Part shown: piece by piece, positions 1 to 64,000 of the stretch
Layout of the letters: each line of letters opens with the position of its first letter
Numbering within the stretch: the first letter of the stretch is position 1
Origin: Solirubrobacterales bacterium
Lineage (GTDB): Bacteria > Actinomycetota > Thermoleophilia > Solirubrobacterales > Solirubrobacteraceae
NCBI GenBank assembly: GCA_027315115.1
Contig: DAHUYQ010000028.1
Coordinates: 62,001 to 126,000, forward strand
Direction of reading: 5' to 3'
Length of the DNA: 64,000 nt
Program-made: the position numbers and the translations under genes
The notes under the pieces: generated by a model
The model's input: the letters and a program-made list of their open reading frames with translations, nothing else
Database searches by the model: none
Told to the model about the DNA's origin: nothing

Positions 1-132
1 ACCTGGATGCTGGAGTCCCACAGGCTCACCGAGGACGCGGACGTCAGGGGCGCTGCGCTCAACGTGGCGCTCAGCGTCCTTGTCGGCATCGGCGCCGCGG
101 CGCTCGGACACGCGATCGGAGCCCAGCTTTGA
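1..132 (+). CDS. crcB: Fluoride channel CrcB/Fluc, C-terminal fragment
   Basis: The first 43 codons read in frame into a TGA at 130-132. They encode a C-terminal hydrophobic helix (ALNVALSVLVGIGAAALGHAIG) preceded by TWMLES, which resembles the last transmembrane helix of CrcB/Fluc fluoride channels. The start lies outside the window. The stop overlaps the TTG start of the next gene by four bases, so the two are probably translationally coupled. CrcB next to a DUF190 gene is a familiar pairing, which supports this call on such a short fragment. In the cell CrcB is a small membrane protein that exports fluoride. It is not possible to tell from this fragment whether a second crcB lies upstream. 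Confidence 0.75.
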   Translation, partial: TWMLESHRLTEDADVRGAALNVALSVLVGIGAAALGHAIGAQL

Positions 133-1205
133 ACGAGGACTGCCTGAAGCTGACCACCTACTTCGGCGAGCGCGACCGCACCCGGGATGGCCTGCTCGCC
201 GACGAGCTGCTGGACGTCTACGGCGGCCACCGCCTGCAGGCCAGCGTTCTGCTGCGCGGCTGCGAGGGCTTCGGCGCCCGCCAGCACACGCGCACCGACC
301 GGCTGCTGAGCCTCTCCGAAGACCTGCCGGTCGTCTCGATCGCCGTCGATCGCCGCGAACGCATCGAAGCGATGCTCGAGCCGGTCCTGCAGATCAAGCG
401 CCGCGGGCTGATCACGCTCGAGCACGCACGGATGCTGAGCGGCGAGACCGACACGTCCGGGATGCCGGCGCAGCCGGGCGAGCAGTGCAAGCTCACGGCC
501 TACCTCGGGCGTCACGAGCGCACCGGCGGCGTGCCCACCTACGTGGCGATCGTCGACCTGCTGCGCAGGCACGGGGTCGCCGGCGCGAGCGTGCTGCTGG
601 GCGTCGACGGCACCCGCGGCGGCCGCCGCTTCCGCGCGCGGTTCTTCGGCCGCAACGCCGAGGTGCCGGCGATGGTGATCGCGGTGGGAGACGCCGCCGG
701 GATCGCGCAGGCGCTGCCGGAGCTCGGTCGGATGGTGCGCGAGCCGCTGATGACGCTGGAGCGCGTCCGCGTCTGCAAGGCCGACGGCGTGCTGCTGGCG
801 CGCCCGCACGAGCTGCCCGGCACAGACGAGCGGGGCCGCCCCCTGTGGCAGAAGCTCACCGTCTACGCCTCGCAGAGCGCCACCTATGAAGGGCACCCGC
901 TGAACCTGCAGATCATCCGCCGCCTGCGCGAAGCCGGCGCGGCCGGCGCCACGAGCCTGCGCGGAGTCTGGGGCTTCCACGGCGACCACGCCCCGCACGG
1001 CGACCGCTTCCTGCAGCTACGGCGGCGCGTGCCGGTGATCACCACCGTGATCGACACCCCGCAGCAGATCGCCAGGTCCTTCGAGATCATCGACCGGCTG
1101 ACCGCCAGGGAGGGACTGCTCACGAGCGAGATGGTCCCGGGGCTCAGCGAGATCGGCCGCGACGAGCCCCCCGGCGGCGCCGAGCTGGCGAGCTTCGACT
1201 ACTGA
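129..1205 (+). CDS. Triple DUF190 (PII-like) protein
   Basis: This 358-residue protein starts at a TTG inside the crcB stop. It holds three copies of a domain of about 100 residues, at roughly 6-101, 119-217 and 239-343. Each begins with a (L/C/Q)KLT-Y motif and has the pattern ASVLLRG or ASVLLGV, then a PVVSIAVD-like strand and a final helix with GL(I/L)T. This is the DUF190 pattern, a PII-like ferredoxin-fold family that usually occurs as a single domain of 100-120 residues beside crcB. The biochemical role is unknown. The overlap with crcB suggests a regulatory or accessory function for fluoride export. Three fused copies could make an internally trimeric PII-like unit, which is inference. 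Confidence 0.85.
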   Translation: MNEDCLKLTTYFGERDRTRDGLLADELLDVYGGHRLQASVLLRGCEGFGARQHTRTDRLLSLSEDLPVVSIAVDRRERIEAMLEPVLQIKRRGLITLEHARMLSGETDTSGMPAQPGEQCKLTAYLGRHERTGGVPTYVAIVDLLRRHGVAGASVLLGVDGTRGGRRFRARFFGRNAEVPAMVIAVGDAAGIAQALPELGRMVREPLMTLERVRVCKADGVLLARPHELPGTDERGRPLWQKLTVYASQSATYEGHPLNLQIIRRLREAGAAGATSLRGVWGFHGDHAPHGDRFLQLRRRVPVITTVIDTPQQIARSFEIIDRLTAREGLLTSEMVPGLSEIGRDEPPGGAELASFDY

Positions 1206-1273
1206 GCGGGCGGTGCCGCATCCCGGCAGCGGCGGGCTGTCCGCCTCGCCGCGGTCTGACCGCTTAGAGCCTC

Positions 1274-1648
1274 TCAGGAGATCTCGATCGAATCCACCCG
1301 GTCGGGATAGAAGGCGACCCGATCCTTGATCTCGGCGACTGCGTCATGTGGCGCCTGGTACTCCCAGACGGCGTTGGCGGCGCGATCGCCGCCGATCGGG
1401 ATGCTGTAGTAGCTGCACTGCCCCTTATACGGACAGTAGGTGGCGTGATCGGTGCGCTCCAGCAGAGTCGTGTCGACGTCCGCCAGCGGGATGTACGGCA
1501 CCGGCGGATAGTCGGCCTCGCGGAGCATCACCGCGTCCCGCGTGTCGGCCACCGCCTTTCCGGCGACTGTCACGATGATCCGCCGCCCCGCGGGCTCGAT
1601 CGTGATCGGGTGATCCGGGCCCGGCTGCAGGATCGGCTTCGGGGTCAT
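1274..1648 (-). CDS. DUF427 domain protein
   Basis: This 124-residue protein matches the DUF427 family along its whole length: the N-terminal PITIEPAGRRIIVTVAGKAVADT strand pair, then TYCPYKGQCSYYSI and NAVWEYQAP, ending with VAFYPDRVDSIEIS. The start is the ATG at 1648, preceded by AGGAGGCACACCG on the coding strand, a good ribosome binding site. DUF427 proteins are small soluble beta-rich proteins of unknown function, common in actinobacteria. The gene stands alone between the DUF190 gene, which is convergent, and tRNA-Arg. Confidence 0.85.
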   Translation of the reverse strand: MTPKPILQPGPDHPITIEPAGRRIIVTVAGKAVADTRDAVMLREADYPPVPYIPLADVDTTLLERTDHATYCPYKGQCSYYSIPIGGDRAANAVWEYQAPHDAVAEIKDRVAFYPDRVDSIEIS

Positions 1649-1733
1649 CGGTGTGCCTCCTGATCTCGTGGTCTATCACGACATCATGCCTGGCAAACTG
1701 TGCCGACCGGGCGTCATCATCGATCCCCGCCGT

Positions 1734-1807
1734 GCCCCCGTAGCTCAGCTGGATAGAGCGCCGGACTTCTAATCCGATGGTCGCAGGTTCGAATCCTGCC
1801 GGGGGCG
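1734..1807 (+). tRNA. tRNA-Arg (anticodon TCT)
   Basis: The acceptor arms GCCCCCG and CGGGGGC pair over seven bases with discriminator G. The D arm is TAGCTCAGCTGGATAGAGC, the anticodon loop is CTTCTAA, and the T arm is GCAGG-TTCGAAT-CCTGC. The TCT anticodon reads AGA/AGG. The top pair of the anticodon stem is C-A, a mismatch. CCA is not encoded. No clear terminator follows. Confidence 0.95.
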
Positions 1808-1981
1808 CTCGACGCAGCCGTCACCATATGTTGTTTCCAGGCGCCGAGGATGCCCTCTCGGCCCCCTGGCTGAGCGAAAAGCCTCGCAGGACGGCCAAAT
1901 CGCTGATTGCGGCGGCGGGCAGGGCGAGCCGCGGGACTTGCGCTTAGACAATCTTGAGCGGAACCTTGTAATAGTTGCGGC

Positions 1982-2815
1982 ATGACACCCAGCGATCCCG
2001 ACACCGAGAACCTCACCCGCAAGCAGCGCCGCGACCAGGCGCGGGACCAGCGCAAGGAACAGGAAGACGCGCAGGCCGCCGCCGCCCGCAAGCGACGGCT
2101 GATGCAGCTTGGCGGGGTCGCCGGCGTCGTGGTCGTGGCGATCGTCGTGATCGTCATCGCGACCAGTGGCAGCAAAAACCCGGCGACCGAAAACAAAATC
2201 CCGACGACCAACGCCGCCAAGACCGCGGCGGTCTCGGCCGTCGAAAACGAGATCAGCGGGGTCCCTCAGAAGGGCAACGTGCTCGGAAAGCCGAACGCGC
2301 CCGTGACGATGCAGTACTTCGGCGACCTCAAGTGCCCCTACTGCAAGGTGTTCACCGTGTCCGCGCTGCCGAACATCATCCAGAACGAGGTCCGCACCGG
2401 GAAGCTGAAGATCGAATACAAGTCGATGGAAACCGCCACCCGCAACCCGCCTGAATTCCTGCGGCAACAGTCCGCGGCCTACGCCGCCGGCGCGCAGAAC
2501 AAGGCCTGGTACTTCATCGAGCTCTTCTACCACGAGCAGGGCGACGAGACCGAACGCTACTCGACCGAAGGCTTCCTCCAGGGCCTGGCCGAACAGGTGC
2601 CCGGCCTCAACCTCGGCCAGTGGCACACCGATCGCAAGAACGAAGCATTCGAAGCCGAGGTGCTCAAGGACGAGAAGGAAGCTCGCGAAATCGGCTTCGA
2701 AGGCACGCCCTCGTTCATGCTTGGCAAGACCGGACAGAAGCTGAAGCCATTCAGCAGCACCTCGCTGGAAAACGCCTCGGCCTTCGAACCCACGATCAAC
2801 GAACTGGCCTCCTAG
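1982..2815 (+). CDS. Membrane-anchored DsbA-family thioredoxin-fold protein
   Basis: A 277-residue protein with a charged cytoplasmic tail (about 1-38, many Lys/Arg/Glu), one transmembrane helix (about 40-60, GGVAGVVVVAIVVIVIATSG) and an extracytoplasmic thioredoxin fold (about 95-270). The active site is CPYC (in FGDLKCPYCKVF), followed by a helical insertion and the cis-Pro loop in GFEGTPSFMLG. This matches the actinobacterial DsbA/Thioredoxin_4 family that forms disulfides in exported proteins. The next gene is a VKOR homologue 11 bases downstream, the usual reoxidation partner, so the two form an oxidative folding operon. The start is the ATG at 1982. Confidence 0.9.
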   Translation: MTPSDPDTENLTRKQRRDQARDQRKEQEDAQAAAARKRRLMQLGGVAGVVVVAIVVIVIATSGSKNPATENKIPTTNAAKTAAVSAVENEISGVPQKGNVLGKPNAPVTMQYFGDLKCPYCKVFTVSALPNIIQNEVRTGKLKIEYKSMETATRNPPEFLRQQSAAYAAGAQNKAWYFIELFYHEQGDETERYSTEGFLQGLAEQVPGLNLGQWHTDRKNEAFEAEVLKDEKEAREIGFEGTPSFMLGKTGQKLKPFSSTSLENASAFEPTINELAS

Positions 2816-2826
2816 GCGGCTTTGCG

Positions 2827-3309
2827 ATGAGCGGACGAATCACACGACTCGCGACGATCGTCCTCTCGCTCGTAGGGATCGGCCTTGCGAGCTATCTCAC
2901 CTACGTCCACTACTCGGGCACCCAGGTCGTCTGCACCTCTGATGCCTGCCAGTTGGTCCAGACCTCGGTCTACTCCAAGCTCGCAGGCATCCCCGTGGCG
3001 CTGCTCGGGCTGATCGGCTATGTCGGGATCTTCGTCTCCGCTGTGCTGCCGGAACGCGAGGAGACGCGCCTGGCCACGCTCGGGATGACCGCGATCGGCT
3101 TCGGCTTCTCGGCATACCTGACCGGGCGCGAGCTCTTCTCGCTGCACCAGATCTGCGAGTGGTGCGTCAGCAGCGCGAGCATCATGACGATCCTGATGCT
3201 GCTCTCGGTCTTCCGCTTCCTGACCGGCGGCTCCACGGGGCGCCCCACCCGCGCCGTGGACGGCGAGCACCCGCGCGCCGACACAGACGCGCTCGGCGCC
3301 GGCGCCTGA
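2827..3309 (+). CDS. Vitamin K epoxide reductase (VKOR) family protein
   Basis: This 160-residue integral membrane protein has four predicted helices and the two cysteine pairs of VKOR. The loop pair is around Cys38/Cys43 (VVCTSDACQLV) and the active-site CxxC is in HQICEWCVSS near residue 110. A conserved Ser/Thr-rich loop (QTSVYSKLAGIPVALLG) lies between them. Bacterial VKOR passes electrons from DsbA to quinone and regenerates oxidised DsbA. The ATG at 2827 lies 11 bases after the DsbA-like stop, which fits an operon. The longer open frame running upstream from 2620 overlaps the previous gene and is not the natural start. The stop codon is inside a short tandem repeat. Confidence 0.92.
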   Translation: MSGRITRLATIVLSLVGIGLASYLTYVHYSGTQVVCTSDACQLVQTSVYSKLAGIPVALLGLIGYVGIFVSAVLPEREETRLATLGMTAIGFGFSAYLTGRELFSLHQICEWCVSSASIMTILMLLSVFRFLTGGSTGRPTRAVDGEHPRADTDALGAGA

Positions 3310-3339
3310 TCCACCGGCGCCTGATCCACCGGCGCCTGA
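3301..3339 (+). repeat. 15-bp tandem repeat spanning a stop codon
   Basis: The unit GGCGCCTGATCCACC occurs at 3301-3315 and 3316-3330, followed by a partial third copy, GGCGCCTGA, at 3331-3339. The first unit contains the TGA stop of the VKOR gene. The remaining intergenic stretch to 3496 shows nothing else recognisable. Confidence 0.8.
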
Positions 3340-3496
3340 GGCCACGGCACGGGCCCTTGCGGCCTGCAACGGCGCCGCCCGCGCCACTCGTCTATCTGTC
3401 CACTGTGCTCAGAATGGGCGTCGCAGCGGCCAAACTGGTTCGACTTCTCAGGTAGGTCACGCGGCGCGAGCCGCGTCCCGGCGTTCCCCGTCTTCG

Positions 3497-5317
3497 ATGA
3501 GCATGTGTCCTGAGACCGAACCGATCATCCGCAACCACCAGATCGATGATCTCGCCGGCCGCCAGTCGCGCGCGGCGCCCGGCGCGACGGGCCTGGGGCA
3601 GATGACCCGCGAGGAAGATCCCGCCGGCCTGCAGCGCCTGTTCGAGATGACCGACGACCTGCTGGCGGTGATCTCCCTCGACGGCTGCTTCACGCTGCTG
3701 AACCCCGCATGGGAGGCGGTGCTGGGCTGGAAGCGCGAGGAGATGATCGGGCACCCGATGCACGAGCTGATCCATCCCGAGGACGTCGACCAGACGATCG
3801 CGCTGACGCTGCCGGGCGCCGCCGAGCCCGCCCAGCTCATCAACCTCACCAATCGCTATCGCCACCGCGACGGCTCCTGGCGCTGGCTGCTGTGGAGCGC
3901 CCGCTGCGACGGCCACGCCTGGTTCGCGGCGGCCAAGGACGTCACCGACCGCATGTGGCTGGAACGCCAGGCGCTGCACGATCCGCTGACCAAGCTGCCA
4001 AACCGCCTGCTGCTGATGGACCGCACCAGGCGCGCCCTGACGCGCCTGCCGCGCTCCGGCGGGCTGATCGCGCTGCTGTTCGTCGACCTCGACCGCTTCA
4101 AGGCGATCAACGACAACCTCGGCCATGCGGTCGGCGACGACCTGCTGATCGCGGTCTCCGAGCGCCTGCAGCACGTGCTGCGAGACAGCGACACGGTCGC
4201 GCGACTCGGCGGCGACGAGTTCGTGATCCTGGCCGAGGACCTGGAGAGCGACACCGAGGCGCTCGCGCTGGCAGAACGGGTGCTGGGCGCGCTGGAAGAA
4301 CCGACGAGCATCGGCTCGGCCGAGGTCAGCATGCAGGCCAGCGTCGGCATCTCGATCTGCCACGAGCGCGACCGCGACCCCGAGGATCTGCTGCACGAGG
4401 CCGACGTGGCGATGTACAGGGCCAAGGCGACAGCCGGTCGGCGGCTCGGCCTCTTCGACGAGGATCTGCGCCAGGAGATCGCGGAGCGCCTGGAGATCGA
4501 GAGCCGCCTGCGGCACGCGCTCTCCCGCCACGAGCTGCGACTGCTCTACCAGCCTGTGATGCGGCTCGACGGCGGTCTGCCGCTTGCCTGCGAGGCGCTG
4601 GTGCGCTGGCATCCCCATGACGGCCAGCCGCTTGCCCCCGGCGAGTTCCTGCACCTCGCCGAAGAGAGCAAGCTGATCGTCGACATCGGCGACTGGGTGC
4701 TGCAGACCGCGTGCATGCAGGCGGCCACCTGGCGTCGCGAGGGCCTGCCGATCGCGGTCGCGATGAACATCTCCGCCCGCGGCCTGGCCGAGCTCGACAT
4801 CGCACGCCGCCTCGAAGAGGCGCTGGCATACAGCGAGCTGCCGGCGGACGCGCTGTGCATCGAGGTCAGCGAGGCGGCCATCTGCCGCGATCTGGGGCGC
4901 GCACGCGTCACGCTTCAGGACTGCAAGGACATCGGGGTGCTGATCGCGCTCGACAACTTCGGAGCGGGCCAGAGCTCGCTGAGCCTGCCCTGCACCCTGC
5001 CGCTGGACGTGGTGAAGATCGACCGCTCGCTGATCCAGGGCTTCGAGCACGACCGCGCCAGGCGGGCGATCGTGATGGCCGCCACGGCGATGGCCAGGGA
5101 GTCCGGCATCGAGGCGGTCGCGGTGGGCATCGAGACCGACCGCCATCTTGAGCTGGTGCGCGAGGTCGGCTTCTCGCTGGGCCAGGGATACCTGCTCTGC
5201 GCGCCCGATATGCCGGAGCTGCTGCCACTCGCAAGCCAGCACGCTGTACGCTCGCCGCTGTCATGGAGATCGATCGCACGGCTGGGTCGCCGGACCCCCA
5301 CACCCGGGACGACGTAG
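3497..5317 (+). CDS. PAS-GGDEF-EAL cyclic di-GMP protein, EAL domain degenerate
   Basis: A 606-residue soluble protein with a PAS domain (about 40-155, FEMTDDLLAVISLDG), a GGDEF domain (about 160-325) and an EAL domain (about 335-595). The GGDEF motif RLGGDEF is intact. An RxxD inhibitory site (RDSD) sits five residues before it, so diguanylate cyclase activity with product inhibition is plausible. The EAL domain keeps EALVRW, the Asn in NIS and KIDRSLI. However, the DDFG motif reads DNFG (near 485) and the usual AEGVE reads AVGIE (near 541), so phosphodiesterase activity is doubtful. Its last 55 bases overlap rpiA. It probably senses a cytoplasmic signal through PAS and makes or binds c-di-GMP. 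Confidence 0.9.
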   Translation: MSMCPETEPIIRNHQIDDLAGRQSRAAPGATGLGQMTREEDPAGLQRLFEMTDDLLAVISLDGCFTLLNPAWEAVLGWKREEMIGHPMHELIHPEDVDQTIALTLPGAAEPAQLINLTNRYRHRDGSWRWLLWSARCDGHAWFAAAKDVTDRMWLERQALHDPLTKLPNRLLLMDRTRRALTRLPRSGGLIALLFVDLDRFKAINDNLGHAVGDDLLIAVSERLQHVLRDSDTVARLGGDEFVILAEDLESDTEALALAERVLGALEEPTSIGSAEVSMQASVGISICHERDRDPEDLLHEADVAMYRAKATAGRRLGLFDEDLRQEIAERLEIESRLRHALSRHELRLLYQPVMRLDGGLPLACEALVRWHPHDGQPLAPGEFLHLAEESKLIVDIGDWVLQTACMQAATWRREGLPIAVAMNISARGLAELDIARRLEEALAYSELPADALCIEVSEAAICRDLGRARVTLQDCKDIGVLIALDNFGAGQSSLSLPCTLPLDVVKIDRSLIQGFEHDRARRAIVMAATAMARESGIEAVAVGIETDRHLELVREVGFSLGQGYLLCAPDMPELLPLASQHAVRSPLSWRSIARLGRRTPTPGTT

Positions 5318-5979
5318 AGGACCTCAAGCGCGAGGCCGCGCAGGCGGCGGCAGCGCTGGTCGACGACGGGACGGCCGTCGGGCTGGGCACCGGATCGACC
5401 GTCGCGCACCTGCTGCCGGCGCTCGCGCAACGGAGCCTGTCGGGGCTGCGTTGCGTGGCGACCTCGCCCGCCACCGAGACGCAGGCGCGTGCGCTCGGTC
5501 TGCCGGTCTGCAGCCTCGAAGACGTGCAGGGCCGCCTCGACATCGCGATCGACGGCGCCGATCAGGTGTCGCCCGAGGGCTGGCTGATCAAGGGCGGCGG
5601 CGGCGCTCACACCAGGGAGAAGATCGTCGCCGCGGCCGCGACGCGATTCGTGGTGATCGTCTCGGCCGAGAAGCTCGTGCGGCAACTGCAGCCCCCCGTC
5701 CCGCTGGAGCTGCTGCGCTTCGGGCTCGCGGCGACCCTGCGCGCGCTTGGCCCGGTGCGGCTGCGCGACGTGCCGCCAAGCCCGGATGGCAACCTGATCG
5801 CCGACTACCTCGGCGCGATCGAGGAGCCGGCGCGGCTCGCGGCGCGGCTCGCGGCCACGCCAGGGGTGGTGGCGCACGGGCTCTTCGAGCCGGAGATGGT
5901 CAGCGAGGTGCTGGTGGGAGGCCCGCAGGGCGTACGCCGGATCGCCGGCGTGGGGCCGGAGTCCCTCAGCGGCGGCTGA
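5263..5979 (+). CDS. rpiA: Ribose-5-phosphate isomerase A
   Basis: A 238-residue protein with the RpiA signatures in order: GLGTGSTV (phosphate loop), AIDGADQV, LIKGGGGAHTREK and VVIVSAEKLV. The enzyme interconverts ribose-5-phosphate and ribulose-5-phosphate in the pentose phosphate pathway. The length is close to the 220-235 typical of the family. The ATG at 5263 lies 55 bases inside the end of the upstream c-di-GMP gene. No other in-frame start exists between there and the conserved AAQAAAALVDDG region, so the overlap appears real. Confidence 0.93.
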   Translation: MEIDRTAGSPDPHTRDDVEDLKREAAQAAAALVDDGTAVGLGTGSTVAHLLPALAQRSLSGLRCVATSPATETQARALGLPVCSLEDVQGRLDIAIDGADQVSPEGWLIKGGGGAHTREKIVAAAATRFVVIVSAEKLVRQLQPPVPLELLRFGLAATLRALGPVRLRDVPPSPDGNLIADYLGAIEEPARLAARLAATPGVVAHGLFEPEMVSEVLVGGPQGVRRIAGVGPESLSGG

Positions 5980-6021
5980 CACTCAGCGGCCGCTGAAGTC
6001 GCCGTACGGCGAGCTGGAGCA

Positions 6022-7026
6022 TCAGCCCGCGGGCGCGATCGCAAGCAGCGCAGCCAGCCGCCTGCGGTGCTCGCCGGCGCCGCCCATCAGCACCGCGTTC
6101 ATCTGGGCGCGCTTGTAGAGCCAGTGAACATCAGCCTCCCAGGTGAAGCCGATGCCGCCGTGCGCCTGGATCGCCGAGGCCGTCACGCTCACGACCGCTT
6201 CGGCCGCGAGCGCCTTGGCGAGGCTCGCCGCCTGCGGAAGGCGTGCCGGCTCGGCGTCGCTGGCCCAGGCCGCGTGATATAGCACCGAGCGAGCCTGCTC
6301 TGTGTGCAGGAGCATCTCCGCGCAGCGGTGGGAGACTGCCTGGAAGGAGCCGACCGGCACGTCGAACTGCCTGCGCTCCTTGACGTAGGCGAGCGTCATC
6401 TCCAGCGCCCGCGCAGCGACGCCGACCGACTCCGCGGCCACCGCGACCGCGACCGTGTCCCGCGCCGCGGCCAGATCGCCGCCCAACGGCTCGCCCTCCC
6501 CCTCCACTTCGACATAGGTGCGCAGCGGATCGATGCTGGGCAGCGGCGTCACCTGCGCCTGTGAGCGCTCGATCAGCCGGGCGCCGTGGCGATCGTCCAG
6601 CACGACCAGCACGTCGGCCTCCGCAGCCGCCGCGAGCAGACATCCGTCGCGTCCGGCGGCTCCGACGGCGCCGCTTGCGCTTCCCGCCGCCAGCGCGGGC
6701 AGCCACCGCTCCTGCTGCCGTGGCGTGCCGCCGTGAGCGATCGCGAGCGCCGCTCCGGCGTTCGGCAGCAACGGCACCGGGGCCAGCGCCGCCCCGGCCT
6801 GCTCGAGCAGCACGCACAGCTCCACCAACCCAAGTCCCTGGCCGCCGTGCCGCTCCGCAATCGCGATCCCCGGCCACCCGAGCTCTGAGATCTCCTTCCA
6901 GAGCGCAGCATCCTCCCGACGCGACTGCGCGGCCTCGCGCACCACCGCCGGCCCGCTGCGAGCGGCCAGCAGATCTCTGGCCGTCGCCTGGATCTCACGC
7001 TGCTCGGGGCTGAGATCGAAGTCCAT
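6022..7026 (-). CDS. Acyl-CoA dehydrogenase, short partner subunit
   Basis: This 334-residue acyl-CoA dehydrogenase starts MDFDLSPEQREIQATARDLL and ends with the C-terminal helical region (QAHGGIGFTWEADVHWLYKRA). It is shorter than the usual 380-400 residues and has a divergent middle domain. It starts one base after the stop of the larger homologue 7028-8167, so the two are co-transcribed. In actinobacteria such long/short pairs often make heterotetrameric dehydrogenases for branched or steroid-like CoA thioesters. The substrate cannot be read from sequence. It should bind FAD and oxidise an acyl-CoA to the enoyl-CoA. Confidence 0.88.
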   Translation of the reverse strand: MDFDLSPEQREIQATARDLLAARSGPAVVREAAQSRREDAALWKEISELGWPGIAIAERHGGQGLGLVELCVLLEQAGAALAPVPLLPNAGAALAIAHGGTPRQQERWLPALAAGSASGAVGAAGRDGCLLAAAAEADVLVVLDDRHGARLIERSQAQVTPLPSIDPLRTYVEVEGEGEPLGGDLAAARDTVAVAVAAESVGVAARALEMTLAYVKERRQFDVPVGSFQAVSHRCAEMLLHTEQARSVLYHAAWASDAEPARLPQAASLAKALAAEAVVSVTASAIQAHGGIGFTWEADVHWLYKRAQMNAVLMGGAGEHRRRLAALLAIAPAG

Positions 7027-7027
7027 C

Positions 7028-8167
7028 TCAGCGAGCCTTCGGCAGGCCGAGCACGCGCTCGGCGACGATGTTCTTGAGGATCTCGGTGGTGCCGCCCTCG
7101 ATCGTGTTGCCGCGCGAGCGCAGCAGCTCGTAGGCCCAGGGAGCGCCCTCGCGCAGCGCCTGCGCGCCCAGCACCTCCACCGCGAGCTGGCAGAGCTCCT
7201 GGTTGGTCTGCGACCACATCCACTTGGTCAGCGACCCCTCGGGACCGGGCTGGCCGTACTTCTCGATCGCCGTGAGCCCGCGATAGGCGGTCAGGCGCAG
7301 CGCTTCGCAGCGCATGTGCAGACCGACGAGCCGGTCGACCAGCAGCGGATCGTCCAGGCGCTCGCGCCGGCGGGCCTGCTCGATCAGCGCCTCCAGAAGC
7401 TGGCGCATCCTCACCTGCAGGAAGAAGGCCAGGCCGGCACGCTCGTTCATCAACGTCGTCAGCGCCACCTTCCAGCCGTTGCCCTCCCCTCCGAGCACGT
7501 TCTCGGAGGCCACGAACGCGCCGTCGAGGAAGAGCTCGTTGAACTCGCTCTCCCCGGTGATCTGCCGCAGCGGCCGCACCGTCACGCCCTCCTGCTCCAT
7601 GTCGAGCAGGAAATAGGTGAGGCCCCGGTGCTTGGCGGCCTGCGCGTCGGTGCGCGCCAGCAGCATGCACCACTTCGCGTGCTGCGCGATGCTGGTCCAG
7701 ACCTTCTGGCCGCTGATCCGCCAGCCGTCGGCCTCCGCGACCGCCCGCGTCTTGACCGCAGCCAGGTCCGAGCCGGCGTCGGGCTCGGAGAATCCCTGAC
7801 ACCAGATCTCCTGCCCGGAGAGGATGGGAGCCAGATATCGCTCCTTCTGCTCCTCGCTGCCCCACAGCATGATCGTGGGGCCGGCCAGCAGCAGGCCGAG
7901 CACGTTCGCCGGCAGCGGCGCGCCTGCGCGGCCGAGCTCCTCGAAGAAGATCGCCGACTCCACGACGCTCGCGCCGCGGCCGCCGTATTGCGCGGGCCAA
8001 TGGACCGCCGCCCAGCCGCCCTCGTACAGGCGTCGCTGCCACTCTCGACGCCAGCCGAAGTGCGCCTCCTCCTGCCCGACCGGCTCCGGGCCCGGCGGAT
8101 TCGCCGCAAGCCATGCCGCCAGCTCCTCGCGAAACGCGCGCTCGGACTCGGTGAAGGTGAGATCCAT
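7028..8167 (-). CDS. Acyl-CoA dehydrogenase, long partner subunit
   Basis: This 379-residue protein shows all parts of the family: an N-terminal helical domain (MDLTFTESERAFREELAAWL), the beta-domain segment with IWCQGFSEPDAGSDLAAVKTRA, the ISGQKVWTS strand, and a C-terminal helical domain with the FAD-contacting RGNTIEGGTTEILKNIVAERVLGLP. The last segment is the classic actinobacterial FadE ending. The start ATG at 8167 is preceded by a 180-base gap shared with the divergent histidine kinase. It heads a two-gene operon with the shorter paralogue. It is probably the FAD-binding member of a heteromeric enzyme, by analogy with FadE pairs. The substrate is unknown. Confidence 0.92.
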   Translation of the reverse strand: MDLTFTESERAFREELAAWLAANPPGPEPVGQEEAHFGWRREWQRRLYEGGWAAVHWPAQYGGRGASVVESAIFFEELGRAGAPLPANVLGLLLAGPTIMLWGSEEQKERYLAPILSGQEIWCQGFSEPDAGSDLAAVKTRAVAEADGWRISGQKVWTSIAQHAKWCMLLARTDAQAAKHRGLTYFLLDMEQEGVTVRPLRQITGESEFNELFLDGAFVASENVLGGEGNGWKVALTTLMNERAGLAFFLQVRMRQLLEALIEQARRRERLDDPLLVDRLVGLHMRCEALRLTAYRGLTAIEKYGQPGPEGSLTKWMWSQTNQELCQLAVEVLGAQALREGAPWAYELLRSRGNTIEGGTTEILKNIVAERVLGLPKAR

Positions 8168-8224
8168 GTCGCCGCAGGCTACCGCCTTGGTCGGGCGGGG
8201 GCGAAATGCCGATGATCCACCACA

Positions 8225-8242
8225 TCCCGGCGTGCGCCGGGA
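8225..8242. repeat. Perfect 8-bp inverted repeat, hairpin in divergent spacer
   Basis: TCCCGGCG and CGCCGGGA are separated by TG. The hairpin lies between the divergent acyl-CoA dehydrogenase and histidine kinase genes. It could act in the leader of either transcript or be an operator. Nothing identifies a binding protein. Confidence 0.5.
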
Positions 8243-8266
8243 TCTGCAGGAATGCGTAAATAGGGA

Positions 8267-8295
8267 TTTTCAAGTCCGCTCGATTGGAGTACACT
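8267..8295 (+). promoter_or_regulatory. Candidate promoter of the histidine kinase gene
   Basis: TTTTCA (8267-8272), a 17-base spacer and TACACT (8290-8295) give a sigma70-like layout 52 bases before the ATG at 8348. The leader ends in GAGGAGACG, a good ribosome binding site. The -35 match is weak, so the call is tentative. Confidence 0.35.
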
Positions 8296-8347
8296 CGGTC
8301 ACTGTGCGCTGCACCTGTGGACGCTTCCGTAGCGACACGAGGAGACG

Positions 8348-10093
8348 ATGACCGTGGACTCGGCGACCAGGGCCGTCTTGGATCTTGCGCAGGGAGTACT
8401 CTCGGAGCTCGAGCTCGATGTCGTGCTCGACCGGGTGCTGGAGTCGGCGGTGCAGCTCACCGGCGCGCGGTATGCAGCCGTGGGCGTGCTCAGCGACACC
8501 AAGGACGAGCTTGCCCGCTTCATCACCAGGGGGATCGACGCCGATGCCCGGGCGGCTATAGGGCCGCTTCCCAAGGGCCGCGGCGTGCTCGGCGCGCTGA
8601 TCGAGAATCCCCGGGCGCTGCGCCTGGCCAACGTAGGCGAACACCCCCGCTCGTTCGGGTTCCCGCACGGGCATCCGCCGATGAAGAGCTTCCTCGGCGT
8701 GCCGATCGTGATCGACGACACGCCCTTCGGCAACCTGTACCTGACCGAGAAGGACGGCGGTCGCGAGTTCACCGATGCCGACGAGCAGGCGCTGACCGTG
8801 CTGGCGGAGTTCGCTGGCGTGGCGATCGACCACGCCAGGCGCTACACGGGCGCAAGAGAACGCCGCGACGAGCTGGAGCGCACCGTCGCGGCGCTCGAGG
8901 CGACGACGCAGTTCGCGCGCGCGGTCGGCGGCGAGACCGACATAGACGTGATTCTCGAGCTGGTCGCAAAGCGCGGACGGGCGCTGGTCTCGGCGCAGAT
9001 GCTGCTGATCGAGCTCATCGAGGGCGACGCCGTGCTGGTCGCCGCCGGGGCGGGCCAGCTACCAACCGGCCTGGTCGGCCAGCGCTTCCCGCTCGCTGGC
9101 ACCGCGGCCAGTCGCGCGATGCGCACCGGACAGATCCACCGGCTCGACCACGAGCTGGAACGAGCTCGGCTCAACGAGCGCGGCGTGGGCAGGCTGGGCG
9201 CGAAGGCCGAGTGCGGCCTCGTGGTCCCGCTCATCTTCCGCGGGGAGGCCTACGGAGTCCTGCTGGCGATCAACCGGCTGGATGGCGGTCCTGCCTTCGC
9301 CGCCCAGGACGAGCGGCTGCTGGAGGCCTTTGCCACCAGCGCCGCCACAGCGGTGGCGACCGCGCGATCGGTCGAGCGCCAGCGCCAGCGCCAGCGCCTG
9401 GGCGCCGCCGAGGTCGAGCGCAAGCGCTGGGCGCGCGAGCTGCACGACGAGACCCTCCAGAGCCTCGGCGCGCTGCGGCTCGAGCTGGCGCGAGCCGAGC
9501 GCTCCGGGCAGCCGCGGGAGCTGGAGGGCGCCGTCCACCAAGCGATCGACCTGCTGGAGGAGTCGATCGCAAACCTGCGCGCGCTGATCACCGACCTGCG
9601 ACCGGCCGCTCTGGACGAGCTCGGCGCCCAGGCCGCGATCGAAGCGCTGGCGCAGCGCAGCTCCCGGCATGGCGTCGAGGTGCAGATGAACATCGACTTG
9701 GCCTTCGAGCAGGGTCGCGCGAGCACCCGCCACGTCGCGGAGCTCGAGACGGCGCTCTACCGCATCGTCCAGGAGGCGCTGACTAATGCGGTCAAGCACG
9801 GCGAAGCCAAGCAGGCCACCGTGGAGATCAGCGAGGACGAGTCGACCGTCAGCGTCAGGATCCGCGACGACGGCAAGGGCTTCGACCCGAACATCGCCAG
9901 CGGGGGATTCGGGTTGATCGGGATGCGCGAGAGGGCGCAGGTGCTGGGTGGCGAGCTCTCGATCGTGGCGGCGCCCGACCGGGGCGCCTGCGTGCAGGTG
10001 AGCATCCCCGTCATGCGCCGAGCCGAGCAGGCGATGGAGCTGGAAGGCCAGCGCGGCCGCACGGGCGAGCGCGTGGCCTCCTCCGATCGGTGA
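8348..10093 (+). CDS. DevS/DosS-like GAF-GAF sensor histidine kinase
   Basis: A 581-residue soluble kinase with GAF1 (about 18-165), GAF2 (about 175-335), a HisKA_3 dimerisation domain with RELHDETLQ (His near 366) and an HATPase_c domain (about 465-560: N-box NAVKHG, G-box DDGKGF and GGFGLIGMRER). GAF1 closely resembles mycobacterial DevS/DosS (KGRGVLG, GFPHGHPPM, FLGVPIVIDD, FGNLYLTEK). The His of HPPM, near residue 109, aligns by eye with the haem-ligand region of DosS. A redox, oxygen or NO sensor is therefore possible but inferred. No response regulator is adjacent, so its partner lies elsewhere. Hsp20 and universal stress genes follow. Confidence 0.9.
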   Translation: MTVDSATRAVLDLAQGVLSELELDVVLDRVLESAVQLTGARYAAVGVLSDTKDELARFITRGIDADARAAIGPLPKGRGVLGALIENPRALRLANVGEHPRSFGFPHGHPPMKSFLGVPIVIDDTPFGNLYLTEKDGGREFTDADEQALTVLAEFAGVAIDHARRYTGARERRDELERTVAALEATTQFARAVGGETDIDVILELVAKRGRALVSAQMLLIELIEGDAVLVAAGAGQLPTGLVGQRFPLAGTAASRAMRTGQIHRLDHELERARLNERGVGRLGAKAECGLVVPLIFRGEAYGVLLAINRLDGGPAFAAQDERLLEAFATSAATAVATARSVERQRQRQRLGAAEVERKRWARELHDETLQSLGALRLELARAERSGQPRELEGAVHQAIDLLEESIANLRALITDLRPAALDELGAQAAIEALAQRSSRHGVEVQMNIDLAFEQGRASTRHVAELETALYRIVQEALTNAVKHGEAKQATVEISEDESTVSVRIRDDGKGFDPNIASGGFGLIGMRERAQVLGGELSIVAAPDRGACVQVSIPVMRRAEQAMELEGQRGRTGERVASSDR

Positions 10094-10195
10094 ACACTAC
10101 GGAGCGCTGACCGGGCGGCTCCCCGATGCGGCTGGCGGCCCCACGGACATACCTTGACGGCTACCACCGTTCCCCCGAACTGAGGAGCACACAAG

Positions 10196-10630
10196 ATGGC
10201 TGGAGCACTTACGCGATGGGAACCATTCGCAGAGCTCGGCGAGCTGCGGAGCCGGCTCGACCGCATGCTCGGAGAACTGACCGACGGCGAGCGCACATGG
10301 ATGCCCGCGATCGACGTCGAGCGCGACAACGGCAACCTCGTGGTGCGCGCGGACGTGCCGGGGATCAAGCCCGAGGAGGTCAAGATCGAGGTCCAGGACG
10401 ACATCCTCACGGTCTCCGGCGCCCACGAGGAGAGCAAGGAGACCAAGGACAAGCACTATCTGCGCCGCGAGCGCCGCTACGGGTCCTTCAGCCGCTCGAT
10501 GGCGCTGCCCACCGGCGTCGATCCCAAGAAGATCAAGGCCAAAACGCATGACGGCATCATCGAGGTGATGATCCCGCTGCCCACAGAGGCCAAGAAGGAA
10601 ACGGTCACCATCACCCCGACAGAAGGCTAG
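10196..10630 (+). CDS. Hsp20/alpha-crystallin small heat shock protein
   Basis: This 144-residue protein starts with the short N-terminal arm WEPFAELGELRSRLDRML. The alpha-crystallin domain spans about 35-135 (PAIDVERDNGNLVVRADVPGIKPEEVKIEV, then the YLRRERRYGSFSRSMALP strand) and the C-terminus carries an IPLP-type I-x-L motif. The family are ATP-independent holdase chaperones that form oligomers. The ATG at 10196 is preceded by a GAGGAGC-type ribosome binding site. The gene sits between the DevS-like kinase and a universal stress gene, a grouping reminiscent of mycobacterial dormancy genes. Confidence 0.95.
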   Translation: MAGALTRWEPFAELGELRSRLDRMLGELTDGERTWMPAIDVERDNGNLVVRADVPGIKPEEVKIEVQDDILTVSGAHEESKETKDKHYLRRERRYGSFSRSMALPTGVDPKKIKAKTHDGIIEVMIPLPTEAKKETVTITPTEG

Positions 10631-10650
10631 AGGCGATCGCAAAGCCAGCC

Positions 10651-10675
10651 GGGGCCGGCCTTCCCGGCCGGCCCC
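10651..10675 (+). terminator. GC-rich hairpin after hsp20
   Basis: GGGGCCGGCC and GGCCGGCCCC form a perfect 10-bp stem around TTCCC, starting 21 bases after the hsp20 stop. There is no T tract, so it is either an L-shaped actinobacterial-type terminator or an mRNA-stabilising hairpin. Confidence 0.6.
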
Positions 10676-10712
10676 GCAGGGTTGACAAGAGTAGATCAGT
10701 TTGACACGGATG

Positions 10713-10726
10713 CGAACATACGTTCG
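10713..10726. promoter_or_regulatory. LexA-type SOS box
   Basis: CGAACATACGTTCG fits the Gram-positive/actinobacterial LexA consensus CGAAC-RNNY-GTTCG at every fixed position. Two TTGACA motifs lie just upstream (10682-10687 and 10701-10706). The last base of the box is the first base of the GTG start at 10726, so LexA binding here would cover the transcription or translation start of the following operon. Confidence 0.7.
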
Positions 10727-11076
10727 TGTCACGACGAGATCGGCCCCCGCCGTCCCAACAAATCCCACGACCGCGAGTCCTGACCGCCCTGGAGCAGGGC
10801 GACCTGGAATGGCTGCGCCGCCATGCCCGGCAGCTTGCGCCGATGCGGCTCACCGACGCGCTGCGCATCTGCCTGATCGTGCGTGATCGTGAGCCACAGC
10901 TCTATGAGCGGGCGGCCGTTCGCTGGCTTGGCAGGTTCGCGCTGGAGGCGCCCAACCTCACGCTGGCCGATCTGAATCTCGCCGCCGAGGCGATCGAGAC
11001 GCTGCCGCGCGACGCGCAGAACGCGATGGAGCGGCTTTCGATCCTCTGCCGGCGCTACCGCCTGCCCGGCTGCTGA
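10726..11076 (+). CDS. Hypothetical protein under a LexA-type box
   Basis: A 116-residue soluble protein that I do not recognise. It has a basic, Pro-rich N-terminus (about 1-18) and then mostly helical sequence (LTALEQGDLEWLRRHARQLAPMRLTDALRICLIV, then ALEAPNLTLADLNLAAEAIETLP), ending with a CRRYRLPGC tail that has two cysteines. The GTG start overlaps the end of the SOS box. A leaderless transcript is possible because no ribosome binding site precedes it. Its stop lies two bases before the ATG of the kinase-like fusion gene at 11079, so both genes are probably one operon and both may be DNA-damage inducible. A start further downstream cannot be excluded. Confidence 0.7.
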   Translation: MSRRDRPPPSQQIPRPRVLTALEQGDLEWLRRHARQLAPMRLTDALRICLIVRDREPQLYERAAVRWLGRFALEAPNLTLADLNLAAEAIETLPRDAQNAMERLSILCRRYRLPGC

Positions 11077-11078
11077 GC

Positions 11079-12698
11079 ATGACGCCCCGCAAGCCTTCCA
11101 GGTCCACGAGCGACGATCTCCGGGAGGCGCTCGCCGATCCCGGCTTCTACCCCGGTCCGCCAAGCGAGGTGATCGTCCGCGAGAGCCACATATCTTGGGT
11201 GTTCCTCGCCGGCGACCGCGCGTACAAGCTCAAGAAGCCCGTGACCATGCCGTTCCTCGACTACGGAACGCCGGAGCGCAGACGGGCGATGTGCCAGGAG
11301 GAGGTGCGTCTCAACCGCGCGCTGGCCGGCGAGGTCTATCTCGGGGCGCGCGCGGTCGCCAAGGGAGCGGACGGGTACGAGCTGACCACCGAGGATGACC
11401 CGCGGGCGCTCGACTATCTCGTCGAGATGCGCCGCTTCGACGAGCGCGAGACGCTGGCCCGCCGACTGCGACGCGGCGAGGTCGGCGCGGCGGAGATCGC
11501 CGCGGTGGCCGCGCGGCTCGCGAGCTTTCACGAGCACGCCCGTCATGTGCGCTTCGACGGCGTCCCCTCGCTTGCGCTGGAGCGCCGCCTGGAGGAGAAC
11601 ATCCACGAGCTGCTGGGGATGGTCGAGCAGCGGGCCGAGATGGCGCGCATCTTCGCCCTGCAGCGACTCATGCGCGCCTTCCTGCTCGCCCACGCCTCGA
11701 TGCTCGACTCGCGGGCCTTCCGGGGTCTCACGCGCGAGGTGCACGGCGACGTGCGCGCCGTCCACGTGCTGCTGGAGGAGGAGGTGCAGATCCTCGACTG
11801 CGTCGAGTTCGACCGCAAGCTGCGGGAGCTCGACGTCGGCGAGGACCTGGCCTTCCTTGTGATGGACCTTGCCGCCCACGGCGGCGAGCGCTTCGCGCGG
11901 ACGCTGCTGGAGGCATACCGCCGGGCCGGCGGAGATCCCGGCGATGACCGGCTCATGGCCTTCTATGCGGTCAGCCGTGCGCTCGTGCGCGCGAAGGTGG
12001 AGTTGGCGCAAGCCGCGCAGCAGGCTCCCAAGAGCGCGGCCCACGGTCATCACAGCGCCGCCGCACGCGAGCTGCTTGCGCTTGCCGAGCGCTTTGCGTG
12101 GCAGGCGCGCCTGCCGCTGGCGATCGTCATCTGCGGCATGCCCGCCGCCGGCAAGTCCGAGCTTGCGAAGGTCTTGGCCGCGTCCTGCGGCCTTGCTCAT
12201 CTGAGCTCGGACGTGACCCGCAAGCAGCTTGCCGGCATCGAGCCTTCACATCGCGGCGGCGAAGAGCTCTACAGCAGGGGCTTCAGTGCGCTCACCTACG
12301 CGAAGCTCGGCGCACGAGCGGCGGCACAGGCGCGTGCGGACGGTGGCGTCCTGGTCGACGCGACCTTCCGGCGGCGCACCGAGCGCGATGCCTTCGCCGA
12401 GGCGTTCGCGGACGCGACGCCGCTGCTCTACGTGGAGTGCGTGGCGCCCGCGAGCGTGCTGGCGCGACGTGCGCGCACGCGGGAGGCGCAGCCGGACAGG
12501 ATCTCGGACGCGACCGCCGAGGTCGTGCGCGCGGAGGCCGACCGCTGGGAGCCGCTGGAGGAGGTGGACGGCGAGGCGCACATCACGCTGAGGACCGACC
12601 GATCGATCGAGGCGGTCCTCGGCGACCTGCTGGCACTGCTCGACCGGCGCATGGCCCTCAGCCGCGACGCCGACGCCGGCGGTGCGGCCAATTCCTGA
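11079..12698 (+). CDS. APH-like plus P-loop kinase (AAA_33) fusion protein
   Basis: A 539-residue protein with two parts. Residues 1-330 resemble the aminoglycoside-phosphotransferase/choline-kinase fold (VIVRESHISWVFLAGDRAYKLKKPV with the ATP-site Lys, then EVHGDVRAVHVLL and ILDCVEFDRKLRELDVGEDLAFLVMDL, the catalytic HGD and Mg-binding regions). Residues 345-530 are a P-loop kinase of the AAA_33 type with Walker A GMPAAGKS and a SSDVTRKQLAG segment. This COG2187-COG0645 style fusion is widespread but its substrate is unknown, and the antibiotic-resistance labels given to such proteins are not supported. It follows the SOS-box gene by two bases. Confidence 0.88.
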   Translation: MTPRKPSRSTSDDLREALADPGFYPGPPSEVIVRESHISWVFLAGDRAYKLKKPVTMPFLDYGTPERRRAMCQEEVRLNRALAGEVYLGARAVAKGADGYELTTEDDPRALDYLVEMRRFDERETLARRLRRGEVGAAEIAAVAARLASFHEHARHVRFDGVPSLALERRLEENIHELLGMVEQRAEMARIFALQRLMRAFLLAHASMLDSRAFRGLTREVHGDVRAVHVLLEEEVQILDCVEFDRKLRELDVGEDLAFLVMDLAAHGGERFARTLLEAYRRAGGDPGDDRLMAFYAVSRALVRAKVELAQAAQQAPKSAAHGHHSAAARELLALAERFAWQARLPLAIVICGMPAAGKSELAKVLAASCGLAHLSSDVTRKQLAGIEPSHRGGEELYSRGFSALTYAKLGARAAAQARADGGVLVDATFRRRTERDAFAEAFADATPLLYVECVAPASVLARRARTREAQPDRISDATAEVVRAEADRWEPLEEVDGEAHITLRTDRSIEAVLGDLLALLDRRMALSRDADAGGAANS

Positions 12699-12757
12699 GC
12701 GGATCGAGCAGTTCTCCTCGATGAGCTTGGTCCGCTCGCCGATCAGCATGAGTGACA

Positions 12758-12839
12758 GAGAGCGTGAGTGTTCCGCAGGGAACGACCGCCAAACCGGCCA
12801 GCGGCGGGCAGCCGCGATGCCGACGGCACTCACGCTCTC
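12758..12839. other. Large inverted repeat with cloverleaf-like folding, convergent spacer
   Basis: GAGAGCGTGAGTG at 12758-12770 is exactly complementary to 12827-12839. The 56-base interior can form three smaller stems: GTTCC/GGAAC (12770-12783), CCGCC/GGCGG (12786-12807) and GCCG/CGGC (12811-12827). It lies between the convergent ends of the kinase fusion gene and the coiled-coil gene, so it may be a shared terminator or a structured RNA. Nothing else is evident in 12699-12896. Confidence 0.55.
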
Positions 12840-12896
12840 CGCACGTGGGGGCACGCCGGCCTGGCGCCTCGCCTGGCGCCTCGCCCGCCGTCCGTG

Positions 12897-13145
12897 TCAG
12901 TGCCCGACCTGCTCGCGCTGGAGCCTGCGGACCTCCTCGAGCAGCCGGCGATTCTCGATGCGCAGACGGGCCGCGTGACGGCGAGCGCTCGCGGCCTCCT
13001 GGGCGAATGCCGAGAGGACGCCTCGCAGGTACTGCAGGCGATCCAGCAGTTGCTCCCGCTCGACGCTCGCGGAAGGAGCCTCCGGAGCTGCGTGCTGGAT
13101 GGTGGGCTGGATGGTGGGCGGGATTCCCCAATCTTCGATGCTCAT
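12897..13145 (-). CDS. Small coiled-coil hypothetical protein
   Basis: An 82-residue protein from the ATG at 13145 (MSIEDWGIPP). The C-terminal two thirds form a heptad-like basic coiled coil (VEREQLLDRLQYLRGVLSAFAQEAASARRHAARLRIENRRLLEEVRRLQRE), with a leucine-zipper spacing near the end. A short repeat (TIQPTIQ) comes from a duplicated DNA segment around 13097-13120. A longer start at GTG 13199 is open but less likely. The family is unknown to me. A bZIP-like DNA-binding or scaffold role would be guesswork. It is convergent with the kinase fusion. Confidence 0.55.
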   Translation of the reverse strand: MSIEDWGIPPTIQPTIQHAAPEAPSASVEREQLLDRLQYLRGVLSAFAQEAASARRHAARLRIENRRLLEEVRRLQREQVGH

Positions 13146-13327
13146 GGCAGCCCATGCTCGCGGTCGAGACGCAGGAAGGACATCCGAACGTCTTACCAAC
13201 CCCGCTCGGTGTGGACTACTGAGCGCTCTCCCCCATCCGTAGAAATCCCGACGCGGCTCCGGTCACTTCGCCGATGCGGCGCGCTCGGCCCAGACATAAG
13301 GTGGTCTGCATCGAGAAAGGAGAGGAG

Positions 13328-14197
13328 ATGTTCGAGAACGCGCTGGTCGGTGTGGACGGCAGGCAGGGCGGCCGCGACGGGGTCGCCCTCGCCTCGGCGC
13401 TGGTGGGTCAAGGCGCGAAGATCACTCTCCTGCACGTCCACGACGGCCTGCTGCGGCCCACCCACGCCGCGACCCCTGACATGGTCGAGGAGGAGCGCCG
13501 GCAGGCAATGCGACTGCTGGAGCAGGAATCCGCCGCAGCCGGGATCTCCGCGGAGCTGATGGAGGTCGAATCGCTGCGTCCTGGCCGGGTGCTGCATGAG
13601 CGGGCCGAGGAGCAGAGCGCCGATCTGATCGTGGTCGGATCCTGCCGGCACAGCGCCCTCGGGCGCGCGATGCTCGGTAACGACACTCGCGCGGCGCTCA
13701 ACGGCGCTCCCTGCGCCGTCGCGATCGCCTCCCTCGGCTTCGGGGCGCACCCGACTCTCGCGCGAATCGGCGTCGGCTACGACGAGTCCCCGGAGAGCAA
13801 GGCGGCGCTCGACGCGGCGCGCGATCTCGGCGCCGCGAAGGGCGCGACCGTCGAGGCGCTGGAGGTGATCTCGATACCGAGCCAGACGTACATGGGATTC
13901 ATCTCACCCGCCGCGCTGGAAGACATCGACGAAGACGTCAGGCAGACCGAGGAGCGGCTCTCGCGGCAACTCGAGGGCGTTCACGGCAGAGCGGTGTGGG
14001 GACTGGCCGGCGAGGAGCTTGCCTCCTTCGGGGACGATCTGGACCTGCTCGTGGTCGGCTCCCGCGGCTTCGGGCCGCTCAAGCGGATGATGCTGGGCAG
14101 CACAGCCGACTATCTGGAGCGCCACGCCCGCTGCTGCCTGCTCGTGCTGCCCAGGGTGGCGATCGAGGATCAGCTCGCGGCGGCCGGCGGCGCCTGA
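13328..14197 (+). CDS. Tandem-domain universal stress protein
   Basis: A 289-residue protein with two UspA domains (about 1-140 and 145-285). The first begins MFENALVGVDGRQGGRDGVALASAL and ends IVVGSCRHSALGRAMLGNDTRAALNGAPCAVAI. The second has IGVGYDESPESKAALDAA and VVGSRGFGPLKRMMLGSTADYLERHARCCLLVLP, the ATP-binding G-x2-G-x9-G(S/T) type motif. The ATG at 13328 follows AAAGGAGAGGAG, a strong ribosome binding site, and is preferred to the upstream frame from 13274. Tandem Usp proteins such as mycobacterial Rv2623 act in dormancy and growth control. This gene sits near hsp20 and a DevS-like kinase. Confidence 0.93.
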   Translation: MFENALVGVDGRQGGRDGVALASALVGQGAKITLLHVHDGLLRPTHAATPDMVEEERRQAMRLLEQESAAAGISAELMEVESLRPGRVLHERAEEQSADLIVVGSCRHSALGRAMLGNDTRAALNGAPCAVAIASLGFGAHPTLARIGVGYDESPESKAALDAARDLGAAKGATVEALEVISIPSQTYMGFISPAALEDIDEDVRQTEERLSRQLEGVHGRAVWGLAGEELASFGDDLDLLVVGSRGFGPLKRMMLGSTADYLERHARCCLLVLPRVAIEDQLAAAGGA

Positions 14198-15090
14198 AGG
14201 GAGCTCTCCAGCGAGGCCGCGCGCGTGCAAGGCGCCGCATGCGGCAGTGGATGGACGAGTCGCGCCGAGGTCGTGCTGAACACCGCCGGCCGGTCCCCGG
14301 GCAGCGCGGTCGCCGTGGAACGCGCGCAGCGCAGCCGCCGGCCGTCCTGATCTCGCCGCAGCAGATCGATCAGCGCGGCGTTGAGCTCGCTGTCGTCGAT
14401 CGGCTGCCGCGGCTCCAGCGCCCCGACCATCCGGTCGCGCAGACCGCCGGGAAGCGCACGCTCCAGCGGCAGCCACAGCTCCCGGGGCGCCGCGAGCGCG
14501 AGACGCTCGAACGGGCGGCGGGCGTGTGCGCGCGCCAGCATGCGCGCTAGTTGCTCCACGCGGTCGACCACGAGCTCTCGCACAGCCTGCGGGGCTGTCG
14601 ATGAAAAGGCGCGCGCCTGGGCCCCAGGCCGCATCGCGGGGGCGGCGACCGCGAACTCCACCAGCCCGGCGTGCCCGCCCCGTAGCAGCCGTGCCGCACG
14701 ACGATCGAGCACCGCGGCTCCCCAGTCGCCGGAGGTGAGCATGCCCGCGACAGGCTCGAGCCACGGGATCGTCTCGACGACGACCATCGCCTCCACTGGA
14801 GCAGGCAGCGGGACCATCGCGTAGGCGGAGCCTTCCGCCGCCGCGAAGAGCCCGACGCTCCGCGTACCGTGCGCCAGCGCCAGCGGCGTGCCAAGGCTCC
14901 TGCGCACCCGTTCACGATCGGCCCGCGCCGGCTGCTGATCGAGGTCCTCCACGAGCGACTCGAACTGATGCAGGCAGGCAACGGGCGATGCCGGGTCGAA
15001 GTCCAGGTAGACGCTCAGCACCGGCCGATCCGCAGCGGAGATGGCGGACAGCCGGGAGAGCGTGCCGAGACCCACTGCCGGAGGAGTCAC
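14170..15090 (-). CDS. eRF1-like (baeRF/Balon-type) protein, C-terminus atypical
   Basis: A 306-residue protein with the N-terminal pattern of bacterial aeRF1 homologues (DRPVLSVYLDFDP, then GLFAAAEGSAYAMVPLP and WGAAVLDRRAARLLRGGHAGL) and the central ELVVDRVEQLARMLAR-FERLALAAPRELW region. In this superfamily mycobacterial Rv2629 lies near dormancy genes, and Balon proteins are ribosome hibernation factors, so such a role is plausible. After about residue 248 the sequence loses family character and becomes Ser/Ala/Pro-rich. The protein is shorter than the usual 350-370 residues, which suggests a frameshift or truncation. The gene overlaps the universal stress gene tail to tail by 28 bases. 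Confidence 0.75.
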   Translation of the reverse strand: MTPPAVGLGTLSRLSAISAADRPVLSVYLDFDPASPVACLHQFESLVEDLDQQPARADRERVRRSLGTPLALAHGTRSVGLFAAAEGSAYAMVPLPAPVEAMVVVETIPWLEPVAGMLTSGDWGAAVLDRRAARLLRGGHAGLVEFAVAAPAMRPGAQARAFSSTAPQAVRELVVDRVEQLARMLARAHARRPFERLALAAPRELWLPLERALPGGLRDRMVGALEPRQPIDDSELNAALIDLLRRDQDGRRLRCARSTATALPGDRPAVFSTTSARLVHPLPHAAPCTRAASLESSLQAPPAAAS

Positions 15091-15270
15091 AGCGTCGCGC
15101 CCCCGATGGGTGCCGTGTTCACAGTCAACTCAGCGGTGATGTCCAGGAAAACCGCATCCATCGGGGGCCTCCACGAGATCTCGCCCTTTTCGATCACGCA
15201 GGATGCGAACAGCCTAAGCGCCGCCTAAACGCAGCTCATCGGCACTCCACCCACGAACGGCTGCGCGAAC

Positions 15271-15600
15271 TTACTGACCGGCCCCAGGCGAGGACGAGCG
15301 TTGTCCCGCGCCTGCGCCGCCCGGCTTTGCAGGCCAAATGCGAGACGGCTGAGTGTCAAAGGCGCGATGGCGAGACGCGGCGTCGCCGTAGAGCGCAGAG
15401 ACGACCTTCGCCTCCACCGCCTCGGGCTCGCTGCCGGCGCCCGGCGCGCAAGCCGCACGGCGCCTGCGCTCACGGAGCACGCCTACCATCGCCGCCCGCA
15501 GGTCAGGTCTGCCCGGCAGCGCCTGAGAGAGAGCACGCGAGACCCTCGCCGCTGAGCGCCCCTGCGCAGGAATCGGATGGTCGGAAGAGTGTGCGTTCAT
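15271..15600 (-). CDS. Possible small hypothetical protein
   Basis: A 109-residue open frame with plausible amino-acid composition: a helical stretch RVSRALSQALPGRPDLRAAMVGVLRERRRRAACAPG and an acidic patch EPEAVEAKVVSALYGD. The C-terminus is Gly/Ala/Ser-rich and low in complexity. No family is recognised and no strong ribosome binding site precedes the ATG at 15600. The competing plus-strand frame is Arg-rich and looks like a shadow. Real coding status is uncertain. The 240 bases after it, up to the zinc-ribbon gene, are non-coding and less GC-rich, consistent with a promoter region. Confidence 0.35.
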   Translation of the reverse strand: MNAHSSDHPIPAQGRSAARVSRALSQALPGRPDLRAAMVGVLRERRRRAACAPGAGSEPEAVEAKVVSALYGDAASRHRAFDTQPSRIWPAKPGGAGAGQRSSSPGAGQ

Positions 15601-15841
15601 CGCATCAACGTCCCCGAACCGCGGCTACTAGCGCATCGCCTGCGCCCAAGTGCCACGTGTCGGAAACAGCCTGCTGAAACTTAACCGGGAGACCGCGCCG
15701 ACCGCATCGGTGTTTGTCACGGCGCATTCAGCAGCAAACTACGTGTCGTGCGACCTGCCGCGATGTCTTGACTTTGCATACACCGAGGCGTCAGCGGGTA
15801 TTTCTGTAAGGAGCGCGCGGCAAACCCAGGGAGGCAGGCAG

Positions 15842-16099
15842 ATGCCATACATCCATTGCGAGCGATGCGGGACGAGCTGCTACAGCAACGTGCTGAGCTG
15901 CCCCAAATGCCGGGCGCCGGTCGATCGCGTCTATGCCCAGGCCACGCTGTCCGGCAAGCTGCCTTCCTCCACCGGAGACGAAGACGTCGAGCACGAAGTG
16001 CGCGACGCCCTATACGGCTGGCATTCCGGTTGTGTGGCGATGCGTCACGTGGGGCCCGCTGCCGAGCGCGAGACGACCAGCCGCAGCGCGCCTTCGTAG
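15842..16099 (+). CDS. Small zinc-ribbon protein
   Basis: An 85-residue protein beginning MPYIHCERCGTSCYSN and continuing LSCPKCRAPVDRVY: a CxxC-x(n)-CxxC zinc ribbon of the kind found in small actinobacterial proteins of unknown function. The ATG at 15842 follows GGGAGGCAGGCAG, a good ribosome binding site. The frame stays open upstream to 15650, but that part is non-protein-like. The 3' end overlaps the convergent methyltransferase gene by 55 bases. A role in nucleic-acid or protein binding is possible. Confidence 0.7.
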   Translation: MPYIHCERCGTSCYSNVLSCPKCRAPVDRVYAQATLSGKLPSSTGDEDVEHEVRDALYGWHSGCVAMRHVGPAAERETTSRSAPS

Positions 16100-16815
16100 C
16101 TGGGCCGGCGGCGCAGCTCTCCGTAGCGCTCATCCCAGACGCCGCTGCGAAGATCGGCCTCGAGCGCCGCCAGGGCGCGCTGCGCGACGGCCGCAGGCAA
16201 CCTCGGCCAGATCGACTGCGCGCCGCGAACGGCGGGGTCCAGGAACGCCTCCGGCCGCGCGAAGCAGGCTTCGAGGAACCCGTCCGAGCAGTCCGCCGGG
16301 ACGGGGATCGACTCGACGCTCGCCCCGCCGAGCACGTCGACGACCTCCTCGATCGGCGGGAACCTGCGCCGGTCGTCGGCCAGCGCCTCGGGCAGGTAGT
16401 CGGCCAGCAGCCAGAACTCGCCGAGGGCGCCCGGGTCGAAGGTCAGCACGACCACACGCTCCCGCGCGACCCGCCGCAACTCGCGCAGGCCCGCGCGCGG
16501 ATCGCGCCAGTGATGGATCGTGACCATCGCCATCGCCACATCGAAGGAGCCCGCGTCCAACGGCAGCGCCTCGGCGCAGGCATCGATCGCCGGCGCCAGG
16601 CCGGCCGGTCGCTGCGCCCGCATGCCGGCGGACGGCTCCGCCGCCAGCACGTACCGGTCGCGCGGCTCATAGGAGCCGGCGCCGGCGCCGACGTTCAGCA
16701 GGCTGCGAGCATCGCCGAGCGCCTCCAGCACGCGAGCCTCGATGCGCGGGTCCGCGCGACGCTTGGCCGGGTAGGCGGCGGCATGCTCGTCGTAGTCGAT
16801 GCTGCCGCCGGGCAT
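16045..16815 (-). CDS. Class I SAM-dependent methyltransferase
   Basis: A 256-residue protein with the Rossmann-type methyltransferase motifs: motif I LLNVGAGAGSYEP (near 38-50), the acidic end of strand 2 LAAEPSAGMRAQRP, ALPLDAGSFDVAMAMVTIHHW (motif II/III) and LRELRRVARERVVVLTF. It belongs to the Methyltransf_11 type that acts on small molecules or lipids, and its substrate is unknown. The ATG at 16815 (MPGGSIDYDEHAAAYPAKR) is the sensible start, because the open frame further upstream is Arg-rich and non-homologous in character. It overlaps the convergent zinc-ribbon gene. Confidence 0.88.
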   Translation of the reverse strand: MPGGSIDYDEHAAAYPAKRRADPRIEARVLEALGDARSLLNVGAGAGSYEPRDRYVLAAEPSAGMRAQRPAGLAPAIDACAEALPLDAGSFDVAMAMVTIHHWRDPRAGLRELRRVARERVVVLTFDPGALGEFWLLADYLPEALADDRRRFPPIEEVVDVLGGASVESIPVPADCSDGFLEACFARPEAFLDPAVRGAQSIWPRLPAAVAQRALAALEADLRSGVWDERYGELRRRPSYEGALRLVVSRSAAGPT

Positions 16816-17137
16816 GGGACAGAGTCTACGGTGCAAAGCTCTTCGGGTTGTATAGCTCTTTTGGTAGCCTGCGGATTGTGGACGCCTCAAAGACAGCGAA
16901 CGTCGAGAGGTTGAAGCTCGGCGACAAGCTCGTCCTGCGAGTCGCTGGCAGAGCGCGCGAACGGATCGCTGCGTAAGCCGGGGACGCATAGGGCACTGGC
17001 GCGGCACGGACATCCAGAGACGGATCGAGGGACCGGCGTAGCGGCCGAAACCGCACAAGTCGAGGCGGATTTCAGCAGATCTATGCGGATCGGCACAATC
17101 CCGCCGATGACCCCGTAATCCCGCTCTAGAAAGCCAA
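16816..17137. other. Intergenic stretch without a confident gene
   Basis: Only a 32-codon frame (16878-16976, plus strand; starts GTG, reads VDASKTANVERLKLGDKLVLRVAGR) looks slightly protein-like. TATAGC at 16850-16855 precedes it. No ribosome binding site or family supports it, and I would not annotate it as a gene. Confidence 0.3.
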
Positions 17138-17159
17138 AGGCCCCGGATTTCCGGGGCCT
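17138..17159 (-). terminator. Rho-independent terminator of tRNA-Trp
   Basis: AGGCCCCGGA and TCCGGGGCCT form a 10-bp stem. Read on the minus strand, it is followed by TTGGCTTTCT. It begins nine bases after the 3' end of tRNA-Trp. Confidence 0.75.
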
Positions 17160-17167
17160 CTGGGCAG

Positions 17168-17238
17168 CGGGGGACCGAGGAGTCGAACCTCGCGTTGCGG
17201 TTTTGGAGACCGCCGTGTTACCGATACACCAGTCCCCC
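17168..17238 (-). tRNA. tRNA-Trp (anticodon CCA)
   Basis: On the minus strand GGGGGAC pairs with GTCCCCC (discriminator G). The anticodon stem is GCGGT/ACCGC with loop CTCCAAA, and the T arm is CGAGG-TTCGACT-CCTCG. The anticodon CCA reads UGG. CCA is not encoded. A terminator hairpin follows. Confidence 0.95.
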
Positions 17239-17448
17239 CAAGGCGGAGCCTCCGCATTGTAGGTGCTCGGCGGGCTGCCGAGCGGGCCTGCTGCCACGCA
17301 AGCCAAGAATGGACGCCCGACGCGCCCGAACTGACCCCCGTCCGCGGCTGACGCCACCCCTCAAGCGATCCTGGCCTCATGCCGACAGATGCATGGACGG
17401 TCCCGGTATGCCCGCACACGCGCGCACATCCCATCCTGGAGCGGCGCT

Positions 17449-18972
17449 ATGACCGCGCCTCGGGGAGCGCTACGCCTCTTGAGAGCGATCGGAAGGCGGC
17501 TGAGCGGCTGGGACGAGACCGCCTTCACGCTCGTCGAGGTGCTGGTGGCGATGGTGATACTCGTCGTCGGTCTGCTCTCGCTGCTGACCATGCTCGACAC
17601 CGCCGAAAGGGCCAGCGCTACCACGCGGGCGCGAGAAGGGGCGACGAACCTGGCGCGTCAGATCCTGGAGGACGCGCGCACGATCCCGTATGCGCAGATC
17701 ATCCCGACCTCCATCGAAAACCAGTTGCGGGCGATGAATGGCCTGGCCGACGCGTCGCCCACTACCGGCTGGCAGATCGAACGGCGCGGCTTCCTCTACA
17801 CCGTAACGGCCGAAGAGTGCGCGATCGACAATCCCAAGGATGGCCTCGCGCAAACCCACGGCAGCACCTTCTGCGCAGGACAGGAGGAATGGAAAGAACG
17901 CGACACGATCGACACCGAACCGGAAGACCTCAAGCGCATCACGGCGAAGGTGAGTTGGACATTCCAAAAACACACGGACACGGTCGAGCAGGTCTCGACT
18001 CTGACGGCGGCGGGCCAAGCGATTGGGCTGATCGCCAGCCAGCTCGAGCTCACCTCGCCCTTCACTAGCACTGAACCCGTAATAGGCCCAGCGTACGCAC
18101 TGACACGCGCGCTGACCTTCTCGGTCTCCTTCCCGGAAGGAACCAGCGCGATCGACTGGTCGCTCGAAGGCTCCAAGCAGGAAGAAATCGAAGTGTCGAG
18201 CAAAGCCACCTCGGCGTCGTTCTCGTGGACGATCGACGACGAAGCGGAAAAAATCTACGTCTCGGACGGCACATACCAGGTATCCGCGCAGGCAGTCGAC
18301 TCCACCGGGGTCATCGGCCCGCCGATCTCGATCTCCGTGCGCCTCATACGCGGGACGCCGGCCGCGCCGAGCGAACTCGAGGGCGGCTTCAACACCGTGT
18401 ACACGAACGGCTTGGAAGCGACCGAAGTGGCAGAACTCCAGTGGAAAGCCAACTCAGAACGAAACGTAATCGGCTATCGCGTCTATGGACCGGCCAAAGA
18501 ACTCATCTGCCCGGAAAGCTTGGAAACGCTGAGCACAACCACCACCTGCACCGACTTCCACCTTCTCAAAGAAAAACCCTCCGAACGCATGTATTCGGTC
18601 GTCGCCCTGTACCGCAACGCCACCGAAGAAGTCAAGGAAAGCGAACCCGCCGAAATCACCATCAAGCGCACCGAAAGCATCGCACCCAATCCACCGTCCA
18701 ATCTGGTCGCGACGAAGAATGTCGATGGTTCCCTGACGTTGACGTGGGATGCTCCGACAAGCGGCGAAGCGCCCTTCTACCGCATTTACCGCGGGTCCAA
18801 AGAATACGCGAGTCGCTACGCTGTCACGCTGGCATCCGAATGTAAAGTCGAATCGACCTCGACCGTATGCTCCTTCACCGACACGGCGGCGGAAGGCGTA
18901 CACGAATACTGGGTGACCGCCGCCAGCATCCACCTCGTGGAGTCAAAATTCGCAGGTCCGGTGAGCGGATGA
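17449..18972 (+). CDS. Type IV pilin-like protein with fibronectin type III-like C-terminus
   Basis: A 507-residue protein whose N-terminus carries a prepilin leader and the hydrophobic helix TAFTLVEVLVAMVILVVGLLSLLTML (about 24-49), a class III/type IV prepilin cleavage motif (A/FTLVE). The following region has an extended pilin-like helix (AREGATNLARQILEDARTIPYAQI). The C-terminal half is beta-rich with two fibronectin-type III-like repeats (about 310-410 and 420-507, the second starting PNPPSNLVATKNVDGSLTLTWDAP). The ATG at 17449 follows CTGGAGC. It heads a three-gene set with ATGA overlaps. Glu codons are mostly GAA and many Lys codons AAA, unlike neighbouring genes. Confidence 0.85.
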   Translation: MTAPRGALRLLRAIGRRLSGWDETAFTLVEVLVAMVILVVGLLSLLTMLDTAERASATTRAREGATNLARQILEDARTIPYAQIIPTSIENQLRAMNGLADASPTTGWQIERRGFLYTVTAEECAIDNPKDGLAQTHGSTFCAGQEEWKERDTIDTEPEDLKRITAKVSWTFQKHTDTVEQVSTLTAAGQAIGLIASQLELTSPFTSTEPVIGPAYALTRALTFSVSFPEGTSAIDWSLEGSKQEEIEVSSKATSASFSWTIDDEAEKIYVSDGTYQVSAQAVDSTGVIGPPISISVRLIRGTPAAPSELEGGFNTVYTNGLEATEVAELQWKANSERNVIGYRVYGPAKELICPESLETLSTTTTCTDFHLLKEKPSERMYSVVALYRNATEEVKESEPAEITIKRTESIAPNPPSNLVATKNVDGSLTLTWDAPTSGEAPFYRIYRGSKEYASRYAVTLASECKVESTSTVCSFTDTAAEGVHEYWVTAASIHLVESKFAGPVSG

Positions 18973-19913
18973 TAAGCCTGCGCGATGACCGGGGCTTCAC
19001 ACTCGTGGAGCTGCTCGTGACGATGACGATCTCTATCGTCATCCTCGGGGCGATCCTGATGGTGCTCGAAGTCTTCCAGAGCAACGCCCGTGATGCCCAG
19101 CTTCGCAACGAAAACCAGGACGCCGCCCGCACCACTCTCGACGGTGTCTCCAGGCAGCTGCGGAACGTCGTCGCACGTACAACCAACGAAGGGACGGTAC
19201 CAGGGGCGCTGGAGCAGGCGGAAGAATACGCGATCACGTTTGAGACGGTCGATGCGAGCAGATCCTCCAGCGGCGAAAACACGCTTAATGCGATGCGAGT
19301 GCGCTACTGCCTGGACGACTCCAATCCCGAAGACGAGGTGCTGTGGGAAGAGACGAAGCGCTGGGAAACCAAAGAAGCACCGGAAGTTCCCAGCTCCACG
19401 GCATGTCCCGATCGAACCAAGGAAGGGACCTCGGAAGCCGACTGGGAAAAACTTACCCGGGTCGTCCAGAACATTACCAACCGCATGAATGGCGAGAAAC
19501 ACGCGCTCTTCACCTACTCCGCCAAAGAAACTCCCGAGATCCTCTCCGTCGCCGTCGACATGTTCCTGGACGTCGACCCGAAACAGGCACGTCCCGGCAG
19601 CACCGAGCTCACAAGCGGGGTATCGCTTCGCAACGCCAATCGCCGTCCAATCGCCGAATTCAGCGCCACCCTGGAAAACGCCAATAACACAAACGAGCGC
19701 TACGTACGCCTCAACGCGTCCGCCTCCTACGACCCCGATGGGCTCTCGCTCACCTACAAATGGTGGCTCAACGGAGCGGAACTGCTCACGACCTCCCAGC
19801 AGTACGTGACAAAAGAAGCCTTTGCCACCGGCACCACGCAGAAATTCAAGCTCGAAGTCACCAACCCCGGCGGCCTCTCGGGAAGCATAGAAAAGAGCGT
19901 GGAGATAAAATGA
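18969..19913 (+). CDS. Type IV pilin-like protein with PKD-like domain (PilW/PulJ type)
   Basis: A 314-residue protein with the prepilin signature DRGFTLVELLVTMTISIVILGAILMVL (about 7-33, cleavage expected after Gly9) and a downstream amphipathic helix (NARDAQLRNENQDAARTTLDGVSRQLRNV) typical of minor pseudopilins. The C-terminal 90 residues look like a PKD domain (RPIAEFSATLENA, then ASASYDPDGLSLTYKWWLNGAEL). It overlaps the first pilin gene by ATGA and the third in the same way, so the three are translated together. Codon use is GAA/AAA-rich. It probably forms part of a pseudopilus or adhesive fibre tip. Confidence 0.85.
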   Translation: MISLRDDRGFTLVELLVTMTISIVILGAILMVLEVFQSNARDAQLRNENQDAARTTLDGVSRQLRNVVARTTNEGTVPGALEQAEEYAITFETVDASRSSSGENTLNAMRVRYCLDDSNPEDEVLWEETKRWETKEAPEVPSSTACPDRTKEGTSEADWEKLTRVVQNITNRMNGEKHALFTYSAKETPEILSVAVDMFLDVDPKQARPGSTELTSGVSLRNANRRPIAEFSATLENANNTNERYVRLNASASYDPDGLSLTYKWWLNGAELLTTSQQYVTKEAFATGTTQKFKLEVTNPGGLSGSIEKSVEIK

Positions 19914-21211
19914 GACACGCAGGCAACGAGGACGGGTTCGTGATGGTGGCCGCGATCGCGGTGCTGACGATCATCCTCGGCCTCGGCCTGGGACTGCTCC
20001 TGTTCAGCGACGCTCAGCAGACGAGCTCTTCCCGCGAGCAGGCGAGCGAGGCGGCTTTCAACGTCGCCGAAGCGGCACTCAACGCGCAAATCGGTCAGCT
20101 TGCGCGCAAATGGCCGAATCCCAAAGCCACCGAACCGGAAACGGAAATGCCGCGGGTCTGCACCGCCGGCTCAAGTACTGAAACCAACGACTGCCCCAGC
20201 CCCAGCGATCTGAAACTCGACCCCAACACGGGCTCGACCTCGTGCTCCGGCACCGACGCATGGGGCTCCTCGCTCAGCAACCAGTGGACCACCTACGTGA
20301 GGCGGGATGTAAAAGAAGGCACGGCCGAAAGCCTGCTCTTCAATTCGGCGAAGGAGGAAAAGGAACTTACCTACCCCGAACTCCCGGAAACCGGAGCGCT
20401 ATGGGTACGAGCGGTCGGCGTCGTGCAGTGCCACGCCGTCGCGGTGGTCTCGCTCGTGACCCGTTTGCGCATCAAGCTAAGGTTTCCTGAAGATGCGATC
20501 GCGGGCAACTGGTTCAAGGTCACGAACGAGGGCAAGAAGGTCATCGTCAACCGCATGGGCAGGGCGGCCGAAGCGGCCCCCATCAGCATGCGGTGCGAGG
20601 GAAGGAAATCGCTGAAAGAATGCGAGGAATACTCCGAACCCAAGGAACAGGTCTCGCCACCTATCGGCGAAGAAAATCCACAGAGCGCGCGCACGACCCT
20701 GACGACCAGCCAACTGGAAACGCTCAGGGACGAAGCACTGGCGCACGGGACGTTCTACTCGGCGATATCTCCCTATCACTGTCCGACGAGCATGACCGAA
20801 CTCGAAGGAGTTGAACTTTCGAGTGACGCGCGGGCGCCGGTATATGTCGAAGAATGCGGCGCCCTAAAGATCACGGCCAACGGCACCGCTAACACGGCAG
20901 CCAATCCCGGCTTTCTCATACTTGCCGACGGCACACTTGAACTGAGCGGCACCAGCACCTATTACGGGGTGATCTATGCCGCCAACCTGCAGAACGCCTC
21001 GGGGGCGATCGTCAAACTACAGGGCAAAACGCTGGTCGTGGGCGGGATCATCGTAGACGGTGACGGCGGGATCGAATTCGGGTCGAGCGGGCAAAGCGAG
21101 AACAAACCGGCCAACCTTGAATTCGACTCGCTCGCGGTCAACAACCTCACGATCTCCGCCGGGGCCGCTGCAACTCGCAACAGCTTCCGCATCCTTCCCG
21201 CCGGCCAGTGA
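19910..21211 (+). CDS. PilX-like minor pilin/membrane-anchored surface protein
   Basis: A 433-residue protein starting in the ATGA overlap. The N-terminus (NEDGFVMVAAIAVLTIILGLGLGLLLFSDA) is a prepilin-like helix with GFVMV in place of the usual GFTLVE, as in PilX-type proteins, followed by the helix SSREQASEAAFNVAEAALNAQIGQL that is typical of PilX N-domains. The remainder is a large, Thr/Ser-rich beta domain with eight or so cysteines, possibly disulfide-bonded. The last 110 residues have repeated short beta strands with Gly/Asn turns (LSGTSTYYGVIYAANLQNASGAIVKLQGKTLVVGGIIVDGDGGIEFG), resembling a beta-helix. No assembly ATPase or platform gene is nearby. Confidence 0.8.
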   Translation: MRHAGNEDGFVMVAAIAVLTIILGLGLGLLLFSDAQQTSSSREQASEAAFNVAEAALNAQIGQLARKWPNPKATEPETEMPRVCTAGSSTETNDCPSPSDLKLDPNTGSTSCSGTDAWGSSLSNQWTTYVRRDVKEGTAESLLFNSAKEEKELTYPELPETGALWVRAVGVVQCHAVAVVSLVTRLRIKLRFPEDAIAGNWFKVTNEGKKVIVNRMGRAAEAAPISMRCEGRKSLKECEEYSEPKEQVSPPIGEENPQSARTTLTTSQLETLRDEALAHGTFYSAISPYHCPTSMTELEGVELSSDARAPVYVEECGALKITANGTANTAANPGFLILADGTLELSGTSTYYGVIYAANLQNASGAIVKLQGKTLVVGGIIVDGDGGIEFGSSGQSENKPANLEFDSLAVNNLTISAGAAATRNSFRILPAGQ

Positions 21212-21344
21212 GCGTCCTCTGAGCTCCGCGTGGGACCTGGGCCGCCCTCACACGTCCCAGGACGCGACGCTCCGCCCAACCTACGCTGCGGATAGCGTGG
21301 TTTGCCGCGATGCCATGCGCGCGGGCATAGGCGATGCTCGCAGC

Positions 21345-22148
21345 ATGACCACCTTCGCCCCCTCCCCCGCCGCCACGCCCATATCCGACCTGCTCGACCT
21401 GACCGGCAAGACGGCGATCGTCACCGGCGGCGCGATGGGAATCGGCAACGGCATCGCACGGCGCCTGCACGAGGCCGGAGCCAGCGTGCTGGTGGCCGAC
21501 CTGGACCCGAGCGCAGGCGAGGCGGCCGCTGCGCAGTTGAACGCGCGGCGCGAGCACAGCGCGCTCTGCACGAAGACCGACGTGGGCGAGGCCGAGCAGG
21601 TGCGCGCGATGGTCTCCGCGGCGGTCGAGAGCTTCGGCGGCCTGGACATCCTCGTCAACAACGCCGGCATCTATCCGATGGTCTCCTTCCGGGACACGGA
21701 CCTCGCCACGTTCGAGCGGGTGCTGCGCGTCAACCTGGTGGGCGTGTTCCTGTGCATGAAGGCCGGCGCGGAGCAGATGATCGCGCAGGGACGCGGCGGG
21801 AAGATCATCAACGTGACCTCGGTGGACGCCCTGCACCCCTCGATGGTGGGGCTGGCCAACTACGACGCCTCCAAGCACGGTCTTTGGGGGCTGACCAAGA
21901 ACGTTGCGCTCGAGCTCGCCGAGTACGGGATCTTCGTGAACGCGATCGCCCCGGGCGGCGTGGCCACGCCCGGCACCGGGGTGCCCAGCGTGCAGGACGC
22001 GGTGGCGGAGACCGTGGCGCGCATCCCGATGCACCGGATGGCCGACCAGGACGAGATGGGGCGCGTCGCGCTCTTCCTTGCCTCGGAGCTCTCCAGCTAC
22101 ATGACCGGCTCCCAGGTCGTCGCCGACGGCGGCATGCTGCTGATGTAG
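21345..22148 (+). CDS. Short-chain dehydrogenase/reductase
   Basis: A 267-residue classical SDR. The cofactor motif is TGGAMGIGNGIA, followed by ADLD (acidic end of strand 2, favouring NAD), NNAGIY, the catalytic Ser in NVTSVDAL, YDASK (the YxxxK pair) and the C-terminal ASELSSYMTGSQVVADGGMLL. It probably oxidises a secondary alcohol or reduces a ketone; the substrate is unknown. The ATG at 21345 is chosen because the upstream frame from 21060 lies over the end of the pilin gene. The stop abuts the ATG of the polysaccharide deacetylase, though the two functions are not obviously linked. Confidence 0.92.
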   Translation: MTTFAPSPAATPISDLLDLTGKTAIVTGGAMGIGNGIARRLHEAGASVLVADLDPSAGEAAAAQLNARREHSALCTKTDVGEAEQVRAMVSAAVESFGGLDILVNNAGIYPMVSFRDTDLATFERVLRVNLVGVFLCMKAGAEQMIAQGRGGKIINVTSVDALHPSMVGLANYDASKHGLWGLTKNVALELAEYGIFVNAIAPGGVATPGTGVPSVQDAVAETVARIPMHRMADQDEMGRVALFLASELSSYMTGSQVVADGGMLLM

Positions 22149-23012
22149 ATGGCTATCCGCGCGATGCGACACAGCCGCCCGCTCGGACGCCTGGCGCTGG
22201 GCTTGGCGTTGAGCGTGGCTGCCGGCGGCCTTGGAGCGGCCACGGCGATCTGGCCGGTGGGCGCCGTGGCGCGCGCCGCGCCCCGTCACAGGGTTCGCTA
22301 CCGGCCCGTCGGCTGCCGGACCAGCGGCGGCGAAGTGGCCCATTTCCAGGGGCCCGACCGGCGCCTTGTGGCGCTGAGCTTCGACGACGGCCCGTCGATC
22401 TACACGCGACAGTTCGTACGGATGCTGGCAGCCAACCACGTCGTGGCGACGTTCTTCATGATCGGCGAGCAGATCGACCCTGTCTACCGCGCGACGATGC
22501 GAGAAGAGCTGCGCGACGGGGACGCGCTCGGCGACCACACATGGAGCCATCCCGACCTCGTGGGGCTCGGCAGCCCCTTCAGCCAGATCAAGGGCACGCG
22601 CGAAGTGATTCGCCGCGAAACCGGGTACACCCCGTGCCTCTTCCGGCCGCCATACGGCGCCTACGACTCCGCGGTGGTGCACGCCGCCAGAACGCTCGGG
22701 CTGGCGACGATCATGTGGGACGTGGACCCCATCGACTGGTCGCTGCCGGGCGTGGGGGCCATCGAGCAGCGGGTGCTCGCGCAGGTGCGGCCCGGCTCGA
22801 TCATCCTCTCCCACGACGGCGGCGGGCCGCGGCAGGAGACGCTGCAGGCATACCCCTACATCATCCGCAGGCTTCGCGAACGCGGCTACAGGCTCGTGAC
22901 GGTCCCGCGGCTTCTCGGCTTCAAGACCGTCTACCGGCGGTGCACCCTGCGGTGCCGAGGAACGGCGATCAAAGGCAGGCCGCCGCGCGGCTCGATCGTG
23001 CAAGACGGCTGA
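22149..23012 (+). CDS. Secreted polysaccharide deacetylase (NodB/CE4 family)
   Basis: A 287-residue protein with a signal peptide or anchor (about 12-40, RLALGLALSVAAGGLGAATAIW) and a NodB domain (about 75-260). The CE4 motifs are all present: SFDDGP, GDHTWSHPDL (the metal His pair), RPPYG, DVDPIDW and IILSHDGGG. The enzyme removes acetyl groups from an extracellular glycan such as peptidoglycan. It begins directly after the SDR stop (TAG-ATG), so they are co-transcribed. Confidence 0.93.
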   Translation: MAIRAMRHSRPLGRLALGLALSVAAGGLGAATAIWPVGAVARAAPRHRVRYRPVGCRTSGGEVAHFQGPDRRLVALSFDDGPSIYTRQFVRMLAANHVVATFFMIGEQIDPVYRATMREELRDGDALGDHTWSHPDLVGLGSPFSQIKGTREVIRRETGYTPCLFRPPYGAYDSAVVHAARTLGLATIMWDVDPIDWSLPGVGAIEQRVLAQVRPGSIILSHDGGGPRQETLQAYPYIIRRLRERGYRLVTVPRLLGFKTVYRRCTLRCRGTAIKGRPPRGSIVQDG

Positions 23013-23126
23013 GCGCCGCCGGCGGACGCTCGGAGCGGCGTTGGTGAGAACCCGCTCAGGTTCCTCACATGCGCAGCGCGTGAGTCGATCACACCGGTAA
23101 ACAACCCCAAGGAAGGGAGCATCAGG

Positions 23127-23324
23127 ATGAGCATCAGCTCGATCTCCGGCGTCAGCAGCGCTGCGGTGGCGGCGGCGACAAAGCGCCCCGAGTCCACCGA
23201 GGTGCCCGGCGTGCCCGACCACGACGGCGACGGCGACAAAGCGCCCGCCGCGACCTCGACGACCGGCGCCAGCAGCGGCAGCGGCACGAGGGCGATTCCG
23301 GGCCAGCTCAACGTCAAGGCCTGA
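23127..23324 (+). CDS. Small Asp/Gly/Ser-rich hypothetical peptide
   Basis: A 65-residue protein (MSISSISGVSSAAVAAATKRPE, then VPGVPDHDGDGDKAP). The central PDHDGDGD acidic run could bind a divalent metal. Similar small proteins with a PDHDGDGD core occur in several bacteria but have no known role. AAGGAAGGGAGC lies eleven bases before the ATG at 23127. A long GC-rich hairpin follows the stop, so this is a separate small transcript. Confidence 0.65.
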   Translation: MSISSISGVSSAAVAAATKRPESTEVPGVPDHDGDGDKAPAATSTTGASSGSGTRAIPGQLNVKA

Positions 23325-23331
23325 AAGCGAA

Positions 23332-23365
23332 CGCCAAGGCCCCCGATGCGCAGGGGGCCTTGGCG
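23332..23365 (+). terminator. Strong hairpin after the small PDHDGDGD gene
   Basis: A 13-bp stem (CGCCAAGGCCCCC paired with GGGGGCCTTGGCG) and an 8-base loop start seven bases after the stop codon. There is no clear T tract. It marks the edge of the gene-poor stretch that follows. Confidence 0.7.
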
Positions 23366-23471
23366 CTGAAACGCGGCGTGGCCCGACAGGGCTCGGGTTG
23401 CCTGGAGACCTTGAGCCCCGAGGCATTGCGCTCCGCAAGCTCCCAGGCGCGCTTGCCAAGGTCGGGCGGAT

Positions 23472-23936
23472 CTACACGTTGCACAGGGCAGCTTCTAGGC
23501 GCTTGTGCATGATCGTGGCGTCTTCGTGCTCTATAGCGCCCTTGAACAGCTCAAGGTGAAGGTTCGCGCGTGCCTCCGACCACATCAGCGGCGGCGCCAC
23601 AAGCTCGTCTTCGAGCTCAGTGAACCCGTTCTCCTTCGCGCACGCCGCGATAGCGACGTTCGCGTCGTGACGAGCATCAGCGCCCGCTGCGCACTTCGTC
23701 CAGGCAAGCCACCCAGTTTGAAGCGGGACGTACGGAAGGCAAGGTCCGAGCAGAAGCATCTCGGGCTCCTCGACGCCCTCGCTGTGCCCTCGGGAGACGA
23801 CGAACTCGAGCGTCGCATCCGCCTCGGCCTCGGACAGCCCGTCCCACGAGATGGCAAGCGGCCACCAGCCCATGGGGACGGGAATGCGGAGCCGGGTACG
23901 GGACCGGAACCCGGAGGGGCTCCTCGAGGATCTCAT
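23472..23936 (-). CDS. Hypothetical protein, N-terminus uncertain
   Basis: The segment from about MGWWPLAISWDGLSEAEAD to the end (about 130 residues) is protein-like and amphipathic: TLEFVVSRGH, MLLLGPCLPYVPLQTGWLAWTKC, VAIAACAKENGFTELEDELVAPPLMWSEARANLHLELFKGAIEHEDATIMHKRLEAALCNV. The annotated start ATG at 23936 gives a Ser/Arg-rich leader. Another frame opening at 23955 (MPSDRLHEILEEPLRVPVPYP) looks more natural but would need a frameshift near 23873 to join. The family is unknown. It lies in the accessory stretch near the Fic gene. Confidence 0.45.
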   Translation of the reverse strand: MRSSRSPSGFRSRTRLRIPVPMGWWPLAISWDGLSEAEADATLEFVVSRGHSEGVEEPEMLLLGPCLPYVPLQTGWLAWTKCAAGADARHDANVAIAACAKENGFTELEDELVAPPLMWSEARANLHLELFKGAIEHEDATIMHKRLEAALCNV

Positions 23937-23946
23937 GGAGCCGGTC

Positions 23947-23965
23947 GCTCGGCAAGCCCGGCGGC
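23947..23965. repeat. 19-bp direct repeat, copy 1
   Basis: GCTCGGCAAGCCCGGCGGC, identical to the copy at 25304-25322. The two copies bracket the Fic gene, its partner and the small KRRRPK gene. No coding gene covers either copy with confidence, and 23937-24111 holds nothing else I can name. Confidence 0.6.
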
Positions 23966-24111
23966 GAGTTGTGGCCGCGATGGGGCGAGTTCGTTACCCG
24001 CGAGGCTGATGGTCGCCGGCGGCCGATGACGTCGTCTGCGCCGACGAATGACCCTCAGGTGGCGGCTCGGGCACGGGCGCCATTTGGCGGCGTGCATGAG
24101 CGGCGTGAGAG

Positions 24112-24318
24112 CTACTTGCGGACGGTTGGGATCGGGTCGGCGCCGGCGGCGGTCGCGGCGTCGAGCATCTCCTGGGCGCGCTTGGCGCCTTGGGAGAGCA
24201 GCATGCCCGTGAGCGCAAGCTCAGAGGCCGTGTTCTCATCCCACGGCCTGATGCTCTTGCCGTCGGCGACGCAACGTCCCTCGGGCAGATCCAGGTTCCG
24301 GTAGCGGATCTTCCTCAT
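24112..24318 (-). CDS. Small partner of the Fic protein, candidate antitoxin
   Basis: A 68-residue protein starting at ATG 24318 after TTGAGGTG (MRKIRYRNLDLPEGRCVADGKSIRPW). Its helical C-terminal half, ENTASELALTGMLLSQGAKRAQEML, recalls the N-x-x-A-x-x-x-L-x-G-x-x-x-S pattern of VbhA-type Fic antitoxins. The inhibitory Glu expected just before the Gly is a Thr here, and the (S/T)xxxE(G/N) motif is not satisfied. The gene begins four bases after the Fic stop. Toxin-antitoxin pairing is inference from position. Confidence 0.5.
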   Translation of the reverse strand: MRKIRYRNLDLPEGRCVADGKSIRPWDENTASELALTGMLLSQGAKRAQEMLDAATAAGADPIPTVRK

Positions 24319-24322
24319 CACC

Positions 24323-25015
24323 TCAAGGGTATCGCCTGTCAGGGGCCGACTCAACATTGCGCGCCAGCTCGACGATCAGCTGCGTCAGTGGAGCGATCGT
24401 GCGACGAGCGTCGGCGCGCATCGCCCAGCCCAAGCACTCGTCGTGGCGGCGTAGCGCCGAGCGGAACTCGAGGCTTGGCAATCCGACGGCTGTAAGCGCA
24501 ACGGCCAGCGCGACGTAGGCTGCGCGCAGGTTGCCGTCCACGAACGGGTGCGTTCTGAGGATCGAGGCGTAAAGCTCGGCCGGCGCAGTGGCACCTTCCG
24601 CCTCCTCGACTGCGTGCTCGCGGTTTTTTAGAGATGTGAGCCTCGCGTTGAATTCTTCGCAAGCCGCACGCAGCTCCTCCACGATCAGCGACCGGCCTCG
24701 CGTGCCTTTCATCGGCACGTCGTGCATCTCGCCGTCGATCTCGATGGGTACGCTGAAGGCGATTGGCTCGAGATCCGACCGTATCCTTCCCGCATCAAGC
24801 TCGAATGTGGTCAGGAAAATCGCACGATGCCAGCCACAGATGCGCTCCACAGTCATCTGCGACAGGCCACGCTCGGCATCCGCGGTAGCGGAGTTGAGCA
24901 CCTTGCTCAGGCGTTGAGAGGCCTCTGCCCAGGTCCGCTCGGGGGAACTCGCGCCTGAGCGGTAGAACGGGGCCTCCGGAGTGTCTCGGAACCCTTCAAA
25001 TCCACTCATCCGCAT
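24323..25015 (-). CDS. Fic/Doc-family protein with atypical motif
   Basis: A 230-residue protein with the Fic signature HPFVDGNLRAAYVAL (about residues 161-175). Canonical Fic reads HPFx(D/E)GNGRxxR and Doc reads HxFx(D/N)xNKR; here the last part is GNLR and the distal Arg is missing. AMP transfer or Doc-like phosphotransfer therefore cannot be assumed. The region before it, GWHRAIFLTTFELDAGRIRSD, matches the pre-motif helix and beta-hairpin flap of the family. Start: ATG 25015 or 25009. It is followed by a small gene that may be its antitoxin. Confidence 0.75.
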   Translation of the reverse strand: MRMSGFEGFRDTPEAPFYRSGASSPERTWAEASQRLSKVLNSATADAERGLSQMTVERICGWHRAIFLTTFELDAGRIRSDLEPIAFSVPIEIDGEMHDVPMKGTRGRSLIVEELRAACEEFNARLTSLKNREHAVEEAEGATAPAELYASILRTHPFVDGNLRAAYVALAVALTAVGLPSLEFRSALRRHDECLGWAMRADARRTIAPLTQLIVELARNVESAPDRRYP

Positions 25016-25057
25016 CGCTCCAGCCGCGTCGTGCTATTCACTCGACGGTGGCGAGGA

Positions 25058-25213
25058 TCAAGGTGTGGCTTGGGCGGCACGGGCCTCGTGGAGCACCGCC
25101 TCACGCCGGCCACGAGCCCGCGTAGCCTTCTTCAGCGACGGCAGCTTCTGCGGCTTGCAGAGCAAGCAGCCCGCGCGTCGCTGCTTTGGACGCCTGCGCT
25201 TATGGTGCGCCAT
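25058..25213 (-). CDS. Very small basic conserved protein (KRRRPK/AGCLLCK type)
   Basis: A 51-residue gene below common length cut-offs. It begins MAHHKRRRPKQRRAGCLLCK and continues PQKLPSLKKATRARGRREAVLHE. Small basic proteins with the pattern K(R/K)(R/K)RPKxxRAGCLxCKPxK are scattered in actinobacteria and elsewhere with no known function; the CxxC could bind zinc or a nucleic acid. The stop is at 25058-25060. It lies 43 bases before the start of the Fic gene on the same strand, so it may be co-transcribed. Confidence 0.65.
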   Translation of the reverse strand: MAHHKRRRPKQRRAGCLLCKPQKLPSLKKATRARGRREAVLHEARAAQATP

Positions 25214-25303
25214 GCGTCCAGGCTACCAGACCGATAGATGTGGCCGCCGGATTTGGCATAGGGCACCGAAGACATGCGCTTCGACGGCATGGTGGGCGCC
25301 TGG

Positions 25304-25322
25304 GCTCGGCAAGCCCGGCGGC
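25304..25322. repeat. 19-bp direct repeat, copy 2
   Basis: Identical to 23947-23965. The surrounding 25214-25469 shows no convincing gene on either strand. Confidence 0.6.
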
Positions 25323-25469
25323 TGACATTTGTGGCATCCGTAAGGCGTTGGATCGGGCCTGATGCCTTGTCCTCGTCTCCATAGCGCAAGGCGGCGGCAG
25401 AGGGCATCAGCTGGTCTGCCTCGCGAATTGCATCGCAAGCCTCGCGGCCCGTCGGGAGCGCTCGCGCCT

Positions 25470-25688
25470 CTACCGGTCGTAGTGGGAGTCACCCCTCAGG
25501 TAGTAGACCCTACGCGCACCATTCTCCTTGGTCTCAGTGATGCGCTGCCATTCGCAGTCGTTTCGGCAGAAGTCAGTGACGAACAGAGTGCTTTCGCGGC
25601 GCACCGGGCGCGGGTCTTTGAAGCCGAGAGACATAGGCGAGCACCAGGCATGGCCCTCCGAGTTCCAGCATGGCGGCTCCTCGGTCAC
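25470..25688 (-). CDS. Small CxxxC protein, phage-like type
   Basis: A 72-residue protein from GTG 25688. Its C-terminal half, FCRNDCEWQRITETKENGARRVYYLRGDSHYDR, follows the C-x(n)-C-x(n)-R-x(n)-G-x(n)-R-x-Y-x-(Y/P) pattern of small proteins common in actinophages and mobile elements. The upstream half (SEGHAWCSPMSLGFKDPRPV) has further Cys and Pro. The start has only a weak ribosome binding site. A remnant of a mobile element is possible. Confidence 0.5.
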   Translation of the reverse strand: MTEEPPCWNSEGHAWCSPMSLGFKDPRPVRRESTLFVTDFCRNDCEWQRITETKENGARRVYYLRGDSHYDR

Positions 25689-26012
25689 GGTCGGATCCTA
25701 CAAGCGCACGCACGGCGCCCGCCGCTCCAGCGGTGCTTCGCCGGAAGTGCGGCGGCACGATGCGAGTGAGCCTGGTGGCCAGAGCGCGGCCCGAATTACC
25801 CACGAGACAACCCGGAGCCCAGCAGCAGCCCTGCTGCCCGCTGGGATGGGCGCGATCGCACGGATGCCCTCTCGATTGAGGGTGCCTTGCATGCGCTTGC
25901 TGGACGGGATGCTTTCGTGCTCCGCCGGGCAATCCACGCTGGAATCGCAAGCGAATTGACCGGGTGCAGTGCTAGCCGCTGGTTCCAACGATGTCCAAAC
26001 GACCCTCGAAAA
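25689..26012. other. 324-base stretch without a gene
   Basis: Between the small CxxxC gene and tRNA-Leu(CAA) I see no convincing reading frame on either strand. The open frames present are shadow-like. No tRNA 3'-end duplication, such as an integration scar, was found in it. Confidence 0.5.
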
Positions 26013-26096
26013 TGCGGCGGGTGGGACTCGAACCCACAAGTCCTTCCGGACAATGCCTTTTGAGGGCATCGCGTTTACCGATTTCGCCACCGCCGC
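26013..26096 (-). tRNA. tRNA-Leu (anticodon CAA)
   Basis: On the minus strand GCGGCGG pairs with CCGCCGC (discriminator A). The anticodon stem is ATGCC/GGCAT with loop CTCAAAA, and there is a long variable arm (TGTCCGGAAGGACT) as in class II tRNAs. The T arm is TGGG-TTCGAGT-CCCA. The anticodon CAA reads UUG. It borders the gene-poor accessory stretch. Confidence 0.95.
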
Positions 26097-26173
26097 GCGA
26101 TCCGACCGTAGTCTAATGAGCGCCGCGGACTCTACAAGCAGACCGCTGATGCTTGCCTGGCAGGCGGCGTGCC

Positions 26174-26692
26174 TCAGGCGGCGGAAGGCCCGGGCGCGGC
26201 CCCGCCGGGCGTCCGGGATGCGCGCACAGGTCGTTCAAGCTCGACGTTCCAGCCCTGTGAGAACCCACGCATGGCGAAGACGATCAACAGGATCTGCACG
26301 GGGATGACCGCGAAGGTCAGGACGCCGAGCAGCGTCGGGTTCAGCGTCGAGGCCGAGAAGTAACCGTAGTCGCGGTTGAACCAGTAGGAGCCTCCGACGA
26401 GCGCGAAGACCGCGAGCAGCACCGCCAGCGCCGAGCCGACCGGCAGCGCGCCGCGCCGCCACCGCACCGCCAGATAGGCGATCAGCAGATAGGCCAGGAC
26501 GAAGAAATACTGGATCGGCAGCACCGATGTGTCCAGAGCTTCCTGCCCGCCGATGCTCACGATCAGAAGCAGGGCGACGCTGATCAGCAGCAGCACGATC
26601 ACGGCCGCACGAGTGGCTCGCACGACCGGCTTGTCGCGGTTCGGATGCGTGATTTCCACGCCCGTCTGCTGGACCCTGCTTGACATCCCCAC
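26174..26692 (-). CDS. Four-helix integral membrane protein of unknown function
   Basis: A 172-residue protein with four predicted membrane helices (AAVIVLLLISVALLLIVSI, YFFVLAYLLIAYLAV, VGSALAVLLAVFALVGG and VLTFAVIPVQILLIVFAMRGF) and a Pro/Ala-rich cytoplasmic tail. The start is GTG 26692 or ATG 26686 (MSSRVQQTG). No motif identifies its role. The gene is flanked by two tRNA-Leu genes. Confidence 0.75.
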   Translation of the reverse strand: MGMSSRVQQTGVEITHPNRDKPVVRATRAAVIVLLLISVALLLIVSIGGQEALDTSVLPIQYFFVLAYLLIAYLAVRWRRGALPVGSALAVLLAVFALVGGSYWFNRDYGYFSASTLNPTLLGVLTFAVIPVQILLIVFAMRGFSQGWNVELERPVRASRTPGGAAPGPSAA

Positions 26693-26779
26693 CGTGACCT
26701 TACCGCCTCACGCGGCCGGCCGACCCTTCGGCGGCTTCGCTACCGGGGCGATCGGCGCTACGGTACGCGCTCGACACCC

Positions 26780-26863
26780 GCGGGCGTGGTGGAATTGGCA
26801 GACACGCCGGCCTTAGGAGCCGGTGGGCGAGAGCCCTTGCGAGTTCGAGTCTCGCCGCCCGCA
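26780..26863 (+). tRNA. tRNA-Leu (anticodon TAG)
   Basis: The acceptor arm GCGGGCG/CGCCCGC has discriminator A. The anticodon stem is CCGGC/GCCGG with loop CTTAGGA, the class II variable arm is TGGGCGAGAGCCCTT, and the T arm is GCGAG-TTCGAGT-CTCGC. TAG reads CUN codons. Confidence 0.96.
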
Positions 26864-27005
26864 TGGTTGCATGCGATCAAGCGCCGAACATGCCCACGCA
26901 ACAGCGCTCCTGGGCGTCGAGTGGACACGAGCAGGCGATCGCGACGTCTCTATCGCGCGCCGTGCTTCCGTGGCTTACGACGAGCTCGGCGGCGCCAAGA
27001 GCTGA

Positions 27006-27797
27006 TCAGCCCACGAGCGCCAGCAGCGGATCGGCCAGCGCCGGCGAGCAGGCGAGCAGGCCCCACGGCAGAGGCCCGGCGGCGGGCAGATCGGTGATGC
27101 TCAGGCCGGCCCGCTGGCAGATCAGGGCGCCCGCGGCGACGTCCCACAGCTTCATCGAACGCTCGAAGTAGGCGTCGTAGCGGCCGGCGGCGGTCCAGGC
27201 CAGGTCCAGCGCGGCGCTGCCGAAGCGGCGGATGTCCCTGACTCTGGGGATCAGCTTCGCGAGCACCTCTCCCTGCGCGGCGCGCACGTTCGCGTCGTAG
27301 GCGAGCCCGGTCGCCACCATCGCCGTCGCGAGATCATTGGTGGCAGAGCCTTCGATCGGGGTCCCGTTGCACCTCGCCGCTCCGCCCGCGTGCGCGGTCC
27401 AGAGCTCCTGACGGCATGGATCGAAGATCGCGCCCGCGAGGGTCGCGCCGGCGGCGTCCTGGACGGCGACGCTCACGCACCACTGGGGGATGCCGAACAG
27501 GAAGTTGACGGTGCCGTCGAGCGGGTCCACGACCCAGCGCATCCCGCTCGTGCCGACCCGTTCCTCGCCCTCCTCCCCCAGCAGCCCGTCCTCGGGGGCA
27601 AGCGCCGCGAGCCGCTCGCCGATCGCGCGCTCGGAGGCCACGTCCGCCTCGCTCACCAGGTCGGTCGGCGTGCTCTTGGTGGCGACGCCGCGGGCACGAT
27701 CGCCCTCGAAACGCTCCAGCAGCAGCGCGCCTGCCTCCCGGCAGACGGTGACCGCCACCTCCAGCAGCCGCTCCGGAGCGTCCTGGGCGACGCTCAC
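27006..27797 (-). CDS. Inositol monophosphatase family protein
   Basis: A 263-residue protein with the IMPase motifs GEEGEE (metal Glu), WVVDPLDGTVNFLFGIP and SMKLWDVAAGALICQRAG. It hydrolyses a sugar or inositol monophosphate in a Mg-dependent reaction, and the length suits the family. The start is the GTG at 27797, which overlaps the amidase stop as GTGA, so the gene is the second of an operon after the amidase. Its physiological substrate could be inositol-1-phosphate, histidinol phosphate or similar. Confidence 0.92.
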   Translation of the reverse strand: MSVAQDAPERLLEVAVTVCREAGALLLERFEGDRARGVATKSTPTDLVSEADVASERAIGERLAALAPEDGLLGEEGEERVGTSGMRWVVDPLDGTVNFLFGIPQWCVSVAVQDAAGATLAGAIFDPCRQELWTAHAGGAARCNGTPIEGSATNDLATAMVATGLAYDANVRAAQGEVLAKLIPRVRDIRRFGSAALDLAWTAAGRYDAYFERSMKLWDVAAGALICQRAGLSITDLPAAGPLPWGLLACSPALADPLLALVG

Positions 27798-29212
27798 GAG
27801 AACAGCGGCGGGCGACTCTGGGCCCAGGGGCGCTCGGCCTCGATTTCGGCCGCCAGCGCGATCAGCGTGCTCTCGTCCGCGACGCGGCCGACGAGCTGCA
27901 CGCCGCGCGGCAGACCATCGGCGCCGAAGCCCGCCGGCACCGAGCAGGCCGGCTGGCCGGTCACGTTCCAGGGAGCGTTGTAGGGAACCAGGCCGGCGAC
28001 CGCGTTGAGCGTCCAGATCGCGCCCCTGCCCTCGAACTGCCCGATCCGCGGCGGCGGCTTGGCGGTGGCCGGCGTGAGCAGCAGGTCGTGGTCGGCCAGG
28101 ACAGCGCCAAGACGCGCTCGCAGCGCGCTCTCGTGATCGCGAGACCAAGCCAGGGCGCCGGCCGGCAGCAGCGAGCCGATCCGGGCCATCGCCCTGGTGC
28201 GCCTTTCCAGGCGTCCCCTGTTCTCCATCTCCATCGCCTGATCGTGGATGCCGCGCAGCATCCGCGTGAGCACCGAGGGGATCGTGTCCAGCCCGTAGTC
28301 GGGGTGCAGCTCCTCGGTGTGATGGCCGAGCGAGCGCAGCAGCTCGACCGTTTCCTCCAGCGCCCGCTTCGCATCCGCCTCCAGGCTGGAGACGATCCCG
28401 GTCGGTATCCGCGTCGAGACCGCGATCCGCAGTCGCGGCGGGCGCTGCGTGAGCGCCGCGGAGAAGGGGGTGGTCGGCAGGCTCGGCGGGGTGGGCGGGG
28501 CCGACACCGAAGATGCGCCGACCAGGTCGAGGAACAGCGCCGTGTCGGCGACGGTCCGTCCGAGCAGCCCGTTCACCGAGAGCCCATGCCACGGTTCGAG
28601 AGCCGGTGCCATCGGCACGCGTCCGCGCTGCGGCTTCAGCCCGAAGAGGCCGCACCAGGCCGACGGGATCCTGATCGAGCCAGCGCCGTCGGAGCCGAGC
28701 GCGGCGCCCACCAGGCCGGCCGCCACCGCGGCCCCGCTGCCGCCGCTGGAGCCGCCAGGCGCCCGCTGCAGGTCCCACGGGTTGCGGGTGCTGCCCCACG
28801 TGACAGTCTCGGTGAACGGCCACATGCACAGCTCCGGCACGTTGGTCTTGCCGATCACGATCGCGCCGGCGTCACGCAGCAGCCTCACCACCTCCGCGTC
28901 GGCCGGCTTGGGGTCCCCGTAGGCGTTGGTGCCCATCGCCGTGATCTCTCCGGCGACGTCGATGTCGTCCTTGACGGCGATCGGCACGCCGAGCAGCGGG
29001 CGCAGCCCGCCCGCGCCGCGTCGCGCGTCGGCCTGCTGCGCTTCCATCAGCGCACGCTCCGCGAAGAGCACCCTGAAGGCGTTCAGCTTCGAGTCGTGCA
29101 GCTCGATCCGCTTCAGGCACAGCTCCACGAGCTCGCGCGAGGACACCTCGCCCGCGGCGATCAGCCGCGCCTGCTCCGCGATCCCGGCGAAGGCGAGGTC
29201 GGTTGCGTCCAC
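27794..29212 (-). CDS. Amidase signature family hydrolase
   Basis: A 472-residue amidase-signature protein. The catalytic Lys is in PIAVKDDID, the glycine/serine-rich signature is QRAPGGSSGGSGAAVAAGLVGAALGSDGAGSIRIPSAWCGLFGLKP, and the C-terminal region has RIGQFEGRGAIWTLNAVAGLVPYNAPWNVTGQPACSVPAGF. The GTG at 29212 gives a start without an obvious ribosome binding site and leaves the large inverted repeat outside the gene. The upstream open frame to 29596 crosses the divergent gene. The amide substrate is unknown. An inositol phosphatase follows. Confidence 0.9.
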   Translation of the reverse strand: MDATDLAFAGIAEQARLIAAGEVSSRELVELCLKRIELHDSKLNAFRVLFAERALMEAQQADARRGAGGLRPLLGVPIAVKDDIDVAGEITAMGTNAYGDPKPADAEVVRLLRDAGAIVIGKTNVPELCMWPFTETVTWGSTRNPWDLQRAPGGSSGGSGAAVAAGLVGAALGSDGAGSIRIPSAWCGLFGLKPQRGRVPMAPALEPWHGLSVNGLLGRTVADTALFLDLVGASSVSAPPTPPSLPTTPFSAALTQRPPRLRIAVSTRIPTGIVSSLEADAKRALEETVELLRSLGHHTEELHPDYGLDTIPSVLTRMLRGIHDQAMEMENRGRLERRTRAMARIGSLLPAGALAWSRDHESALRARLGAVLADHDLLLTPATAKPPPRIGQFEGRGAIWTLNAVAGLVPYNAPWNVTGQPACSVPAGFGADGLPRGVQLVGRVADESTLIALAAEIEAERPWAQSRPPLFS

Positions 29213-29234
29213 ATCGCAGACGGTACACGACCTC

Positions 29235-29288
29235 GGAGCGCCCAGCAAAATGCGGGTGGCGACGTGCACGCATTTTGCTGGGTGCTCC
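29235..29288. promoter_or_regulatory. Large inverted repeat between divergent genes
   Basis: CCCAGCAAAATGCG (29241-29254) and its exact complement (29269-29282) surround a 14-base spacer. GGAGC/GCTCC (29235-29239, 29284-29288) extends the arms with one mismatch between, giving 19 of 20 paired. A further ACGGTAC/GTACCGT pair lies outside (29220-29226, 29291-29297). It occupies the space between the amidase start and the enoyl-CoA hydratase start, so it is a strong candidate operator or cruciform. Confidence 0.65.
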
Positions 29289-29331
29289 CAGTACCGTTGC
29301 GAAGCTTGGCCACCGAGGAGATGGAGACCCA

Positions 29332-30111
29332 ATGACGCTGGTCGCAACCGAGGACCGGGGCGCGGTCCGTCACGTCGTGATGAATCGCCCCGAGAAGCGC
29401 AACGCGATGAACGAGGAGCTGATCCGAGGGCTGGCGCAGGAGCTGCACGCCGCCGCCCACGACCCGCAGGTGCGCTGCGTGGTGGTGCGCGGCGAGGGGA
29501 CGATGTTCTCCTCGGGCATGGACTTCGCCTCGCTGGGAGCCCTGGCGGGCGACCCGGGCCGCCTGCGCGAGTTCCGCTCAGGCGTGCTTGCCGCATGGAA
29601 CCTCTGCGAGGAGATGGCCAAGCCCACGATCGCGCAGATCCATGGCGGCTGCATCGGCGGAGCGATGGAGCTCGCGCTTGCCTGCGACCTGCGCGTGATG
29701 GCCGCCGATGCCGTGATCGGGCTCGTGGAGACGCGGGTCGGGCTGATCCCGGACGTGGGCGGGTCTTCGCGGCTGCCGAGCGTGGTCGGGCTGGGCAGGG
29801 CCAAGGAGATGATCATGACCTCGAAGCTCATAGATGGCGTTGAGGCGGAGCGGATCGGCCTGGTCAACCGCGTCGCGTCAGCCGACGAGCTCGACGCCGC
29901 CACCCAGCAGCTCGTGGACGAGTTGCTGCAGTGCGCTCCGGTCGCGATCGGACTCGCAAAGCGCGTGATCGACGCGGCGGCCAAGCCGACGCTCGCGGCG
30001 AACCTGGAGCAGGAGGTGACAGCGCAGCAGATCTGCGCTCAGAGCGAGGACTTCGCCGAGGGCGCGCGGGCCTTCGCCGAGCGGCGCCAGCCCGAGTTCA
30101 GCGGGCGCTGA
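29332..30111 (+). CDS. Enoyl-CoA hydratase/isomerase family protein
   Basis: A 259-residue crotonase-fold protein. The oxyanion-hole segment GEGTMFSSGMDFASL and the HGGCIGGAMELALACDLRV loop are clear, and the catalytic-side Glu lies in LVETRVGLIPDVGGSSRLP. The start ATG at 29332 has GAGGAGATGGAGACC before it. It hydrates or isomerises an enoyl-CoA and would fit beta-oxidation together with the two acyl-CoA dehydrogenase genes elsewhere in the window. It is divergent from the amidase across the large inverted repeat. Confidence 0.92.
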   Translation: MTLVATEDRGAVRHVVMNRPEKRNAMNEELIRGLAQELHAAAHDPQVRCVVVRGEGTMFSSGMDFASLGALAGDPGRLREFRSGVLAAWNLCEEMAKPTIAQIHGGCIGGAMELALACDLRVMAADAVIGLVETRVGLIPDVGGSSRLPSVVGLGRAKEMIMTSKLIDGVEAERIGLVNRVASADELDAATQQLVDELLQCAPVAIGLAKRVIDAAAKPTLAANLEQEVTAQQICAQSEDFAEGARAFAERRQPEFSGR

Positions 30112-30150
30112 GGCCGGCGCCGCCGAGGCGCGGAACGCTCAGACGCACGC

Positions 30151-30186
30151 CGCTCGCACGCGCGGCGCTCGCACGCGCGGCGCTCA
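30151..30186. repeat. 15-bp tandem repeat at the end of the lyase gene
   Basis: CGCTCGCACGCGCGG occurs at 30151-30165 and 30166-30180, and a partial third copy runs into the minus-strand stop codon at 30184-30186. It lies in the convergent spacer after the enoyl-CoA hydratase. Confidence 0.75.
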
Positions 30187-31113
30187 GGCGGCGCTGTGCC
30201 AATCGATCGGCCCCGCCACGAGCGTGTGGCTCCCGAGCGGGCGGCCGAGCAGCTCCTGCAGACGCCGGGTGCAAGCAAGCAGCGCTTTCAGGTCCACCCC
30301 GGTGTGGATGCCCATCTCCTCGAGCATCGAGACCAGGTCCTCGGTCGCGATGTTGCCGGTGGCGCCCGCCGGCACCGGGCAGCCGCCGAGCTCGCCGAAG
30401 CTCGACTCGAAGCTCTCCACGCCCGCCTGCAAAGCCGCCAGCACGTTCGCCAGTCCCTGCCCCCGCGTGTTGTGGAAGTGCGCGGTCAGCTCCACGCCCT
30501 CCAGGCGCCGGCGGGCAAGCTCGAAGAAGTCGCGCACCTGCGCGGGATTGGCCATCCCGGTCGTGTCGCCGAACCCGATCTCCTGAGCTCCGGCGTCGCG
30601 CAGCCGCTGCGCGATCTCCAACACGCGCTCGGCGGGGACCTGGCCCTCGTATGGACAGCCGAAGGAGGTCGAGATCACGCCCTCGCACCGCAGACCCTCG
30701 GCTCGCGCGCGAGCGAGCACCGCTTCCAGGCCGCTCAGCGACTCCGCGATCGAGCGGTTGACGTTCTTGCGGTTGTGGGTCTCGGAGGCGGAGAGGAAGA
30801 CGTTGATCTCCTCGAACCGCTCCCGGTGGGCCAGCGCCGCCTCCAGCCCGCGCTCGTTCGGAATGAGCACGCTGATCGACACCTGCTCGGGGACCTCGAT
30901 CCGCTCCAGCACCTGCGCCGCATCGGCAAGCTGCGGGATCACGTCCGCCCGCACGAAGCTCGTCGCCTCGATGCGGGCCAGCCCAGTCCTGGCCAGCGCG
31001 TCTATCAGCTCCACCTTGGCGTCGGTGGGCAGCACCTCAGGCTCGTTCTGAAAGCCGTCTCTGGTCCCGACCTCGCGGATGCGGACCGACCCTGGCAGAT
31101 CGAAGGCGCTCAC
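30184..31113 (-). CDS. Hydroxymethylglutaryl-CoA lyase
   Basis: A 309-residue TIM-barrel HMG-CoA lyase. Signatures: EVGTRDGFQNE, IEATSFVRADVIPQLADA, ETHNRKNVNRS, TAHFHNTRGQGLANV and the Cys signature ELGGCPVPAGATGNIATED. It splits HMG-CoA to acetyl-CoA and acetoacetate, the last step of leucine breakdown. The call fits the acyl-CoA dehydrogenase and enoyl-CoA hydratase genes, though they are not in the same operon. Confidence 0.93.
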   Translation of the reverse strand: MSAFDLPGSVRIREVGTRDGFQNEPEVLPTDAKVELIDALARTGLARIEATSFVRADVIPQLADAAQVLERIEVPEQVSISVLIPNERGLEAALAHRERFEEINVFLSASETHNRKNVNRSIAESLSGLEAVLARARAEGLRCEGVISTSFGCPYEGQVPAERVLEIAQRLRDAGAQEIGFGDTTGMANPAQVRDFFELARRRLEGVELTAHFHNTRGQGLANVLAALQAGVESFESSFGELGGCPVPAGATGNIATEDLVSMLEEMGIHTGVDLKALLACTRRLQELLGRPLGSHTLVAGPIDWHSAA

Positions 31114-31155
31114 GCACGTGATTCTAAGTGCGCGTTTTCACGAGCGGCGGCCGGG

Positions 31156-32448
31156 ATGCGCAAGACTGCTGCTCCCTTGCCGAGGATCGCAGTCGATCTC
31201 ACCGCTCTGCGCGAGTCGCGCGACTTCCGCCTGCTCGCACTCGGCCAGCTCATCTCCAACGTCGGCAGCGAAGCGGCGATGGTCGCGCTGCCCTACCAGG
31301 TGTTCGTGCTGACCCACTCGGCCGCGCTCGTGGGACTGATCGGCGCGGTGGAGCTCGGGCCGCTGATGCTCGTGTCCCTGCTGGGCGGGGCGATGGCCGA
31401 TCGCGTCGATCGCAGGCGGCTGCTCGCGCTCGCGCAGATCGGGGTGATCCTGACCGCCGGCGCGCTCGCGGCCCTGGCGATCATCGGCCATCCGCCGGTG
31501 ATCGCCCTGTTCGCGCTGGCGGGTCTGCTGGCCGGCAGTGCCGCTCTTGACACGGTCGTGCGCTCGGCGATCGTGCCGGCGGTCGCCGGCACGCGGCTGC
31601 GCTCCGCCCTCTCCTTCAACTACGGCCTCTATCAGCTCACGCAGATCATCGGCCCCGCGATCGGCGGCCTGATGATCGCGGCCGTGGGGCTTGGCGCCGC
31701 CTACGCATTCGACGCGGCAAGCTGCCTGGCGATGGTCGCCGCTGCGCTCGCGATGAGCCCCCAGCCTCCGCGAGGCGTGGCGGAGAGCGGCGCGCCCAGC
31801 GAACCGGTGCTGCGCTCGATCGCGGAGGGCCTGCGGTTCGTGCGCCGCAGCCCCGCGCTGCTGGGCAGCTTCGCGATCGACCTGGCCGCGATGGCCTTCG
31901 GCATGCCCAGAGCGCTGTTCGCGATCCTCTCGCTGACCGTCTACCACGCTGGCGCGGGCGGGGTCGGCGCCCTCTACGCGGCGGTGGCGGCCGGCGCCAC
32001 GATCGCGGCCGCGAGCACCGGGTGGATAGAGCACGCTCAACGGCTTGGACGGATCACGATCGTGGCGGTCCTGGTCTGGGGAGCGGCTATCGCGGGGGCG
32101 GGCGCGGTCCCCAGCCTCGCCGCCGCGATGCTGCTGCTGGCGATCGCGGGCGCCGCGGACAGCGTCAGCGCCGTCTGCCGCACCACGATCAACCAGCTTC
32201 TGACGCCAGAGCGGATGCGCGGCAGGATGTCCGCCGTCTACAGCCTCGTGGTCCGCGGCGGCCCGCGGCTCGGCGACGTCGAGTCCGGCCTGATCGCCTC
32301 GGCTACCAGTGCGCAGGCGTCTGTGATCAGCGGCGGGCTGGCCTGCCTGCTCGGAGTGGGCGTGATCGTGGCGGCATTCCCGGCGCTCGCGGCCTTCCAC
32401 GGCGTGCGAGACGCCGTGGAAGGGGCCCCGGCGCCGGCATCCGCCTGA
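31156..32448 (+). CDS. MFS transporter (EntS/MFS_3-like exporter)
   Basis: A 430-residue membrane protein with about twelve helices. The N-terminal half starts LTALRESRDFRLLALGQLISNVGSEAAMVALPYQVFVLTHS, then has the loop 2-3 motif MADRVDRRRLLALAQ, typical of MFS. A second loop motif is TINQLLTPERMRGRMSAVYSLVVRGG, characteristic of the EntS-type exporter subfamily. The start is the ATG at 31156. The frame upstream of it overlaps the HMG-CoA lyase and is ignored. The substrate is unknown. Confidence 0.88.
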   Translation: MRKTAAPLPRIAVDLTALRESRDFRLLALGQLISNVGSEAAMVALPYQVFVLTHSAALVGLIGAVELGPLMLVSLLGGAMADRVDRRRLLALAQIGVILTAGALAALAIIGHPPVIALFALAGLLAGSAALDTVVRSAIVPAVAGTRLRSALSFNYGLYQLTQIIGPAIGGLMIAAVGLGAAYAFDAASCLAMVAAALAMSPQPPRGVAESGAPSEPVLRSIAEGLRFVRRSPALLGSFAIDLAAMAFGMPRALFAILSLTVYHAGAGGVGALYAAVAAGATIAAASTGWIEHAQRLGRITIVAVLVWGAAIAGAGAVPSLAAAMLLLAIAGAADSVSAVCRTTINQLLTPERMRGRMSAVYSLVVRGGPRLGDVESGLIASATSAQASVISGGLACLLGVGVIVAAFPALAAFHGVRDAVEGAPAPASA

Positions 32449-32485
32449 ACGCCACCTGATCCGCCTTCACCTATACTCGGCCGTC

Positions 32486-33199
32486 ATGTCAACCCCTCCC
32501 GCCTCCGAATCCGACGTTCCCAAGCCCGTCTGCGTGCTCGGCGCCTCCGGCGCGCTGGGCTTCGGCCTAGTCCTGCGACTGGCAAAGACAGGCGTTCCGA
32601 TCGTGATCGGATCGCGCGACGCCGAGCGCGCGCAGGAGGCGGTTGAGCGCGCCCTGGCCGAGGTGCCCGGCGCGGCGATCTCGGGGGCCGAGAACGCCGA
32701 TGCGGTCACGCAGGCGCAGACGGTGATCCTCTGCGTGCCATTCCGCAACCAGTCCGAGACGCTAAACAACCTCAAGCAGGCATTCTCGCCCGGACAGCTC
32801 CTGATCGACACGACGGTGCCGCTGGCGGCGGCCGTCAGCGGGCGCGCGACACGGATGCTCGGCGTCTGGCAGGGCTCCGCCGCCCAGCAGGCGGCAGAGA
32901 TGGCGCCCGAGGGCGTGCGCGTGGTGGCCGCGCTTCACACCGTCAGCGCCGCGGCGCTGGCGGACCTCGGCAGCACGCTTGGCGAGGACGTGCTGATCTG
33001 CGGCGACTCTCGCGCCGACAAGCGGGAGGCGGCGGCGCTCTTGCAGCGGATCGACGGTCTGCGCTGCGTGGACTGCGGGCGCCTGGAGATGGCCCGCATC
33101 ACCGAGTCGCTGACGGCGATGCTGATCGCCGTCAACGCCCGCTACAAGACTCACGCGGGCATCCATCTGACAGGGCTGCCCGAGTCGCTGTGGGACTAG
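32486..33199 (+). CDS. npdG: NADPH-dependent F420 reductase (NpdG/FNO family)
   Basis: A 237-residue protein with the Rossmann motif VLGASGALGFGLVLRLAKTG, GSRDAERA at the NADP phosphate site, VILCVPFRNQSETL and the C-terminal DCGRLEMARITESLTAMLIAVNARYKTHAGIHLTGLP, which is characteristic of the F420-dependent NADP oxidoreductase (FNO/NpdG) family. It transfers hydride between NADPH and F420. The stop overlaps the GTG of cofD by ten bases, so it leads the F420 gene run npdG-cofD-cofC-cofE. Confidence 0.9.
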   Translation: MSTPPASESDVPKPVCVLGASGALGFGLVLRLAKTGVPIVIGSRDAERAQEAVERALAEVPGAAISGAENADAVTQAQTVILCVPFRNQSETLNNLKQAFSPGQLLIDTTVPLAAAVSGRATRMLGVWQGSAAQQAAEMAPEGVRVVAALHTVSAAALADLGSTLGEDVLICGDSRADKREAAALLQRIDGLRCVDCGRLEMARITESLTAMLIAVNARYKTHAGIHLTGLPESLWD

Positions 33200-34140
33200 G
33201 CGGGCAGCCCGCCGGCGCCTGCGAGCGCTCCGGCGTGGTCGTGCTCGCCGGCGGCACGGGCGGGGCGAAGCTGGCCCGCGGGATGCTGGACGTGGTCGGC
33301 CCCGAGCGGCTGACTGTGATCGCGAACACCGGCGATGACCTGGAGATGTACGGCGCAAGCGTCTCGCCGGACCCCGATCTGGTCGCCTTCTGGCTGGCGG
33401 ACCTGATCGACGAGCGCGGCTGGGGACTCGCCGGCGACACCTTCGAGGTGATGGACGCGCTGCGCAAGCTCGGCGTCGATGTGTGGTTCAACCTCGGCGA
33501 CCGCGATCTGGCCTGGTGCATCGAGCGCGCCCGCCTGCAGAGCGAAGGGATGCGACCGACGCAGGCGCTGGCCGAGCTCTGCGGCCGCGTCGGAGTGAGG
33601 GCCGAGGTGCTGCCGATGTGCGACGAGCCGATGCGCACCTTCGTCAACGGCGTCAGCCTGCAGGAGTTCATGATCCGCCATCGCGCGGAAGGGCCCGTCA
33701 CAGAGGTGCGCTTCGCTGCCGAGCGCCCCGCGGCAGCGACCCCGGAGGTTGCCGCGGCACTCGACCGGGCGCAGGCCGTGATCGTCGGTCCCAGCAACCC
33801 GGTGATCTCGATCTGGCCGATCCTCACGGCGATCGGCGAGCAGCTTGCCCAGGTGCGGGCGCCAGTGATCTGCGTGAGCCCGATCGTGGCCGGGAAGATC
33901 GTCAAGGGCCCGACGGCGGCGTGCCTTGAGGCATACGGGCAGCCGCTCAGCGCCGCGGGCGTGCTCGGCTTCTACGAGAGCGTGGCGCCCGGCCTGCTGG
34001 ACGGCATGCTCTGCGACGAGCCGGCGCAGGGCCGGCTGCCCTGCGCGATGGCCGACATGTTGATGGACGGGCCTGCCGGGCGCGCCCGCCTTGCCGAGCG
34101 GGCGCTCGCGTTGGCCGAGACGGTGGGCGCCGGCGGATAG
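33190..34140 (+). CDS. cofD: 2-phospho-L-lactate transferase (CofD/FbiA)
   Basis: A 316-residue protein with the CofD signature VVLAGGTGGAKLARGM, then NTGDDLEMYGASVSPDPDLVAFWLADLID, GDRDLAWCIERARLQSEG and GPSNPVISIWPIL. It joins the activated phospho-3C unit made by CofC to Fo, giving F420-0 or dehydro-F420-0. It starts with GTG at 33190 inside the end of npdG; the conserved part begins near residue 15. Confidence 0.94.
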   Translation: MGLGGQPAGACERSGVVVLAGGTGGAKLARGMLDVVGPERLTVIANTGDDLEMYGASVSPDPDLVAFWLADLIDERGWGLAGDTFEVMDALRKLGVDVWFNLGDRDLAWCIERARLQSEGMRPTQALAELCGRVGVRAEVLPMCDEPMRTFVNGVSLQEFMIRHRAEGPVTEVRFAAERPAAATPEVAAALDRAQAVIVGPSNPVISIWPILTAIGEQLAQVRAPVICVSPIVAGKIVKGPTAACLEAYGQPLSAAGVLGFYESVAPGLLDGMLCDEPAQGRLPCAMADMLMDGPAGRARLAERALALAETVGAGG

Positions 34141-34150
34141 GCTTGTGGCG

Positions 34151-34840
34151 ATGCGCACCGCCGTGGTCCTGCCAGTCAAGCGCTTCGGCCATGCCAAGCA
34201 GCGCCTCAGCGTGAGCATCCCAGACTCCGCCAGGCAGGCTTTGGTGCGGGCGATGGTCACCGACGTGCTTGACGCTGTCGCGGCGGTCACGGCGATCGAC
34301 CTGACCGTGGTGGTCACCCGCGAGCCGATCGCCGCGGCGGCGGCCACGGACAGGGGCGCGCTGATCGTGCAGGACTCAGACCAGGGACAGAGCGCCGCCG
34401 TGGAGCTCGGGATCGCCGCCGCCGCCAGCCAGGGAGCCGAGCGGGTGCTGTGCATACCCGGCGACTGCCCGGCGCTGGATCCCGCGGAGATCGCCACGCT
34501 GCTGAGCGACGCGGAGCAGAGCCCGCGGCCCGATGTCGTGATCATCCCCGACCGCCACGGCACCGGCACCAACGGGCTGCTGCTGAGCCCTCCTGACGCG
34601 ATCGCACCGAGCTTCGGGCCGGGGAGCTGCGCCAGGCACATGACGCTCACGCAGAAAGCGGGGCTCTCCTGCCGGATAGCATCGCCCTCCTCCCTGCTGC
34701 TGGACGTCGACACCGGCGCCGACCTGGCCGCGTTGCGCGCGCGGCTGGAGAGCCGGCCGGAGCAGGCTGCGCGCACACGTGCCGTCCTTGCCACGATCAT
34801 CGAGACGCAAGCGTGGGAAGCTTCTCACTCCGCGGCCTGA
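34151..34840 (+). CDS. cofC: 2-phospho-L-lactate or PEP guanylyltransferase (CofC/FbiD)
   Basis: A 229-residue nucleotidyltransferase beginning MRTAVVLPVKRFGHAKQRLS, the CofC N-terminus with the Lys/Arg nucleotide-binding segment, then VLCIPGDCPALDPAEI and DRHGTGTNGLLLSPPDAIAPSFGPGSC. In actinobacteria it uses GTP and probably PEP to make the activated unit for CofD. It starts ten bases after cofD and overlaps cofE by 28 bases, so the three are one operon. Confidence 0.94.
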   Translation: MRTAVVLPVKRFGHAKQRLSVSIPDSARQALVRAMVTDVLDAVAAVTAIDLTVVVTREPIAAAAATDRGALIVQDSDQGQSAAVELGIAAAASQGAERVLCIPGDCPALDPAEIATLLSDAEQSPRPDVVIIPDRHGTGTNGLLLSPPDAIAPSFGPGSCARHMTLTQKAGLSCRIASPSSLLLDVDTGADLAALRARLESRPEQAARTRAVLATIIETQAWEASHSAA

Positions 34841-35601
34841 GTGGACTGCCGGAGATCGAGCCGGGGGATGACCTCGCCCGGCTGCTGGTGCAGGCGCTCA
34901 GCGCTCAGGACTCCCCCGTGCGGCTGCGGGACGGGCACATCCTCGTGCTGGCGCAGAAGGCGGTCTCAAAGGCCGAGGGCGCGGTCGTGAGCTTGGCCGC
35001 CGTGACGCCGGGAGAGCAGGCGGAGCGGATCGCCGCCGATTGGGATCTTGTCGGCGGGCAGACGCGACGCGACCCGCGGGCGATCCAGGTGGTGCTCGAC
35101 CAGAGCGCCGAGATCGTGCGCGCCCAGAACGGCGTGCTGATCAGCCGCACCCATCACGGCCTGGTGTGCGCGAACGCCGGCGTCGACGCATCCAACTCAC
35201 CGCGGGATGAGACCGTGATCGTGCTGCCGAAGGACCCGGACGCTTCAGCCCGCGCCATCCGCGGGCGGCTGCGCGAGCTGACCGGCGCCGCCCCCGGCGT
35301 CCTGATCACCGACAGCTTCGGGCGCGCCTGGCGCCATGGGCAGTGCGACGTGGCGATCGGCTGCGCCGGCGTGAGCCCGCTGGATGACTGGCGCGGCCGC
35401 ACCGACGCCAACGGCCGCGAGCTGGCCGCGACGTGGCTGGCTGTGGCCGACAGCATCGCGGCCGCCGCCGACCTCGCGCGCGGCAAGGACTCATCCGAGC
35501 CGGCGATCCTGGTCGAGGGGCTGGAGCGGTTCGTGACCGAGCACGACGGTCCGGGAGCCGCCGCGCTGCTGCGGCCGCTCGAGGAGGACCTGTTTCGCTG
35601 A
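34813..35601 (+). CDS. cofE: F420-0:gamma-glutamyl ligase (CofE)
   Basis: A 262-residue protein with FSLRGLSGLPEIEPGDDLARLL, LVLAQKAVSKAEGA, VCANAGVDASN, VIVLPKDPDASARAIR, LITDSFGRAWRHGQCDVAIGCAGV and DDWRGRTDANGREL. It adds glutamate to F420-0. The C-terminal FMN-reductase domain of mycobacterial FbiB is absent, so this is the single-domain type. The GTG at 34813 lies within the end of cofC. Confidence 0.94.
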   Translation: MGSFSLRGLSGLPEIEPGDDLARLLVQALSAQDSPVRLRDGHILVLAQKAVSKAEGAVVSLAAVTPGEQAERIAADWDLVGGQTRRDPRAIQVVLDQSAEIVRAQNGVLISRTHHGLVCANAGVDASNSPRDETVIVLPKDPDASARAIRGRLRELTGAAPGVLITDSFGRAWRHGQCDVAIGCAGVSPLDDWRGRTDANGRELAATWLAVADSIAAAADLARGKDSSEPAILVEGLERFVTEHDGPGAAALLRPLEEDLFR

Positions 35602-35653
35602 GCCGGCGGCGGCGCGCCGGGGGGAGCGGCGCCACGAGCGCGCCACGCGCCGT

Positions 35654-36541
35654 TCAGTCAGCCGGGGTGATGCTCGCGGACGGGAGCCCGTCGAGGAAGC
35701 CGACGAGCAGTCGCTGCACGATCTCCGGCGAGTCGGCGAATGGCCAGTGCCCTGAGGCGGGCAGCACGTGCACGTCGGCCGACGGGAAGGCGTCGCGCTG
35801 ACGCACCGCGTAGCTGGATGGCAGGTAGGAGTCCTGCTCGCCCCAGACCACCAGCGCGGGGATGTCGTGCGGCGCCATGTAGGCGGCGAGCTCCTCGGCC
35901 GCCGCGCCGGGCTCGTCCGTGGCTCTGTACAGCTCGAGCACCGCGCGGCGCGTGCGACGGTCGTACTGGTCGTACATGCGGTCCAGAAGCTCGCGCGGCA
36001 GGCCGCGCGGCTCCGAGGCCGAGATCAGACGCCTGAAGCCGCTCCTGAACGTGATCGCCTGGGAGATCTCGCCGAACACGGGCGTGCGCCAGATGCGCGC
36101 CATCCGATGCCAGCGATAGCCGGGCAGGATGCCGACGTCGATCAGCGTGATGCTCGCGAGCGCGTCGAGATGGCCCGCCGCCCAGACCAGCCCGATCGGA
36201 CCCCCGAAATCGTGGACCACGAGGTGCACGCGTCGCACACCGAGCGTGCGTAGCGCGGCGTCCACGAACTCCGCGTAGGAGGGCACGGTGTGCTGGAAGC
36301 CCTCGGTGGCGACCGTCTCGCCGAAGTCGGGGAGGTCGAAGGCAAGCGCCCGGCGCGGACTTGCGGACCCGCCCTCCACGCCGCCACCGGACACCGCCGC
36401 GATCAGGCGCTCCCAGTCGTCGCTGGAGCCGGGGTTGCCGTGCAGGAAGACGACCGCTTCCGGGGAGTCCGCAGGGCCACCCTGGATCAGCCGGGTCGCG
36501 ATGCCCTGCACCTCGATTCGCGTGCGCGAGACGTCGCTCAC
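35654..36541 (-). CDS. Alpha/beta hydrolase
   Basis: A 295-residue alpha/beta hydrolase with VVFLHGNPGSSDDWERLI (oxyanion HGNPGSS), the nucleophile region VHLVVHDFGGPIGLVWA and the catalytic His in PASGHWPFADSPE. The nucleophile position is Asp (HDFGG), like haloalkane dehalogenases and epoxide hydrolases, so it may be an epoxide hydrolase or C-C hydrolase rather than an esterase. The GTG at 36541 overlaps the monooxygenase stop as GTGA, so the two work in the same pathway. Confidence 0.9.
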   Translation of the reverse strand: MSDVSRTRIEVQGIATRLIQGGPADSPEAVVFLHGNPGSSDDWERLIAAVSGGGVEGGSASPRRALAFDLPDFGETVATEGFQHTVPSYAEFVDAALRTLGVRRVHLVVHDFGGPIGLVWAAGHLDALASITLIDVGILPGYRWHRMARIWRTPVFGEISQAITFRSGFRRLISASEPRGLPRELLDRMYDQYDRRTRRAVLELYRATDEPGAAAEELAAYMAPHDIPALVVWGEQDSYLPSSYAVRQRDAFPSADVHVLPASGHWPFADSPEIVQRLLVGFLDGLPSASITPAD

Positions 36542-37905
36542 AATGCCACCTCCATAGGTTCGTGACCTGCTTTCGGCGAGCCCGACCGCGAGCGGAGCCT
36601 GTCGCCGACGTGCGTGGCGATCGCGCACGGCACGGCCCTGCCAAGGAAATGCAACGGCGCCACGTTGCGCGTGCCGAGCTCCTCGAGCAGCACGCGCATC
36701 CGCTCCCCGCGCGTGGCGGCGGAGAACACGACCCGCTCGCCGGCGTTCAATCGCCGGCCGCCGGAGTAGGTCACGATCGACTGCACGTGCTGGCCGAGCC
36801 GGCCAACGCTGCGTTTGCGGTACGCATCGAGCGCATCCGCCAGGGGCTGGCGACCCTGGAGAGCCGGGACGACCGCGTCGGCAAGCCATTCGGCGGTCTG
36901 CAGGGCAAAGCCGCAGCCGACGCCCCAGAACGGGTCCAGGGCGAGCGCGGCATCGCCAGCGAGCGCGAGCCCCGGCGCCGTGGAACGGCGGACTACGTTG
37001 GTCATGTCGATCTTGCCCTGCACCGGCCCAACCCGCCGGGAGGCCAGGATCGGCGGCGCGTCCGGGATGTCCGAGACGAAGGAGTCAAGCGCCCGACCCG
37101 GATCGCGCTTGAACTCGGGCAGGCGATCGTGGGTGGGCATGGCCGCGTACATGGTCAGCCCCTCGTCGGTCGGGAACGCGGCGGCCATCTGCGGGTCGAG
37201 CACCCACAGCGAGCCGTCTGGATCGCCGGCGGGCGGTGGTCCCTCGTAGTAGGCCGCATAGGCGAACCTGGCGTTGGTGAGCCTGCGCGCCGGCACCTGG
37301 GAGAGCTCGGCGACGCGCGAGTCGCGACCGTCGGCCCCGATGGTCAGAGACGCGCGCAACTCGTGCCGCTTGCCGCTGCGGTCGCGTATCACCACGCCGC
37401 GCACCGTCCCGCCGCCGTCGCGCACGAGCTCCTCCGCGCTCTCGCCGAGGATCAGGTCGACTCCCGGAGTCTGTGCCGCCATCTCGCGCATGAACGGGTC
37501 CAGACGCGAGCGCCGGATGTTGACGCTGGCGGGCACCGTGGGGCTCAGCGGGGGAACGACCCAGCCCCACCGGGTCCAGAGTCGGGTGCGCGAGCGTCGG
37601 GCGCCCATCCGCTCCAGATCCCGCAGCGCGCCGAGTCGCTGCAGCGTGCCGACCGCCGAGGACTGGATGAAATGGCTGCAGATGCGCTTGAAGCCGGCTG
37701 GATCGGGATTCTTCTCGACCAGCGCGACGCGCAGGCCGGCGCGCGCGATCAGCGTCGCGGCGGTGCACCCCGCAAGACTTGCGCCGACCACGACCGCATC
37801 ATAGGGTTCTGATCGTGACTCGCTTTGCGACACTTGACTCCTGGGAACATCGCGCGTATCGATAGCCTGCGATTGCATTGGACCTGTCATCGTCGGCACC
37901 TCCAC
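36538..37905 (-). CDS. FAD-dependent oxidoreductase (aromatic-ring-monooxygenase/GGR-like)
   Basis: A 455-residue flavoprotein with the FAD motif DAVVVGASLAGCTAATLIARAGLRVALVEKN (near 35-66), the TIGADGRDSRVAEL segment and the ribityl-binding LALAGDAALALDPFWGVGCGFAL (near 325-345). The arrangement is that of the PHBH/geranylgeranyl-reductase fold. The substrate is unknown. Start ATG 37905; 37890 is also possible. It is divergent from a PadR regulator and overlaps the downstream hydrolase, together suggesting a small, regulated catabolic or tailoring operon. Confidence 0.9.
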   Translation of the reverse strand: MEVPTMTGPMQSQAIDTRDVPRSQVSQSESRSEPYDAVVVGASLAGCTAATLIARAGLRVALVEKNPDPAGFKRICSHFIQSSAVGTLQRLGALRDLERMGARRSRTRLWTRWGWVVPPLSPTVPASVNIRRSRLDPFMREMAAQTPGVDLILGESAEELVRDGGGTVRGVVIRDRSGKRHELRASLTIGADGRDSRVAELSQVPARRLTNARFAYAAYYEGPPPAGDPDGSLWVLDPQMAAAFPTDEGLTMYAAMPTHDRLPEFKRDPGRALDSFVSDIPDAPPILASRRVGPVQGKIDMTNVVRRSTAPGLALAGDAALALDPFWGVGCGFALQTAEWLADAVVPALQGRQPLADALDAYRKRSVGRLGQHVQSIVTYSGGRRLNAGERVVFSAATRGERMRVLLEELGTRNVAPLHFLGRAVPCAIATHVGDRLRSRSGSPKAGHEPMEVAL

Positions 37906-37947
37906 GTTCGCATGGGCTTTGGCGCCCGACCCTCCGTCGCCGCTTGA

Positions 37948-37978
37948 TAGTTCGTCCCGTACTATACAGATTGGACTA
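37948..37978. promoter_or_regulatory. Candidate PadR operator and divergent promoter
   Basis: The AT-richer segment between the PadR gene and the divergent FAD oxidoreductase begins TAGTTCGTCC and ends GGACTA, with a TACTATACA core. The outer TAGT/ACTA and TCC/GGA pieces are complementary. It is a likely binding site for the adjacent PadR protein, not proven. Confidence 0.35.
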
Positions 37979-37982
37979 TGAG

Positions 37983-38588
37983 ATGCGAGCGGATCGCCGC
38001 GACCTGCCCCCCACGACCTCGAACAGCCTGCGCCTCACAGGCACCTCCTATGCGGTGCTCACGCTTCTGCATCATCTCGGCGAGGCCACTCCGTACGACC
38101 TCAAGCAGGCGTTGGAGCGCTCGATCGCCAACTTCTGGCCGGTGCCCCACACGACCTTCTATGCGGAGCCCGAGCGCTTGCAGCAGGGCGGCTATCTGAC
38201 GGTCCGGCAGGAAGCCGGCGGGCGCAAACGCAAGCTGTACGCGCTCACGCCGACCGGCGAGGCCGCGCTGCGCGAGTGGGCGGACTCGCCGGAGGTCTCC
38301 AGGTCGCAGCTACGAGACGAAGGCACCCTGAAGATCTTCGCGGGCGCCGATCCGCGCGTGATCTTCACCCAGCAGCGCCAGTGGCGGGCGCAGAAGCTGA
38401 TCGAGCTCGAAGGCTATCTCGACAACCTGCGCGACAGCGAGCACGCGGCGGCGATCCGCGCGACGCTGCTGACCGGCATCGCCTACGAGCGTGCCCTGAT
38501 CGAGATGATCGACCGGTTCCTCAGCGAGGGCAGCAGCTTCCTCCAGGACGCCGACGCTTCCGCGCGGCCGCTCGACGCCAAGGGCTGA
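37983..38588 (+). CDS. PadR family transcriptional regulator
   Basis: A 201-residue protein with the PadR winged-helix domain (about 20-95): SYAVLTLLHHLGEATPYDLKQALERSIANFWPVPHTTFYAEPERLQQGGYLTVRQEAGGRKRKLYALTPTG. A C-terminal helical dimerisation domain follows (about 110-190). The start ATG at 37983 is preferred to the longer frame from 37878. It faces the FAD oxidoreductase/hydrolase operon across the candidate operator and probably regulates it, perhaps through a phenolic effector as in the family. Confidence 0.9.
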   Translation: MRADRRDLPPTTSNSLRLTGTSYAVLTLLHHLGEATPYDLKQALERSIANFWPVPHTTFYAEPERLQQGGYLTVRQEAGGRKRKLYALTPTGEAALREWADSPEVSRSQLRDEGTLKIFAGADPRVIFTQQRQWRAQKLIELEGYLDNLRDSEHAAAIRATLLTGIAYERALIEMIDRFLSEGSSFLQDADASARPLDAKG

Positions 38589-38633
38589 GACGGATCCAGC
38601 CGACGCGGCGCGAGCGCCGGCCCGCGCCCGCGC

Positions 38634-40904
38634 TCAAGCGGCGATCGAGGGCCGCGCGGCGGGCGGCGTGAACGGCGTGCCGACTGGGAACCGGCGCCTG
38701 ATCGCATAGAGCGTGCTGCGCTCGGCCGCCGGCCGCCCGGCCGCGTGCGCGGCCGCCACGAGCTGATCGGGGTCCAGCTTGACGCCGTGATAGCTGCCCG
38801 CCAGGCGGCTGATCGACTCCTCCATCAGCGTGCCTCCCAGGTCGTTGACGCCCCAGCGCAGGGCCTCTATGGCCGCCTCCACGCCCATCTTCACCCACGA
38901 TGCCTGCAGGCTCGGCACGCTCTTGCCCAGAGCCAGGCGGAAGACGGCGGTGTGCTTGAGGTTCTCCTCGCGGGAGATCTCCTCGATCCCGTGGGTGCGC
39001 CCCAGCAGCGTCTGGAAGGGGATGAAGGAGAGGGGGACGAACTCGGTGATCCCCCCCGTGCGCTCCTGCAGCTCCCTGACCACGCGCATGTGCTCGGCCA
39101 GCTCCCAGGGCTCCTCGATGTGGCCGAACATCACGGTCGCGGTGGAGCGCAGCCCGGCCAGATGAGAGGCTTCGATGATCTGCACCCAGCGCTCGACGGG
39201 CAGCTTGTTGGGGCTGATTCGCTGACGCACCCCGTCGTGCAGGACCTCGGCAGCGGTGCCGGGCGTGGAGCCGAGACCTGCCTCCCGCAGGGCCGCGAAC
39301 ACCTCGGCGGGCGGCAGCCTGGAGATGTCGCACATGTGGGCGATCTCCATCGGGCTGTAGGCGTGCAGGTGCAGGTCACTGCCGGCCTCGGCGGCGAACC
39401 GCTTGGCCAGCCGCAGCCAACCCAGGTAGTCATCGAGTTGCCAGTCGGGGTGGATGCCGGATTGGATGCATAGCTCGGTGGCGCCGTAGTCGATCGCTTC
39501 GAGGATGCGCCGCTGGAACTCCGCCTCGTCGTGCTCGTAGGCGTCGGGCGAGCGCTTGCCCTGCCCAAACCCGCAGAAGGCGCAGCCGACGGTGCAGATG
39601 TTGGAGATGTTGATGTTGCGGTTGACGACGAAGGTGACCGTCTCGCCCGCCAGCTCCGCGCGCAGCTCGTCCGCGGCCAGCCGCATCTGCTCGATCATCT
39701 GCGGCCGCGTCTCGGCGAACATCGCCGTGAGCTGGTCGGCGTTCAGCCAGGCGCCCTCGCGCGCCCGTTCGATCGCGCCCTGCACCAGATCGGGCCGGAT
39801 CGGGCGCGGCGGGTCGGTGCGGCCGGAGCCCCTGCGGGGTATGAAGCTCCAGAACTTCGTCTTGATCACGTCCATCACGCCCTGGGCGACCCACTCCGGG
39901 TCGATGTAGCGCGGGTAGACGCACAGCCGCTCGGTGAGCGCCACGCCGTCGGCGGCGAGCCGCTTGCGCACCTGGTGAGGCGAGGGGAACGGGTGCTCCG
40001 GGGAGATGTGGTCGCCGTTTGCCGAGAGGCCGCCCAGATCGGTCGCGCCGGCGGCGACGAGCTCCGGCCACCAGTCGGCGAGGTTGGGCGGCACCTGGAT
40101 GCCGACGTCCGGCATCAGCCGGCGAGCCTCGCCGATCAGTCGCTTCATGTCCTGGATCGAGATCGGCGTGGCCCACTCGGGCAGCGGCAGGTGCGGGCGT
40201 CCGTCGTCCAGGCCGGTGCGCCAGTACTCGCGCGCGGCCTCGTCTGCGATCTGCGCAGGCTCGCGGCCGTAGTAGCGCTGATGCGGCACGAAGTTCTGCA
40301 GGATCACCTCCTGGATGTGCCCGTGACGCGAGTGCAACTTCGCGATCGCCTCCAACGACGCGATCCTCTCCCACTCCTCCTCCCCTATCCCGACCAGAAT
40401 CCCCGACGTGAAGGGGATCTTCAGCTCGCCGGCGGCGGCGATCGTGGCCAGGCGCTGCGCCGGGTGCTTGGTCGGGGAGCCGGCGTGGACGGTCTCCATC
40501 AGCCGCTCCGCGATCGACTCGAGCATCAGCCCCTGCGAGGCGGTCACCTCGCGCAGGCGCGCCAGGTCCTCGGCCGCCAGGACGCCGAGATTGGTGTGCG
40601 GCAGCATCCCGCGCTCCAGCGCCCGCTCGCAGACCCAGGCGACGTAGCCGGTGAAGTCCTCGTGCCCATACTCGACCAAACGTTTGGCGACCTCAGGGTT
40701 GACCTCAGGATGCTCGCCTGTCAAGACAAGCAGCTCCTTGACGTTTCGCTTGGCCGCGCCGTCCAGGATCTCGAGCACCTGCTCAGGCGCATGGAGGTGC
40801 GCCTTGTGCGTCGCGAAGGCGCAGTACTTGCAGTAGCAGCGGCAGGTCCGGGACAGCGAGAGCGTCAGGTTGCGAGAGAAGGTCACCCTGCGTCGCATCG
40901 GCAC
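38634..40904 (-). CDS. fbiC: Fo synthase FbiC (CofG-CofH fusion)
   Basis: A 756-residue protein with two radical SAM modules. CofG-like (about 1-350): RTCRCYCKYCAFATH (CxxxCxxC near residue 22). CofH-like (about 380-750): NRNINISNICTVGCAFCGFGQGKRSPDAYEHD, the second CxxxCxxC. The enzyme makes 7,8-didemethyl-8-hydroxy-5-deazariboflavin (Fo) from tyrosine and the flavin precursor using two SAM clusters. The fused form is typical of actinobacteria and algae. The ATG at 40904 is followed by MRRRVTFS. The other F420 genes lie 3 kb away on the opposite strand. Confidence 0.96.
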   Translation of the reverse strand: MPMRRRVTFSRNLTLSLSRTCRCYCKYCAFATHKAHLHAPEQVLEILDGAAKRNVKELLVLTGEHPEVNPEVAKRLVEYGHEDFTGYVAWVCERALERGMLPHTNLGVLAAEDLARLREVTASQGLMLESIAERLMETVHAGSPTKHPAQRLATIAAAGELKIPFTSGILVGIGEEEWERIASLEAIAKLHSRHGHIQEVILQNFVPHQRYYGREPAQIADEAAREYWRTGLDDGRPHLPLPEWATPISIQDMKRLIGEARRLMPDVGIQVPPNLADWWPELVAAGATDLGGLSANGDHISPEHPFPSPHQVRKRLAADGVALTERLCVYPRYIDPEWVAQGVMDVIKTKFWSFIPRRGSGRTDPPRPIRPDLVQGAIERAREGAWLNADQLTAMFAETRPQMIEQMRLAADELRAELAGETVTFVVNRNINISNICTVGCAFCGFGQGKRSPDAYEHDEAEFQRRILEAIDYGATELCIQSGIHPDWQLDDYLGWLRLAKRFAAEAGSDLHLHAYSPMEIAHMCDISRLPPAEVFAALREAGLGSTPGTAAEVLHDGVRQRISPNKLPVERWVQIIEASHLAGLRSTATVMFGHIEEPWELAEHMRVVRELQERTGGITEFVPLSFIPFQTLLGRTHGIEEISREENLKHTAVFRLALGKSVPSLQASWVKMGVEAAIEALRWGVNDLGGTLMEESISRLAGSYHGVKLDPDQLVAAAHAAGRPAAERSTLYAIRRRFPVGTPFTPPAARPSIAA

Positions 40905-40938
40905 AGTTTACGTCGCGGCCCGTAGGATGGCGTCCGCG

Positions 40939-41532
40939 ATGAGCAACATCTACCTGGCAAGGCACGGCCAGACGGCCTACAACCTGGAGCGCCGCTTCCA
41001 GGGACAGATGCCGGTGCCGCTGGATCAGACCGGCATCGCCCAGGCCCACGACCTGGCGCAGCGCGCCGGCGCGATTTCCTTCGCGGCGCTGTGGTCAAGC
41101 CCCCTGCGCAGAGCCCGCGAAACCGCCGAGATCGTCGCGGCGCGCATCGGACTGCCGATCCAGGAGGACGCGCGCCTGATGGAGACCGACGCCGGCGAGT
41201 GGACCGACCGGCCGTTTGCCGAGATCCTGGCGGAGACCCCGGAGCTGTTCGCGGGCTTCGCCGAGGGCGACCCCTCCTTCGCCTTCCCCGGCGGAGAGTC
41301 CTTCGCGCAGCAGGGCGCCAGGGTCGCCACGGCCATCGCGGAGATCGAGCGGGGCGATCTGCCCGCCCTCGTCGTCTGTCACGGCGTGGTGATCAGGATC
41401 GCGCTCTTCCAGCGCGCCGGCCACAGAGTCACGCTGGCCGAGCGGGTGCCGAACGCCGCGCTGGTGCCGCTGGACCCCCAGGAGGCCGCGCACGCGGATC
41501 TCGGGGGTGGCGCGGCGCTGCCGCCGAGCTAG
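40939..41532 (+). CDS. Histidine phosphatase family protein (phosphoglycerate mutase-like)
   Basis: A 197-residue protein with the catalytic RHG motif in NIYLARHGQTAYNLERRFQG, the SSPLRRARETAE region and VVCHGVVIRIALFQ, the second catalytic His region. It cleaves a phosphomonoester. The target cannot be told from sequence; phosphoglycerate, cobalamin intermediates (CobC) and others are possible. The start is ATG 40939. The N-terminal residues of the longer frame overlap fbiC. Confidence 0.9.
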   Translation: MSNIYLARHGQTAYNLERRFQGQMPVPLDQTGIAQAHDLAQRAGAISFAALWSSPLRRARETAEIVAARIGLPIQEDARLMETDAGEWTDRPFAEILAETPELFAGFAEGDPSFAFPGGESFAQQGARVATAIAEIERGDLPALVVCHGVVIRIALFQRAGHRVTLAERVPNAALVPLDPQEAAHADLGGGAALPPS

Positions 41533-41551
41533 GTCTGCCCGTCCAGACCGC

Positions 41552-41923
41552 TCATTCGCCGCTCGACCCGTCCTCCGCGAGCCGCCTGACCAGATCCCCG
41601 CCCTCGCGCGCCATCCGCGAGCGGGGCACGATCAGGTCGAAGCCGGCGCGCTGCGCCCTCTCGCGAGTCTCGACGTCCACGTGCGAATAGAAGCCGAGCG
41701 TCTTGGTGTCCCGCAGCGCGCCCTCCTGGGTGAGCGACTCGACCAGGCCCGCGCCGTCAAGCTCGCCGGTCAGGTCGACGATCAGCACGTCCGCTTCGCC
41801 GAGCCGCCCGCGAACCGCCTCGGAGTCGCCGACCAGATCGACCTCGATGCCCGCGGACCGCAGGGAGCCCACCACGTTGGAGCCGAACAGCAGGTCTGGA
41901 ATCAGGGCGATTGCGCGCGTCAC
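41552..41923 (-). CDS. Pseudo-receiver-like small protein
   Basis: A 123-residue alpha/beta protein whose pattern (AIALIPDLLFGSNVVGSLRSAGIEVDLVGDSEAV, ADVLIVDLTGELDG, KTLGFYSHVDVETRERAQRAGFDLIVPRSRM) is that of a receiver domain. VIVD-type strand 3 has an Asp, but the Lys normally at the end of strand 5 is absent, so it may be a phosphorylation-independent pseudo-receiver. The GTG at 41923 overlaps the stop of the upstream gene as GTGA. The partner kinase, if any, is unknown. Confidence 0.7.
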   Translation of the reverse strand: MTRAIALIPDLLFGSNVVGSLRSAGIEVDLVGDSEAVRGRLGEADVLIVDLTGELDGAGLVESLTQEGALRDTKTLGFYSHVDVETRERAQRAGFDLIVPRSRMAREGGDLVRRLAEDGSSGE

Positions 41924-42282
41924 TGCGCCCGCAGCCGCGCAAACTCGTCGCGCACTGACTGGGGTCGGCCCCACATCTGCGTGACCTCGACGCGCCCGCT
42001 GCGGACCTCGCGCACGGCGATCTCGCCCTCGATGCCCGCTTCGTCCAGGAGACGCAGAGCGGCGTGGACCGCCGGCGCCGCGGCGGCATGGCCGAACTGG
42101 TGGGCCACCAGCAGCCGCCAGTGCCAGTCGTGGCGCGAGTAGGGACGCGCATTGCAGGTCGTCAGGTAGACGGAGGCGTCGACATAGCGCGACTCGTCCG
42201 CGATTCGCAGGTCGAGCTCGAGGTCCGTCCAGTCCTCCGGCAGCGAGTCGATGATCGCCTGAAAGGTGTCTGCAAGGCCCAT
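41920..42282 (-). CDS. Conserved hypothetical protein
   Basis: A 120-residue protein (ATG 42282: MGLADTFQAIIDSLPEDWTDLELDLRIADESRYVDASVYLTTCN). It is acidic with alternating strands, ending with GEIAVREVRSGRVEVTQMWGRP. The family is not recognised with confidence; similar small proteins occur in actinobacteria. It is the first of two overlapping genes with the pseudo-receiver and is divergent from the YgfZ-like gene. Confidence 0.65.
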   Translation of the reverse strand: MGLADTFQAIIDSLPEDWTDLELDLRIADESRYVDASVYLTTCNARPYSRHDWHWRLLVAHQFGHAAAAPAVHAALRLLDEAGIEGEIAVREVRSGRVEVTQMWGRPQSVRDEFARLRAQ

Positions 42283-42319
42283 GCTGGCGTGAAGCCTAGC
42301 GCGGCTATCCTCGGATCCG

Positions 42320-43315
42320 ATGTCTGCCATCGATGCGGCCAACACGAGCCCGGCGTCCGCGGCGCAGAGTGAGCTCGCGGCACTGCACGACGGCTGTGGC
42401 CTTCTCGACCGCTCGCAGCGAGGCAAGCTCGCACTCACCGGCGCCGCCGCCGCCGAGTTCCTGAACGGGCAGGTCAGCAACGACGTGGAGAAGCTGGCGC
42501 CCGGCGAGGGCTGCTATGCCGCCTACCTGACCCACAAGGGCAAGATGCAGGGCGATCTGCGCATCCTGCGCACAGAGCACGAGCTGCTGCTGGACACCGA
42601 GCGCGTCGCCCTGCAGAGCCTCTTCGACATGATCCGCCGCTTCAAGATCGGCTTCGACGTCGAACTGCACAAGCGGACGCTTCAGAGCGGCCTGCTCTGC
42701 CTGATCGGGCCCCGATCGCGCGAGATCGCAAGCGCGGCCGGCGCGCACGCGCTGCCACCGAGCGTTGAGCACGCTCACGTCGAGACCACGATCGCCGGCC
42801 ATCCGGTGCGCCTGATCGCCACCGCACGCCCGGAAGGACTCGACATCCTCTGCGACGCCGAGAGCCTGCAGGCCCTGGCATCGGCGCTGCGGGCGGCAGG
42901 CGCCCACCCGGTGAGCGACGCCGCGGCGGAGACCGTGCGCGTGGAGCAGGGGGTGCCTCGCTACGGCATCGACCTGGACGAAAGCGTGATCCCGCAGGAG
43001 GCCGGCCTCAACGACCGCGCCGTGAGCTTCACGAAGGGCTGCTACGTCGGGCAGGAGACAGTCGCAAGGCTCTACTACAAGGGCAAACCGAACAGGCTGT
43101 TGCGGGGTCTGCGGCTCGATGCGCCGGCCACCCCTGGCGAGGAGATCAGCGCCGGCGAGCGCGTCCTTGGCCGTTTGGGCAGCGTGGCGATCTCCCCTGA
43201 GTTGGGGCCGATCGCGCTCGCGCTGGTCCGCCACGAGGCGCAGCCGGGCGATCGCGTCAGCGTCGGTGAGCGGCAGATCGGCGCGCAGGTCGTGGCGCTC
43301 CCATTCGAGGGCTGA
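42320..43315 (+). CDS. ygfZ: YgfZ/GcvT-like folate-binding iron-sulfur protein
   Basis: A 331-residue protein with the GcvT-fold N-terminal segments (GLLDRSQRGKLALTG, NGQVSNDVEKLAPGEGCYAAYLTHKGKMQGDLRIL) and the YgfZ signature AVSFTKGCYVGQETVARLYYKGKPNRLLRGL (the K-G-C-Y-x-G-Q-E motif, Cys near 240). YgfZ proteins use folate in assembly or repair of Fe-S enzymes such as radical SAM proteins, which fits the nearby fbiC. The start is ATG 42320. Confidence 0.92.
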   Translation: MSAIDAANTSPASAAQSELAALHDGCGLLDRSQRGKLALTGAAAAEFLNGQVSNDVEKLAPGEGCYAAYLTHKGKMQGDLRILRTEHELLLDTERVALQSLFDMIRRFKIGFDVELHKRTLQSGLLCLIGPRSREIASAAGAHALPPSVEHAHVETTIAGHPVRLIATARPEGLDILCDAESLQALASALRAAGAHPVSDAAAETVRVEQGVPRYGIDLDESVIPQEAGLNDRAVSFTKGCYVGQETVARLYYKGKPNRLLRGLRLDAPATPGEEISAGERVLGRLGSVAISPELGPIALALVRHEAQPGDRVSVGERQIGAQVVALPFEG

Positions 43316-43386
43316 CCACCGTGCCGGCGGGCCGAGGATAGGATTCCTCCACACCCTAAACGCGACAGACGAGGTTTCTGATCACC

Positions 43387-44643
43387 GTGGCAATCGACTT
43401 GCAACAGGTCTCGAAGATCGACGTGCAGCCGGGCGAGCTTCCGCAGAGCATGGCCGCCTGGGTCATCAGGGAGGAGCGCCAGGGCGAGCCGAAGGACGCC
43501 TTCCAGGTCGAGGAGATCGAGGTTCCCGAGCCCGGCGCCTTCGAGGTGATCGTGAGGGTGATGGCCGCGGGCGTCAACTACAACAACGTCTGGGCGGCGC
43601 TCGGCAAGCCCGTCTCGGTGATGAAGTACGGCGATCACCCGGAGTTCGGCCACCACATCGGCGGCTCCGACGCCTCCGGGTATGTTTGGAAGGTCGGCCC
43701 CGGCGTCACGCGCTGGAAGCCCGGCGACGAAGTCGTGGTGCACTGCAACCAGGCGTCCTACGAGGACCCGGAGGTCCACGGCCTGGACCCGATGGCAGCG
43801 CCCTCGCAGCGGATCTGGGGCTATGAGACCACATGGGGCTCCTTCGCCCAGTTCACCAAGGTCCAGGCCCAGCAGCTTCTGCCCAAGCCCAAGGCGCTCT
43901 CCTGGGAGGAGGCCGCCTCCTACGGCCTGGTCTACTTCACCGCCTACCGGATGCTGATCACGCGCTGCAACCTGCAGGCCGGACAGCGAGTCCTGATCTG
44001 GGGCGCCGCCGGCGGCCTGGGCGTCTTCGCCACCCAGCTCTGCGCCGCCGCCGGCGCGCACTGCGTGGGCGTCGTCTCATCCCCGGAGAAGGGCGAGCTC
44101 GTGGAGCGCCTGGGCGCCGTGGGCTTCATCGACCGCGGCGAGTTCGCCGGGATGATGCGCAAGGGAGGCGAGAGCCCCGCGGAGGAGAAGGCGCGCTTCC
44201 TGGCCTCGCGCGAGTTCTCAAAGCGCGTGAGCGAGATGCTCGGCGACGCGCCGGACATCGTCTTCGAGCACGTCGGCCAGGCGACGTTCCCCACCTCGGT
44301 CTACACCGTCAAGCCGTTCGGCAAGGTCGTGATCTGCGCCGGCACCACCGGCTTCAACCTCGACTTCGACGTGCGCTACCTGTGGATGAAGCAGAAGGAG
44401 ATCGTCGGCTCCCACTTCGCCAACGCGTACGAGTGCATGAAGGCCAACGAGCTGATCGAGAGCGGGCAGATCAAGCCCGTGCTGTGGCGGACGATGGGCT
44501 TCGACGGCGTGGCGCAGGCGCACCAGCTCATGCTCGAAAACAAGCACCTAGGAAAGATCTCCATCCTGGTCGGCGCGGACTCCGAGGGACAGGGCCGCAC
44601 CGCCGAGGGTGGGGGCGCGATACATGCGGAGGTTGGCGGCTGA
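43387..44643 (+). CDS. ccr: Crotonyl-CoA carboxylase/reductase
   Basis: A 418-residue medium-chain dehydrogenase/reductase with the Ccr signatures SMAAWVIREERQGEPKDAFQVEEIEVPEPG, GVNYNNVWAALGKPVSVMKYGDHPEFGHHIGGSDASGYVWKVGPGV and the NADPH motif LIWGAAGGLGVFATQLC, then FNLDFDVRYLWMKQKEIVGSHFANAYE. It reduces and carboxylates crotonyl-CoA to ethylmalonyl-CoA, the defining step of the ethylmalonyl-CoA pathway. The GTG at 43387 is the start. The downstream small gene overlaps its stop. Confidence 0.95.
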   Translation: MAIDLQQVSKIDVQPGELPQSMAAWVIREERQGEPKDAFQVEEIEVPEPGAFEVIVRVMAAGVNYNNVWAALGKPVSVMKYGDHPEFGHHIGGSDASGYVWKVGPGVTRWKPGDEVVVHCNQASYEDPEVHGLDPMAAPSQRIWGYETTWGSFAQFTKVQAQQLLPKPKALSWEEAASYGLVYFTAYRMLITRCNLQAGQRVLIWGAAGGLGVFATQLCAAAGAHCVGVVSSPEKGELVERLGAVGFIDRGEFAGMMRKGGESPAEEKARFLASREFSKRVSEMLGDAPDIVFEHVGQATFPTSVYTVKPFGKVVICAGTTGFNLDFDVRYLWMKQKEIVGSHFANAYECMKANELIESGQIKPVLWRTMGFDGVAQAHQLMLENKHLGKISILVGADSEGQGRTAEGGGAIHAEVGG

Positions 44644-44999
44644 TGTCAGACACGGTGATGATCCCCTGGTACGCGACGGGGTTCCGGGCGGACGGCTTCG
44701 AGGATGTCCTGAACCAGGTCGCGGCCGTCGCGATGCGCTACGGCGCCACCTCCTACGCCGTCTACCGCTCCAAGGAAGACCGCTACCGCTTCCAGCAGTT
44801 CGCGACCTTCGAGAGCCATCTCGACTGGGAGCGCTACTGGGAGGGCCAGGAGATGACGAGGTTCCGCAGGCAGCACTCCGGCTGGTACCAGGTGCCGGTG
44901 CTCTACGGCTGGTGGACGCGGACCGCGGAGGGCAGGCTCAAGGGGCACGAGACAGACGCCGTGGAGGCCGAGCTCGCCAACGGCTCCCACACGCTGTAG
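44643..44999 (+). CDS. Small hypothetical protein coupled to ccr
   Basis: A 118-residue protein whose ATG shares the last base of the ccr stop (TGATG). Sequence: MSDTVMIPWYATGFRADGFEDVLNQVAAVAMRYGATSYAVYRSKEDRYRFQQFATFESHLDWERYWEG, then aromatic-rich (HSGWYQVPVLYGWWTRT). It has the look of a dimeric alpha/beta-barrel (antibiotic biosynthesis monooxygenase-like) fold. Its coupling to ccr suggests a linked function, but that is inference. Confidence 0.75.
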   Translation: MSDTVMIPWYATGFRADGFEDVLNQVAAVAMRYGATSYAVYRSKEDRYRFQQFATFESHLDWERYWEGQEMTRFRRQHSGWYQVPVLYGWWTRTAEGRLKGHETDAVEAELANGSHTL

Positions 45000-45123
45000 C
45001 AGCGCCCTGCCGCAGAGTCCCCTGACGCGACGCTCGCCGGCGCCCCGCGCCCGCGACATCGGCCGCGACCGCCTCGCCGCATGCCGCTAATGCGAAAGCC
45101 ACGCGATGCCGAAATAGGTACGC

Positions 45124-46869
45124 ATGACGGCGACGTCGTCCACCGGGGGGTCCCGCGTACCCGCGCGGCCGGTCGCGGACGCCTCTGAGGAGAAGATGAT
45201 GGCCGTGACGCTCGCGGCCCTCTTTGCCGCGGGCGCGACGCTTGCGCTGATCACGCTGCTGCTGCCCGCCTCCAGGCACGCCGACAAGATCGGCCTGCTG
45301 GCGATAGTCGCCACCGCCTACCTCGTCTCGGGCCTGCTGTGCTGGCGCGCCCGCCAAGCTCCGCGCTGGGCGCTGCCGCTGGTGCTCGCCTGGGGCAGCA
45401 CGCTGATCGCGGCGGTGGCCTACTTCTCCGGCGAGCGCCCCAGCCCGCTGATCTGCTTCTACCTCTGGGTGTTCCTGTACGCCTCCTACTTCATGAGCAG
45501 GCGCGAGGCGGTGGCGGAGGTGGCATATGCGGGAGCGGCCTACGCGGTGCTGCTGGCATTGCAGCCACCGAAGAACGGGATCGTCGAGTGGTGGCTTGTG
45601 GTGATGGGAACGCTGACGGTCGCGGCGATCCTCACGCGCGTGATGAGGGAGCGCGTGGAGTCCCTGATCGCCCGCCTGTACGACACGGCTCGCACCGACC
45701 CGCTGACCGGGCTTCCGAACAGGCGCGGGTTTCGCGAGCTGCTCGACCGCGAGCTGCAGCGCACTCGCCGCGCCGGCGCCTGTGCCGCGATCCTGGTCGG
45801 CGACGTCGACCGCTTCAGGGAGGTCAACGACCGCGCCGGCCACCACGTCGGCGACGCTGCCCTGCGACGGCTTGCCGACGTCTTCGGCGAAGCCAAGCGT
45901 GAGATCGACGTCATCGCGCGCGTGGACGGCGAGGAGTTCGCCCTGATCCTTCCCCAGACCGACGCGCAGGGCGGATTGCTGGCCGCCGAGCGGCTGCGCG
46001 AGGCGGTGCAGGAGACCTTCGCCCACGACGAGGTACCGATCACGATCAGCTTCGGCGTCGCCTGCTTCCCCAGCCACGCGCACACGTCCGCCTCGCTGCT
46101 GCGGGCCGCGGACGAGGCGCTACAGCTTGCCAAGCGCTCCGGCGGCAACCGCGCGGCCGCCCACAACCCGACCGCGCTTGGAGCGGGGGCCGGCAGACGC
46201 GACATCGAGTCCGAGCGCTTCCTGGCCCTGATGCTCGACCTCGCCGAAGCGGTGGACCTGCGCTTCAGCGGCAGCGCCAGGCACTCAGAGACCGTCGGCC
46301 GCTACGCGGAGATGGTCGCCAGGGAGCTTGAGCTGGGCGAAGACCGGATCGCGCGCGTGCGCCTGGCGGGCATGCTCCACGACATCGGCAAGATCGGCGT
46401 GCCCGACAGCATCCTGCGCAAGCAGGGACCGCTCACCGACGACGAGTTCACGGTGATCAAGGCGCATCGGAGCCTCGGCGCGCAGATCATCGACCACCCG
46501 AGCCTCGCGGACGTCAGCTCCTGGGTCGGCGCGCACCACGAGCGCCCGGACGGACGCGGCTATCCCAGCGGCTGCCGCGGCGATCAGGTGCCGCTGGAGG
46601 CGCGGATCATCGCGGTCGTAGACGCCTACGAGGCGATGACCAGCGACCGCTCGTACCGCAACTCGATCGGCCATGCGGCCGCGCGCGAGGAGCTGGCGCG
46701 CTGCGCGGGCAGCCAGTTCGACGAGCGCGTGGTGGAGGCGTTGATCGCGGCGCTGGGCAGGGACGCGGAGCACGCCGACACCCCGCCGGCGATGCATGAG
46801 CCTCACGGCGCGGCGGGCCTCGCCGCGGCGCCGGCGGCGGGCCGAGCCGCGGCGCCGGCGGAGTGCTGA
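45124..46869 (+). CDS. Membrane GGDEF plus HD-GYP cyclic di-GMP protein
   Basis: A 581-residue protein: six or so membrane helices (about 25-180), a GGDEF domain (about 190-345) and an HD-GYP domain (about 360-530). HD-GYP motifs are complete (GMLHDIGKIGVPDSIL and HHERPDGRGYP), so c-di-GMP hydrolysis is likely. The GGDEF motif reads DGEEF (in RVDGEEFALI), with the first Gly replaced by Asp, so cyclase activity is uncertain; it may be a regulatory GTP-binding module. It is the second c-di-GMP protein in the window. A 16-bp repeat spans its stop codon. Confidence 0.9.
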   Translation: MTATSSTGGSRVPARPVADASEEKMMAVTLAALFAAGATLALITLLLPASRHADKIGLLAIVATAYLVSGLLCWRARQAPRWALPLVLAWGSTLIAAVAYFSGERPSPLICFYLWVFLYASYFMSRREAVAEVAYAGAAYAVLLALQPPKNGIVEWWLVVMGTLTVAAILTRVMRERVESLIARLYDTARTDPLTGLPNRRGFRELLDRELQRTRRAGACAAILVGDVDRFREVNDRAGHHVGDAALRRLADVFGEAKREIDVIARVDGEEFALILPQTDAQGGLLAAERLREAVQETFAHDEVPITISFGVACFPSHAHTSASLLRAADEALQLAKRSGGNRAAAHNPTALGAGAGRRDIESERFLALMLDLAEAVDLRFSGSARHSETVGRYAEMVARELELGEDRIARVRLAGMLHDIGKIGVPDSILRKQGPLTDDEFTVIKAHRSLGAQIIDHPSLADVSSWVGAHHERPDGRGYPSGCRGDQVPLEARIIAVVDAYEAMTSDRSYRNSIGHAAAREELARCAGSQFDERVVEALIAALGRDAEHADTPPAMHEPHGAAGLAAAPAAGRAAAPAEC

Positions 46870-46893
46870 GCTCGGCCCCGGCGGAGTGCTGAG
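46855..46893 (+). repeat. 16-bp direct repeat spanning a stop codon
   Basis: CCGGCGGAGTGCTGAG occurs at 46855-46870 (containing the TGA of the GGDEF/HD-GYP gene) and at 46878-46893, with a 23-base period. Confidence 0.8.
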
Positions 46894-46895
46894 GC

Positions 46896-47384
46896 TCAGC
46901 GCGGCAGCCGCCAGCGCGCGCGCCTGGCTTCCCGCGCAAGACGCCGCTCATGCCGAGCCTGCAGGCTCGCTTCGACCGCCTCCAGGTTCGATCCGGGCCC
47001 AAGCAGCGCCCAGCCGTCCCTGAGCACCGGCAGCAGCGTGAAGATGATCACCCAGATCGGCCAGAAGCTGCCGCTGGCGCCCGCGGCGATCCAGACCGCC
47101 ACGCAGACGATGGACGCCGTCAGCGAGCCGCCTGCCTCCTGCGCCAGCCGCCGGCGCAAGTGCGATCTGCGGGCCAACAGCGTCCGCTTGGCCGCGGCCG
47201 AGCTGACGGGGAGATCGGCTCGCAGCGCATCGAGGTCGGCACGCGTCTTCGCCTTGTAGACGGCGTCCAGACGCCCGTCGAGCTCCTCAGCCGTGAGGCG
47301 CCCCGCGACAGTGTGCTCGCGCAGCTCCTCCACGACGCCATCGCGCTCCTGATCTGAGATGCGCAGATGGCCAGCGTCGCTCAT
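46896..47384 (-). CDS. DUF1707 plus 2TM domain protein
   Basis: A 162-residue protein. Residues 5-60 are DUF1707 (HLRISDQERDGVVEELREHTVAGRLTAEELDGRLDAVYKAKTRADLDALRADLP). The second half has a 2TM domain (ASIVCVAVWIAAGASGSFWPIWVIIFTLLPVL), then a basic cytoplasmic tail. Function unknown. Its stop sits next to a repeat. Confidence 0.88.
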   Translation of the reverse strand: MSDAGHLRISDQERDGVVEELREHTVAGRLTAEELDGRLDAVYKAKTRADLDALRADLPVSSAAAKRTLLARRSHLRRRLAQEAGGSLTASIVCVAVWIAAGASGSFWPIWVIIFTLLPVLRDGWALLGPGSNLEAVEASLQARHERRLAREARRARWRLPR

Positions 47385-47411
47385 GCCCAGAATGTAGTCC
47401 GGCGAGCCGGG

Positions 47412-47699
47412 TCAGCCTCGTTCCAGCGGCGCCATCGTCAGTCCCGCGCCCTTGAGCTGCTCCCAATAGTGCTCGGCGGGCTCCTTCTCGCCCGTGTAGA
47501 CGATCGCCTGCCCGGAGTTGTGGATCACGTTGGCGATCTGATGCCCCTGCTCGAGGCTGACGCCGGGGATGAAGCGCGCCAGCGTCCTTGCGACGTGGTC
47601 GAAGGTGTTGTGATCGTCGTTGCGGACTATGACCCGCCAGGGACCGCCCGTGCCACTTCCCGGGCCGCTGATCCGGGGCTTCTCGATCGTCTCGTTCAT
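47412..47699 (-). CDS. clpS: ATP-dependent Clp protease adaptor ClpS
   Basis: A 95-residue protein: a variable tail (MNETIEKPRISGPGSGTGG), then WRVIVRNDDHNTFDHVARTLARFIPGVSLEQGHQIANVIHNSGQAIVYTGEKEPAEHYWEQLKGAGLTMAPLE, the ClpS fold. It delivers N-degron substrates to ClpC-ClpP. The hydrophobic pocket residues cannot be judged in detail here. The start is ATG 47699; the extra residues of the longer frame are unlike the family. Confidence 0.93.
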   Translation of the reverse strand: MNETIEKPRISGPGSGTGGPWRVIVRNDDHNTFDHVARTLARFIPGVSLEQGHQIANVIHNSGQAIVYTGEKEPAEHYWEQLKGAGLTMAPLERG

Positions 47700-47761
47700 G
47701 AGGGCGCAAGGATAGAGACGCAAGGGATGGGCGCGCAAGCGCAAGGCGCCACGGTCAGCCC

Positions 47762-48586
47762 TCAGACGGCGCGCTGAATGTAGCGCTGCAGGCCGGCGTA
47801 GCTCTGCTGCGGCGGCATCGCCTGCTCGTAGGCGCGCGTGACATCAGGATCGCCCTTCGCCTCCACCTTCGCCTCCATCGCGGCTGTGAAGGACTCCACG
47901 TCCCCTTCCCGCGCCCAGCGCTCCATCTCCCCCAGGCTCTCTCTGACGGCCGCCAGGTGCTCGGCGACGTCCTCGTAGCGTCCGAAGTGAGTTGGCACGA
48001 TCGCCTGTGGCCGCCATGCCTCCACGACGTCCAGGGAGGCGCGCCAGAGCGGCAGGTCTATGTCGGGCGGCGGCGTGGGCGCGAAGACGGGCCCCTGCGG
48101 CAGGATTCGCACCCCGGCGACGTCGCCGCAGAAGGCGGTCCCGCTGTCGGCGTGCAGGTAGGCGACGTGGTGCGAGGCGTGACCCGGCGTGTATGCGACC
48201 TCGAATCCCGGCAGCGCCTCCCCGCCCGCAAGCGATCTGACGTTGCCCTCGGGGACCGGCAGCACCTCTCCCCAGAGCCGGTCCATGTCCTCGCCGTAGA
48301 GCCTGCCGGCGCTGGCCAGCAGCTTGGAGGGATCGATCAGGTGCCTGGCGCCGCGCTCGTGCACCCACACCTCGACGTCGGGAAAGCGGGCCACCAGCGA
48401 GCCGGTCGCACCGGCGTGGTCGAGGTGGATGTGCGTGAGCGCGATCACTCGCGGCGGCCTGCCATCCAGCGCCGCGAGCAGCGTCTCCATGCAGCTCTGC
48501 GGGCCGGGGTCGACGAGCACGTCGCCGATCAGCCAGGATCCGATCACCCGCTCGTGGCCGAGGTGCATGAGGTCGATCTGCTGCAT
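47762..48586 (-). CDS. Metallo-beta-lactamase fold hydrolase
   Basis: A 274-residue MBL-fold protein with the HxHxDH motif HIHLDHAG, GHASHHVAYLHAD, GDVAGVRI and PTHFGRYE (the other metal ligands). It hydrolyses an ester or thioester-type bond. The start is ATG 48586, with a TTG alternative at 48595. It is divergent from the ethylmalonyl-CoA mutase with only 26 bases between starts, so the two promoters must overlap. A thioesterase-like role near CoA genes is possible. Confidence 0.9.
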   Translation of the reverse strand: MQQIDLMHLGHERVIGSWLIGDVLVDPGPQSCMETLLAALDGRPPRVIALTHIHLDHAGATGSLVARFPDVEVWVHERGARHLIDPSKLLASAGRLYGEDMDRLWGEVLPVPEGNVRSLAGGEALPGFEVAYTPGHASHHVAYLHADSGTAFCGDVAGVRILPQGPVFAPTPPPDIDLPLWRASLDVVEAWRPQAIVPTHFGRYEDVAEHLAAVRESLGEMERWAREGDVESFTAAMEAKVEAKGDPDVTRAYEQAMPPQQSYAGLQRYIQRAV

Positions 48587-48612
48587 TGTTGCCAAACCCT
48601 ACAATTGCGGGC

Positions 48613-50634
48613 ATGAGCGAGACGACCAGGGGTCCACGGCTACCCCACCCAGACCGGCCCTGGATGATGCGCACCTACGCGGGCCACTCGACCGCGAAGG
48701 CATCCAACGAGCTCTACCGGCGCAACCTGGAAAAGGGCCAAACGGGCCTCTCGGTCGCCTTCGACCTGCCAACCCAGACCGGCTATGACCCCGACGACGA
48801 GCTCTCGCGCGGCGAGGTCGGCAAGGTCGGCGTGCCGATCGCCCACCGCGGCGACATGGAAGCGCTGCTGGAGGGCATCCCGCTGGGCGAGATGAACACC
48901 TCGATGACGATCAACGCCACGGCGGCCTGGCTGCTGGCGCTCTACATCGTCGCCGCCGAGAGCCAAAGCCCACCCGCCTCACAGGACCAGCTTCAGGGCA
49001 CCACCCAGAACGACATCATCAAGGAGTTCCTGGCCCGCGGCACCTACGCCTTCCCGCCGGGCCCCTCGATGCGGCTGATCGCCGACATGGTCGCCTACAC
49101 GGTGCTGCACATCCCCAAGTGGAACCCGATCAACATCTGCTCCTACCACCTGCAGGAGGCGGGCGCCACGCCGGCGCAGGAGATCGCCTACTCCATGAGC
49201 AACGCCATCGCCGTGCTCGACGCGGTCAAGGAGCGCCTCGGCGAGAGCGCCGAGCAGGACACGATGAGCAAGGTCTTCGGGCGGATCTCCTTCTTCGTCA
49301 ACGCTGGCGTGCGCTTCGTCGAGGAGCACGCGAAGCTGCGCGCGATGTCGATCATCTGGGAGGAGATCGGACGGCAGCGCTACGGCGTCACCGACGAGAA
49401 GCTGCTGCGCTTCCGCTACGGCGTGCAGGTCAACTCGCTTGGCCTGACAGAGGCCCAGCCGGAGAACAACGTGCAGCGGATCGTGCTGGAGGCGCTGGCG
49501 GTCACGCTGGGGCGAAACGCGCGAGCGCGCGCGATCCAGCTTCCCGCCTGGAATGAGGCCCTGGGGCTTCCGCGTCCCTTCGACCAGCAGTGGTCGCTGC
49601 GCATCCAGCAGGTGCTCGCCTACGAGACCGACATCCTCGACTACCCCGACATCTTCGAGGGATCCAAGGTGATGGACGGCCTGGTGGAGGATCTGCTGGG
49701 CAAGGCGCGCGCGGAGATGGCGGTCGTCGCCGAGCACGGCGGCGCCGTGGATGCCGTGCCCTACATGAAGGGCGCGCTGGTCGAGTCGCACCGCGAGCGC
49801 ATCCGCCGCATCGAGGCCGGCGAGCAGATCGTGGTGGGCCAGAACCGCTTCACCGAGACCGAGTCCTCTCCGTTGACCGCGGACGCCGAAGGCGGCATCC
49901 TCGTGGTCGACCCTGCGGTCGAAGCGCAGCAGATCGAGGCTGTCAGGCAGTGGCGCTCCTCGCGCGACCAGGCCGCGGTGGATGCCGCGCTGGGCGAGCT
50001 CGCGCGCGTCGCGGCGGACGAGAGCGCCGAGCGCGAGAACCTGATGGTCCCCACCATCGCTGCGGCCCGCGCCGGGGCGACCACCGGCGAGTGGTCAGCG
50101 ACGCTGCGCAAGGTCTTCGACTCCTACCGCGCACCGACCGGCGTCGGGGAGGCGGCGGCCGCGGTCTCCGGGCCAGAGCTCGAGGAGCTGCGCGAGCAGG
50201 TGGCATCGCTGCAGGAGCGCCTCGGCCGGCGTCCGAAGATCCTGGTCGGCAAGCCCGGCCTCGACGGCCACTCAAACGGCGCCGAGCAGATCGCGGTGCG
50301 GGCGCGCGACATCGGCATGGACGTGGTCTACAGCGGCATCCGCCTCACTCCATCGCAGATCGCCAAGTCGGCGGTCGACGAGGGCGTCCACGTGATCGGG
50401 CTCTCGATCCTCTCGGGCTCTCACCGAGAGTTGATCCCGGCTGTGATCCAGGCGCTGCGGCAAGCGGGCGTCGACGCGCCGGTGGTGGTCGGCGGGATCA
50501 TCCCCGACCAGGACGTGCCCGCCTTGAAGCAGGCGGGCGTGGCGGCCGTGTACACGCCCAAGGACTTCGACATCTCCAAGATCATGCGCGAGATCGTCGA
50601 GCTGGTCGGCGAGCGCGCCGGCGTCCCCGCATAG
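48613..50634 (+). CDS. ecm: Ethylmalonyl-CoA mutase (coenzyme B12-dependent)
   Basis: A 673-residue mutase. The substrate barrel (about 20-500) carries the ethylmalonyl-CoA-type segments QTGLSVAFDLPTQTGYDPDDELSRGEVGKVGVPI, MNTSMTINATAAWLLALYIV, LQGTTQNDIIKEFLARGTYAFPP and HIPKWNPINICSYHLQEAGATP. The C-terminal B12 domain (about 540-673) has the DxHxxG motif LDGHSNGAEQIA and the SGSHRELI and GGIIPDQD segments. Single-chain mutases of this type convert ethylmalonyl-CoA to methylsuccinyl-CoA. ccr upstream and meaB downstream support the call. Confidence 0.92.
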   Translation: MSETTRGPRLPHPDRPWMMRTYAGHSTAKASNELYRRNLEKGQTGLSVAFDLPTQTGYDPDDELSRGEVGKVGVPIAHRGDMEALLEGIPLGEMNTSMTINATAAWLLALYIVAAESQSPPASQDQLQGTTQNDIIKEFLARGTYAFPPGPSMRLIADMVAYTVLHIPKWNPINICSYHLQEAGATPAQEIAYSMSNAIAVLDAVKERLGESAEQDTMSKVFGRISFFVNAGVRFVEEHAKLRAMSIIWEEIGRQRYGVTDEKLLRFRYGVQVNSLGLTEAQPENNVQRIVLEALAVTLGRNARARAIQLPAWNEALGLPRPFDQQWSLRIQQVLAYETDILDYPDIFEGSKVMDGLVEDLLGKARAEMAVVAEHGGAVDAVPYMKGALVESHRERIRRIEAGEQIVVGQNRFTETESSPLTADAEGGILVVDPAVEAQQIEAVRQWRSSRDQAAVDAALGELARVAADESAERENLMVPTIAAARAGATTGEWSATLRKVFDSYRAPTGVGEAAAAVSGPELEELREQVASLQERLGRRPKILVGKPGLDGHSNGAEQIAVRARDIGMDVVYSGIRLTPSQIAKSAVDEGVHVIGLSILSGSHRELIPAVIQALRQAGVDAPVVVGGIIPDQDVPALKQAGVAAVYTPKDFDISKIMREIVELVGERAGVPA

Positions 50635-50656
50635 GCGCAGACCGACCCGCCTGCTG

Positions 50657-51649
50657 ATGAGCGGCTCCGAGCAGGCCAGCGGCAACGATCTCGGAAGGCG
50701 CTTGCGGGAGCGAGACCTGACCGTCGCGCCAGCCGTCCTGAACCTGCTGGAGAGCACCACTCAGGCCGACCGCGAGCAGGCGCTTGCGCTGCTCTCCGAG
50801 GTCTCCCCGGCCAGGCTCGGACACGAGCCCCGCGGCCGCGTCGTCGGGGTGACGGGGCCTCCGGGAGCAGGCAAGTCGACGCTGCTCTCGGCGCTGCTGC
50901 GAACATGGCGCGACGCCGACCGCTCGGTGGCGATGCTGGCCGTCGACCCGAGCTCGCGCGCATCCGGCGGCTCGCTGCTCGGCGACCGCGCCCGGATCGA
51001 GTTCGACCCCTCCGACCGGCGGGTCTTCATCCGCTCGACCGCGGCGGGCGAACGCCTCGGCGGCCTTGCCTTCGGCACCCGCGCGGCCGGCCAGGCGCTG
51101 GCCGCCGCCTTCGACGTGGTCGTGATCGAGACCGTCGGCGTTGGCCAGGCGGAGACCGAGATCGCCGACGCCGCCGACGTGGTGGTCGTCGTGGTGCAGC
51201 CCGGCAGCGGGGACGTGCTGCAGTTCCTGAAGTCGGGGATCATGGAGATCCCGGACGTGCTCGTGGTGACCAAGGCCGACCTCGGCCAGGTCGCGGTCAG
51301 CGCGCGCCGCGACCTGAACGCCGCGCTGCGCTCGCTCGGTCGCCGAGACACACCCGTGCTGTCCGTCTCCTCGGTCCCGCCGCCGAGCGGCATCGAACAA
51401 CTGGCGCAGGCGATAGACGAACGCCTGGCCGCGATCGACCTGCCCGCGCGCCGCACGGCCGCGCGGCGCTCCGCGGCGCTCTCCGACTTCGTGGGCGAGT
51501 ACGGGATGAGGGCGCTGCGGGGTCTCGGCGGACGGCGTACCGCGGAGCGCCTGCTCGCAGAGCAGGACCCCGCGCTCGGGGAGGCAGAGCTGGAGCAGGC
51601 GCTGCTCAGCGCGGCCGGCGACCCTGGGCGCGGCGTTCGCGGCGCCTGA
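50657..51649 (+). CDS. meaB: MeaB/ArgK-type GTPase, mutase chaperone
   Basis: A 330-residue G3E GTPase: Walker A GVTGPPGAGKSTLLSALL, LAVDPSSRASGGSLLGDRAR, then FDVVVIETVGVGQAETEIADAADVVVVVVQPGSGDVLQFLKSGIMEIPDVLVVTKADLG, with the guanine-specifying NKAD-type motif as TKAD. The family protects and reloads the B12-dependent mutase. It starts 22 bases after ecm, so it is in the same operon. Its 3' end carries a GC-rich near-repeat. Confidence 0.94.
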   Translation: MSGSEQASGNDLGRRLRERDLTVAPAVLNLLESTTQADREQALALLSEVSPARLGHEPRGRVVGVTGPPGAGKSTLLSALLRTWRDADRSVAMLAVDPSSRASGGSLLGDRARIEFDPSDRRVFIRSTAAGERLGGLAFGTRAAGQALAAAFDVVVIETVGVGQAETEIADAADVVVVVVQPGSGDVLQFLKSGIMEIPDVLVVTKADLGQVAVSARRDLNAALRSLGRRDTPVLSVSSVPPPSGIEQLAQAIDERLAAIDLPARRTAARRSAALSDFVGEYGMRALRGLGGRRTAERLLAEQDPALGEAELEQALLSAAGDPGRGVRGA

Positions 51650-51699
51650 GCGCGGCGTTTCCGTGGCGTTGCCGTGGCGTTCGCAGCGTTCGCGGCGCC
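51633..51699 (+). repeat. Near-tandem repeats around the meaB stop
   Basis: GCGTTCGCGGCGCC occurs at 51633-51646 and 51686-51699. CCGTGGCGTT occurs at 51661-51670 and 51672-51681. The region spans the meaB stop codon and its spacer. Confidence 0.7.
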
Positions 51700-51752
51700 C
51701 CGGCGCGGCGCCCCAGATAGCGCTCGCGATCGGCGCGCCGTATGCTGCGCGC

Positions 51753-52715
51753 GTGGCAACAGGCTGCTTCATCTCGACAGGGCGCACGCTGGAGCCGGCG
51801 ATCGAGCGCGTGAGGCTCGCGGAGTCGCTCGGGTACGAGTCGGTCTACACGACCCACATCGCGGGCCGGGAGTCTCTGACCGTCCTGACGGCCTTCGCGC
51901 TCTCCAGCACGAAGATCCGGCTCGGCACCGGCGTGGTGCCGATCTACAGCCGCACGCCGGCGACCATGGCTCAGACGGCGGCCACGATCGACGAGCTGTC
52001 GGGGGGCCGCTTCACGCTCGGGCTGGGGGTCTCCCACCGTCCGATCGTGGAGGGCTGGCACGGGCAGAGCATCGACCGGCCCGTCAGGGAGATGCGCGAG
52101 TACGTCGCGATCGTCAGGGCGATCCTACGCGGCGAGAACCCGCCCGGGGGCGAGAAGTGGCAGAGCAATTTCCACCTCATGGGCCTGGAAGCCCGGCCGG
52201 CGCTGCCGGTCTACATCGCCGCGCTCTCCCCCGCGATGCTGCGCCTGGCCGGCGAGATCGCAGATGGCGCGATGCTCTGGCTCTGCAACCCCAGCTACAT
52301 CCGTGAGGTCGTGATCCCGGAGATCCGCGCCGGACGGGAGCGCGCCGGCAAGACGCTGGAGGGGTTCGACATCGTCGCCGCCGTGCCGGCCGCGCTCACC
52401 GAGGACGTCGACCAGGCGCGCTCCTCGCTGCGCCGCGACCTGCTGCCCTACTTCGGGCTGCCCTTCTACAGGGCGATGATCGAGCGCAGCGGCTTCGGCG
52501 CGGACATCGCCGCCTACGACGCGGCGGCGGGCGACGCGGCCGCGATGCAGGCCGCCATCTCCGACGCCTTCCTCGCTGACCTGGCCGCGATCGGCGATCG
52601 TTCCGCCGTCGTGGACGGCGTGGAGCGCTACCGCCAGGCCGGGGCCAGCTCGCCCTGCGTGGGCCCTGTCGCCCACACGGACTTCGAGGCGACGCTGCGC
52701 GCCGCGATCGGCTGA
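51753..52715 (+). CDS. F420-dependent LLM-class oxidoreductase
   Basis: A 320-residue luciferase-like TIM-barrel protein: CFISTGRTLEPAIERVRLAESLGYESVYTTHIAGRE, TAFALSSTKIRLGTGVVPIYSRTPATMAQTAATIDELSGGRFTLGLGVSHRPIVEGWHGQ, LAGEIADGAMLWLCNP. This is the pattern of F420-dependent dehydrogenases or reductases. Complete F420 biosynthesis genes in the window support F420 use rather than FMN. The substrate is unknown. The GTG at 51753 is the start. Confidence 0.9.
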   Translation: MATGCFISTGRTLEPAIERVRLAESLGYESVYTTHIAGRESLTVLTAFALSSTKIRLGTGVVPIYSRTPATMAQTAATIDELSGGRFTLGLGVSHRPIVEGWHGQSIDRPVREMREYVAIVRAILRGENPPGGEKWQSNFHLMGLEARPALPVYIAALSPAMLRLAGEIADGAMLWLCNPSYIREVVIPEIRAGRERAGKTLEGFDIVAAVPAALTEDVDQARSSLRRDLLPYFGLPFYRAMIERSGFGADIAAYDAAAGDAAAMQAAISDAFLADLAAIGDRSAVVDGVERYRQAGASSPCVGPVAHTDFEATLRAAIG

Positions 52716-52766
52716 GCCGGCCCCTTCGCCAGAGAGAGCCGCCACTGCGTGCGCAGCGTCACAGTG

Positions 52767-52800
52767 CTTGCACACGATTGACTGCATTGTTGTATGCAAG
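52767..52800. promoter_or_regulatory. Imperfect inverted repeat with a -35-like element
   Basis: CTTGCACAC (52767-52775) and GTATGCAAG (52792-52800) are complementary at eight of nine positions around a spacer. TTGACT (52778-52783) lies inside and TAATCG follows 17 bases later. It precedes the small 58-residue gene and could be its operator and promoter. Confidence 0.4.
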
Positions 52801-52820
52801 TAATCGATCGGAGGCGCAAC

Positions 52821-52997
52821 ATGCAGAAGAAGACGTGGACACTGAGGACCGTCGACGGTCAGACATATGAGGGACTCTCCAGGCAGGACGCGACGCTGAT
52901 GCTGGCGCGGCTGATCTATGGCGTGGAGCCGGCTCGCGAGGCGAAGATCACCCGCCTGCCGGTCGCCGAGGCGCTCGCGACGCCGATCGCCGCCTGA
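52821..52997 (+). CDS. Small hypothetical protein
   Basis: A 58-residue protein from ATG 52821, which follows GGAGGCGCAAC (ribosome binding site). Sequence MQKKTWTLRTVDGQTYEGLSRQDATLMLARLIYGVEPAREAKITRLPVAEALATP: two beta strands then a helix. The annotated frame could start at 52794. It is preceded by an inverted repeat with promoter-like elements. No family recognised. Confidence 0.6.
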   Translation: MQKKTWTLRTVDGQTYEGLSRQDATLMLARLIYGVEPAREAKITRLPVAEALATPIAA

Positions 52998-53077
52998 GCC
53001 AGGTCGCAGGGCAGGAAGGTCGTCTCCCGAGACGCGTGCGCCCGGCTCCCAACCGGAGGCACGCCTACAATGCACGT

Positions 53078-53659
53078 ATGGAGGGCTCGACGTCGGAGAC
53101 GAGTGCGCGCAGCTGGCTGCGCTGCTACCGCTGCTGGTCACAGAACCTGGAGGTGCAGGTCCACTACGAGGGGATCCACAAGATCGACCCTGAGACCGGC
53201 GAGCGCTCCGAGATCGTGGACGAGCTCGAGGAGGCCGTCGTGCAGTGCCTGGACTGCATGCACGACCAGCCGCACCTCGGCTTCGTGGGCGGCCGGGTAG
53301 AGCCGATCGAGGACCGCTGGGAAAGGATGATCGTCGGCACCCCGTGGGTCGCCTCGTGCACCGTTACGGTAGACGCCGATGACGTCGAGAGCTGCTCCGG
53401 CCCCGAGGCCGGCGACGCGCTGGCCTACGCCGCCTTCGGCGAGCACGGAGTGCGCGAGTTCTTCACGCATGTGCGCTTCCACAAGCACGAGGACGACTCC
53501 ACCATCATCGTCCATCTGCTTGTCGAGCTCTACGCGCGCTCGCTGGAGGAGGCGACCGAGGTGCTCGAATCCACCGCGCGCGGCGCGCTCACGATCACCT
53601 CGCTGGCAGAGGAGTCACGCCCCCCTGCCGCAGGCGACAGCACGCACGGACACGAGTAG
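53078..53659 (+). CDS. Conserved hypothetical protein with N-terminal CxxC pair
   Basis: A 193-residue protein. The N-terminus has RCYRCWSQNLEVQVHYEG and then VVQCLDCMHDQPHLGFVGGR (two CxxC motifs, probably a zinc ribbon). It is followed by acidic beta-rich sequence and a C-terminal amphipathic helix SLEEATEVLESTARGALTITSLAEE. The start ATG at 53078 is preferred over the frame at 53036. No family recognised. It is convergent with pckG. Confidence 0.65.
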   Translation: MEGSTSETSARSWLRCYRCWSQNLEVQVHYEGIHKIDPETGERSEIVDELEEAVVQCLDCMHDQPHLGFVGGRVEPIEDRWERMIVGTPWVASCTVTVDADDVESCSGPEAGDALAYAAFGEHGVREFFTHVRFHKHEDDSTIIVHLLVELYARSLEEATEVLESTARGALTITSLAEESRPPAAGDSTHGHE

Positions 53660-53704
53660 AGCGGCTGTCGGCCGCCACGCCCCCGACGCGCGTGGGCCGG
53701 CCGA

Positions 53705-53758
53705 GTGCCGGCCGATCCACATCGGTGCCGGCCGGTCCACATCGGTGCCGGCCGGCCA
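53705..53758. repeat. 20-bp tandem repeat in the convergent spacer before pckG
   Basis: GTGCCGGCCGRTCCACATCG (R = A then G) occurs at 53705-53724 and 53725-53744, with a partial third copy from 53745. It lies between two convergent genes and is likely noncoding. Confidence 0.8.
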
Positions 53759-53773
53759 GTCGTGCGGTCTCGA

Positions 53774-55606
53774 TCAGGATCCGGCGAGCCGCTGCTCAAG
53801 CGCCTTGAGCTGCTCGTGCAGCTCGTGGGGCAGGTGGTCGAACTTGCCCAGGTGCTCGTGGAAGTGCGGGAGCTGCGCCTTCCAGTCCTCGACGTTGACG
53901 TCGAGGAGCTGCTCCATGTCGCTCTGCGGCACGTCCAGGCCGCTGACATCGATCCCTTCCAAGCCGATCGGGGGGATGTGGCCGATCGGCGTCTCCCGCG
54001 CGATGCCGTGGCCGGCGCAGCGCGCGAAGACCCAGGACAGCACGCGCGAGTTCTCGCCGTAGCCGGGCCACAGGAAGCGGCCCTCGGGGTCCTTGCGGAA
54101 CCAGTTGACGTAGAAGATCTTGGGCAGCTTGCTCGCGTCCGCTTCGCGCCCGATCTTCAGCCAGTGGGCGAAGTAGTCGCCCATGTTGTAGCCGCAGAAG
54201 GGCAGCATCGCGAACGGGTCGAAGCGCAGTTCGCCGAGGTTGCCGGCCGCGGCCGCGGTCTTCTCAGAGCTCATGATCGAGCCGAGGAACACGCCGTGCT
54301 CCCAGTCCAGTGCCTCGGTCACCAGCGGCACCACGCCGGAGCGGCGGCCGCCGAAGAGGATCGCGTCGATCGGCACGCCGGCGGGGTCCTCCCACTCGGG
54401 CGCGATCGCGGGGTCCTGCGCCGCGGGGGCCGTGAAGCGCGCGTTGGCGTGCGCTGCCGGCGTGCCCGCGTCGGGCGTCCAGTCTTTGCCGTGCCAGTCG
54501 ATCAGATGCGAGGGCGGCTCGGGCGTCATGCCCTCCCACCACACGTCGCCGTCGTCGGTGAGCGCGCAGTTGGTGAAGATCGAGTTCTCCTTGACCGTCT
54601 CTATCGCGTTCGGGTTGGTGTCCATGCCCGTGCCCGGCGCCACGCCGAAGAAGCCGGCCTCGGGATTGATCGCGTAGAGGCGGCCGTCGGCGCCGAACTT
54701 CATCCAGGCGATGTCATCGCCGATCGTCTGCACCTGCCAGCCGGGCATGGTGGGGATCAGCATCGCGAGGTTGGTCTTGCCACAGGCCGACGGGAAGGCG
54801 GCGGCGATGTACTTCACATCGCCCTCCGGCGAGATCAGCTTCAGGATCAGCATGTGCTCGGCCATCCAGCCTTCGTCGCGCGCCATCACCGAGGCGATCC
54901 GCAGCGCCAGGCACTTCTTGCCGAGCAGCGCGTTGCCGCCATAGCCCGAGCCGTAGGACCAGATCTCGCGGGTCTCCGGGAAGTGGACGATGTACTTGTT
55001 CTCGGCGTCGCAGGGCCACGGCACGTCCTCGATGCTCTCGCCGGCATCGTTGACGAGCGGCATGCCGACCGAGTGCAGGCACGGCACGAAGTCGCCGTCG
55101 TCGCCCAGCGAGCTGAGCGCTCCGGCACCCATCCTGGTCATGATCCGCATGCTGACCGCGACATAGGCGGAGTCGGTGATCTGGATGCCGATCTGGCTCT
55201 TGTCGGAGCCCAGCGGCCCCATCGAGAAGGGCACGACGTACATCGTGCGCCCGCGCATCGAGCCGGCGAACAGCTCGCTGAGCGCTTCCTTCATCTCTTC
55301 CGGGTCGCGCCAGTTGTTGGTCGGCCCAGCATCCTGCTCGTGCTTTGAGCAGATGAACGTCCTGTCCTCCACGCGCGCCACATCGCCGGGATCGGAGAGC
55401 GCGAGATAGGAGCCGGGGCGCTTCTGCTCCGAGAGCCGCACGAAGGTGCCCGCCTCAATCAGCGTCTCGCAGAGACCGTCGTACTCGGCCTTGGAGCCGT
55501 CGCACCAGTGGATGTCACTGGGCTCCGTGAGCGCTGCCACCTCCTCTACCCATGCCAGTAGACGCTTGTGCTTGGTTGGGGCGGGGGCGGGGGCGGTGGT
55601 CGACAT
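53774..55606 (-). CDS. pckG: Phosphoenolpyruvate carboxykinase (GTP)
   Basis: A 610-residue GTP-type PEPCK. Diagnostic parts: [66 protein letters not shown], the kinase-1a loop [23 protein letters not shown] (near 270-290) and [15 protein letters not shown]. It converts oxaloacetate and GTP to PEP. In this neighbourhood it would draw C4 acids from the ethylmalonyl-CoA pathway to gluconeogenesis. The start is ATG 55606. A 175-base spacer with no gene separates it from the MaoC gene. Confidence 0.96.
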
Positions 55607-55781
55607 GGCGTGCGAGCGGCTCCTCTGTGTCGCAGGAACGTGCCTCGATCGGCGCGGCCGGCGCCGATGCGGCGCCGAGAACGGAAAATCGCCCTTGGGG
55701 GCGATCAGCGGAGATTACCGTACGGACCGCCGGGCAGCTCAGTGGCAAGCCGCCGAGACGGTCCGTGACAGTCCGCGATCG

Positions 55782-56348
55782 CTACTCGACGTTTCCGTCC
55801 GCAGAGGGCGCGGGGCGGGTGGGGCTCGGGTTCTTGCGCGGCACGAGCACGATCCGCTTGAACTCGGCCACCAGCGTGCCGCCCTGGTTGTAGACGCGGG
55901 TGTGCACCTTCACGGTGCCGCGGTCGGGCTTGGTGCGCGACTCGCGCTTTTCCAGCACCTCTGACTCGACGAAGAGCGTGTCGCCGTGGAAGACGGGCGC
56001 CGGGTGGCTGAGCTCCTCGGTGGCGAGGTTCGCGATCGCCTTGCCGCTGACGTCGGACACGGACATGCCGAGCGCGAGCGAGTAGACGAGCGGGCCGACG
56101 ACGACGTTGCGGCCCTGCTGGGAGCCGGCGGCGTAGACGTCGTTGATGTGCAGCGGGTGGTGGTTCATCGTGATCAGGCAGAAGAGGTGGTCGTCGGCCT
56201 CTGTCACGGTCTTCGCCGGCCAGTGCTTGTAGACGTCGCCGACCTCGAACTCCTCGAGGTAGCGGCCGTAGGGATGGGCGCCGCTGGCCTCGCGGGCAGC
56301 CTGATCGGTCTCCACTGAAGGGCGCTGGACGGTCTCTGTGTCACTCAT
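55782..56348 (-). CDS. MaoC-family enoyl-CoA/mesaconyl-CoA hydratase-like protein
   Basis: A 188-residue hot-dog fold protein: YLEEFEVGDVYKHWPAKTVTEADDHLFCLITMNHHPLHINDVYA (catalytic D and H of the MaoC motif), AAGSQQGRNVVVGPLVYSLALGMSVSDVSG and HGDTLFVESEVLEKRESRTKPDRGTVKVHTRVYNQGG. It is single-domain. The divergent mcl gene suggests a mesaconyl-CoA-type hydratase, with an itaconyl-CoA hydratase as an alternative; the substrate is not proven. Confidence 0.85.
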   Translation of the reverse strand: MSDTETVQRPSVETDQAAREASGAHPYGRYLEEFEVGDVYKHWPAKTVTEADDHLFCLITMNHHPLHINDVYAAGSQQGRNVVVGPLVYSLALGMSVSDVSGKAIANLATEELSHPAPVFHGDTLFVESEVLEKRESRTKPDRGTVKVHTRVYNQGGTLVAEFKRIVLVPRKNPSPTRPAPSADGNVE

Positions 56349-56462
56349 GGATCTGTCGCGTTCTCCTGATGCGGGGGTCGCTCAGCACTCTAGAGATCGC
56401 TCGCCGCGGGCGCGAGGCGATACCGTTCAGGGCCCGACCACACGAGGACCCAGGAGACCGAT

Positions 56463-57527
56463 TTGCGCAACCCCCGAGCCTTCGAGACGCCCCTGGCGAT
56501 CGGCGCGCCGACGCCGGCCAAAGAGATTCCCGTCAAGCCTTCGAGGATGATCCACTTCCTCGACTTCTCCAACGAGAAGATGGTCGCGAAGGTGCCCGAC
56601 ATCGCGCCGCAGGTCGACATCCTGCTCGGCAACCTCGAGGACGCCGTGCCCGTCGACCGCAAGGAGGCCGCGCGCGATGGCCTGATCAAGGTGGGACGCG
56701 AGATCGACCTCGGAGACACGGCGCTCTGGACCCGCGTGAACGCGCTGGAGTCCCCCTGGGTGCTCGACGACCTCACCCAGATCGTGATGGCGATCGGCGA
56801 GAAGCTCGAGGTGATCATGGTCCCGAAGGTCGAGGGGGCCTGGGACATCCACTACGTCGACCGCCTGCTCGCCCAGTTGGAGGCCAAGGCCGGCCTCTCC
56901 AAGCCGATCCTCGTGCACGCGATCCTGGAGACCTCGCTCGGCGTGGCCAACCTGGAGGAGATCGCCGCGGCCTCGCCGCGCATCCAGGGCATGAGCTTCG
57001 GCCCGGCCGACCTGGCCGCCTCTCGACGGATGAAGACCACGCGAGTGGGCGGCGGGCACCCCGGCTACCGGACGATCGCCGATCCCGACCCGCAGGATGA
57101 GCAGGCGCCGCGCGCCAGCTACCAGCAGGACCCCTGGCACTACTCGATCGCGCGCATGGTCGACGCCTGCACCGCCGTGGGCGCGCTGCCGTTCTACGGG
57201 CCCTACGGCGACATCAAGGACACGCTCGGCTGCGAGACCCAGTTCCGGGCGGCCTTCCTGCTCGGCTGCGTGGGCGCCTGGTCGCTGCACCCCGGACAGA
57301 TCGCGATCGCCAAGAAGGTCTTCTCGCCCGACCCCGATGAGGTCGCCTTCGCCAAGAAGGTGATCGAGGCGATCCCGGATGGCCGGGGCGTGCACATGAT
57401 CGACGGCAAGATGCAGGACGACGCCACCTGGAAGCAGTGCCAGGTGATGGTCAAACTCGCCGAGATGCTGGCCCAGAAGGACCCTGAGCTGGCCGAGCTG
57501 TACGGGCTCGCGCCGGCGGCCGCGTAG
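56463..57527 (+). CDS. mcl1: L-malyl-CoA/beta-methylmalyl-CoA lyase (Mcl)
   Basis: A 354-residue HpcH/HpaI-fold lyase. The sequence follows Chloroflexus-type malyl-CoA lyase very closely by eye: [123 protein letters not shown], and [27 protein letters not shown]. It splits malyl-CoA to acetyl-CoA and glyoxylate and methylmalyl-CoA to propionyl-CoA and glyoxylate. The start is TTG 56463, after CAGGAGACC. A MaoC gene is divergent and the CoA ligase genes follow. Confidence 0.93.
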
Positions 57528-57704
57528 GCGGCCGCTCGACGGGGCGCCGCGTCGATCGCAGCGCCCGCGGGTTCCACCACACGGACGCGCCCGCACGGCG
57601 GCTGCGCCCTGCCGCCTGCCGGTACCTATAGGCTTCGCGCCTCCTAACCGGAAGACAACACTTCCAAGCTCCAGCCCACTTCGAGACCCGGACACCTCCC
57701 CCCG

Positions 57705-58916
57705 ATGCGATTCTTCGAGTACGAGGCGCGTGAGATCGTCAAGCGTGCCGGCATTCCAGTAACCGACTTCGGCTTCGCCACCGAGCCTTCGCAGGCGCGT
57801 GAGATCGCCCAGCGGATCGGCGGCCCGACGGTCGTGAAGTCGCAGGTCCTGACCGGCGGCCGCATGAAGGCCGGCGGCGTGAAGTTCGCCGACACGCCCG
57901 AGGAGGCCGAGGCCTACGCCCGCGACATCCTCGCGCTGGAGATCAAAGGCCACATGCCGCGCGGCGTGCTGATCGACCCGAAGGCGGAGGTCGCGCAGGA
58001 GTACTACGCCGGCGTGGTCTGGGACGGCCCCCGCAAGCAGCCGGTGATGATCTTCTCCCCCGTGGGTGGCATCGACATCGAGCAGGTCGCGGAGGAGCAA
58101 CCCGACAAGGTCGGTCGCCGTCACTTCTCCAACATCCTGCCCTTCTCGGAGTTCATGGCCAAGGAGGTGATCGCCTCCACCGGAGTGACCGGCGGCGCGC
58201 TGAACAAGCTGGTGCCGATCCTCACCCGGCTGGCGAAGGTCTTCGTCGAGAACGACATGACGCTGGCGGAGATCAACCCGCTCGGGCAGCTTGCCGACGG
58301 CTCGTTCGTCGCGCTCGACGCCCACATGGACATGGAGAACGAGGCGCGCGGGCGCCACGCCAAGCTGCTGGCGGACCTCGGCGTCGGCTCCGAGGAGACC
58401 CGTCAGGCGCGAGAGGCCACGCCGTTCGAGATCGCCGGTGAGGAAGTCGACGCCCAGGACCATCGTGGCGTGGCGGGCAACGTGACCGAGTTCGACGGCA
58501 ACCTGGGGCTCGTGATCGGCGCCGGCGGCGGCTCGCTGACGCTCTTCGACGCGGTCCGCGCCCACGGCGGCAAGCCCGCCAACTACTGTGAGATCGGCGG
58601 CAACCCCTCCGTCGCCAAGGCCTGCGGGCTGGCGAAGCTGGTCTTGACCAAGCCCGGCGTGGACCAGATCGCGGTGATGATGTCGATCGTGTCCAACACG
58701 CGGGTGGACATCGTCGCGCGCGGCGTGATCAAGGCCTGCCTGGAGCTGGGCTACGACCCGGCGCGGAAGATCGCGATCTTCCGCATCCCGGGCGCCTGGG
58801 AGGAGGAGGGCTTCAAGATCCTGGAGAAGTACGGCGTCGAGTACGCCGACCGCTCCGTGTCGCTGAACGAGGCCGCGCGTCGCGCGGTGGAGAAAATCCA
58901 GGGGGTGGCGGCATGA
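57705..58916 (+). CDS. Succinate/malate-CoA ligase beta subunit
   Basis: A 403-residue ATP-grasp CoA ligase beta subunit: MRFFEYEAREIVKRAGIPVTDFG, VVKSQVLTGGRMKAGGVKFADTPEEA, INPLGQLADGSFVALDAHMDMENEARGRHA, GAGGGSLTLFDAVRAHGGKPANYCEIGGNPS. With the neighbouring mcl it may activate malate (MtkA) rather than succinate, which sequence reading alone cannot settle. The ATG at 57705 is 177 bases after mcl; TATAGG at about 57628 could be a -10. The stop overlaps the alpha gene as ATGA. Confidence 0.9.
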   Translation: MRFFEYEAREIVKRAGIPVTDFGFATEPSQAREIAQRIGGPTVVKSQVLTGGRMKAGGVKFADTPEEAEAYARDILALEIKGHMPRGVLIDPKAEVAQEYYAGVVWDGPRKQPVMIFSPVGGIDIEQVAEEQPDKVGRRHFSNILPFSEFMAKEVIASTGVTGGALNKLVPILTRLAKVFVENDMTLAEINPLGQLADGSFVALDAHMDMENEARGRHAKLLADLGVGSEETRQAREATPFEIAGEEVDAQDHRGVAGNVTEFDGNLGLVIGAGGGSLTLFDAVRAHGGKPANYCEIGGNPSVAKACGLAKLVLTKPGVDQIAVMMSIVSNTRVDIVARGVIKACLELGYDPARKIAIFRIPGAWEEEGFKILEKYGVEYADRSVSLNEAARRAVEKIQGVAA

Positions 58917-59866
58917 GCATCCTGATCGACGCCCAGACGACCTTCATCGTCCAGGGCATCACCGGCCGCGAGGCCGTAAACCTCACGCGCGAGTGCCTCG
59001 ACTACGGCGCCGGCGCGAAGATCGTCGGCGGCGTGACGCCGGGTCGCCTGGGCCGCGAGGTCCACGGCGTGCCCGTCTTCGACACCGTCGCCCAGGCGGT
59101 CGCGCATCACGGAGCGGCGATCGACGGCTCTGTGGTCACGGTCCCGCCCGCGTTCACCAAGGACGCGGTCTTCGAGGCGATCGAGAACGGCATCAAGCTG
59201 ATCGTGATCGTGACCGAGCGGATCCCGCGCCGCGACGTGGCGCAGATGGTGGAGCTGGCCACGCTGCGCGGCGCGCGCATCATCGGCCCCAACTGCCTCG
59301 GCATGATCGTGCCCGACGTGGTCAAGATGGGCGGCATCGGCGGGCCGGCGCGCAACGCCGCGCAGGCGTACACGCCCGGCCCGATCGGCGTGATCTCGCG
59401 CTCCGGCGGCATGACCACCGAGATGTCCTCGACGCTCTCCGCCGCGGGCCTTGGCCAGTCCACGGCCGTCTCGATCGGCGGCGACGCGATCATCGGCTCC
59501 ACCTATGCGGAGCTGATGCCGCTGTTCGAGGCCGACCCGCAGACGCAGGGGATCGTGATCTACACCGAGCCGGGCGGCCGCATGGAGGCCGAGCTGGCGC
59601 GCTGGGTGACCGAGAACGAATCGCGGCTGCCGATCGTCGCCTTCATGGCGGGCCGCTTCATGGACGAGATGCCGGGCATGAGCTTCGGCCACGCCGGCAC
59701 GATCGTGGAAGGCAAGGCCGACACCGCCTCGGAGAAGATCGCGCGCCTGGCCGAGGCCGGCATCACGGTCGCCGAGCGGATCGAGGACATCCCAGGGCTG
59801 ATCGCCGAGCAGATGCAGGCTCGTGGCACGCCCACGACCGCAGCGGCGCAAGGAGGACTCTCATGA
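58913..59866 (+). CDS. Succinate/malate-CoA ligase alpha subunit
   Basis: A 317-residue protein beginning MSILIDAQTTFIVQGITGREA with the CoA-binding Rossmann domain, GPNCLGMIVPD, RSGGMTTEMSSTLSAAGLGQSTAVSIGGDAIIGSTYAELMPLFEADPQTQGIVIYTEPGG and the phospho-His loop SFGHAGTIVEGKADTASEKI. It pairs with the beta subunit through ATGA overlaps on both sides; the ferredoxin gene also overlaps its end. Malate or succinate is activated to the CoA ester. Confidence 0.9.
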   Translation: MSILIDAQTTFIVQGITGREAVNLTRECLDYGAGAKIVGGVTPGRLGREVHGVPVFDTVAQAVAHHGAAIDGSVVTVPPAFTKDAVFEAIENGIKLIVIVTERIPRRDVAQMVELATLRGARIIGPNCLGMIVPDVVKMGGIGGPARNAAQAYTPGPIGVISRSGGMTTEMSSTLSAAGLGQSTAVSIGGDAIIGSTYAELMPLFEADPQTQGIVIYTEPGGRMEAELARWVTENESRLPIVAFMAGRFMDEMPGMSFGHAGTIVEGKADTASEKIARLAEAGITVAERIEDIPGLIAEQMQARGTPTTAAAQGGLS

Positions 59867-60117
59867 GAAAGGACGGGACGTTCATCGCCGTCGAGGTCGA
59901 GGACTCCGCGGCGGCGGATGCGGCCTTCGCGCAGAAGCTGACCGAGGTCTGCCCGGTCGACATCTTCGCCCAGGAGCCCGACGGCAGCCTGCGGATCGTG
60001 GATGGCAACCTCGACGAGTGCGTGCTCTGCCGGCTCTGCATCGATGCAGACCGAGATCCCGCCCACCCCGCCGTGAAGGTGCTCAAGCTGTACGACGCCG
60101 GCGCGCTGCTCGTCTAG
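59863..60117 (+). CDS. Small FixX-like [4Fe-4S] ferredoxin
   Basis: An 84-residue protein with CPVDIFAQEPDG near 30 and CVLCRLCIDA near 59-65: four Cys in the C-x(n)-CxxCxxC pattern of FixX-like ferredoxins, without the second set found in 2[4Fe-4S] proteins. The ATG overlaps the ligase stop (ATGA), so all three are co-translated. Finding a ferredoxin in a CoA ligase operon is unusual. It may serve a nearby redox enzyme; no partner is evident. Confidence 0.75.
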   Translation: MRKDGTFIAVEVEDSAAADAAFAQKLTEVCPVDIFAQEPDGSLRIVDGNLDECVLCRLCIDADRDPAHPAVKVLKLYDAGALLV

Positions 60118-60143
60118 GCCGGAGCGGCAGCATTCCCCCGCAG

Positions 60144-62003
60144 ATGCGGCGTACCACCAGCCTGACCGCGCTCGCGGCGCTCGCGCTCTGCGCGGCGGTC
60201 CTGATCGCCGCCTGCGGGGGCTCGAAATCGCAGACCGCGAGCGCCTCGGCGCCGTCCTGCCTGCCAAGCGACGTCGAACATGACGCGAGCCTACCGGGCG
60301 GCGCGACCGTCTCCCCCACCCCGGGCAGCGGCACCGCCAATCCCGACACGCAGATCAGCTTCCTCGGAGTGCCGGCGGCCTCGATCAGCGAAGTCTCGGT
60401 ACAGGGCTCGCAGACCGGCTCGCACACGGGCGCCCTGAAGAGCTTCTCCCAGGGCGACGGCGCCAGCTTCGTGCCGAGCAAGCCGTTCGCGGCCGGAGAG
60501 ACCGTCACCGTCCACGCCACGGTCGCCGGCCACAAGGACACGCTCTCCTTCCACGTCGACACGCCCTACCCGACCGGGAAAGTGCCGCCGTTCAAGAACC
60601 CCACCGCCTCGCCCTCGGAATACCAGAGCTTCCGCACCCAACCCGGAATGCAGGCGCCGATCCTCACGGTCACCAGCCCGGACAAGGACCCCGCCGCCGG
60701 TGACGTGTTCGCCAGCAACGGGCCGGGCCCGGGGAAGTACGGAGCGCTGATCTACAACCCGAACGGGCAGCTCGTCTACTTCCACCAGCTCTCCGGCGAC
60801 CTCACCGACGAGGACGTCAAGGTGCAGAGCTACGAAGGATCTGAAGACCTCACCTTCTGGGAGGGCAAGGTGCTCGAATATGGGTACGGCGACGGGGAAG
60901 ACCTCGTGATGAGCCATGGCTACCAGGTGGTCGCCAAAGTCCGCGGCGGCAACGGTCTGCAGGCGGACCTGCACGAGTTCCAGATCGCGCCACACGACGT
61001 CGCCTACATCACGGCGTTCAACCCGATCCGCTGCAACCTCTCCTCGATCGAAAAAGGGCCCAAGAACGGCGTGATCCTGGACGCGGCGATCCAGGAGGTC
61101 GACATGAAGACAGGGCTCGTGCGATGGGAATGGCACGCGCTCGACCACGTGGCCGCCACCGAATCGCAGGTCACCACGGACACACCGTGGGACTGGTTCC
61201 ACATCAACTCGATCGACCCGCAGAGCGACGGCAACATCTTCATCTCCGCCCGCAACACCTGGGCCGGCTACCAGATTCAGGAATCGACAGGGAAGATCCT
61301 CTGGCGACTGGGCGGCACGAAAAGCTCATTCAAGATGGGTCCGGGCACAGAGACCGCCTGGCAGCACGACGGGCGCATCCTTCCCGACGGCGAAGTGTCG
61401 TTCTTCGACGACGGCGCCAACCCCCCGGAGCACAGCCAGTCGCGCGCGGTTCGCATCGCCCTGAACTTCGCGACCCATGAAGCGCGTCTCACGTCCCAGA
61501 TCACGCATTCGCCCCCGCTGCTCTCCGCGAGCCAGGGCAACGTGCAGCACCTCTCAGGCGGCAACGTGGTGATCGGCTTCGGCGGCGAGCCTCAGATCAG
61601 CGAGTACGCCAGCAGCGGCGGGCTGCTCTTCGACGCCCACCTGCCCTACCCGATGATCTTCTACCGCGCCTACAGGCACCCGTGGCAAGGCCGGCCCGCC
61701 ACGCCGCCCGCCATCTTTGCGATGCTCAACAACACAGGCGAAGAGACGATCGTCGACGCAAGCTGGAACGGCGCCACCGAAGTCGCGTCCTGGAGGATCC
61801 TGACCGGCTCCTCGCCGCAGTCGCTGCAGAGCCGGCAGACGATCTCGTCCACCGGCTTCGAAACCACCGGGATCGTGCCGAATAAGTACGCCTACGCGCA
61901 GGTGCAGGCGCTGAGCGCCTCCGGCCATGTGCTCGGGACCTCGGCCACGTCCAAGGTCGCCTCCTACTCCGCCTCGTTCACCAGTTCCGGCGGCAAAAGA
62001 TGA
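60144..62003 (+). CDS. Arylsulfotransferase (ASST) family lipoprotein
   Basis: A 619-residue protein with a lipoprotein signal (LALCAAVLIAACGGS, lipobox Cys near 24), an immunoglobulin-like N-terminal region and a large beta-propeller-like ASST domain (about 165-530: IYNPNGQLVYFHQLSG, VRWEWHALDHV, DTPWDWFHINSIDPQSDGNIFISARNTWAGYQI, ILWRLGG, WQHDGRILPDGEVSFFDDG). His residues in the WFHINS and WQHDGR segments match the catalytic/structural His pattern of ASST. Its donor and acceptor are unknown. A C-terminal beta domain (about 540-619) is extra. Confidence 0.85.
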   Translation: MRRTTSLTALAALALCAAVLIAACGGSKSQTASASAPSCLPSDVEHDASLPGGATVSPTPGSGTANPDTQISFLGVPAASISEVSVQGSQTGSHTGALKSFSQGDGASFVPSKPFAAGETVTVHATVAGHKDTLSFHVDTPYPTGKVPPFKNPTASPSEYQSFRTQPGMQAPILTVTSPDKDPAAGDVFASNGPGPGKYGALIYNPNGQLVYFHQLSGDLTDEDVKVQSYEGSEDLTFWEGKVLEYGYGDGEDLVMSHGYQVVAKVRGGNGLQADLHEFQIAPHDVAYITAFNPIRCNLSSIEKGPKNGVILDAAIQEVDMKTGLVRWEWHALDHVAATESQVTTDTPWDWFHINSIDPQSDGNIFISARNTWAGYQIQESTGKILWRLGGTKSSFKMGPGTETAWQHDGRILPDGEVSFFDDGANPPEHSQSRAVRIALNFATHEARLTSQITHSPPLLSASQGNVQHLSGGNVVIGFGGEPQISEYASSGGLLFDAHLPYPMIFYRAYRHPWQGRPATPPAIFAMLNNTGEETIVDASWNGATEVASWRILTGSSPQSLQSRQTISSTGFETTGIVPNKYAYAQVQALSASGHVLGTSATSKVASYSASFTSSGGKR

Positions 62004-62018
62004 TCGACGAAGCCGCGA

Positions 62019-62192
62019 TCAGTAGCCTTTTCCGGCGTGCGGCTTCGTGCTCGTGGTTTCAGTCGAGGTCGTGCTCGTTTTCGTTTCCCCGCTGGTTTTC
62101 GAGGATTCGCCTCCACATGCCGCGATCGCAAGGGTCGCCGCCAGGGCGGCGAGTGCCGTTAGCATGGCGGACAGCAGTTGGCGTTTCCTCAT
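62019..62192 (-). CDS. Very small lipoprotein
   Basis: A 57-residue gene shorter than usual cut-offs. ATG 62192 follows AAGAGGAGCC (strong ribosome binding site). MRKRQLLSAMLTALAALAATLAIAACGGESSKTSGETKTSTTSTETTSTK: a signal peptide ending in a lipobox (AIAAC), then a Ser/Thr-rich mature part of about 33 residues. It is convergent with the arylsulfotransferase gene and divergent from the MFS exporter. Its function is unknown. Confidence 0.75.
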   Translation of the reverse strand: MRKRQLLSAMLTALAALAATLAIAACGGESSKTSGETKTSTTSTETTSTKPHAGKGY

Positions 62193-62310
62193 GGGCTTGG
62201 CTCCTCTTGTTGCGTGAAGGGGTCGGCAGGGATGCTAACACGCCCCTAACATTCCGATCGCACCTGACCTGGTGGCACGATCGAGGATCGCACAGAGGGG
62301 ACCAAGGCTG

Positions 62311-64000
62311 ATGCAAGACCACGAGAACACAGCCGCAGATCAGGGCTCTGAGAGCGCTGTGGCCACTCCGGTGCTCGGCGCCGACGCAGCCGGCGCGCCG
62401 CAGGTCGTGCAGATCGAGCAGCCCCCTCGGCGCCGCTGGGGCTTGCGGCGTCCCTCGGGCCCGGCGCTGCTGCTCGCCGTCTGCTGCGTGGCGCAGTTCA
62501 TGGTCATCCTCGACCTCAGCATCGTCAACGTCGCGCTGCCGCACATCCAGTCCGCGCTCGGCTTCTCCTCGCCGGAACTGCAGTGGATCGTCGACGCCTA
62601 CTCGATCGCCTTCGCCGGCTTCCTGATGCTCGGCGGCCGCGCCGCCGACCGCTACGGCCAGCGCCGCGTCTTCGTCGCCTCGCTGGCGCTCTTCGCGCTG
62701 GCCTCCGCGATCGGCGGCGCCGCGCAGGGGCGCGAGATGCTGATCGCCGCCCGTGCGCTGCAGGGCTGCGCCGGCGCCTTCATGGCCGCGACCTCGCTTG
62801 CGATCATCACCGCCTCATTCGCCCCCGGGCCGCAGCTCAACCGCGCGATCGGCGCGTGGGCGGCGATGAACGGGCTCGGCGGCGCCGCCGGGATGCTGTT
62901 CGGCGGGGTGATCACGGAATTCCTGAGCTGGCGCTGGATACTGCTGATCAACCCGCCGATCGGGCTGGCGGCCGCGGCCATCGCCTTCTTCGTGGTGGTG
63001 GAACGCCGCCGCGCCAAGGAAGGCGCGAGCTTCGACCTGCTCGGCGCGGCGCTGCTGACGATCGGCCAGATCGTGCTCGTCTACGGAGTGGTCGAAGGCG
63101 GCCTGGTCGGCTGGGGCTCAGCCAAGGCGCTCGGCCCAATCATCGCCGGCGTGGCGATGCTGGTGGCGTTCGGCTACGTGGAGGCGCGCGTGGCCAAGCA
63201 TCCGCTGGTGCCGTTCAAGGATCTGACCAAGACGCTGCGGGCGGCCAACCAGATCGTGCTGTTCTTCTCCGCGGCGCTGTTCGCGATGTGGTTCGTGAGC
63301 TCGCTCTACCTGCAGCAGGTACTCGGGCTCTCACCGCTGAAGACGGGCCTGACCTTCCTGCCGATGACGATCGTGCTGGGGCTCATCGCCCCGCGCGCCG
63401 GCCGCCTGGTCGGCCACTTCGGCGTGCGCCCGGTGCTGGGCAGCGGTTTGATCATGCTGGCCGCGGGACTGCTGCTGATGGCCAGGATCGAGCCGAGCGG
63501 CAGCGCCGTCGTCTACGTGATGATCCCCGGGCTGCTGGCCGCCGCCGGCATCGCGCTCTCGATCGTGCCCTCAACGATCGCCGCCACGCAGGGCGCCAAG
63601 GAGGGCCAGGCCGGGCTCGCCTCCGGCATGGTGAACACCTCGCGGCAGGTCGGCGGGGGGCTCGGGCTCGCGATCCAGATCACGCTCGCCACCCAGCTCA
63701 GCACCGAACTGATCGGCTCCGGCCACCGCGTTCCACTCTCGCTGACCGAAGGCTTCCGGCTGGCGTACCTGATCGGAGCCGGCTGCGTGGCCTTCGCCGC
63801 GGTGCTGACCTTCCTGACGATGCCCAGGCCGAGCGCGAATCGCGTCCCCGCGGCACGGCGCCTGGCGCTGGGGACGCTTGCGCTGGTCGTCGTCTACGTG
63901 GCAGCCAACTTCGCGTTCGCCAACTCTCACGGCGCGCCGATCGGCGCCTACGTGACCAAGGGCGCCTACAGCTTCGTCACCGAGCCCACACTGCACCCGC
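62311..64000 (+). CDS. DHA2-type MFS drug exporter, 3' end missing
   Basis: Open to the end of the window (563 codons without a stop). A hydrophilic N-terminus (about 1-55) precedes TM1 (ALLLAVCCVAQFMVILDLSIVNVALPHIQ, the DHA2 motif D-x-S-I-V-N-V-A-L-P-x-I), TM2 with WIVDAYSIAFAGFLMLGGRAADRYGQRRVF (motif A), FMAATSLAIITASF and AMNGLGGAAGMLFGGVITEFLSWRWILLINPPIG (motif C and the 14-TM signature). It is a proton-coupled drug or lipid exporter by family. The start is ATG 62311 after AGAGGGGACC. Confidence 0.93.
   Translation, partial: MQDHENTAADQGSESAVATPVLGADAAGAPQVVQIEQPPRRRWGLRRPSGPALLLAVCCVAQFMVILDLSIVNVALPHIQSALGFSSPELQWIVDAYSIAFAGFLMLGGRAADRYGQRRVFVASLALFALASAIGGAAQGREMLIAARALQGCAGAFMAATSLAIITASFAPGPQLNRAIGAWAAMNGLGGAAGMLFGGVITEFLSWRWILLINPPIGLAAAAIAFFVVVERRRAKEGASFDLLGAALLTIGQIVLVYGVVEGGLVGWGSAKALGPIIAGVAMLVAFGYVEARVAKHPLVPFKDLTKTLRAANQIVLFFSAALFAMWFVSSLYLQQVLGLSPLKTGLTFLPMTIVLGLIAPRAGRLVGHFGVRPVLGSGLIMLAAGLLLMARIEPSGSAVVYVMIPGLLAAAGIALSIVPSTIAATQGAKEGQAGLASGMVNTSRQVGGGLGLAIQITLATQLSTELIGSGHRVPLSLTEGFRLAYLIGAGCVAFAAVLTFLTMPRPSANRVPAARRLALGTLALVVVYVAANFAFANSHGAPIGAYVTKGAYSFVTEPTLHP

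What the first reader, a model, noticed from the sequence alone, without database searches (positions are those of the whole stretch)
8348..15090. Dormancy-like block: DevS-type kinase, Hsp20, tandem Usp and eRF1/Balon-type protein within 7 kb
The DevS/DosS-like kinase (8348), alpha-crystallin (10196), tandem universal stress protein (13328) and aeRF1-like protein (14170) are homologues of separate members of the mycobacterial DosR dormancy regulon and its neighbours (DosS, HspX, Rv2623, Rv2629). Here they lie close together and with no response regulator. They could form a compact hypoxia or stationary-phase stress and ribosome hibernation module. The grouping is visible in the sequence; the shared regulation is inference.
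Basis: partly seen in the sequence, partly recalled or inferred. Interest (0 to 1): 0.75.

Follow-up and report, generated by a model that had tools for sequence, protein, structure and literature searches.

The report
Scattered low-oxygen stress regulon, new box
In a soil bacterium distantly related to the tuberculosis bacillus, a kinase resembling its oxygen-sensing dormancy kinases sits beside stress genes, two of which carry a DNA switch shared with similar clusters in dozens of relatives, pointing to a low-oxygen stress programme whose DNA switch differs from the known ones.

Summary
The four genes are real. The kinase keeps the DosS/DosT haem ligands (His149- and Tyr171-equivalents, with DosT-like Gly at Glu87).

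Exact gene order is not conserved. The gene pool is: across Solirubrobacterales, DosS-like kinases sit near Usp, NarL-type regulator, flavin-oxidoreductase and AAA_33 genes far above control stretches. This genome has a second, larger island on another contig, with a second DosS-like kinase and a response regulator.

De novo searches on four gene classes converged on one box, caTCCGTAGTTnnCCGC. It held up in 65 unseen loci and sits preferentially at -74 to -79. In the window it precedes Hsp20 (18.1 bits, above all controls) and Usp (13.4 and 12.0). It is not the published DosR, OsdR or PolR box.

The eRF1-like protein belongs to the Balon-related superfamily but has lost the GGW loop and C-domain, has no box and is not clustered in relatives. 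Full-length Balon-like genes elsewhere, including this genome's, do carry boxes.

Verdict: shared regulation is supported for Hsp20 and Usp, inferred for the kinase, and not supported for eRF1 or AAA_33. The regulator, and induction by hypoxia, remain inferred.

The parts
8348..10093 (+). DosS/DosT-like sensor histidine kinase, 581 aa: GAF-A, GAF-B, HisKA_3, HATPase_c; G46, H109 and Y131 correspond to DosS E87, H149 and Y171
8195..8215 (-). borderline box (11.0 bits) between the divergent acyl-CoA dehydrogenase and the kinase; not claimed
10086..10106 (-). regulon box CGCTCCGTAGTGTTCACCGAT, starting 110 bp before the Hsp20 start; 18.1 bits with a matrix trained without this genome (max of 266 control upstreams 11.5)
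   Evidence: one of only two exact TCMGTASTNNNCMCCG matches in the genome
10196..10630 (+). Hsp20 / alpha-crystallin small heat-shock protein, 144 aa
10713..10726 (.). perfect LexA-type SOS box CGAACATACGTTCG; the same pattern precedes a DnaE2-like polymerase gene and uvrA in this genome
10726..11076 (+). ORF of 116 aa, no family; true start may lie further in, as the SOS box touches the GTG
11079..12698 (+). 539-aa protein with C-terminal AAA_33 P-loop domain (probable Rv2004c-type, from memory); recurrently near DosS-like kinases
12897..13145 (-). 82-aa ORF, no family; possible small protein
13205..13225 (-). regulon box CGCTCAGTAGTCCACACCGAG before Usp (13.4 bits)
13233..13253 (+). second regulon box CCATCCGTAGAAATCCCGACG before Usp (12.0 bits)
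13328..14197 (+). tandem universal stress protein, two Usp domains, 289 aa
14170..15090 (-). short, diverged baeRF-family (Balon-related) protein: GGW loop and C-domain lost; no regulon box (5.1 bits)
15704..15724 (+). candidate box GCATCGGTGTTTGTCACGGCG (12.7 bits), first of a pair before the ORF at 15842
15728..15748 (-). candidate box CGACACGTAGTTTGCTGCTGA (11.7 bits), second of the pair
15842..16099 (+). 85-aa cysteine-pair (CxxC) small ORF, no Pfam family; possible further regulon member

Best explanation
The block is one outpost of a scattered DosS/DosR-like low-oxygen stress regulon of Solirubrobacterales. The window kinase is a DosT-like haem-GAF histidine kinase. Inferred: when O2 falls it autophosphorylates and passes the phosphate to an unlinked NarL-family response regulator, most likely the strongly conserved one on contig C38 (L001:11668-12366). 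Inferred: the phosphorylated regulator binds the asymmetric box caTCCGTAGTTnnCCGC and activates Hsp20 and Usp here, and Usp, flavin-oxidoreductase, regulator, kinase, cytochrome bd and some full-length Balon-like genes elsewhere. The gene content resembles the DosR/OsdR regulons but the DNA box is different. The short eRF1-like gene and the LexA-boxed 116-aa/AAA_33 unit are neighbours, not shown members of this regulon in this genome. Shown: the genes, the haem-pocket residues, the box, its enrichment and its position. Inferred: which regulator binds it, the signal, and the direction of the response.
For: GAF-A homology and ligand residues conserved in both kinases of the genome, residue roles per PMC4082495. 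Kinase neighbourhoods against controls: Usp 18/31 against 0/20, RR 24/31 against 3/20, flavin oxidoreductase 17/31 against 0/20, AAA_33 7/31 against 0/20. De novo motifs from RR, Usp, kinase and oxidoreductase upstreams, each run alone, converge; pooled LLR 180 against 49-62 for shuffles. Leave-one-genome-out. In 65 loci unused in training, sites above the 99% control level: RR 21/51 (p=5e-16), Usp 12/41 (2e-9), kinase 10/57 (3e-6), oxidoreductase 8/32 (1e-6), GNAT 4/11; 21 of 61 sites start at -74 to -79, 2 expected. Hsp20 upstreams were not in the training set: 9 of the 12 closest orthologues exceed the 95% level. Exact pattern TCMGTAGTTNNCCSC over 61 genomes: 21 matches against 4 for the reversed control, among them cydA at -77, a regulator, kinases, oxidoreductases and a Balon-like gene. 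The RR orthologue is 81-89% identical in most of the genus with a recognition-helix segment LSVRTVETHR..IQQKL nearly unchanged across the genomes where it was printed.
Against: No binding, expression or phosphotransfer data. The C38 regulator is closer to NarL and VraR than to DevR by phmmer, and several of its orthologues have no box in their own promoter. Only 30-40% of candidate promoters have a strong box. The window kinase's own upstream site is borderline (11.0 bits, 8195-8215) and the C38 Usp genes show no strong box. Other genes in the test loci exceed the threshold in 16/395 cases, more than the 1% of the controls. Neighbourhoods are phylogenetically related, so p-values are optimistic; start codons were assigned by rule.
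Confidence: 0.62

Rival explanations
1. The box is real but is read by another regulator (another NarL-type regulator, a general stress regulator or an alternative sigma factor), and the DosS-like kinase is only a physical neighbour.
For: Each genome has many GerE proteins (17 matches here) and several RR paralogues. The box reads in both orientations and is asymmetric. G008 has strong boxes but no kinase at E<=1e-90.
Against: The box is most frequent before the regulators beside these kinases (21/51) and before the kinases themselves. The RR orthologue is present in G008, and most genomes with exact pattern matches have it. A position near -76 and use in both orientations argue against a sigma-factor element.
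Confidence: 0.25
2. One reading: a compact, self-contained hypoxia and ribosome-hibernation module including the eRF1/Balon-type gene.
For: The genes lie within 7 kb. Balon genes are often beside stress genes such as Hsp20 (PMC10901736). In G023 a full-length Balon-like gene is next to an Hsp20 77% identical to the window's.
Against: The window copy lacks the GGW loop and C-domain and a box, and no other kinase neighbourhood of the first set holds it (1/31, the window itself). In G022 a full-length relative sits beside rpiA without the block.
Confidence: 0.06
3. Chance or generic clustering of stress genes without shared control.
For: Order is not conserved. The 116-aa/AAA_33 unit has its own LexA-type box, so the block mixes regulatory inputs.
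Against: Usp, RR, oxidoreductase and AAA_33 enrichment near these kinases, AAA_33 within about 16 kb of a DosS-like kinase in 9 of 14 cases, and the shared box.
Confidence: 0.07

Closest known systems
DosS-DosT/DosR dormancy system of Mycobacterium tuberculosis
   Same: Haem-GAF kinase with the same proximal His and distal Tyr; Usp and Hsp20 among likely targets; NarL-family response regulator
   Different: Regulator unlinked to the window kinase; box caTCCGTAGTTnnCCGC instead of the DosR palindrome; Balon-like, cytochrome bd and flavin-oxidoreductase genes carry the box in relatives
OsdK/OsdR of Streptomyces coelicolor (PMC5069765)
   Same: DosT-type kinase, regulator, several Usp genes and an alcohol dehydrogenase in one region, like the C38 island
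   Different: OsdR box is the palindrome AGGGCCGATCGGCCCT; that pattern is not enriched here
PolS/PolR of Microlunatus phosphovorus (PMC6754071)
   Same: DevS/DevR-like system with a divergent DNA box, precedent for rewired specificity
   Different: PolR box is GTTCACnnnnnGTTCaC with phosphate-metabolism targets
Balon / Rv2629 / MSMEG_1130 ribosome hibernation factors (PMC10901736)
   Same: The wider protein family matches MSMEG_1130 (2.5e-31) and Rv2629 (7e-16) as a profile
   Different: The window copy lacks the C-domain; full-length relatives keep a GGW loop at the GGQ position whereas Balon lacks GGQ

Membership tests
DosS/DosT haem-GAF kinase | N-terminal GAF-A homologous to DosS/DosT | tested here: met
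   DosT 1.2e-40, DevS 1e-37
DosS/DosT haem-GAF kinase | Proximal His149 and distal Tyr171 equivalents | tested here: met
   (H109, Y131); roles from PMC4082495
DosS/DosT haem-GAF kinase | HisKA_3 + HATPase_c transmitter | tested here: met
DosS/DosT haem-GAF kinase | Haem binding and gas-dependent autophosphorylation | not testable with these tools
   needs purified protein
DosR/OsdR regulon | Regulator gene next to the kinase | tested here: not met
   none among the genes of the window block; present on C38 and beside orthologous kinases in G018 and G016
DosR/OsdR regulon | DosR or OsdR palindromic box before members | tested here: not met
   not enriched against controls; de novo search gives a different box
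DosR/OsdR regulon | Common induction by hypoxia through the regulator | not testable with these tools
   needs RNA-seq and a regulator mutant
Solirubrobacterales TCCGTAGTT regulon (defined here) | Box before the gene above all controls | tested here: met
   Hsp20 18.1 bits and Usp 13.4 bits against a maximum of 11.5 in 266 control upstreams; kinase borderline; eRF1 and AAA_33 not met
Balon hibernation factor | aeRF1-like N and M domains of the Balon-related family | tested here: inconclusive
   alignable to the family over residues 1-226, Pfam below cut-off
Balon hibernation factor | C-domain that engages EF-Tu | tested here: not met
   absent in the window copy
Balon hibernation factor | Ribosomal A-site binding | not testable with these tools
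   needs cryo-EM or binding assay
Rv2004c-type protein | C-terminal AAA_33 P-loop domain | tested here: met
   5.3e-24
Rv2004c-type protein | Direct sequence match to Rv2004c | not tested
   resemblance recalled; no mycobacterial protein was compared

The most novel reading that the evidence does not exclude
Solirubrobacterales keep a DosS/DosR-like low-oxygen regulon whose kinase haem pocket and target repertoire (Usp, Hsp20, flavin oxidoreductases, cytochrome bd, full-length Balon-like hibernation factors) resemble the mycobacterial one while regulator and DNA box differ entirely; the control is trans-acting and spread over several islands, with the window block as one of them.
Probability: 0.45. 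Interest if true: 0.68.

Novelty: new variant of a known kind. Interest (0 to 1): 0.57.

Why it matters
It would extend oxygen-sensing dormancy control by haem-GAF kinases to a deep, mostly uncultured actinobacterial lineage of soils, show how such a regulon can keep its genes while its DNA code differs, and give a ready search key (the box) for stress and hibernation genes in genomes where most are unannotated. Box-bearing relatives with named strains (Conexibacter sp. DBS9H8, Patulibacter medicamentivorans) make it testable.

Tried and rejected
DosR (GGGAC-N4-6-GTCCC) and OsdR (GGGCC-N4-GGCCC) palindromes near kinases: no enrichment. De novo search for palindromic boxes: nothing above controls, which scored higher because of coding sequence. 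Alignment of the upstream regions of the kinase orthologues: no conserved block. Conserved gene order in orthologues: rejected. Balon function for the window eRF1-like ORF: rejected on missing C-domain; a frameshift rescue was looked for and no C-domain was seen in the other frames. Shared box before AAA_33: not found in this genome (1.7 bits) and rare elsewhere. First extraction of the eRF1 relatives ignored locus orientation and was redone; a first scan script stopped on a short sequence and was rerun.
Full report
1. Observation. The window is bases 62001-126000 of contig C10 of a 3.3-Mb draft genome. Its nearest named relatives are Solirubrobacteraceae and other Solirubrobacterales. The four genes are present at the stated places. 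The kinase GAF-A matches solved DosT at 1.2e-40 and DevS at about 1e-37. Aligned to DevS, it keeps His149 (H109) and Tyr171 (Y131) and has Gly at Glu87 (G46), as DosT has. The review PMC4082495 gives His149 as proximal ligand, Tyr171 as ligand discriminator, and Glu87/Gly85 as the DosS/DosT difference. The second kinase of the genome, on C38, has the same residues. Haem binding itself is untested.

2. What was missed. Gene 11079-12698 has a C-terminal AAA_33 domain. From memory it resembles Rv2004c, itself a DosR-regulon gene (PMC5483032), but no direct comparison was run. A second, larger island lies on C38: acetate kinase, phosphoketolase, Usp, a NarL-type regulator, more Usp, GNAT, histone-deacetylase-type protein, alcohol dehydrogenase, a flavin oxidoreductase, a DosS-like kinase 47% identical to the window's, and trehalose synthase. 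So the genome does have a candidate regulator; it is only unlinked.

3. Conservation. Orthologous kinases (62-66%) occur in five relatives of the genus, next to a regulator, Usp, GNAT and HDAC genes in G018 and a regulator in G016, but never in the window's order. In 31 DosS-like kinase neighbourhoods against 20 control stretches: Usp 18 against 0, regulator 24 against 3, flavin oxidoreductase 17 against 0, AAA_33 7 against 0, Hsp20 2 against 0, eRF1-like 1 (the window) against 0. AAA_33 genes lie within about 16 kb of a DosS-like kinase in 9 of 14 cases, p about 4e-15. Hsp20 and AAA_33 are neighbours in G017. The gene pool is conserved, the order is fluid.

4. A shared promoter box. Motif discovery run separately on upstream regions of regulator, Usp, kinase and oxidoreductase genes gave the same element each time, pooled as caTCCGTAGTTnnCCGC. 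With a matrix trained without this genome, the site before the window Hsp20 scores 18.1 bits and those before Usp 13.4 and 12.0; the highest of 266 control upstreams is 11.5. An exact form of the Hsp20 and Usp sites, TCMGTASTNNNCMCCG, occurs nowhere else in the genome; with one mismatch the pattern is not above its control, so this only shows that the two sites resemble each other. In 65 loci not used for training, sites above the 99% control level precede 21/51 regulators, 12/41 Usp, 10/57 kinases, 8/32 oxidoreductases and 4/11 GNAT genes against 3/266 controls, and 21 of 61 sites start at -74 to -79. Hsp20 was not in the training set, yet 9 of its 12 closest orthologues exceed the 95% level. 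An unbiased exact search over 61 genomes gave 21 matches against 4 for the reversed pattern; several precede cydA (at -77), a regulator, kinases, oxidoreductases and a Balon-like gene, while others fall inside coding sequence.

5. The regulator. The C38 regulator has orthologues of 61-89% identity in most of the 61 genomes and a nearly constant recognition-helix segment. It is the best candidate for the protein that reads the box, but that is inference: phmmer places it nearer NarL and VraR than DevR, and many of its orthologues lack a box of their own.

6. The eRF1-like gene. As a profile, its full-length relatives match Balon MSMEG_1130 (2.5e-31) and Rv2629 (7e-16). They carry GGWSQARYQR at the GGQ position and a C-terminal domain, often with cysteine pairs; the window copy and a few short relatives in the genus lack both. 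Balon uses its C-domain to engage EF-Tu (PMC10901736), so the window protein should not be called Balon. It has no box (5.1 bits). By contrast full-length relatives in G008 (23.4 bits), G029, G007, G021 and this genome's own C35 copy (14.3 bits) have one. In G022 a full-length relative sits beside rpiA, which in the window lies upstream of the block, so the block and this gene may have become neighbours by insertion (inference).

7. Mixed inputs. A perfect LexA-type box (10713-10726) precedes the 116-aa ORF and AAA_33 gene; the same pattern precedes a DnaE2-like polymerase gene and uvrA in this genome. The block is therefore not one regulatory unit.

8. Known systems. The nearest are DosS/DosT-DosR, OsdK/OsdR (box AGGGCCGATCGGCCCT) and PolS/PolR (box GTTCACnnnnnGTTCaC). 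None has the box found here; one search of held papers for its core gave nothing relevant and one for DosR in Solirubrobacter gave none. These searches cover open papers only.

9. Limits. No expression or binding data. Neighbourhoods are related by descent, so p-values overstate independence. Gene starts were set by rule. Other genes in the test loci exceed the threshold more often (16/395) than controls (1%), either because of unrecognised members or composition. The genome is a draft, 91% complete.

Noticed in passing
window 10713-10726: Perfect LexA-type box CGAACATACGTTCG, the only one in the window; 11 such sites in the genome (reversed control 16), among them before a DnaE2-like polymerase gene and uvrA.
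   Followed up: partly
L001 and L002 (G000:C38:30001-70000): Second, larger DosS-like island with phosphoketolase, acetate kinase, several Usp, GNAT, histone-deacetylase-type, flavin-oxidoreductase, trehalose synthase and NarL-type regulator genes, plus a stand-alone GerE ORF of 83 aa beside the kinase.
   Followed up: partly
window 15704-15748 and 15842-16099: A pair of candidate boxes before a small ORF with CxxC pairs and no family; possible extra regulon member.
   Followed up: no
L005, L006, L007 and window 14170-15090: A group of short baeRF-family proteins without GGW loop, the complete ones also without C-domain (L005 is cut by its contig end), kept at 37-48% identity to the window copy in the genus; function unknown.
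   Followed up: partly
L207 (G018:C85): Cytochrome bd oxidase subunit I gene with the box at -77, the same position as in regulator promoters.
   Followed up: yes
G000:C23:15056-15502: Separate short ORF with a DosS-like GAF-A domain (43% identical) without transmitter.
   Followed up: no
G000:C5:33942-35732: A regulator gene next to a kinase that matches only from GAF-B onward, a possible sister two-component pair.
   Followed up: no
L029 and L130 (G023:C136): Full-length Balon-like gene next to an Hsp20 77% identical to the window's.
   Followed up: no

What the first reader, a model, noticed from the sequence alone, without database searches (positions are those of the whole stretch)
10713..11076. 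Perfect LexA-type box on the start of a hypothetical gene
CGAACATACGTTCG ends on the first base of the GTG start of the 116-codon gene, which is followed within two bases by an APH/P-loop kinase fusion gene. That places an unnamed two-gene operon under likely SOS control, although neither product has a known DNA-repair role.
Basis: partly seen in the sequence, partly recalled or inferred. Interest (0 to 1): 0.65.

Follow-up and report, generated by a model that had tools for sequence, protein, structure and literature searches.

The report
Unnamed SOS-controlled small-protein gene family
A small, undescribed bacterial gene starts right on a switch site for the DNA-damage (SOS) repressor LexA, and nearly all of its relatives in the same group of soil bacteria share that switch, so it looks like a new DNA-damage response gene, while the kinase gene behind it is a local neighbour.

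Summary
The box CGAACATACGTTCG (10713-10726) is real and ends on the first base of the GTG of a 116-codon gene. It is a LexA operator by every computational test I could run: the genome encodes LexA and RecA, and the same box lies at lexA, imuB-like, dnaE2, uvrA and, with one mismatch, recA. Gene 1 belongs to an undescribed all-helical family found only in this actinobacterial class in my samples. An exact box sits at the start of 94 of 106 family genes examined in the order Solirubrobacterales, against 3 exact boxes elsewhere in the 861 kb fetched. The overlap with the start codon is a rule shared with dnaE2, imuB, dinB and a radical-SAM gene, and fits leaderless mRNAs. The "two-gene operon" is only local: kinase homologues elsewhere carry no box (0 of 15 loci), and in one same-genus genome hsp20 and the kinase are adjacent without gene 1. 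Binding, induction and gene-1 function remain untested; a checkpoint-type inhibitor is my best guess.

The parts
10713..10726 (.). LexA operator CGAACATACGTTCG; its last G is the first base of the GTG start codon
   Evidence: same 16-mer TGCGAACATACGTTCG in front of the imuB-like gene
10711..10719 (+). TGCGAACAT: proposed extended -10 element embedded in the operator (inferred)
   Evidence: TG before the box in 88 of 101 and T at this box position in 99 of 101 family boxes, never T in 30 lexA boxes; no canonical sigma-70 promoter found
10726..11076 (+). gene 1: 116-codon member of an undescribed all-helical SOS gene family; probably leaderless
10650..10676 (+). 11-bp GC hairpin between hsp20 and gene 1, possible terminator or attenuator (no T run)
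   Evidence: -33.6 kcal/mol, z -2.43
11079..12698 (+). gene 2: APH-like/AAA_33 kinase, 2 bp after gene 1; a local passenger of the SOS promoter, not a conserved partner
10196..10630 (+). Hsp20 gene; directly adjacent to the kinase gene in genome G154

Best explanation
Gene 1 is a LexA-repressed SOS effector gene of the Solirubrobacterales and their class. A LexA dimer on the box covers the proposed -10 element, the transcription start and the start codon at once. After DNA damage, RecA filaments trigger LexA self-cleavage and a leaderless mRNA starting at or next to the GTG is made. It yields a soluble six-helix protein of about 105-116 residues. The kinase gene behind it is co-transcribed only because gene 1 with its promoter lies between hsp20 and the kinase in this genome. 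Shown by computation: the box, its conservation, its sharing with core SOS genes, the family, and the lack of a box at kinase homologues. Inferred: LexA binding, leaderless transcription, and SOS induction. Least certain: the protein's action. I think a soluble inhibitor or adaptor that slows division or replication during repair is most likely (about 0.3).
For: Genome has one LexA with DNA-binding and S24 domains, and RecA. Exact box at lexA, imuB-like, dnaE2 and uvrA, one-mismatch box at recA. lexA of relatives: 30 of 30 loci with a box, 28 exact and 2 with one mismatch (the 30 best of 57 genomes with a match). Family genes: exact box in 78 of 89 (set A) and 23 of 40 (set B). The box lies in all three frames relative to the protein (41/38/22 of 101), so selection acts on DNA. 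89 of 101 have an in-frame start at box +12 to +30, mostly GTG at +13 (33) or ATG at +15 (32). The 16-mer TGCGAACATRYGTTCG occurs in 59 of 61 genomes with zero control matches, and 57 of 76 sites inspected precede dnaE2, imuB, radical-SAM or dinB genes. Confident helical model, pLDDT 89. Precedent: M. tuberculosis lexA is translated from its transcription start (PMC2897130, passages).
Against: No binding or induction data. Exact boxes genome-wide are hardly more than the control count (8 against 6). 7 of 89 set-A and 12 of 40 set-B genes have no box within one mismatch, mostly in other orders or in partial matches. No canonical promoter at the site, and a conserved TTGAC-like element sits too close to the box for sigma-70 spacing. 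The family is patchy: 81 of 232 genomes of the order.
Confidence: 0.82

Rival explanations
1. Gene 1 and the APH/kinase gene form a functional two-gene SOS module.
For: 2-bp spacing and one promoter in the window; a hairpin lies between hsp20 and gene 1.
Against: The kinase was found near none of the other 89 family loci compared; 15 kinase-homologue loci have no box and no gene 1; hsp20 and the kinase are adjacent without gene 1 in G154.
Confidence: 0.1
2. The family is a selfish or mobile LexA-controlled cassette (phage-, toxin- or defence-like) rather than a host checkpoint or repair gene.
For: Patchy, up to 4 copies per genome, window copy lying between two genes adjacent elsewhere, no shared kinase or stress-gene neighbourhood; HNH, XRE and DUF222-HNH genes share the same operator.
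Against: No relative in viral contigs, plasmids or phages, no PADLOC or PHROGs hit below E 0.01; genera cluster on the tree (47 changes against 77.8 when shuffled); mostly one copy per genome.
Confidence: 0.15
3. The box is a chance match or is kept for coding reasons, not for LexA.
For: 8 exact boxes in the genome against 6 for the control pattern.
Against: 101 exact boxes at family starts against 3 elsewhere in the same 861 kb, and the box lies in all three frames.
Confidence: 0.02
4. The protein is an accessory factor of the ImuB/DnaE2 translesion machinery rather than a division or replication brake.
For: It shares the exact operator and start architecture with imuB, dnaE2 and dinB.
Against: Not linked to those genes in the window genome (different contigs) and absent from many genomes of the order; no sequence relation found.
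Confidence: 0.25

Closest known systems
Actinobacterial LexA/SOS regulon (Streptomyces venezuelae, PMC9380542; M. tuberculosis)
   Same: Operator core CGAAC-N4-GTTCG; targets lexA, recA, dnaE2, Pol IV and a radical-SAM gene
   Different: In S. venezuelae Table 1 most boxes lie 20-200 bp upstream of the start, with one hypothetical gene at -14; here the operator runs into the start codon in most effector genes, and a family without a database name is included
SOS-induced cell-division inhibitors (SulA, YneA, SosA, ChiZ, DivS)
   Same: Small, clade-specific, LexA-controlled proteins; a division inhibitor is listed in the Gram-positive core SOS regulon (PMC7739468, passages)
   Different: No Pfam hit to any such domain; all-helical model; target unknown
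Leaderless lexA of M. tuberculosis (PMC2897130)
   Same: Translation start coincides with transcription start
   Different: Single gene there; here a repeated architecture inferred from sequence alone
Bifunctional APH/ATP-binding proteins, Rv2004c type (gene 2)
   Same: AAA_33 domain and full-length similarity to proteins so annotated; stress-gene neighbourhood
   Different: Here it lies behind an SOS promoter; homologues checked have no LexA box

Membership tests
Actinobacterial LexA (SOS) regulon | Operator matching CGAACRNNYGTTCG at the gene start | tested here: met
Actinobacterial LexA (SOS) regulon | Genome encodes LexA (DNA-binding and S24 domains) and RecA | tested here: met
Actinobacterial LexA (SOS) regulon | Same operator at undisputed SOS genes of the genome | tested here: met
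   lexA, imuB-like, dnaE2, uvrA exact; recA with one mismatch
Actinobacterial LexA (SOS) regulon | Operator conserved at homologues | tested here: met
   exact in 94 of 106 in the order, 7 of 23 in other orders of the class
Actinobacterial LexA (SOS) regulon | LexA binding and induction by DNA damage | not testable with these tools
   needs DNA-binding assay, ChIP or RNA measurement
SOS cell-division inhibitors (SulA/YneA/ChiZ type) | LexA control | tested here: met
   (by sequence)
SOS cell-division inhibitors (SulA/YneA/ChiZ type) | SulA or LysM domain | tested here: not met
   no such Pfam family among hits of the window protein or of 40 members
SOS cell-division inhibitors (SulA/YneA/ChiZ type) | Blocks division on expression | not testable with these tools
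   needs an expression experiment
Bifunctional APH/ATP-binding protein (gene 2) | C-terminal AAA_33 kinase domain | tested here: met
Bifunctional APH/ATP-binding protein (gene 2) | N-terminal APH domain by profile | tested here: inconclusive
   no Pfam APH hit, but similarity across both halves to proteins annotated so

The most novel reading that the evidence does not exclude
The family is the clade-specific SOS checkpoint effector of the Thermoleophilia: a soluble helical protein of a new type that halts division or replication. Its operators are built into the start codons of leaderless genes, so one LexA dimer covers promoter, transcription start and start codon across the class's damage-response effector genes.
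Probability: 0.25. Interest if true: 0.75.

Novelty: new member of a known kind. Interest (0 to 1): 0.6.

Why it matters
It adds an undescribed, class-restricted gene family to the SOS response of a poorly studied actinobacterial class, with a sequence signature (TGCGAACATRYGTTCG running into GTG or ATG) whose control pattern had no match in 61 genomes and which lists the damage effectors. Whether these bacteria have their own division checkpoint, and how LexA controls leaderless genes, becomes directly testable. It also shows how a solitary SOS gene lying between two genes can bring a stress kinase under a new promoter.

Tried and rejected
Chance match: rejected. Coding constraint at the N terminus: rejected, box lies in all three frames. 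Conserved gene 1-kinase pair: rejected. Phage, plasmid or defence origin: nothing found. Fold relatives: Foldseek against PDB and the viral library gave nothing with E below 1, and the second look at PDB gave at best Z 6.2, within noise for helical bundles; this absence does not exclude a known fold. A weak HEAT_2 hit in 4 of 40 members (best E 0.00048) was not built on. A canonical sigma-70 promoter at the site was not found. The conserved TTGAC-like element about 12 bp before the box stays unexplained. An all-against-all comparison of neighbouring open frames gave clusters of mostly overlapping or same-genus frames, its output was cut, and I drew no conclusion from it. Papers: searches showed no study of LexA in Solirubrobacterales or Thermoleophilia among the rows listed; subscription papers are not held.

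Full report
OBSERVATION. The box CGAACATACGTTCG lies at 10713-10726 and its last G is the first base of GTG 10726-10728, the start of a 116-codon gene ending at 11076; the kinase gene begins at 11079. No other site in the window matches even with one mismatch. The genome (3.33 Mb, 65 contigs, 90.65% complete) has 8 exact boxes against 6 for the reversed control, so the count alone proves little.

THE BOX IS A LEXA OPERATOR IN THIS GENOME. There is one LexA with LexA_DNA_bind and S24 domains and a RecA. Of the 8 exact boxes, five lie just upstream of or at the starts of lexA, an imuB-like Y-polymerase gene, dnaE2, uvrA and gene 1; recA has a one-mismatch box about 55 bp upstream. One box lies between dnaB (about 113 bp away) and a divergent gene without Pfam hit (about 15 bp away), so its target is unclear. 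The remaining two lie inside long open frames and may be chance. The box of gene 1 is identical over 16 bases to that of the imuB-like gene. In related genomes 30 of 30 lexA loci examined (the best 30 of 57 genomes with a match) carry the box, 28 exactly and 2 with one mismatch. For recA only 3 of 30 are exact and 13 more have one mismatch.

GENE 1 IS A FAMILY WITH ITS OWN LEXA BOX. Homologues occur in 81 of 232 genomes of the order; named relatives are Conexibacter and Solirubrobacterales MAGs. A profile finds 112 of 399 genomes of the class and 3 of 296 drawn from the phylum, those 3 all in the same order (how many of the 296 lie outside the class is not listed). Pfam, NCBIfam, PHROGs, PADLOC and PDB sequences give no convincing hit, and viral contigs, plasmids and phages give none. 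I examined 90 of the 104 places and 40 further places. After dropping one locus that held only a fragment, an exact box lies within 150 bp upstream of (to 15 bp inside) the domain start in 78 of 89 genes of the first set (4 more with one mismatch) and 23 of 40 of the second (5 more). Sorted by kinship, the counts are 94 of 106 exact within the order, and 7 of 23 exact plus 5 with one mismatch in other orders of the class. Elsewhere in the same 861,268 bases there are 3 exact boxes. The box stands in all three frames relative to the protein (41, 38, 22 of 101), so it is kept as DNA.

START-CODON ARCHITECTURE. In 89 of 101 genes with an exact box, an in-frame start codon lies 12-30 bases after the first box base, most often GTG at +13 (33, the window's arrangement) or ATG at +15 (32). 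TG precedes the box in 88 of 101 and the seventh box base, free in the LexA consensus, is T in 99 of 101. In 30 lexA boxes that base is never T. I infer an extended -10 element TG-C-GAACAT inside the operator and a transcription start at the start codon; this is inference (the extended -10 motif is recalled), and the scan found no canonical promoter. The 16-mer TGCGAACATRYGTTCG occurs in 59 of 61 genomes, with no control match in any. Of 76 distinct sites inspected, 22 precede dnaE2, 16 imuB, 11 a radical-SAM gene, 8 dinB and 2 this family; 17 were not assigned by the script, among them one family gene (L246, recognised). The site sample was chosen to avoid family genes already seen. The radical-SAM label rests on the visible cysteine cluster and recall, since Pfam saw only an intein in the seed sequence. 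M. tuberculosis lexA is a published leaderless SOS gene (PMC2897130, passages), and S. venezuelae has one hypothetical gene with a box at -14 (PMC9380542, section read).

GENE 2 IS A LOCAL NEIGHBOUR. It has an AAA_33 kinase domain; its APH half has no Pfam hit, but relatives are annotated as bifunctional aminoglycoside phosphotransferase/ATP-binding proteins. A search of the window genome and 60 relatives found homologues in 15 genomes, the window genome included. None of the 15 loci from other genomes has a box with fewer than two mismatches, and none has gene 1. Near the other 89 family loci compared the kinase was not found. In G154, of the same genus, the Hsp20 stop is 24 bases from the start of the kinase match, without gene 1; no gene-1 match was found in G154. 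In the window an 11-bp GC hairpin follows hsp20. The simplest reading is that gene 1 with its SOS promoter came to lie between hsp20 and the kinase. The window copy is not close to the same-genus copies, but its place on the tree is not resolved. Rv2004c, a kinase of this type in M. tuberculosis, is recalled; that it is a DosR regulon gene is in the title of PMC5483032, and I did not compare sequences.

WHAT GENE 1 DOES. The AlphaFold2 model (21 sequences) is confident (pLDDT 89, pTM 0.80), six helices, with the first 13 or so residues loose. No informative structural relative was found. [quoted passage not shown] In this clade all slots but the last are filled by recognisable genes, so by elimination a checkpoint-type inhibitor is my first guess (about 0.3), a translesion accessory factor close behind (0.25), a selfish or defence cassette less likely (0.15).

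VERDICT. Observation confirmed; SOS control of gene 1 strongly supported by sequence; the operon reading is only local; novelty lies in the unnamed family and in the general fusion of LexA operator and start codon in this clade.

Noticed in passing
window 8348-14197: GAF sensor histidine kinase, Hsp20, APH-like/AAA_33 kinase and universal stress protein genes together resemble a DosR-type stress cluster (resemblance recalled).
   Followed up: partly
L308 772-2136; L272 911-1645; L275 850-1635; L284 1105-1929: HNH endonuclease genes (one DUF222-HNH, two with helix-turn-helix domains) start on the same LexA operator, recalling the LexA-linked 13E12 repeats of mycobacteria (recalled).
   Followed up: partly
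L293 857-1102, L296, L298, L258: Small Cro/C1-type regulators start on the same LexA operator in several genomes, a possible second-tier SOS regulator.
   Followed up: no
L256, L260, L281, L289, L292, L297: The SOS-controlled radical-SAM gene appears interrupted at its cysteine cluster by an intein-like insert in several genomes (Pfam intein and LAGLIDADG hits checked in L256 only).
   Followed up: partly
L011 227-2517: A one-mismatch LexA box abuts the start of a DUF1156/N6_N4 methylase-like open frame.
   Followed up: no
L013 2445-2458: An exact LexA-type box lies between dnaB and a divergent 373-aa gene without Pfam hit; which gene it controls is open.
   Followed up: partly
L018 2507-2852: A near-match LexA box precedes a helix-turn-helix open frame whose HNH-like continuation lies in another frame, perhaps a broken HTH-HNH gene.
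   Followed up: partly
window 10682-10687 and 10701-10706: Two TTGACA hexamers lie before the box; a TTGAC-like element about 12 bp upstream recurs in family promoters at a spacing that fits no usual promoter.
   Followed up: partly
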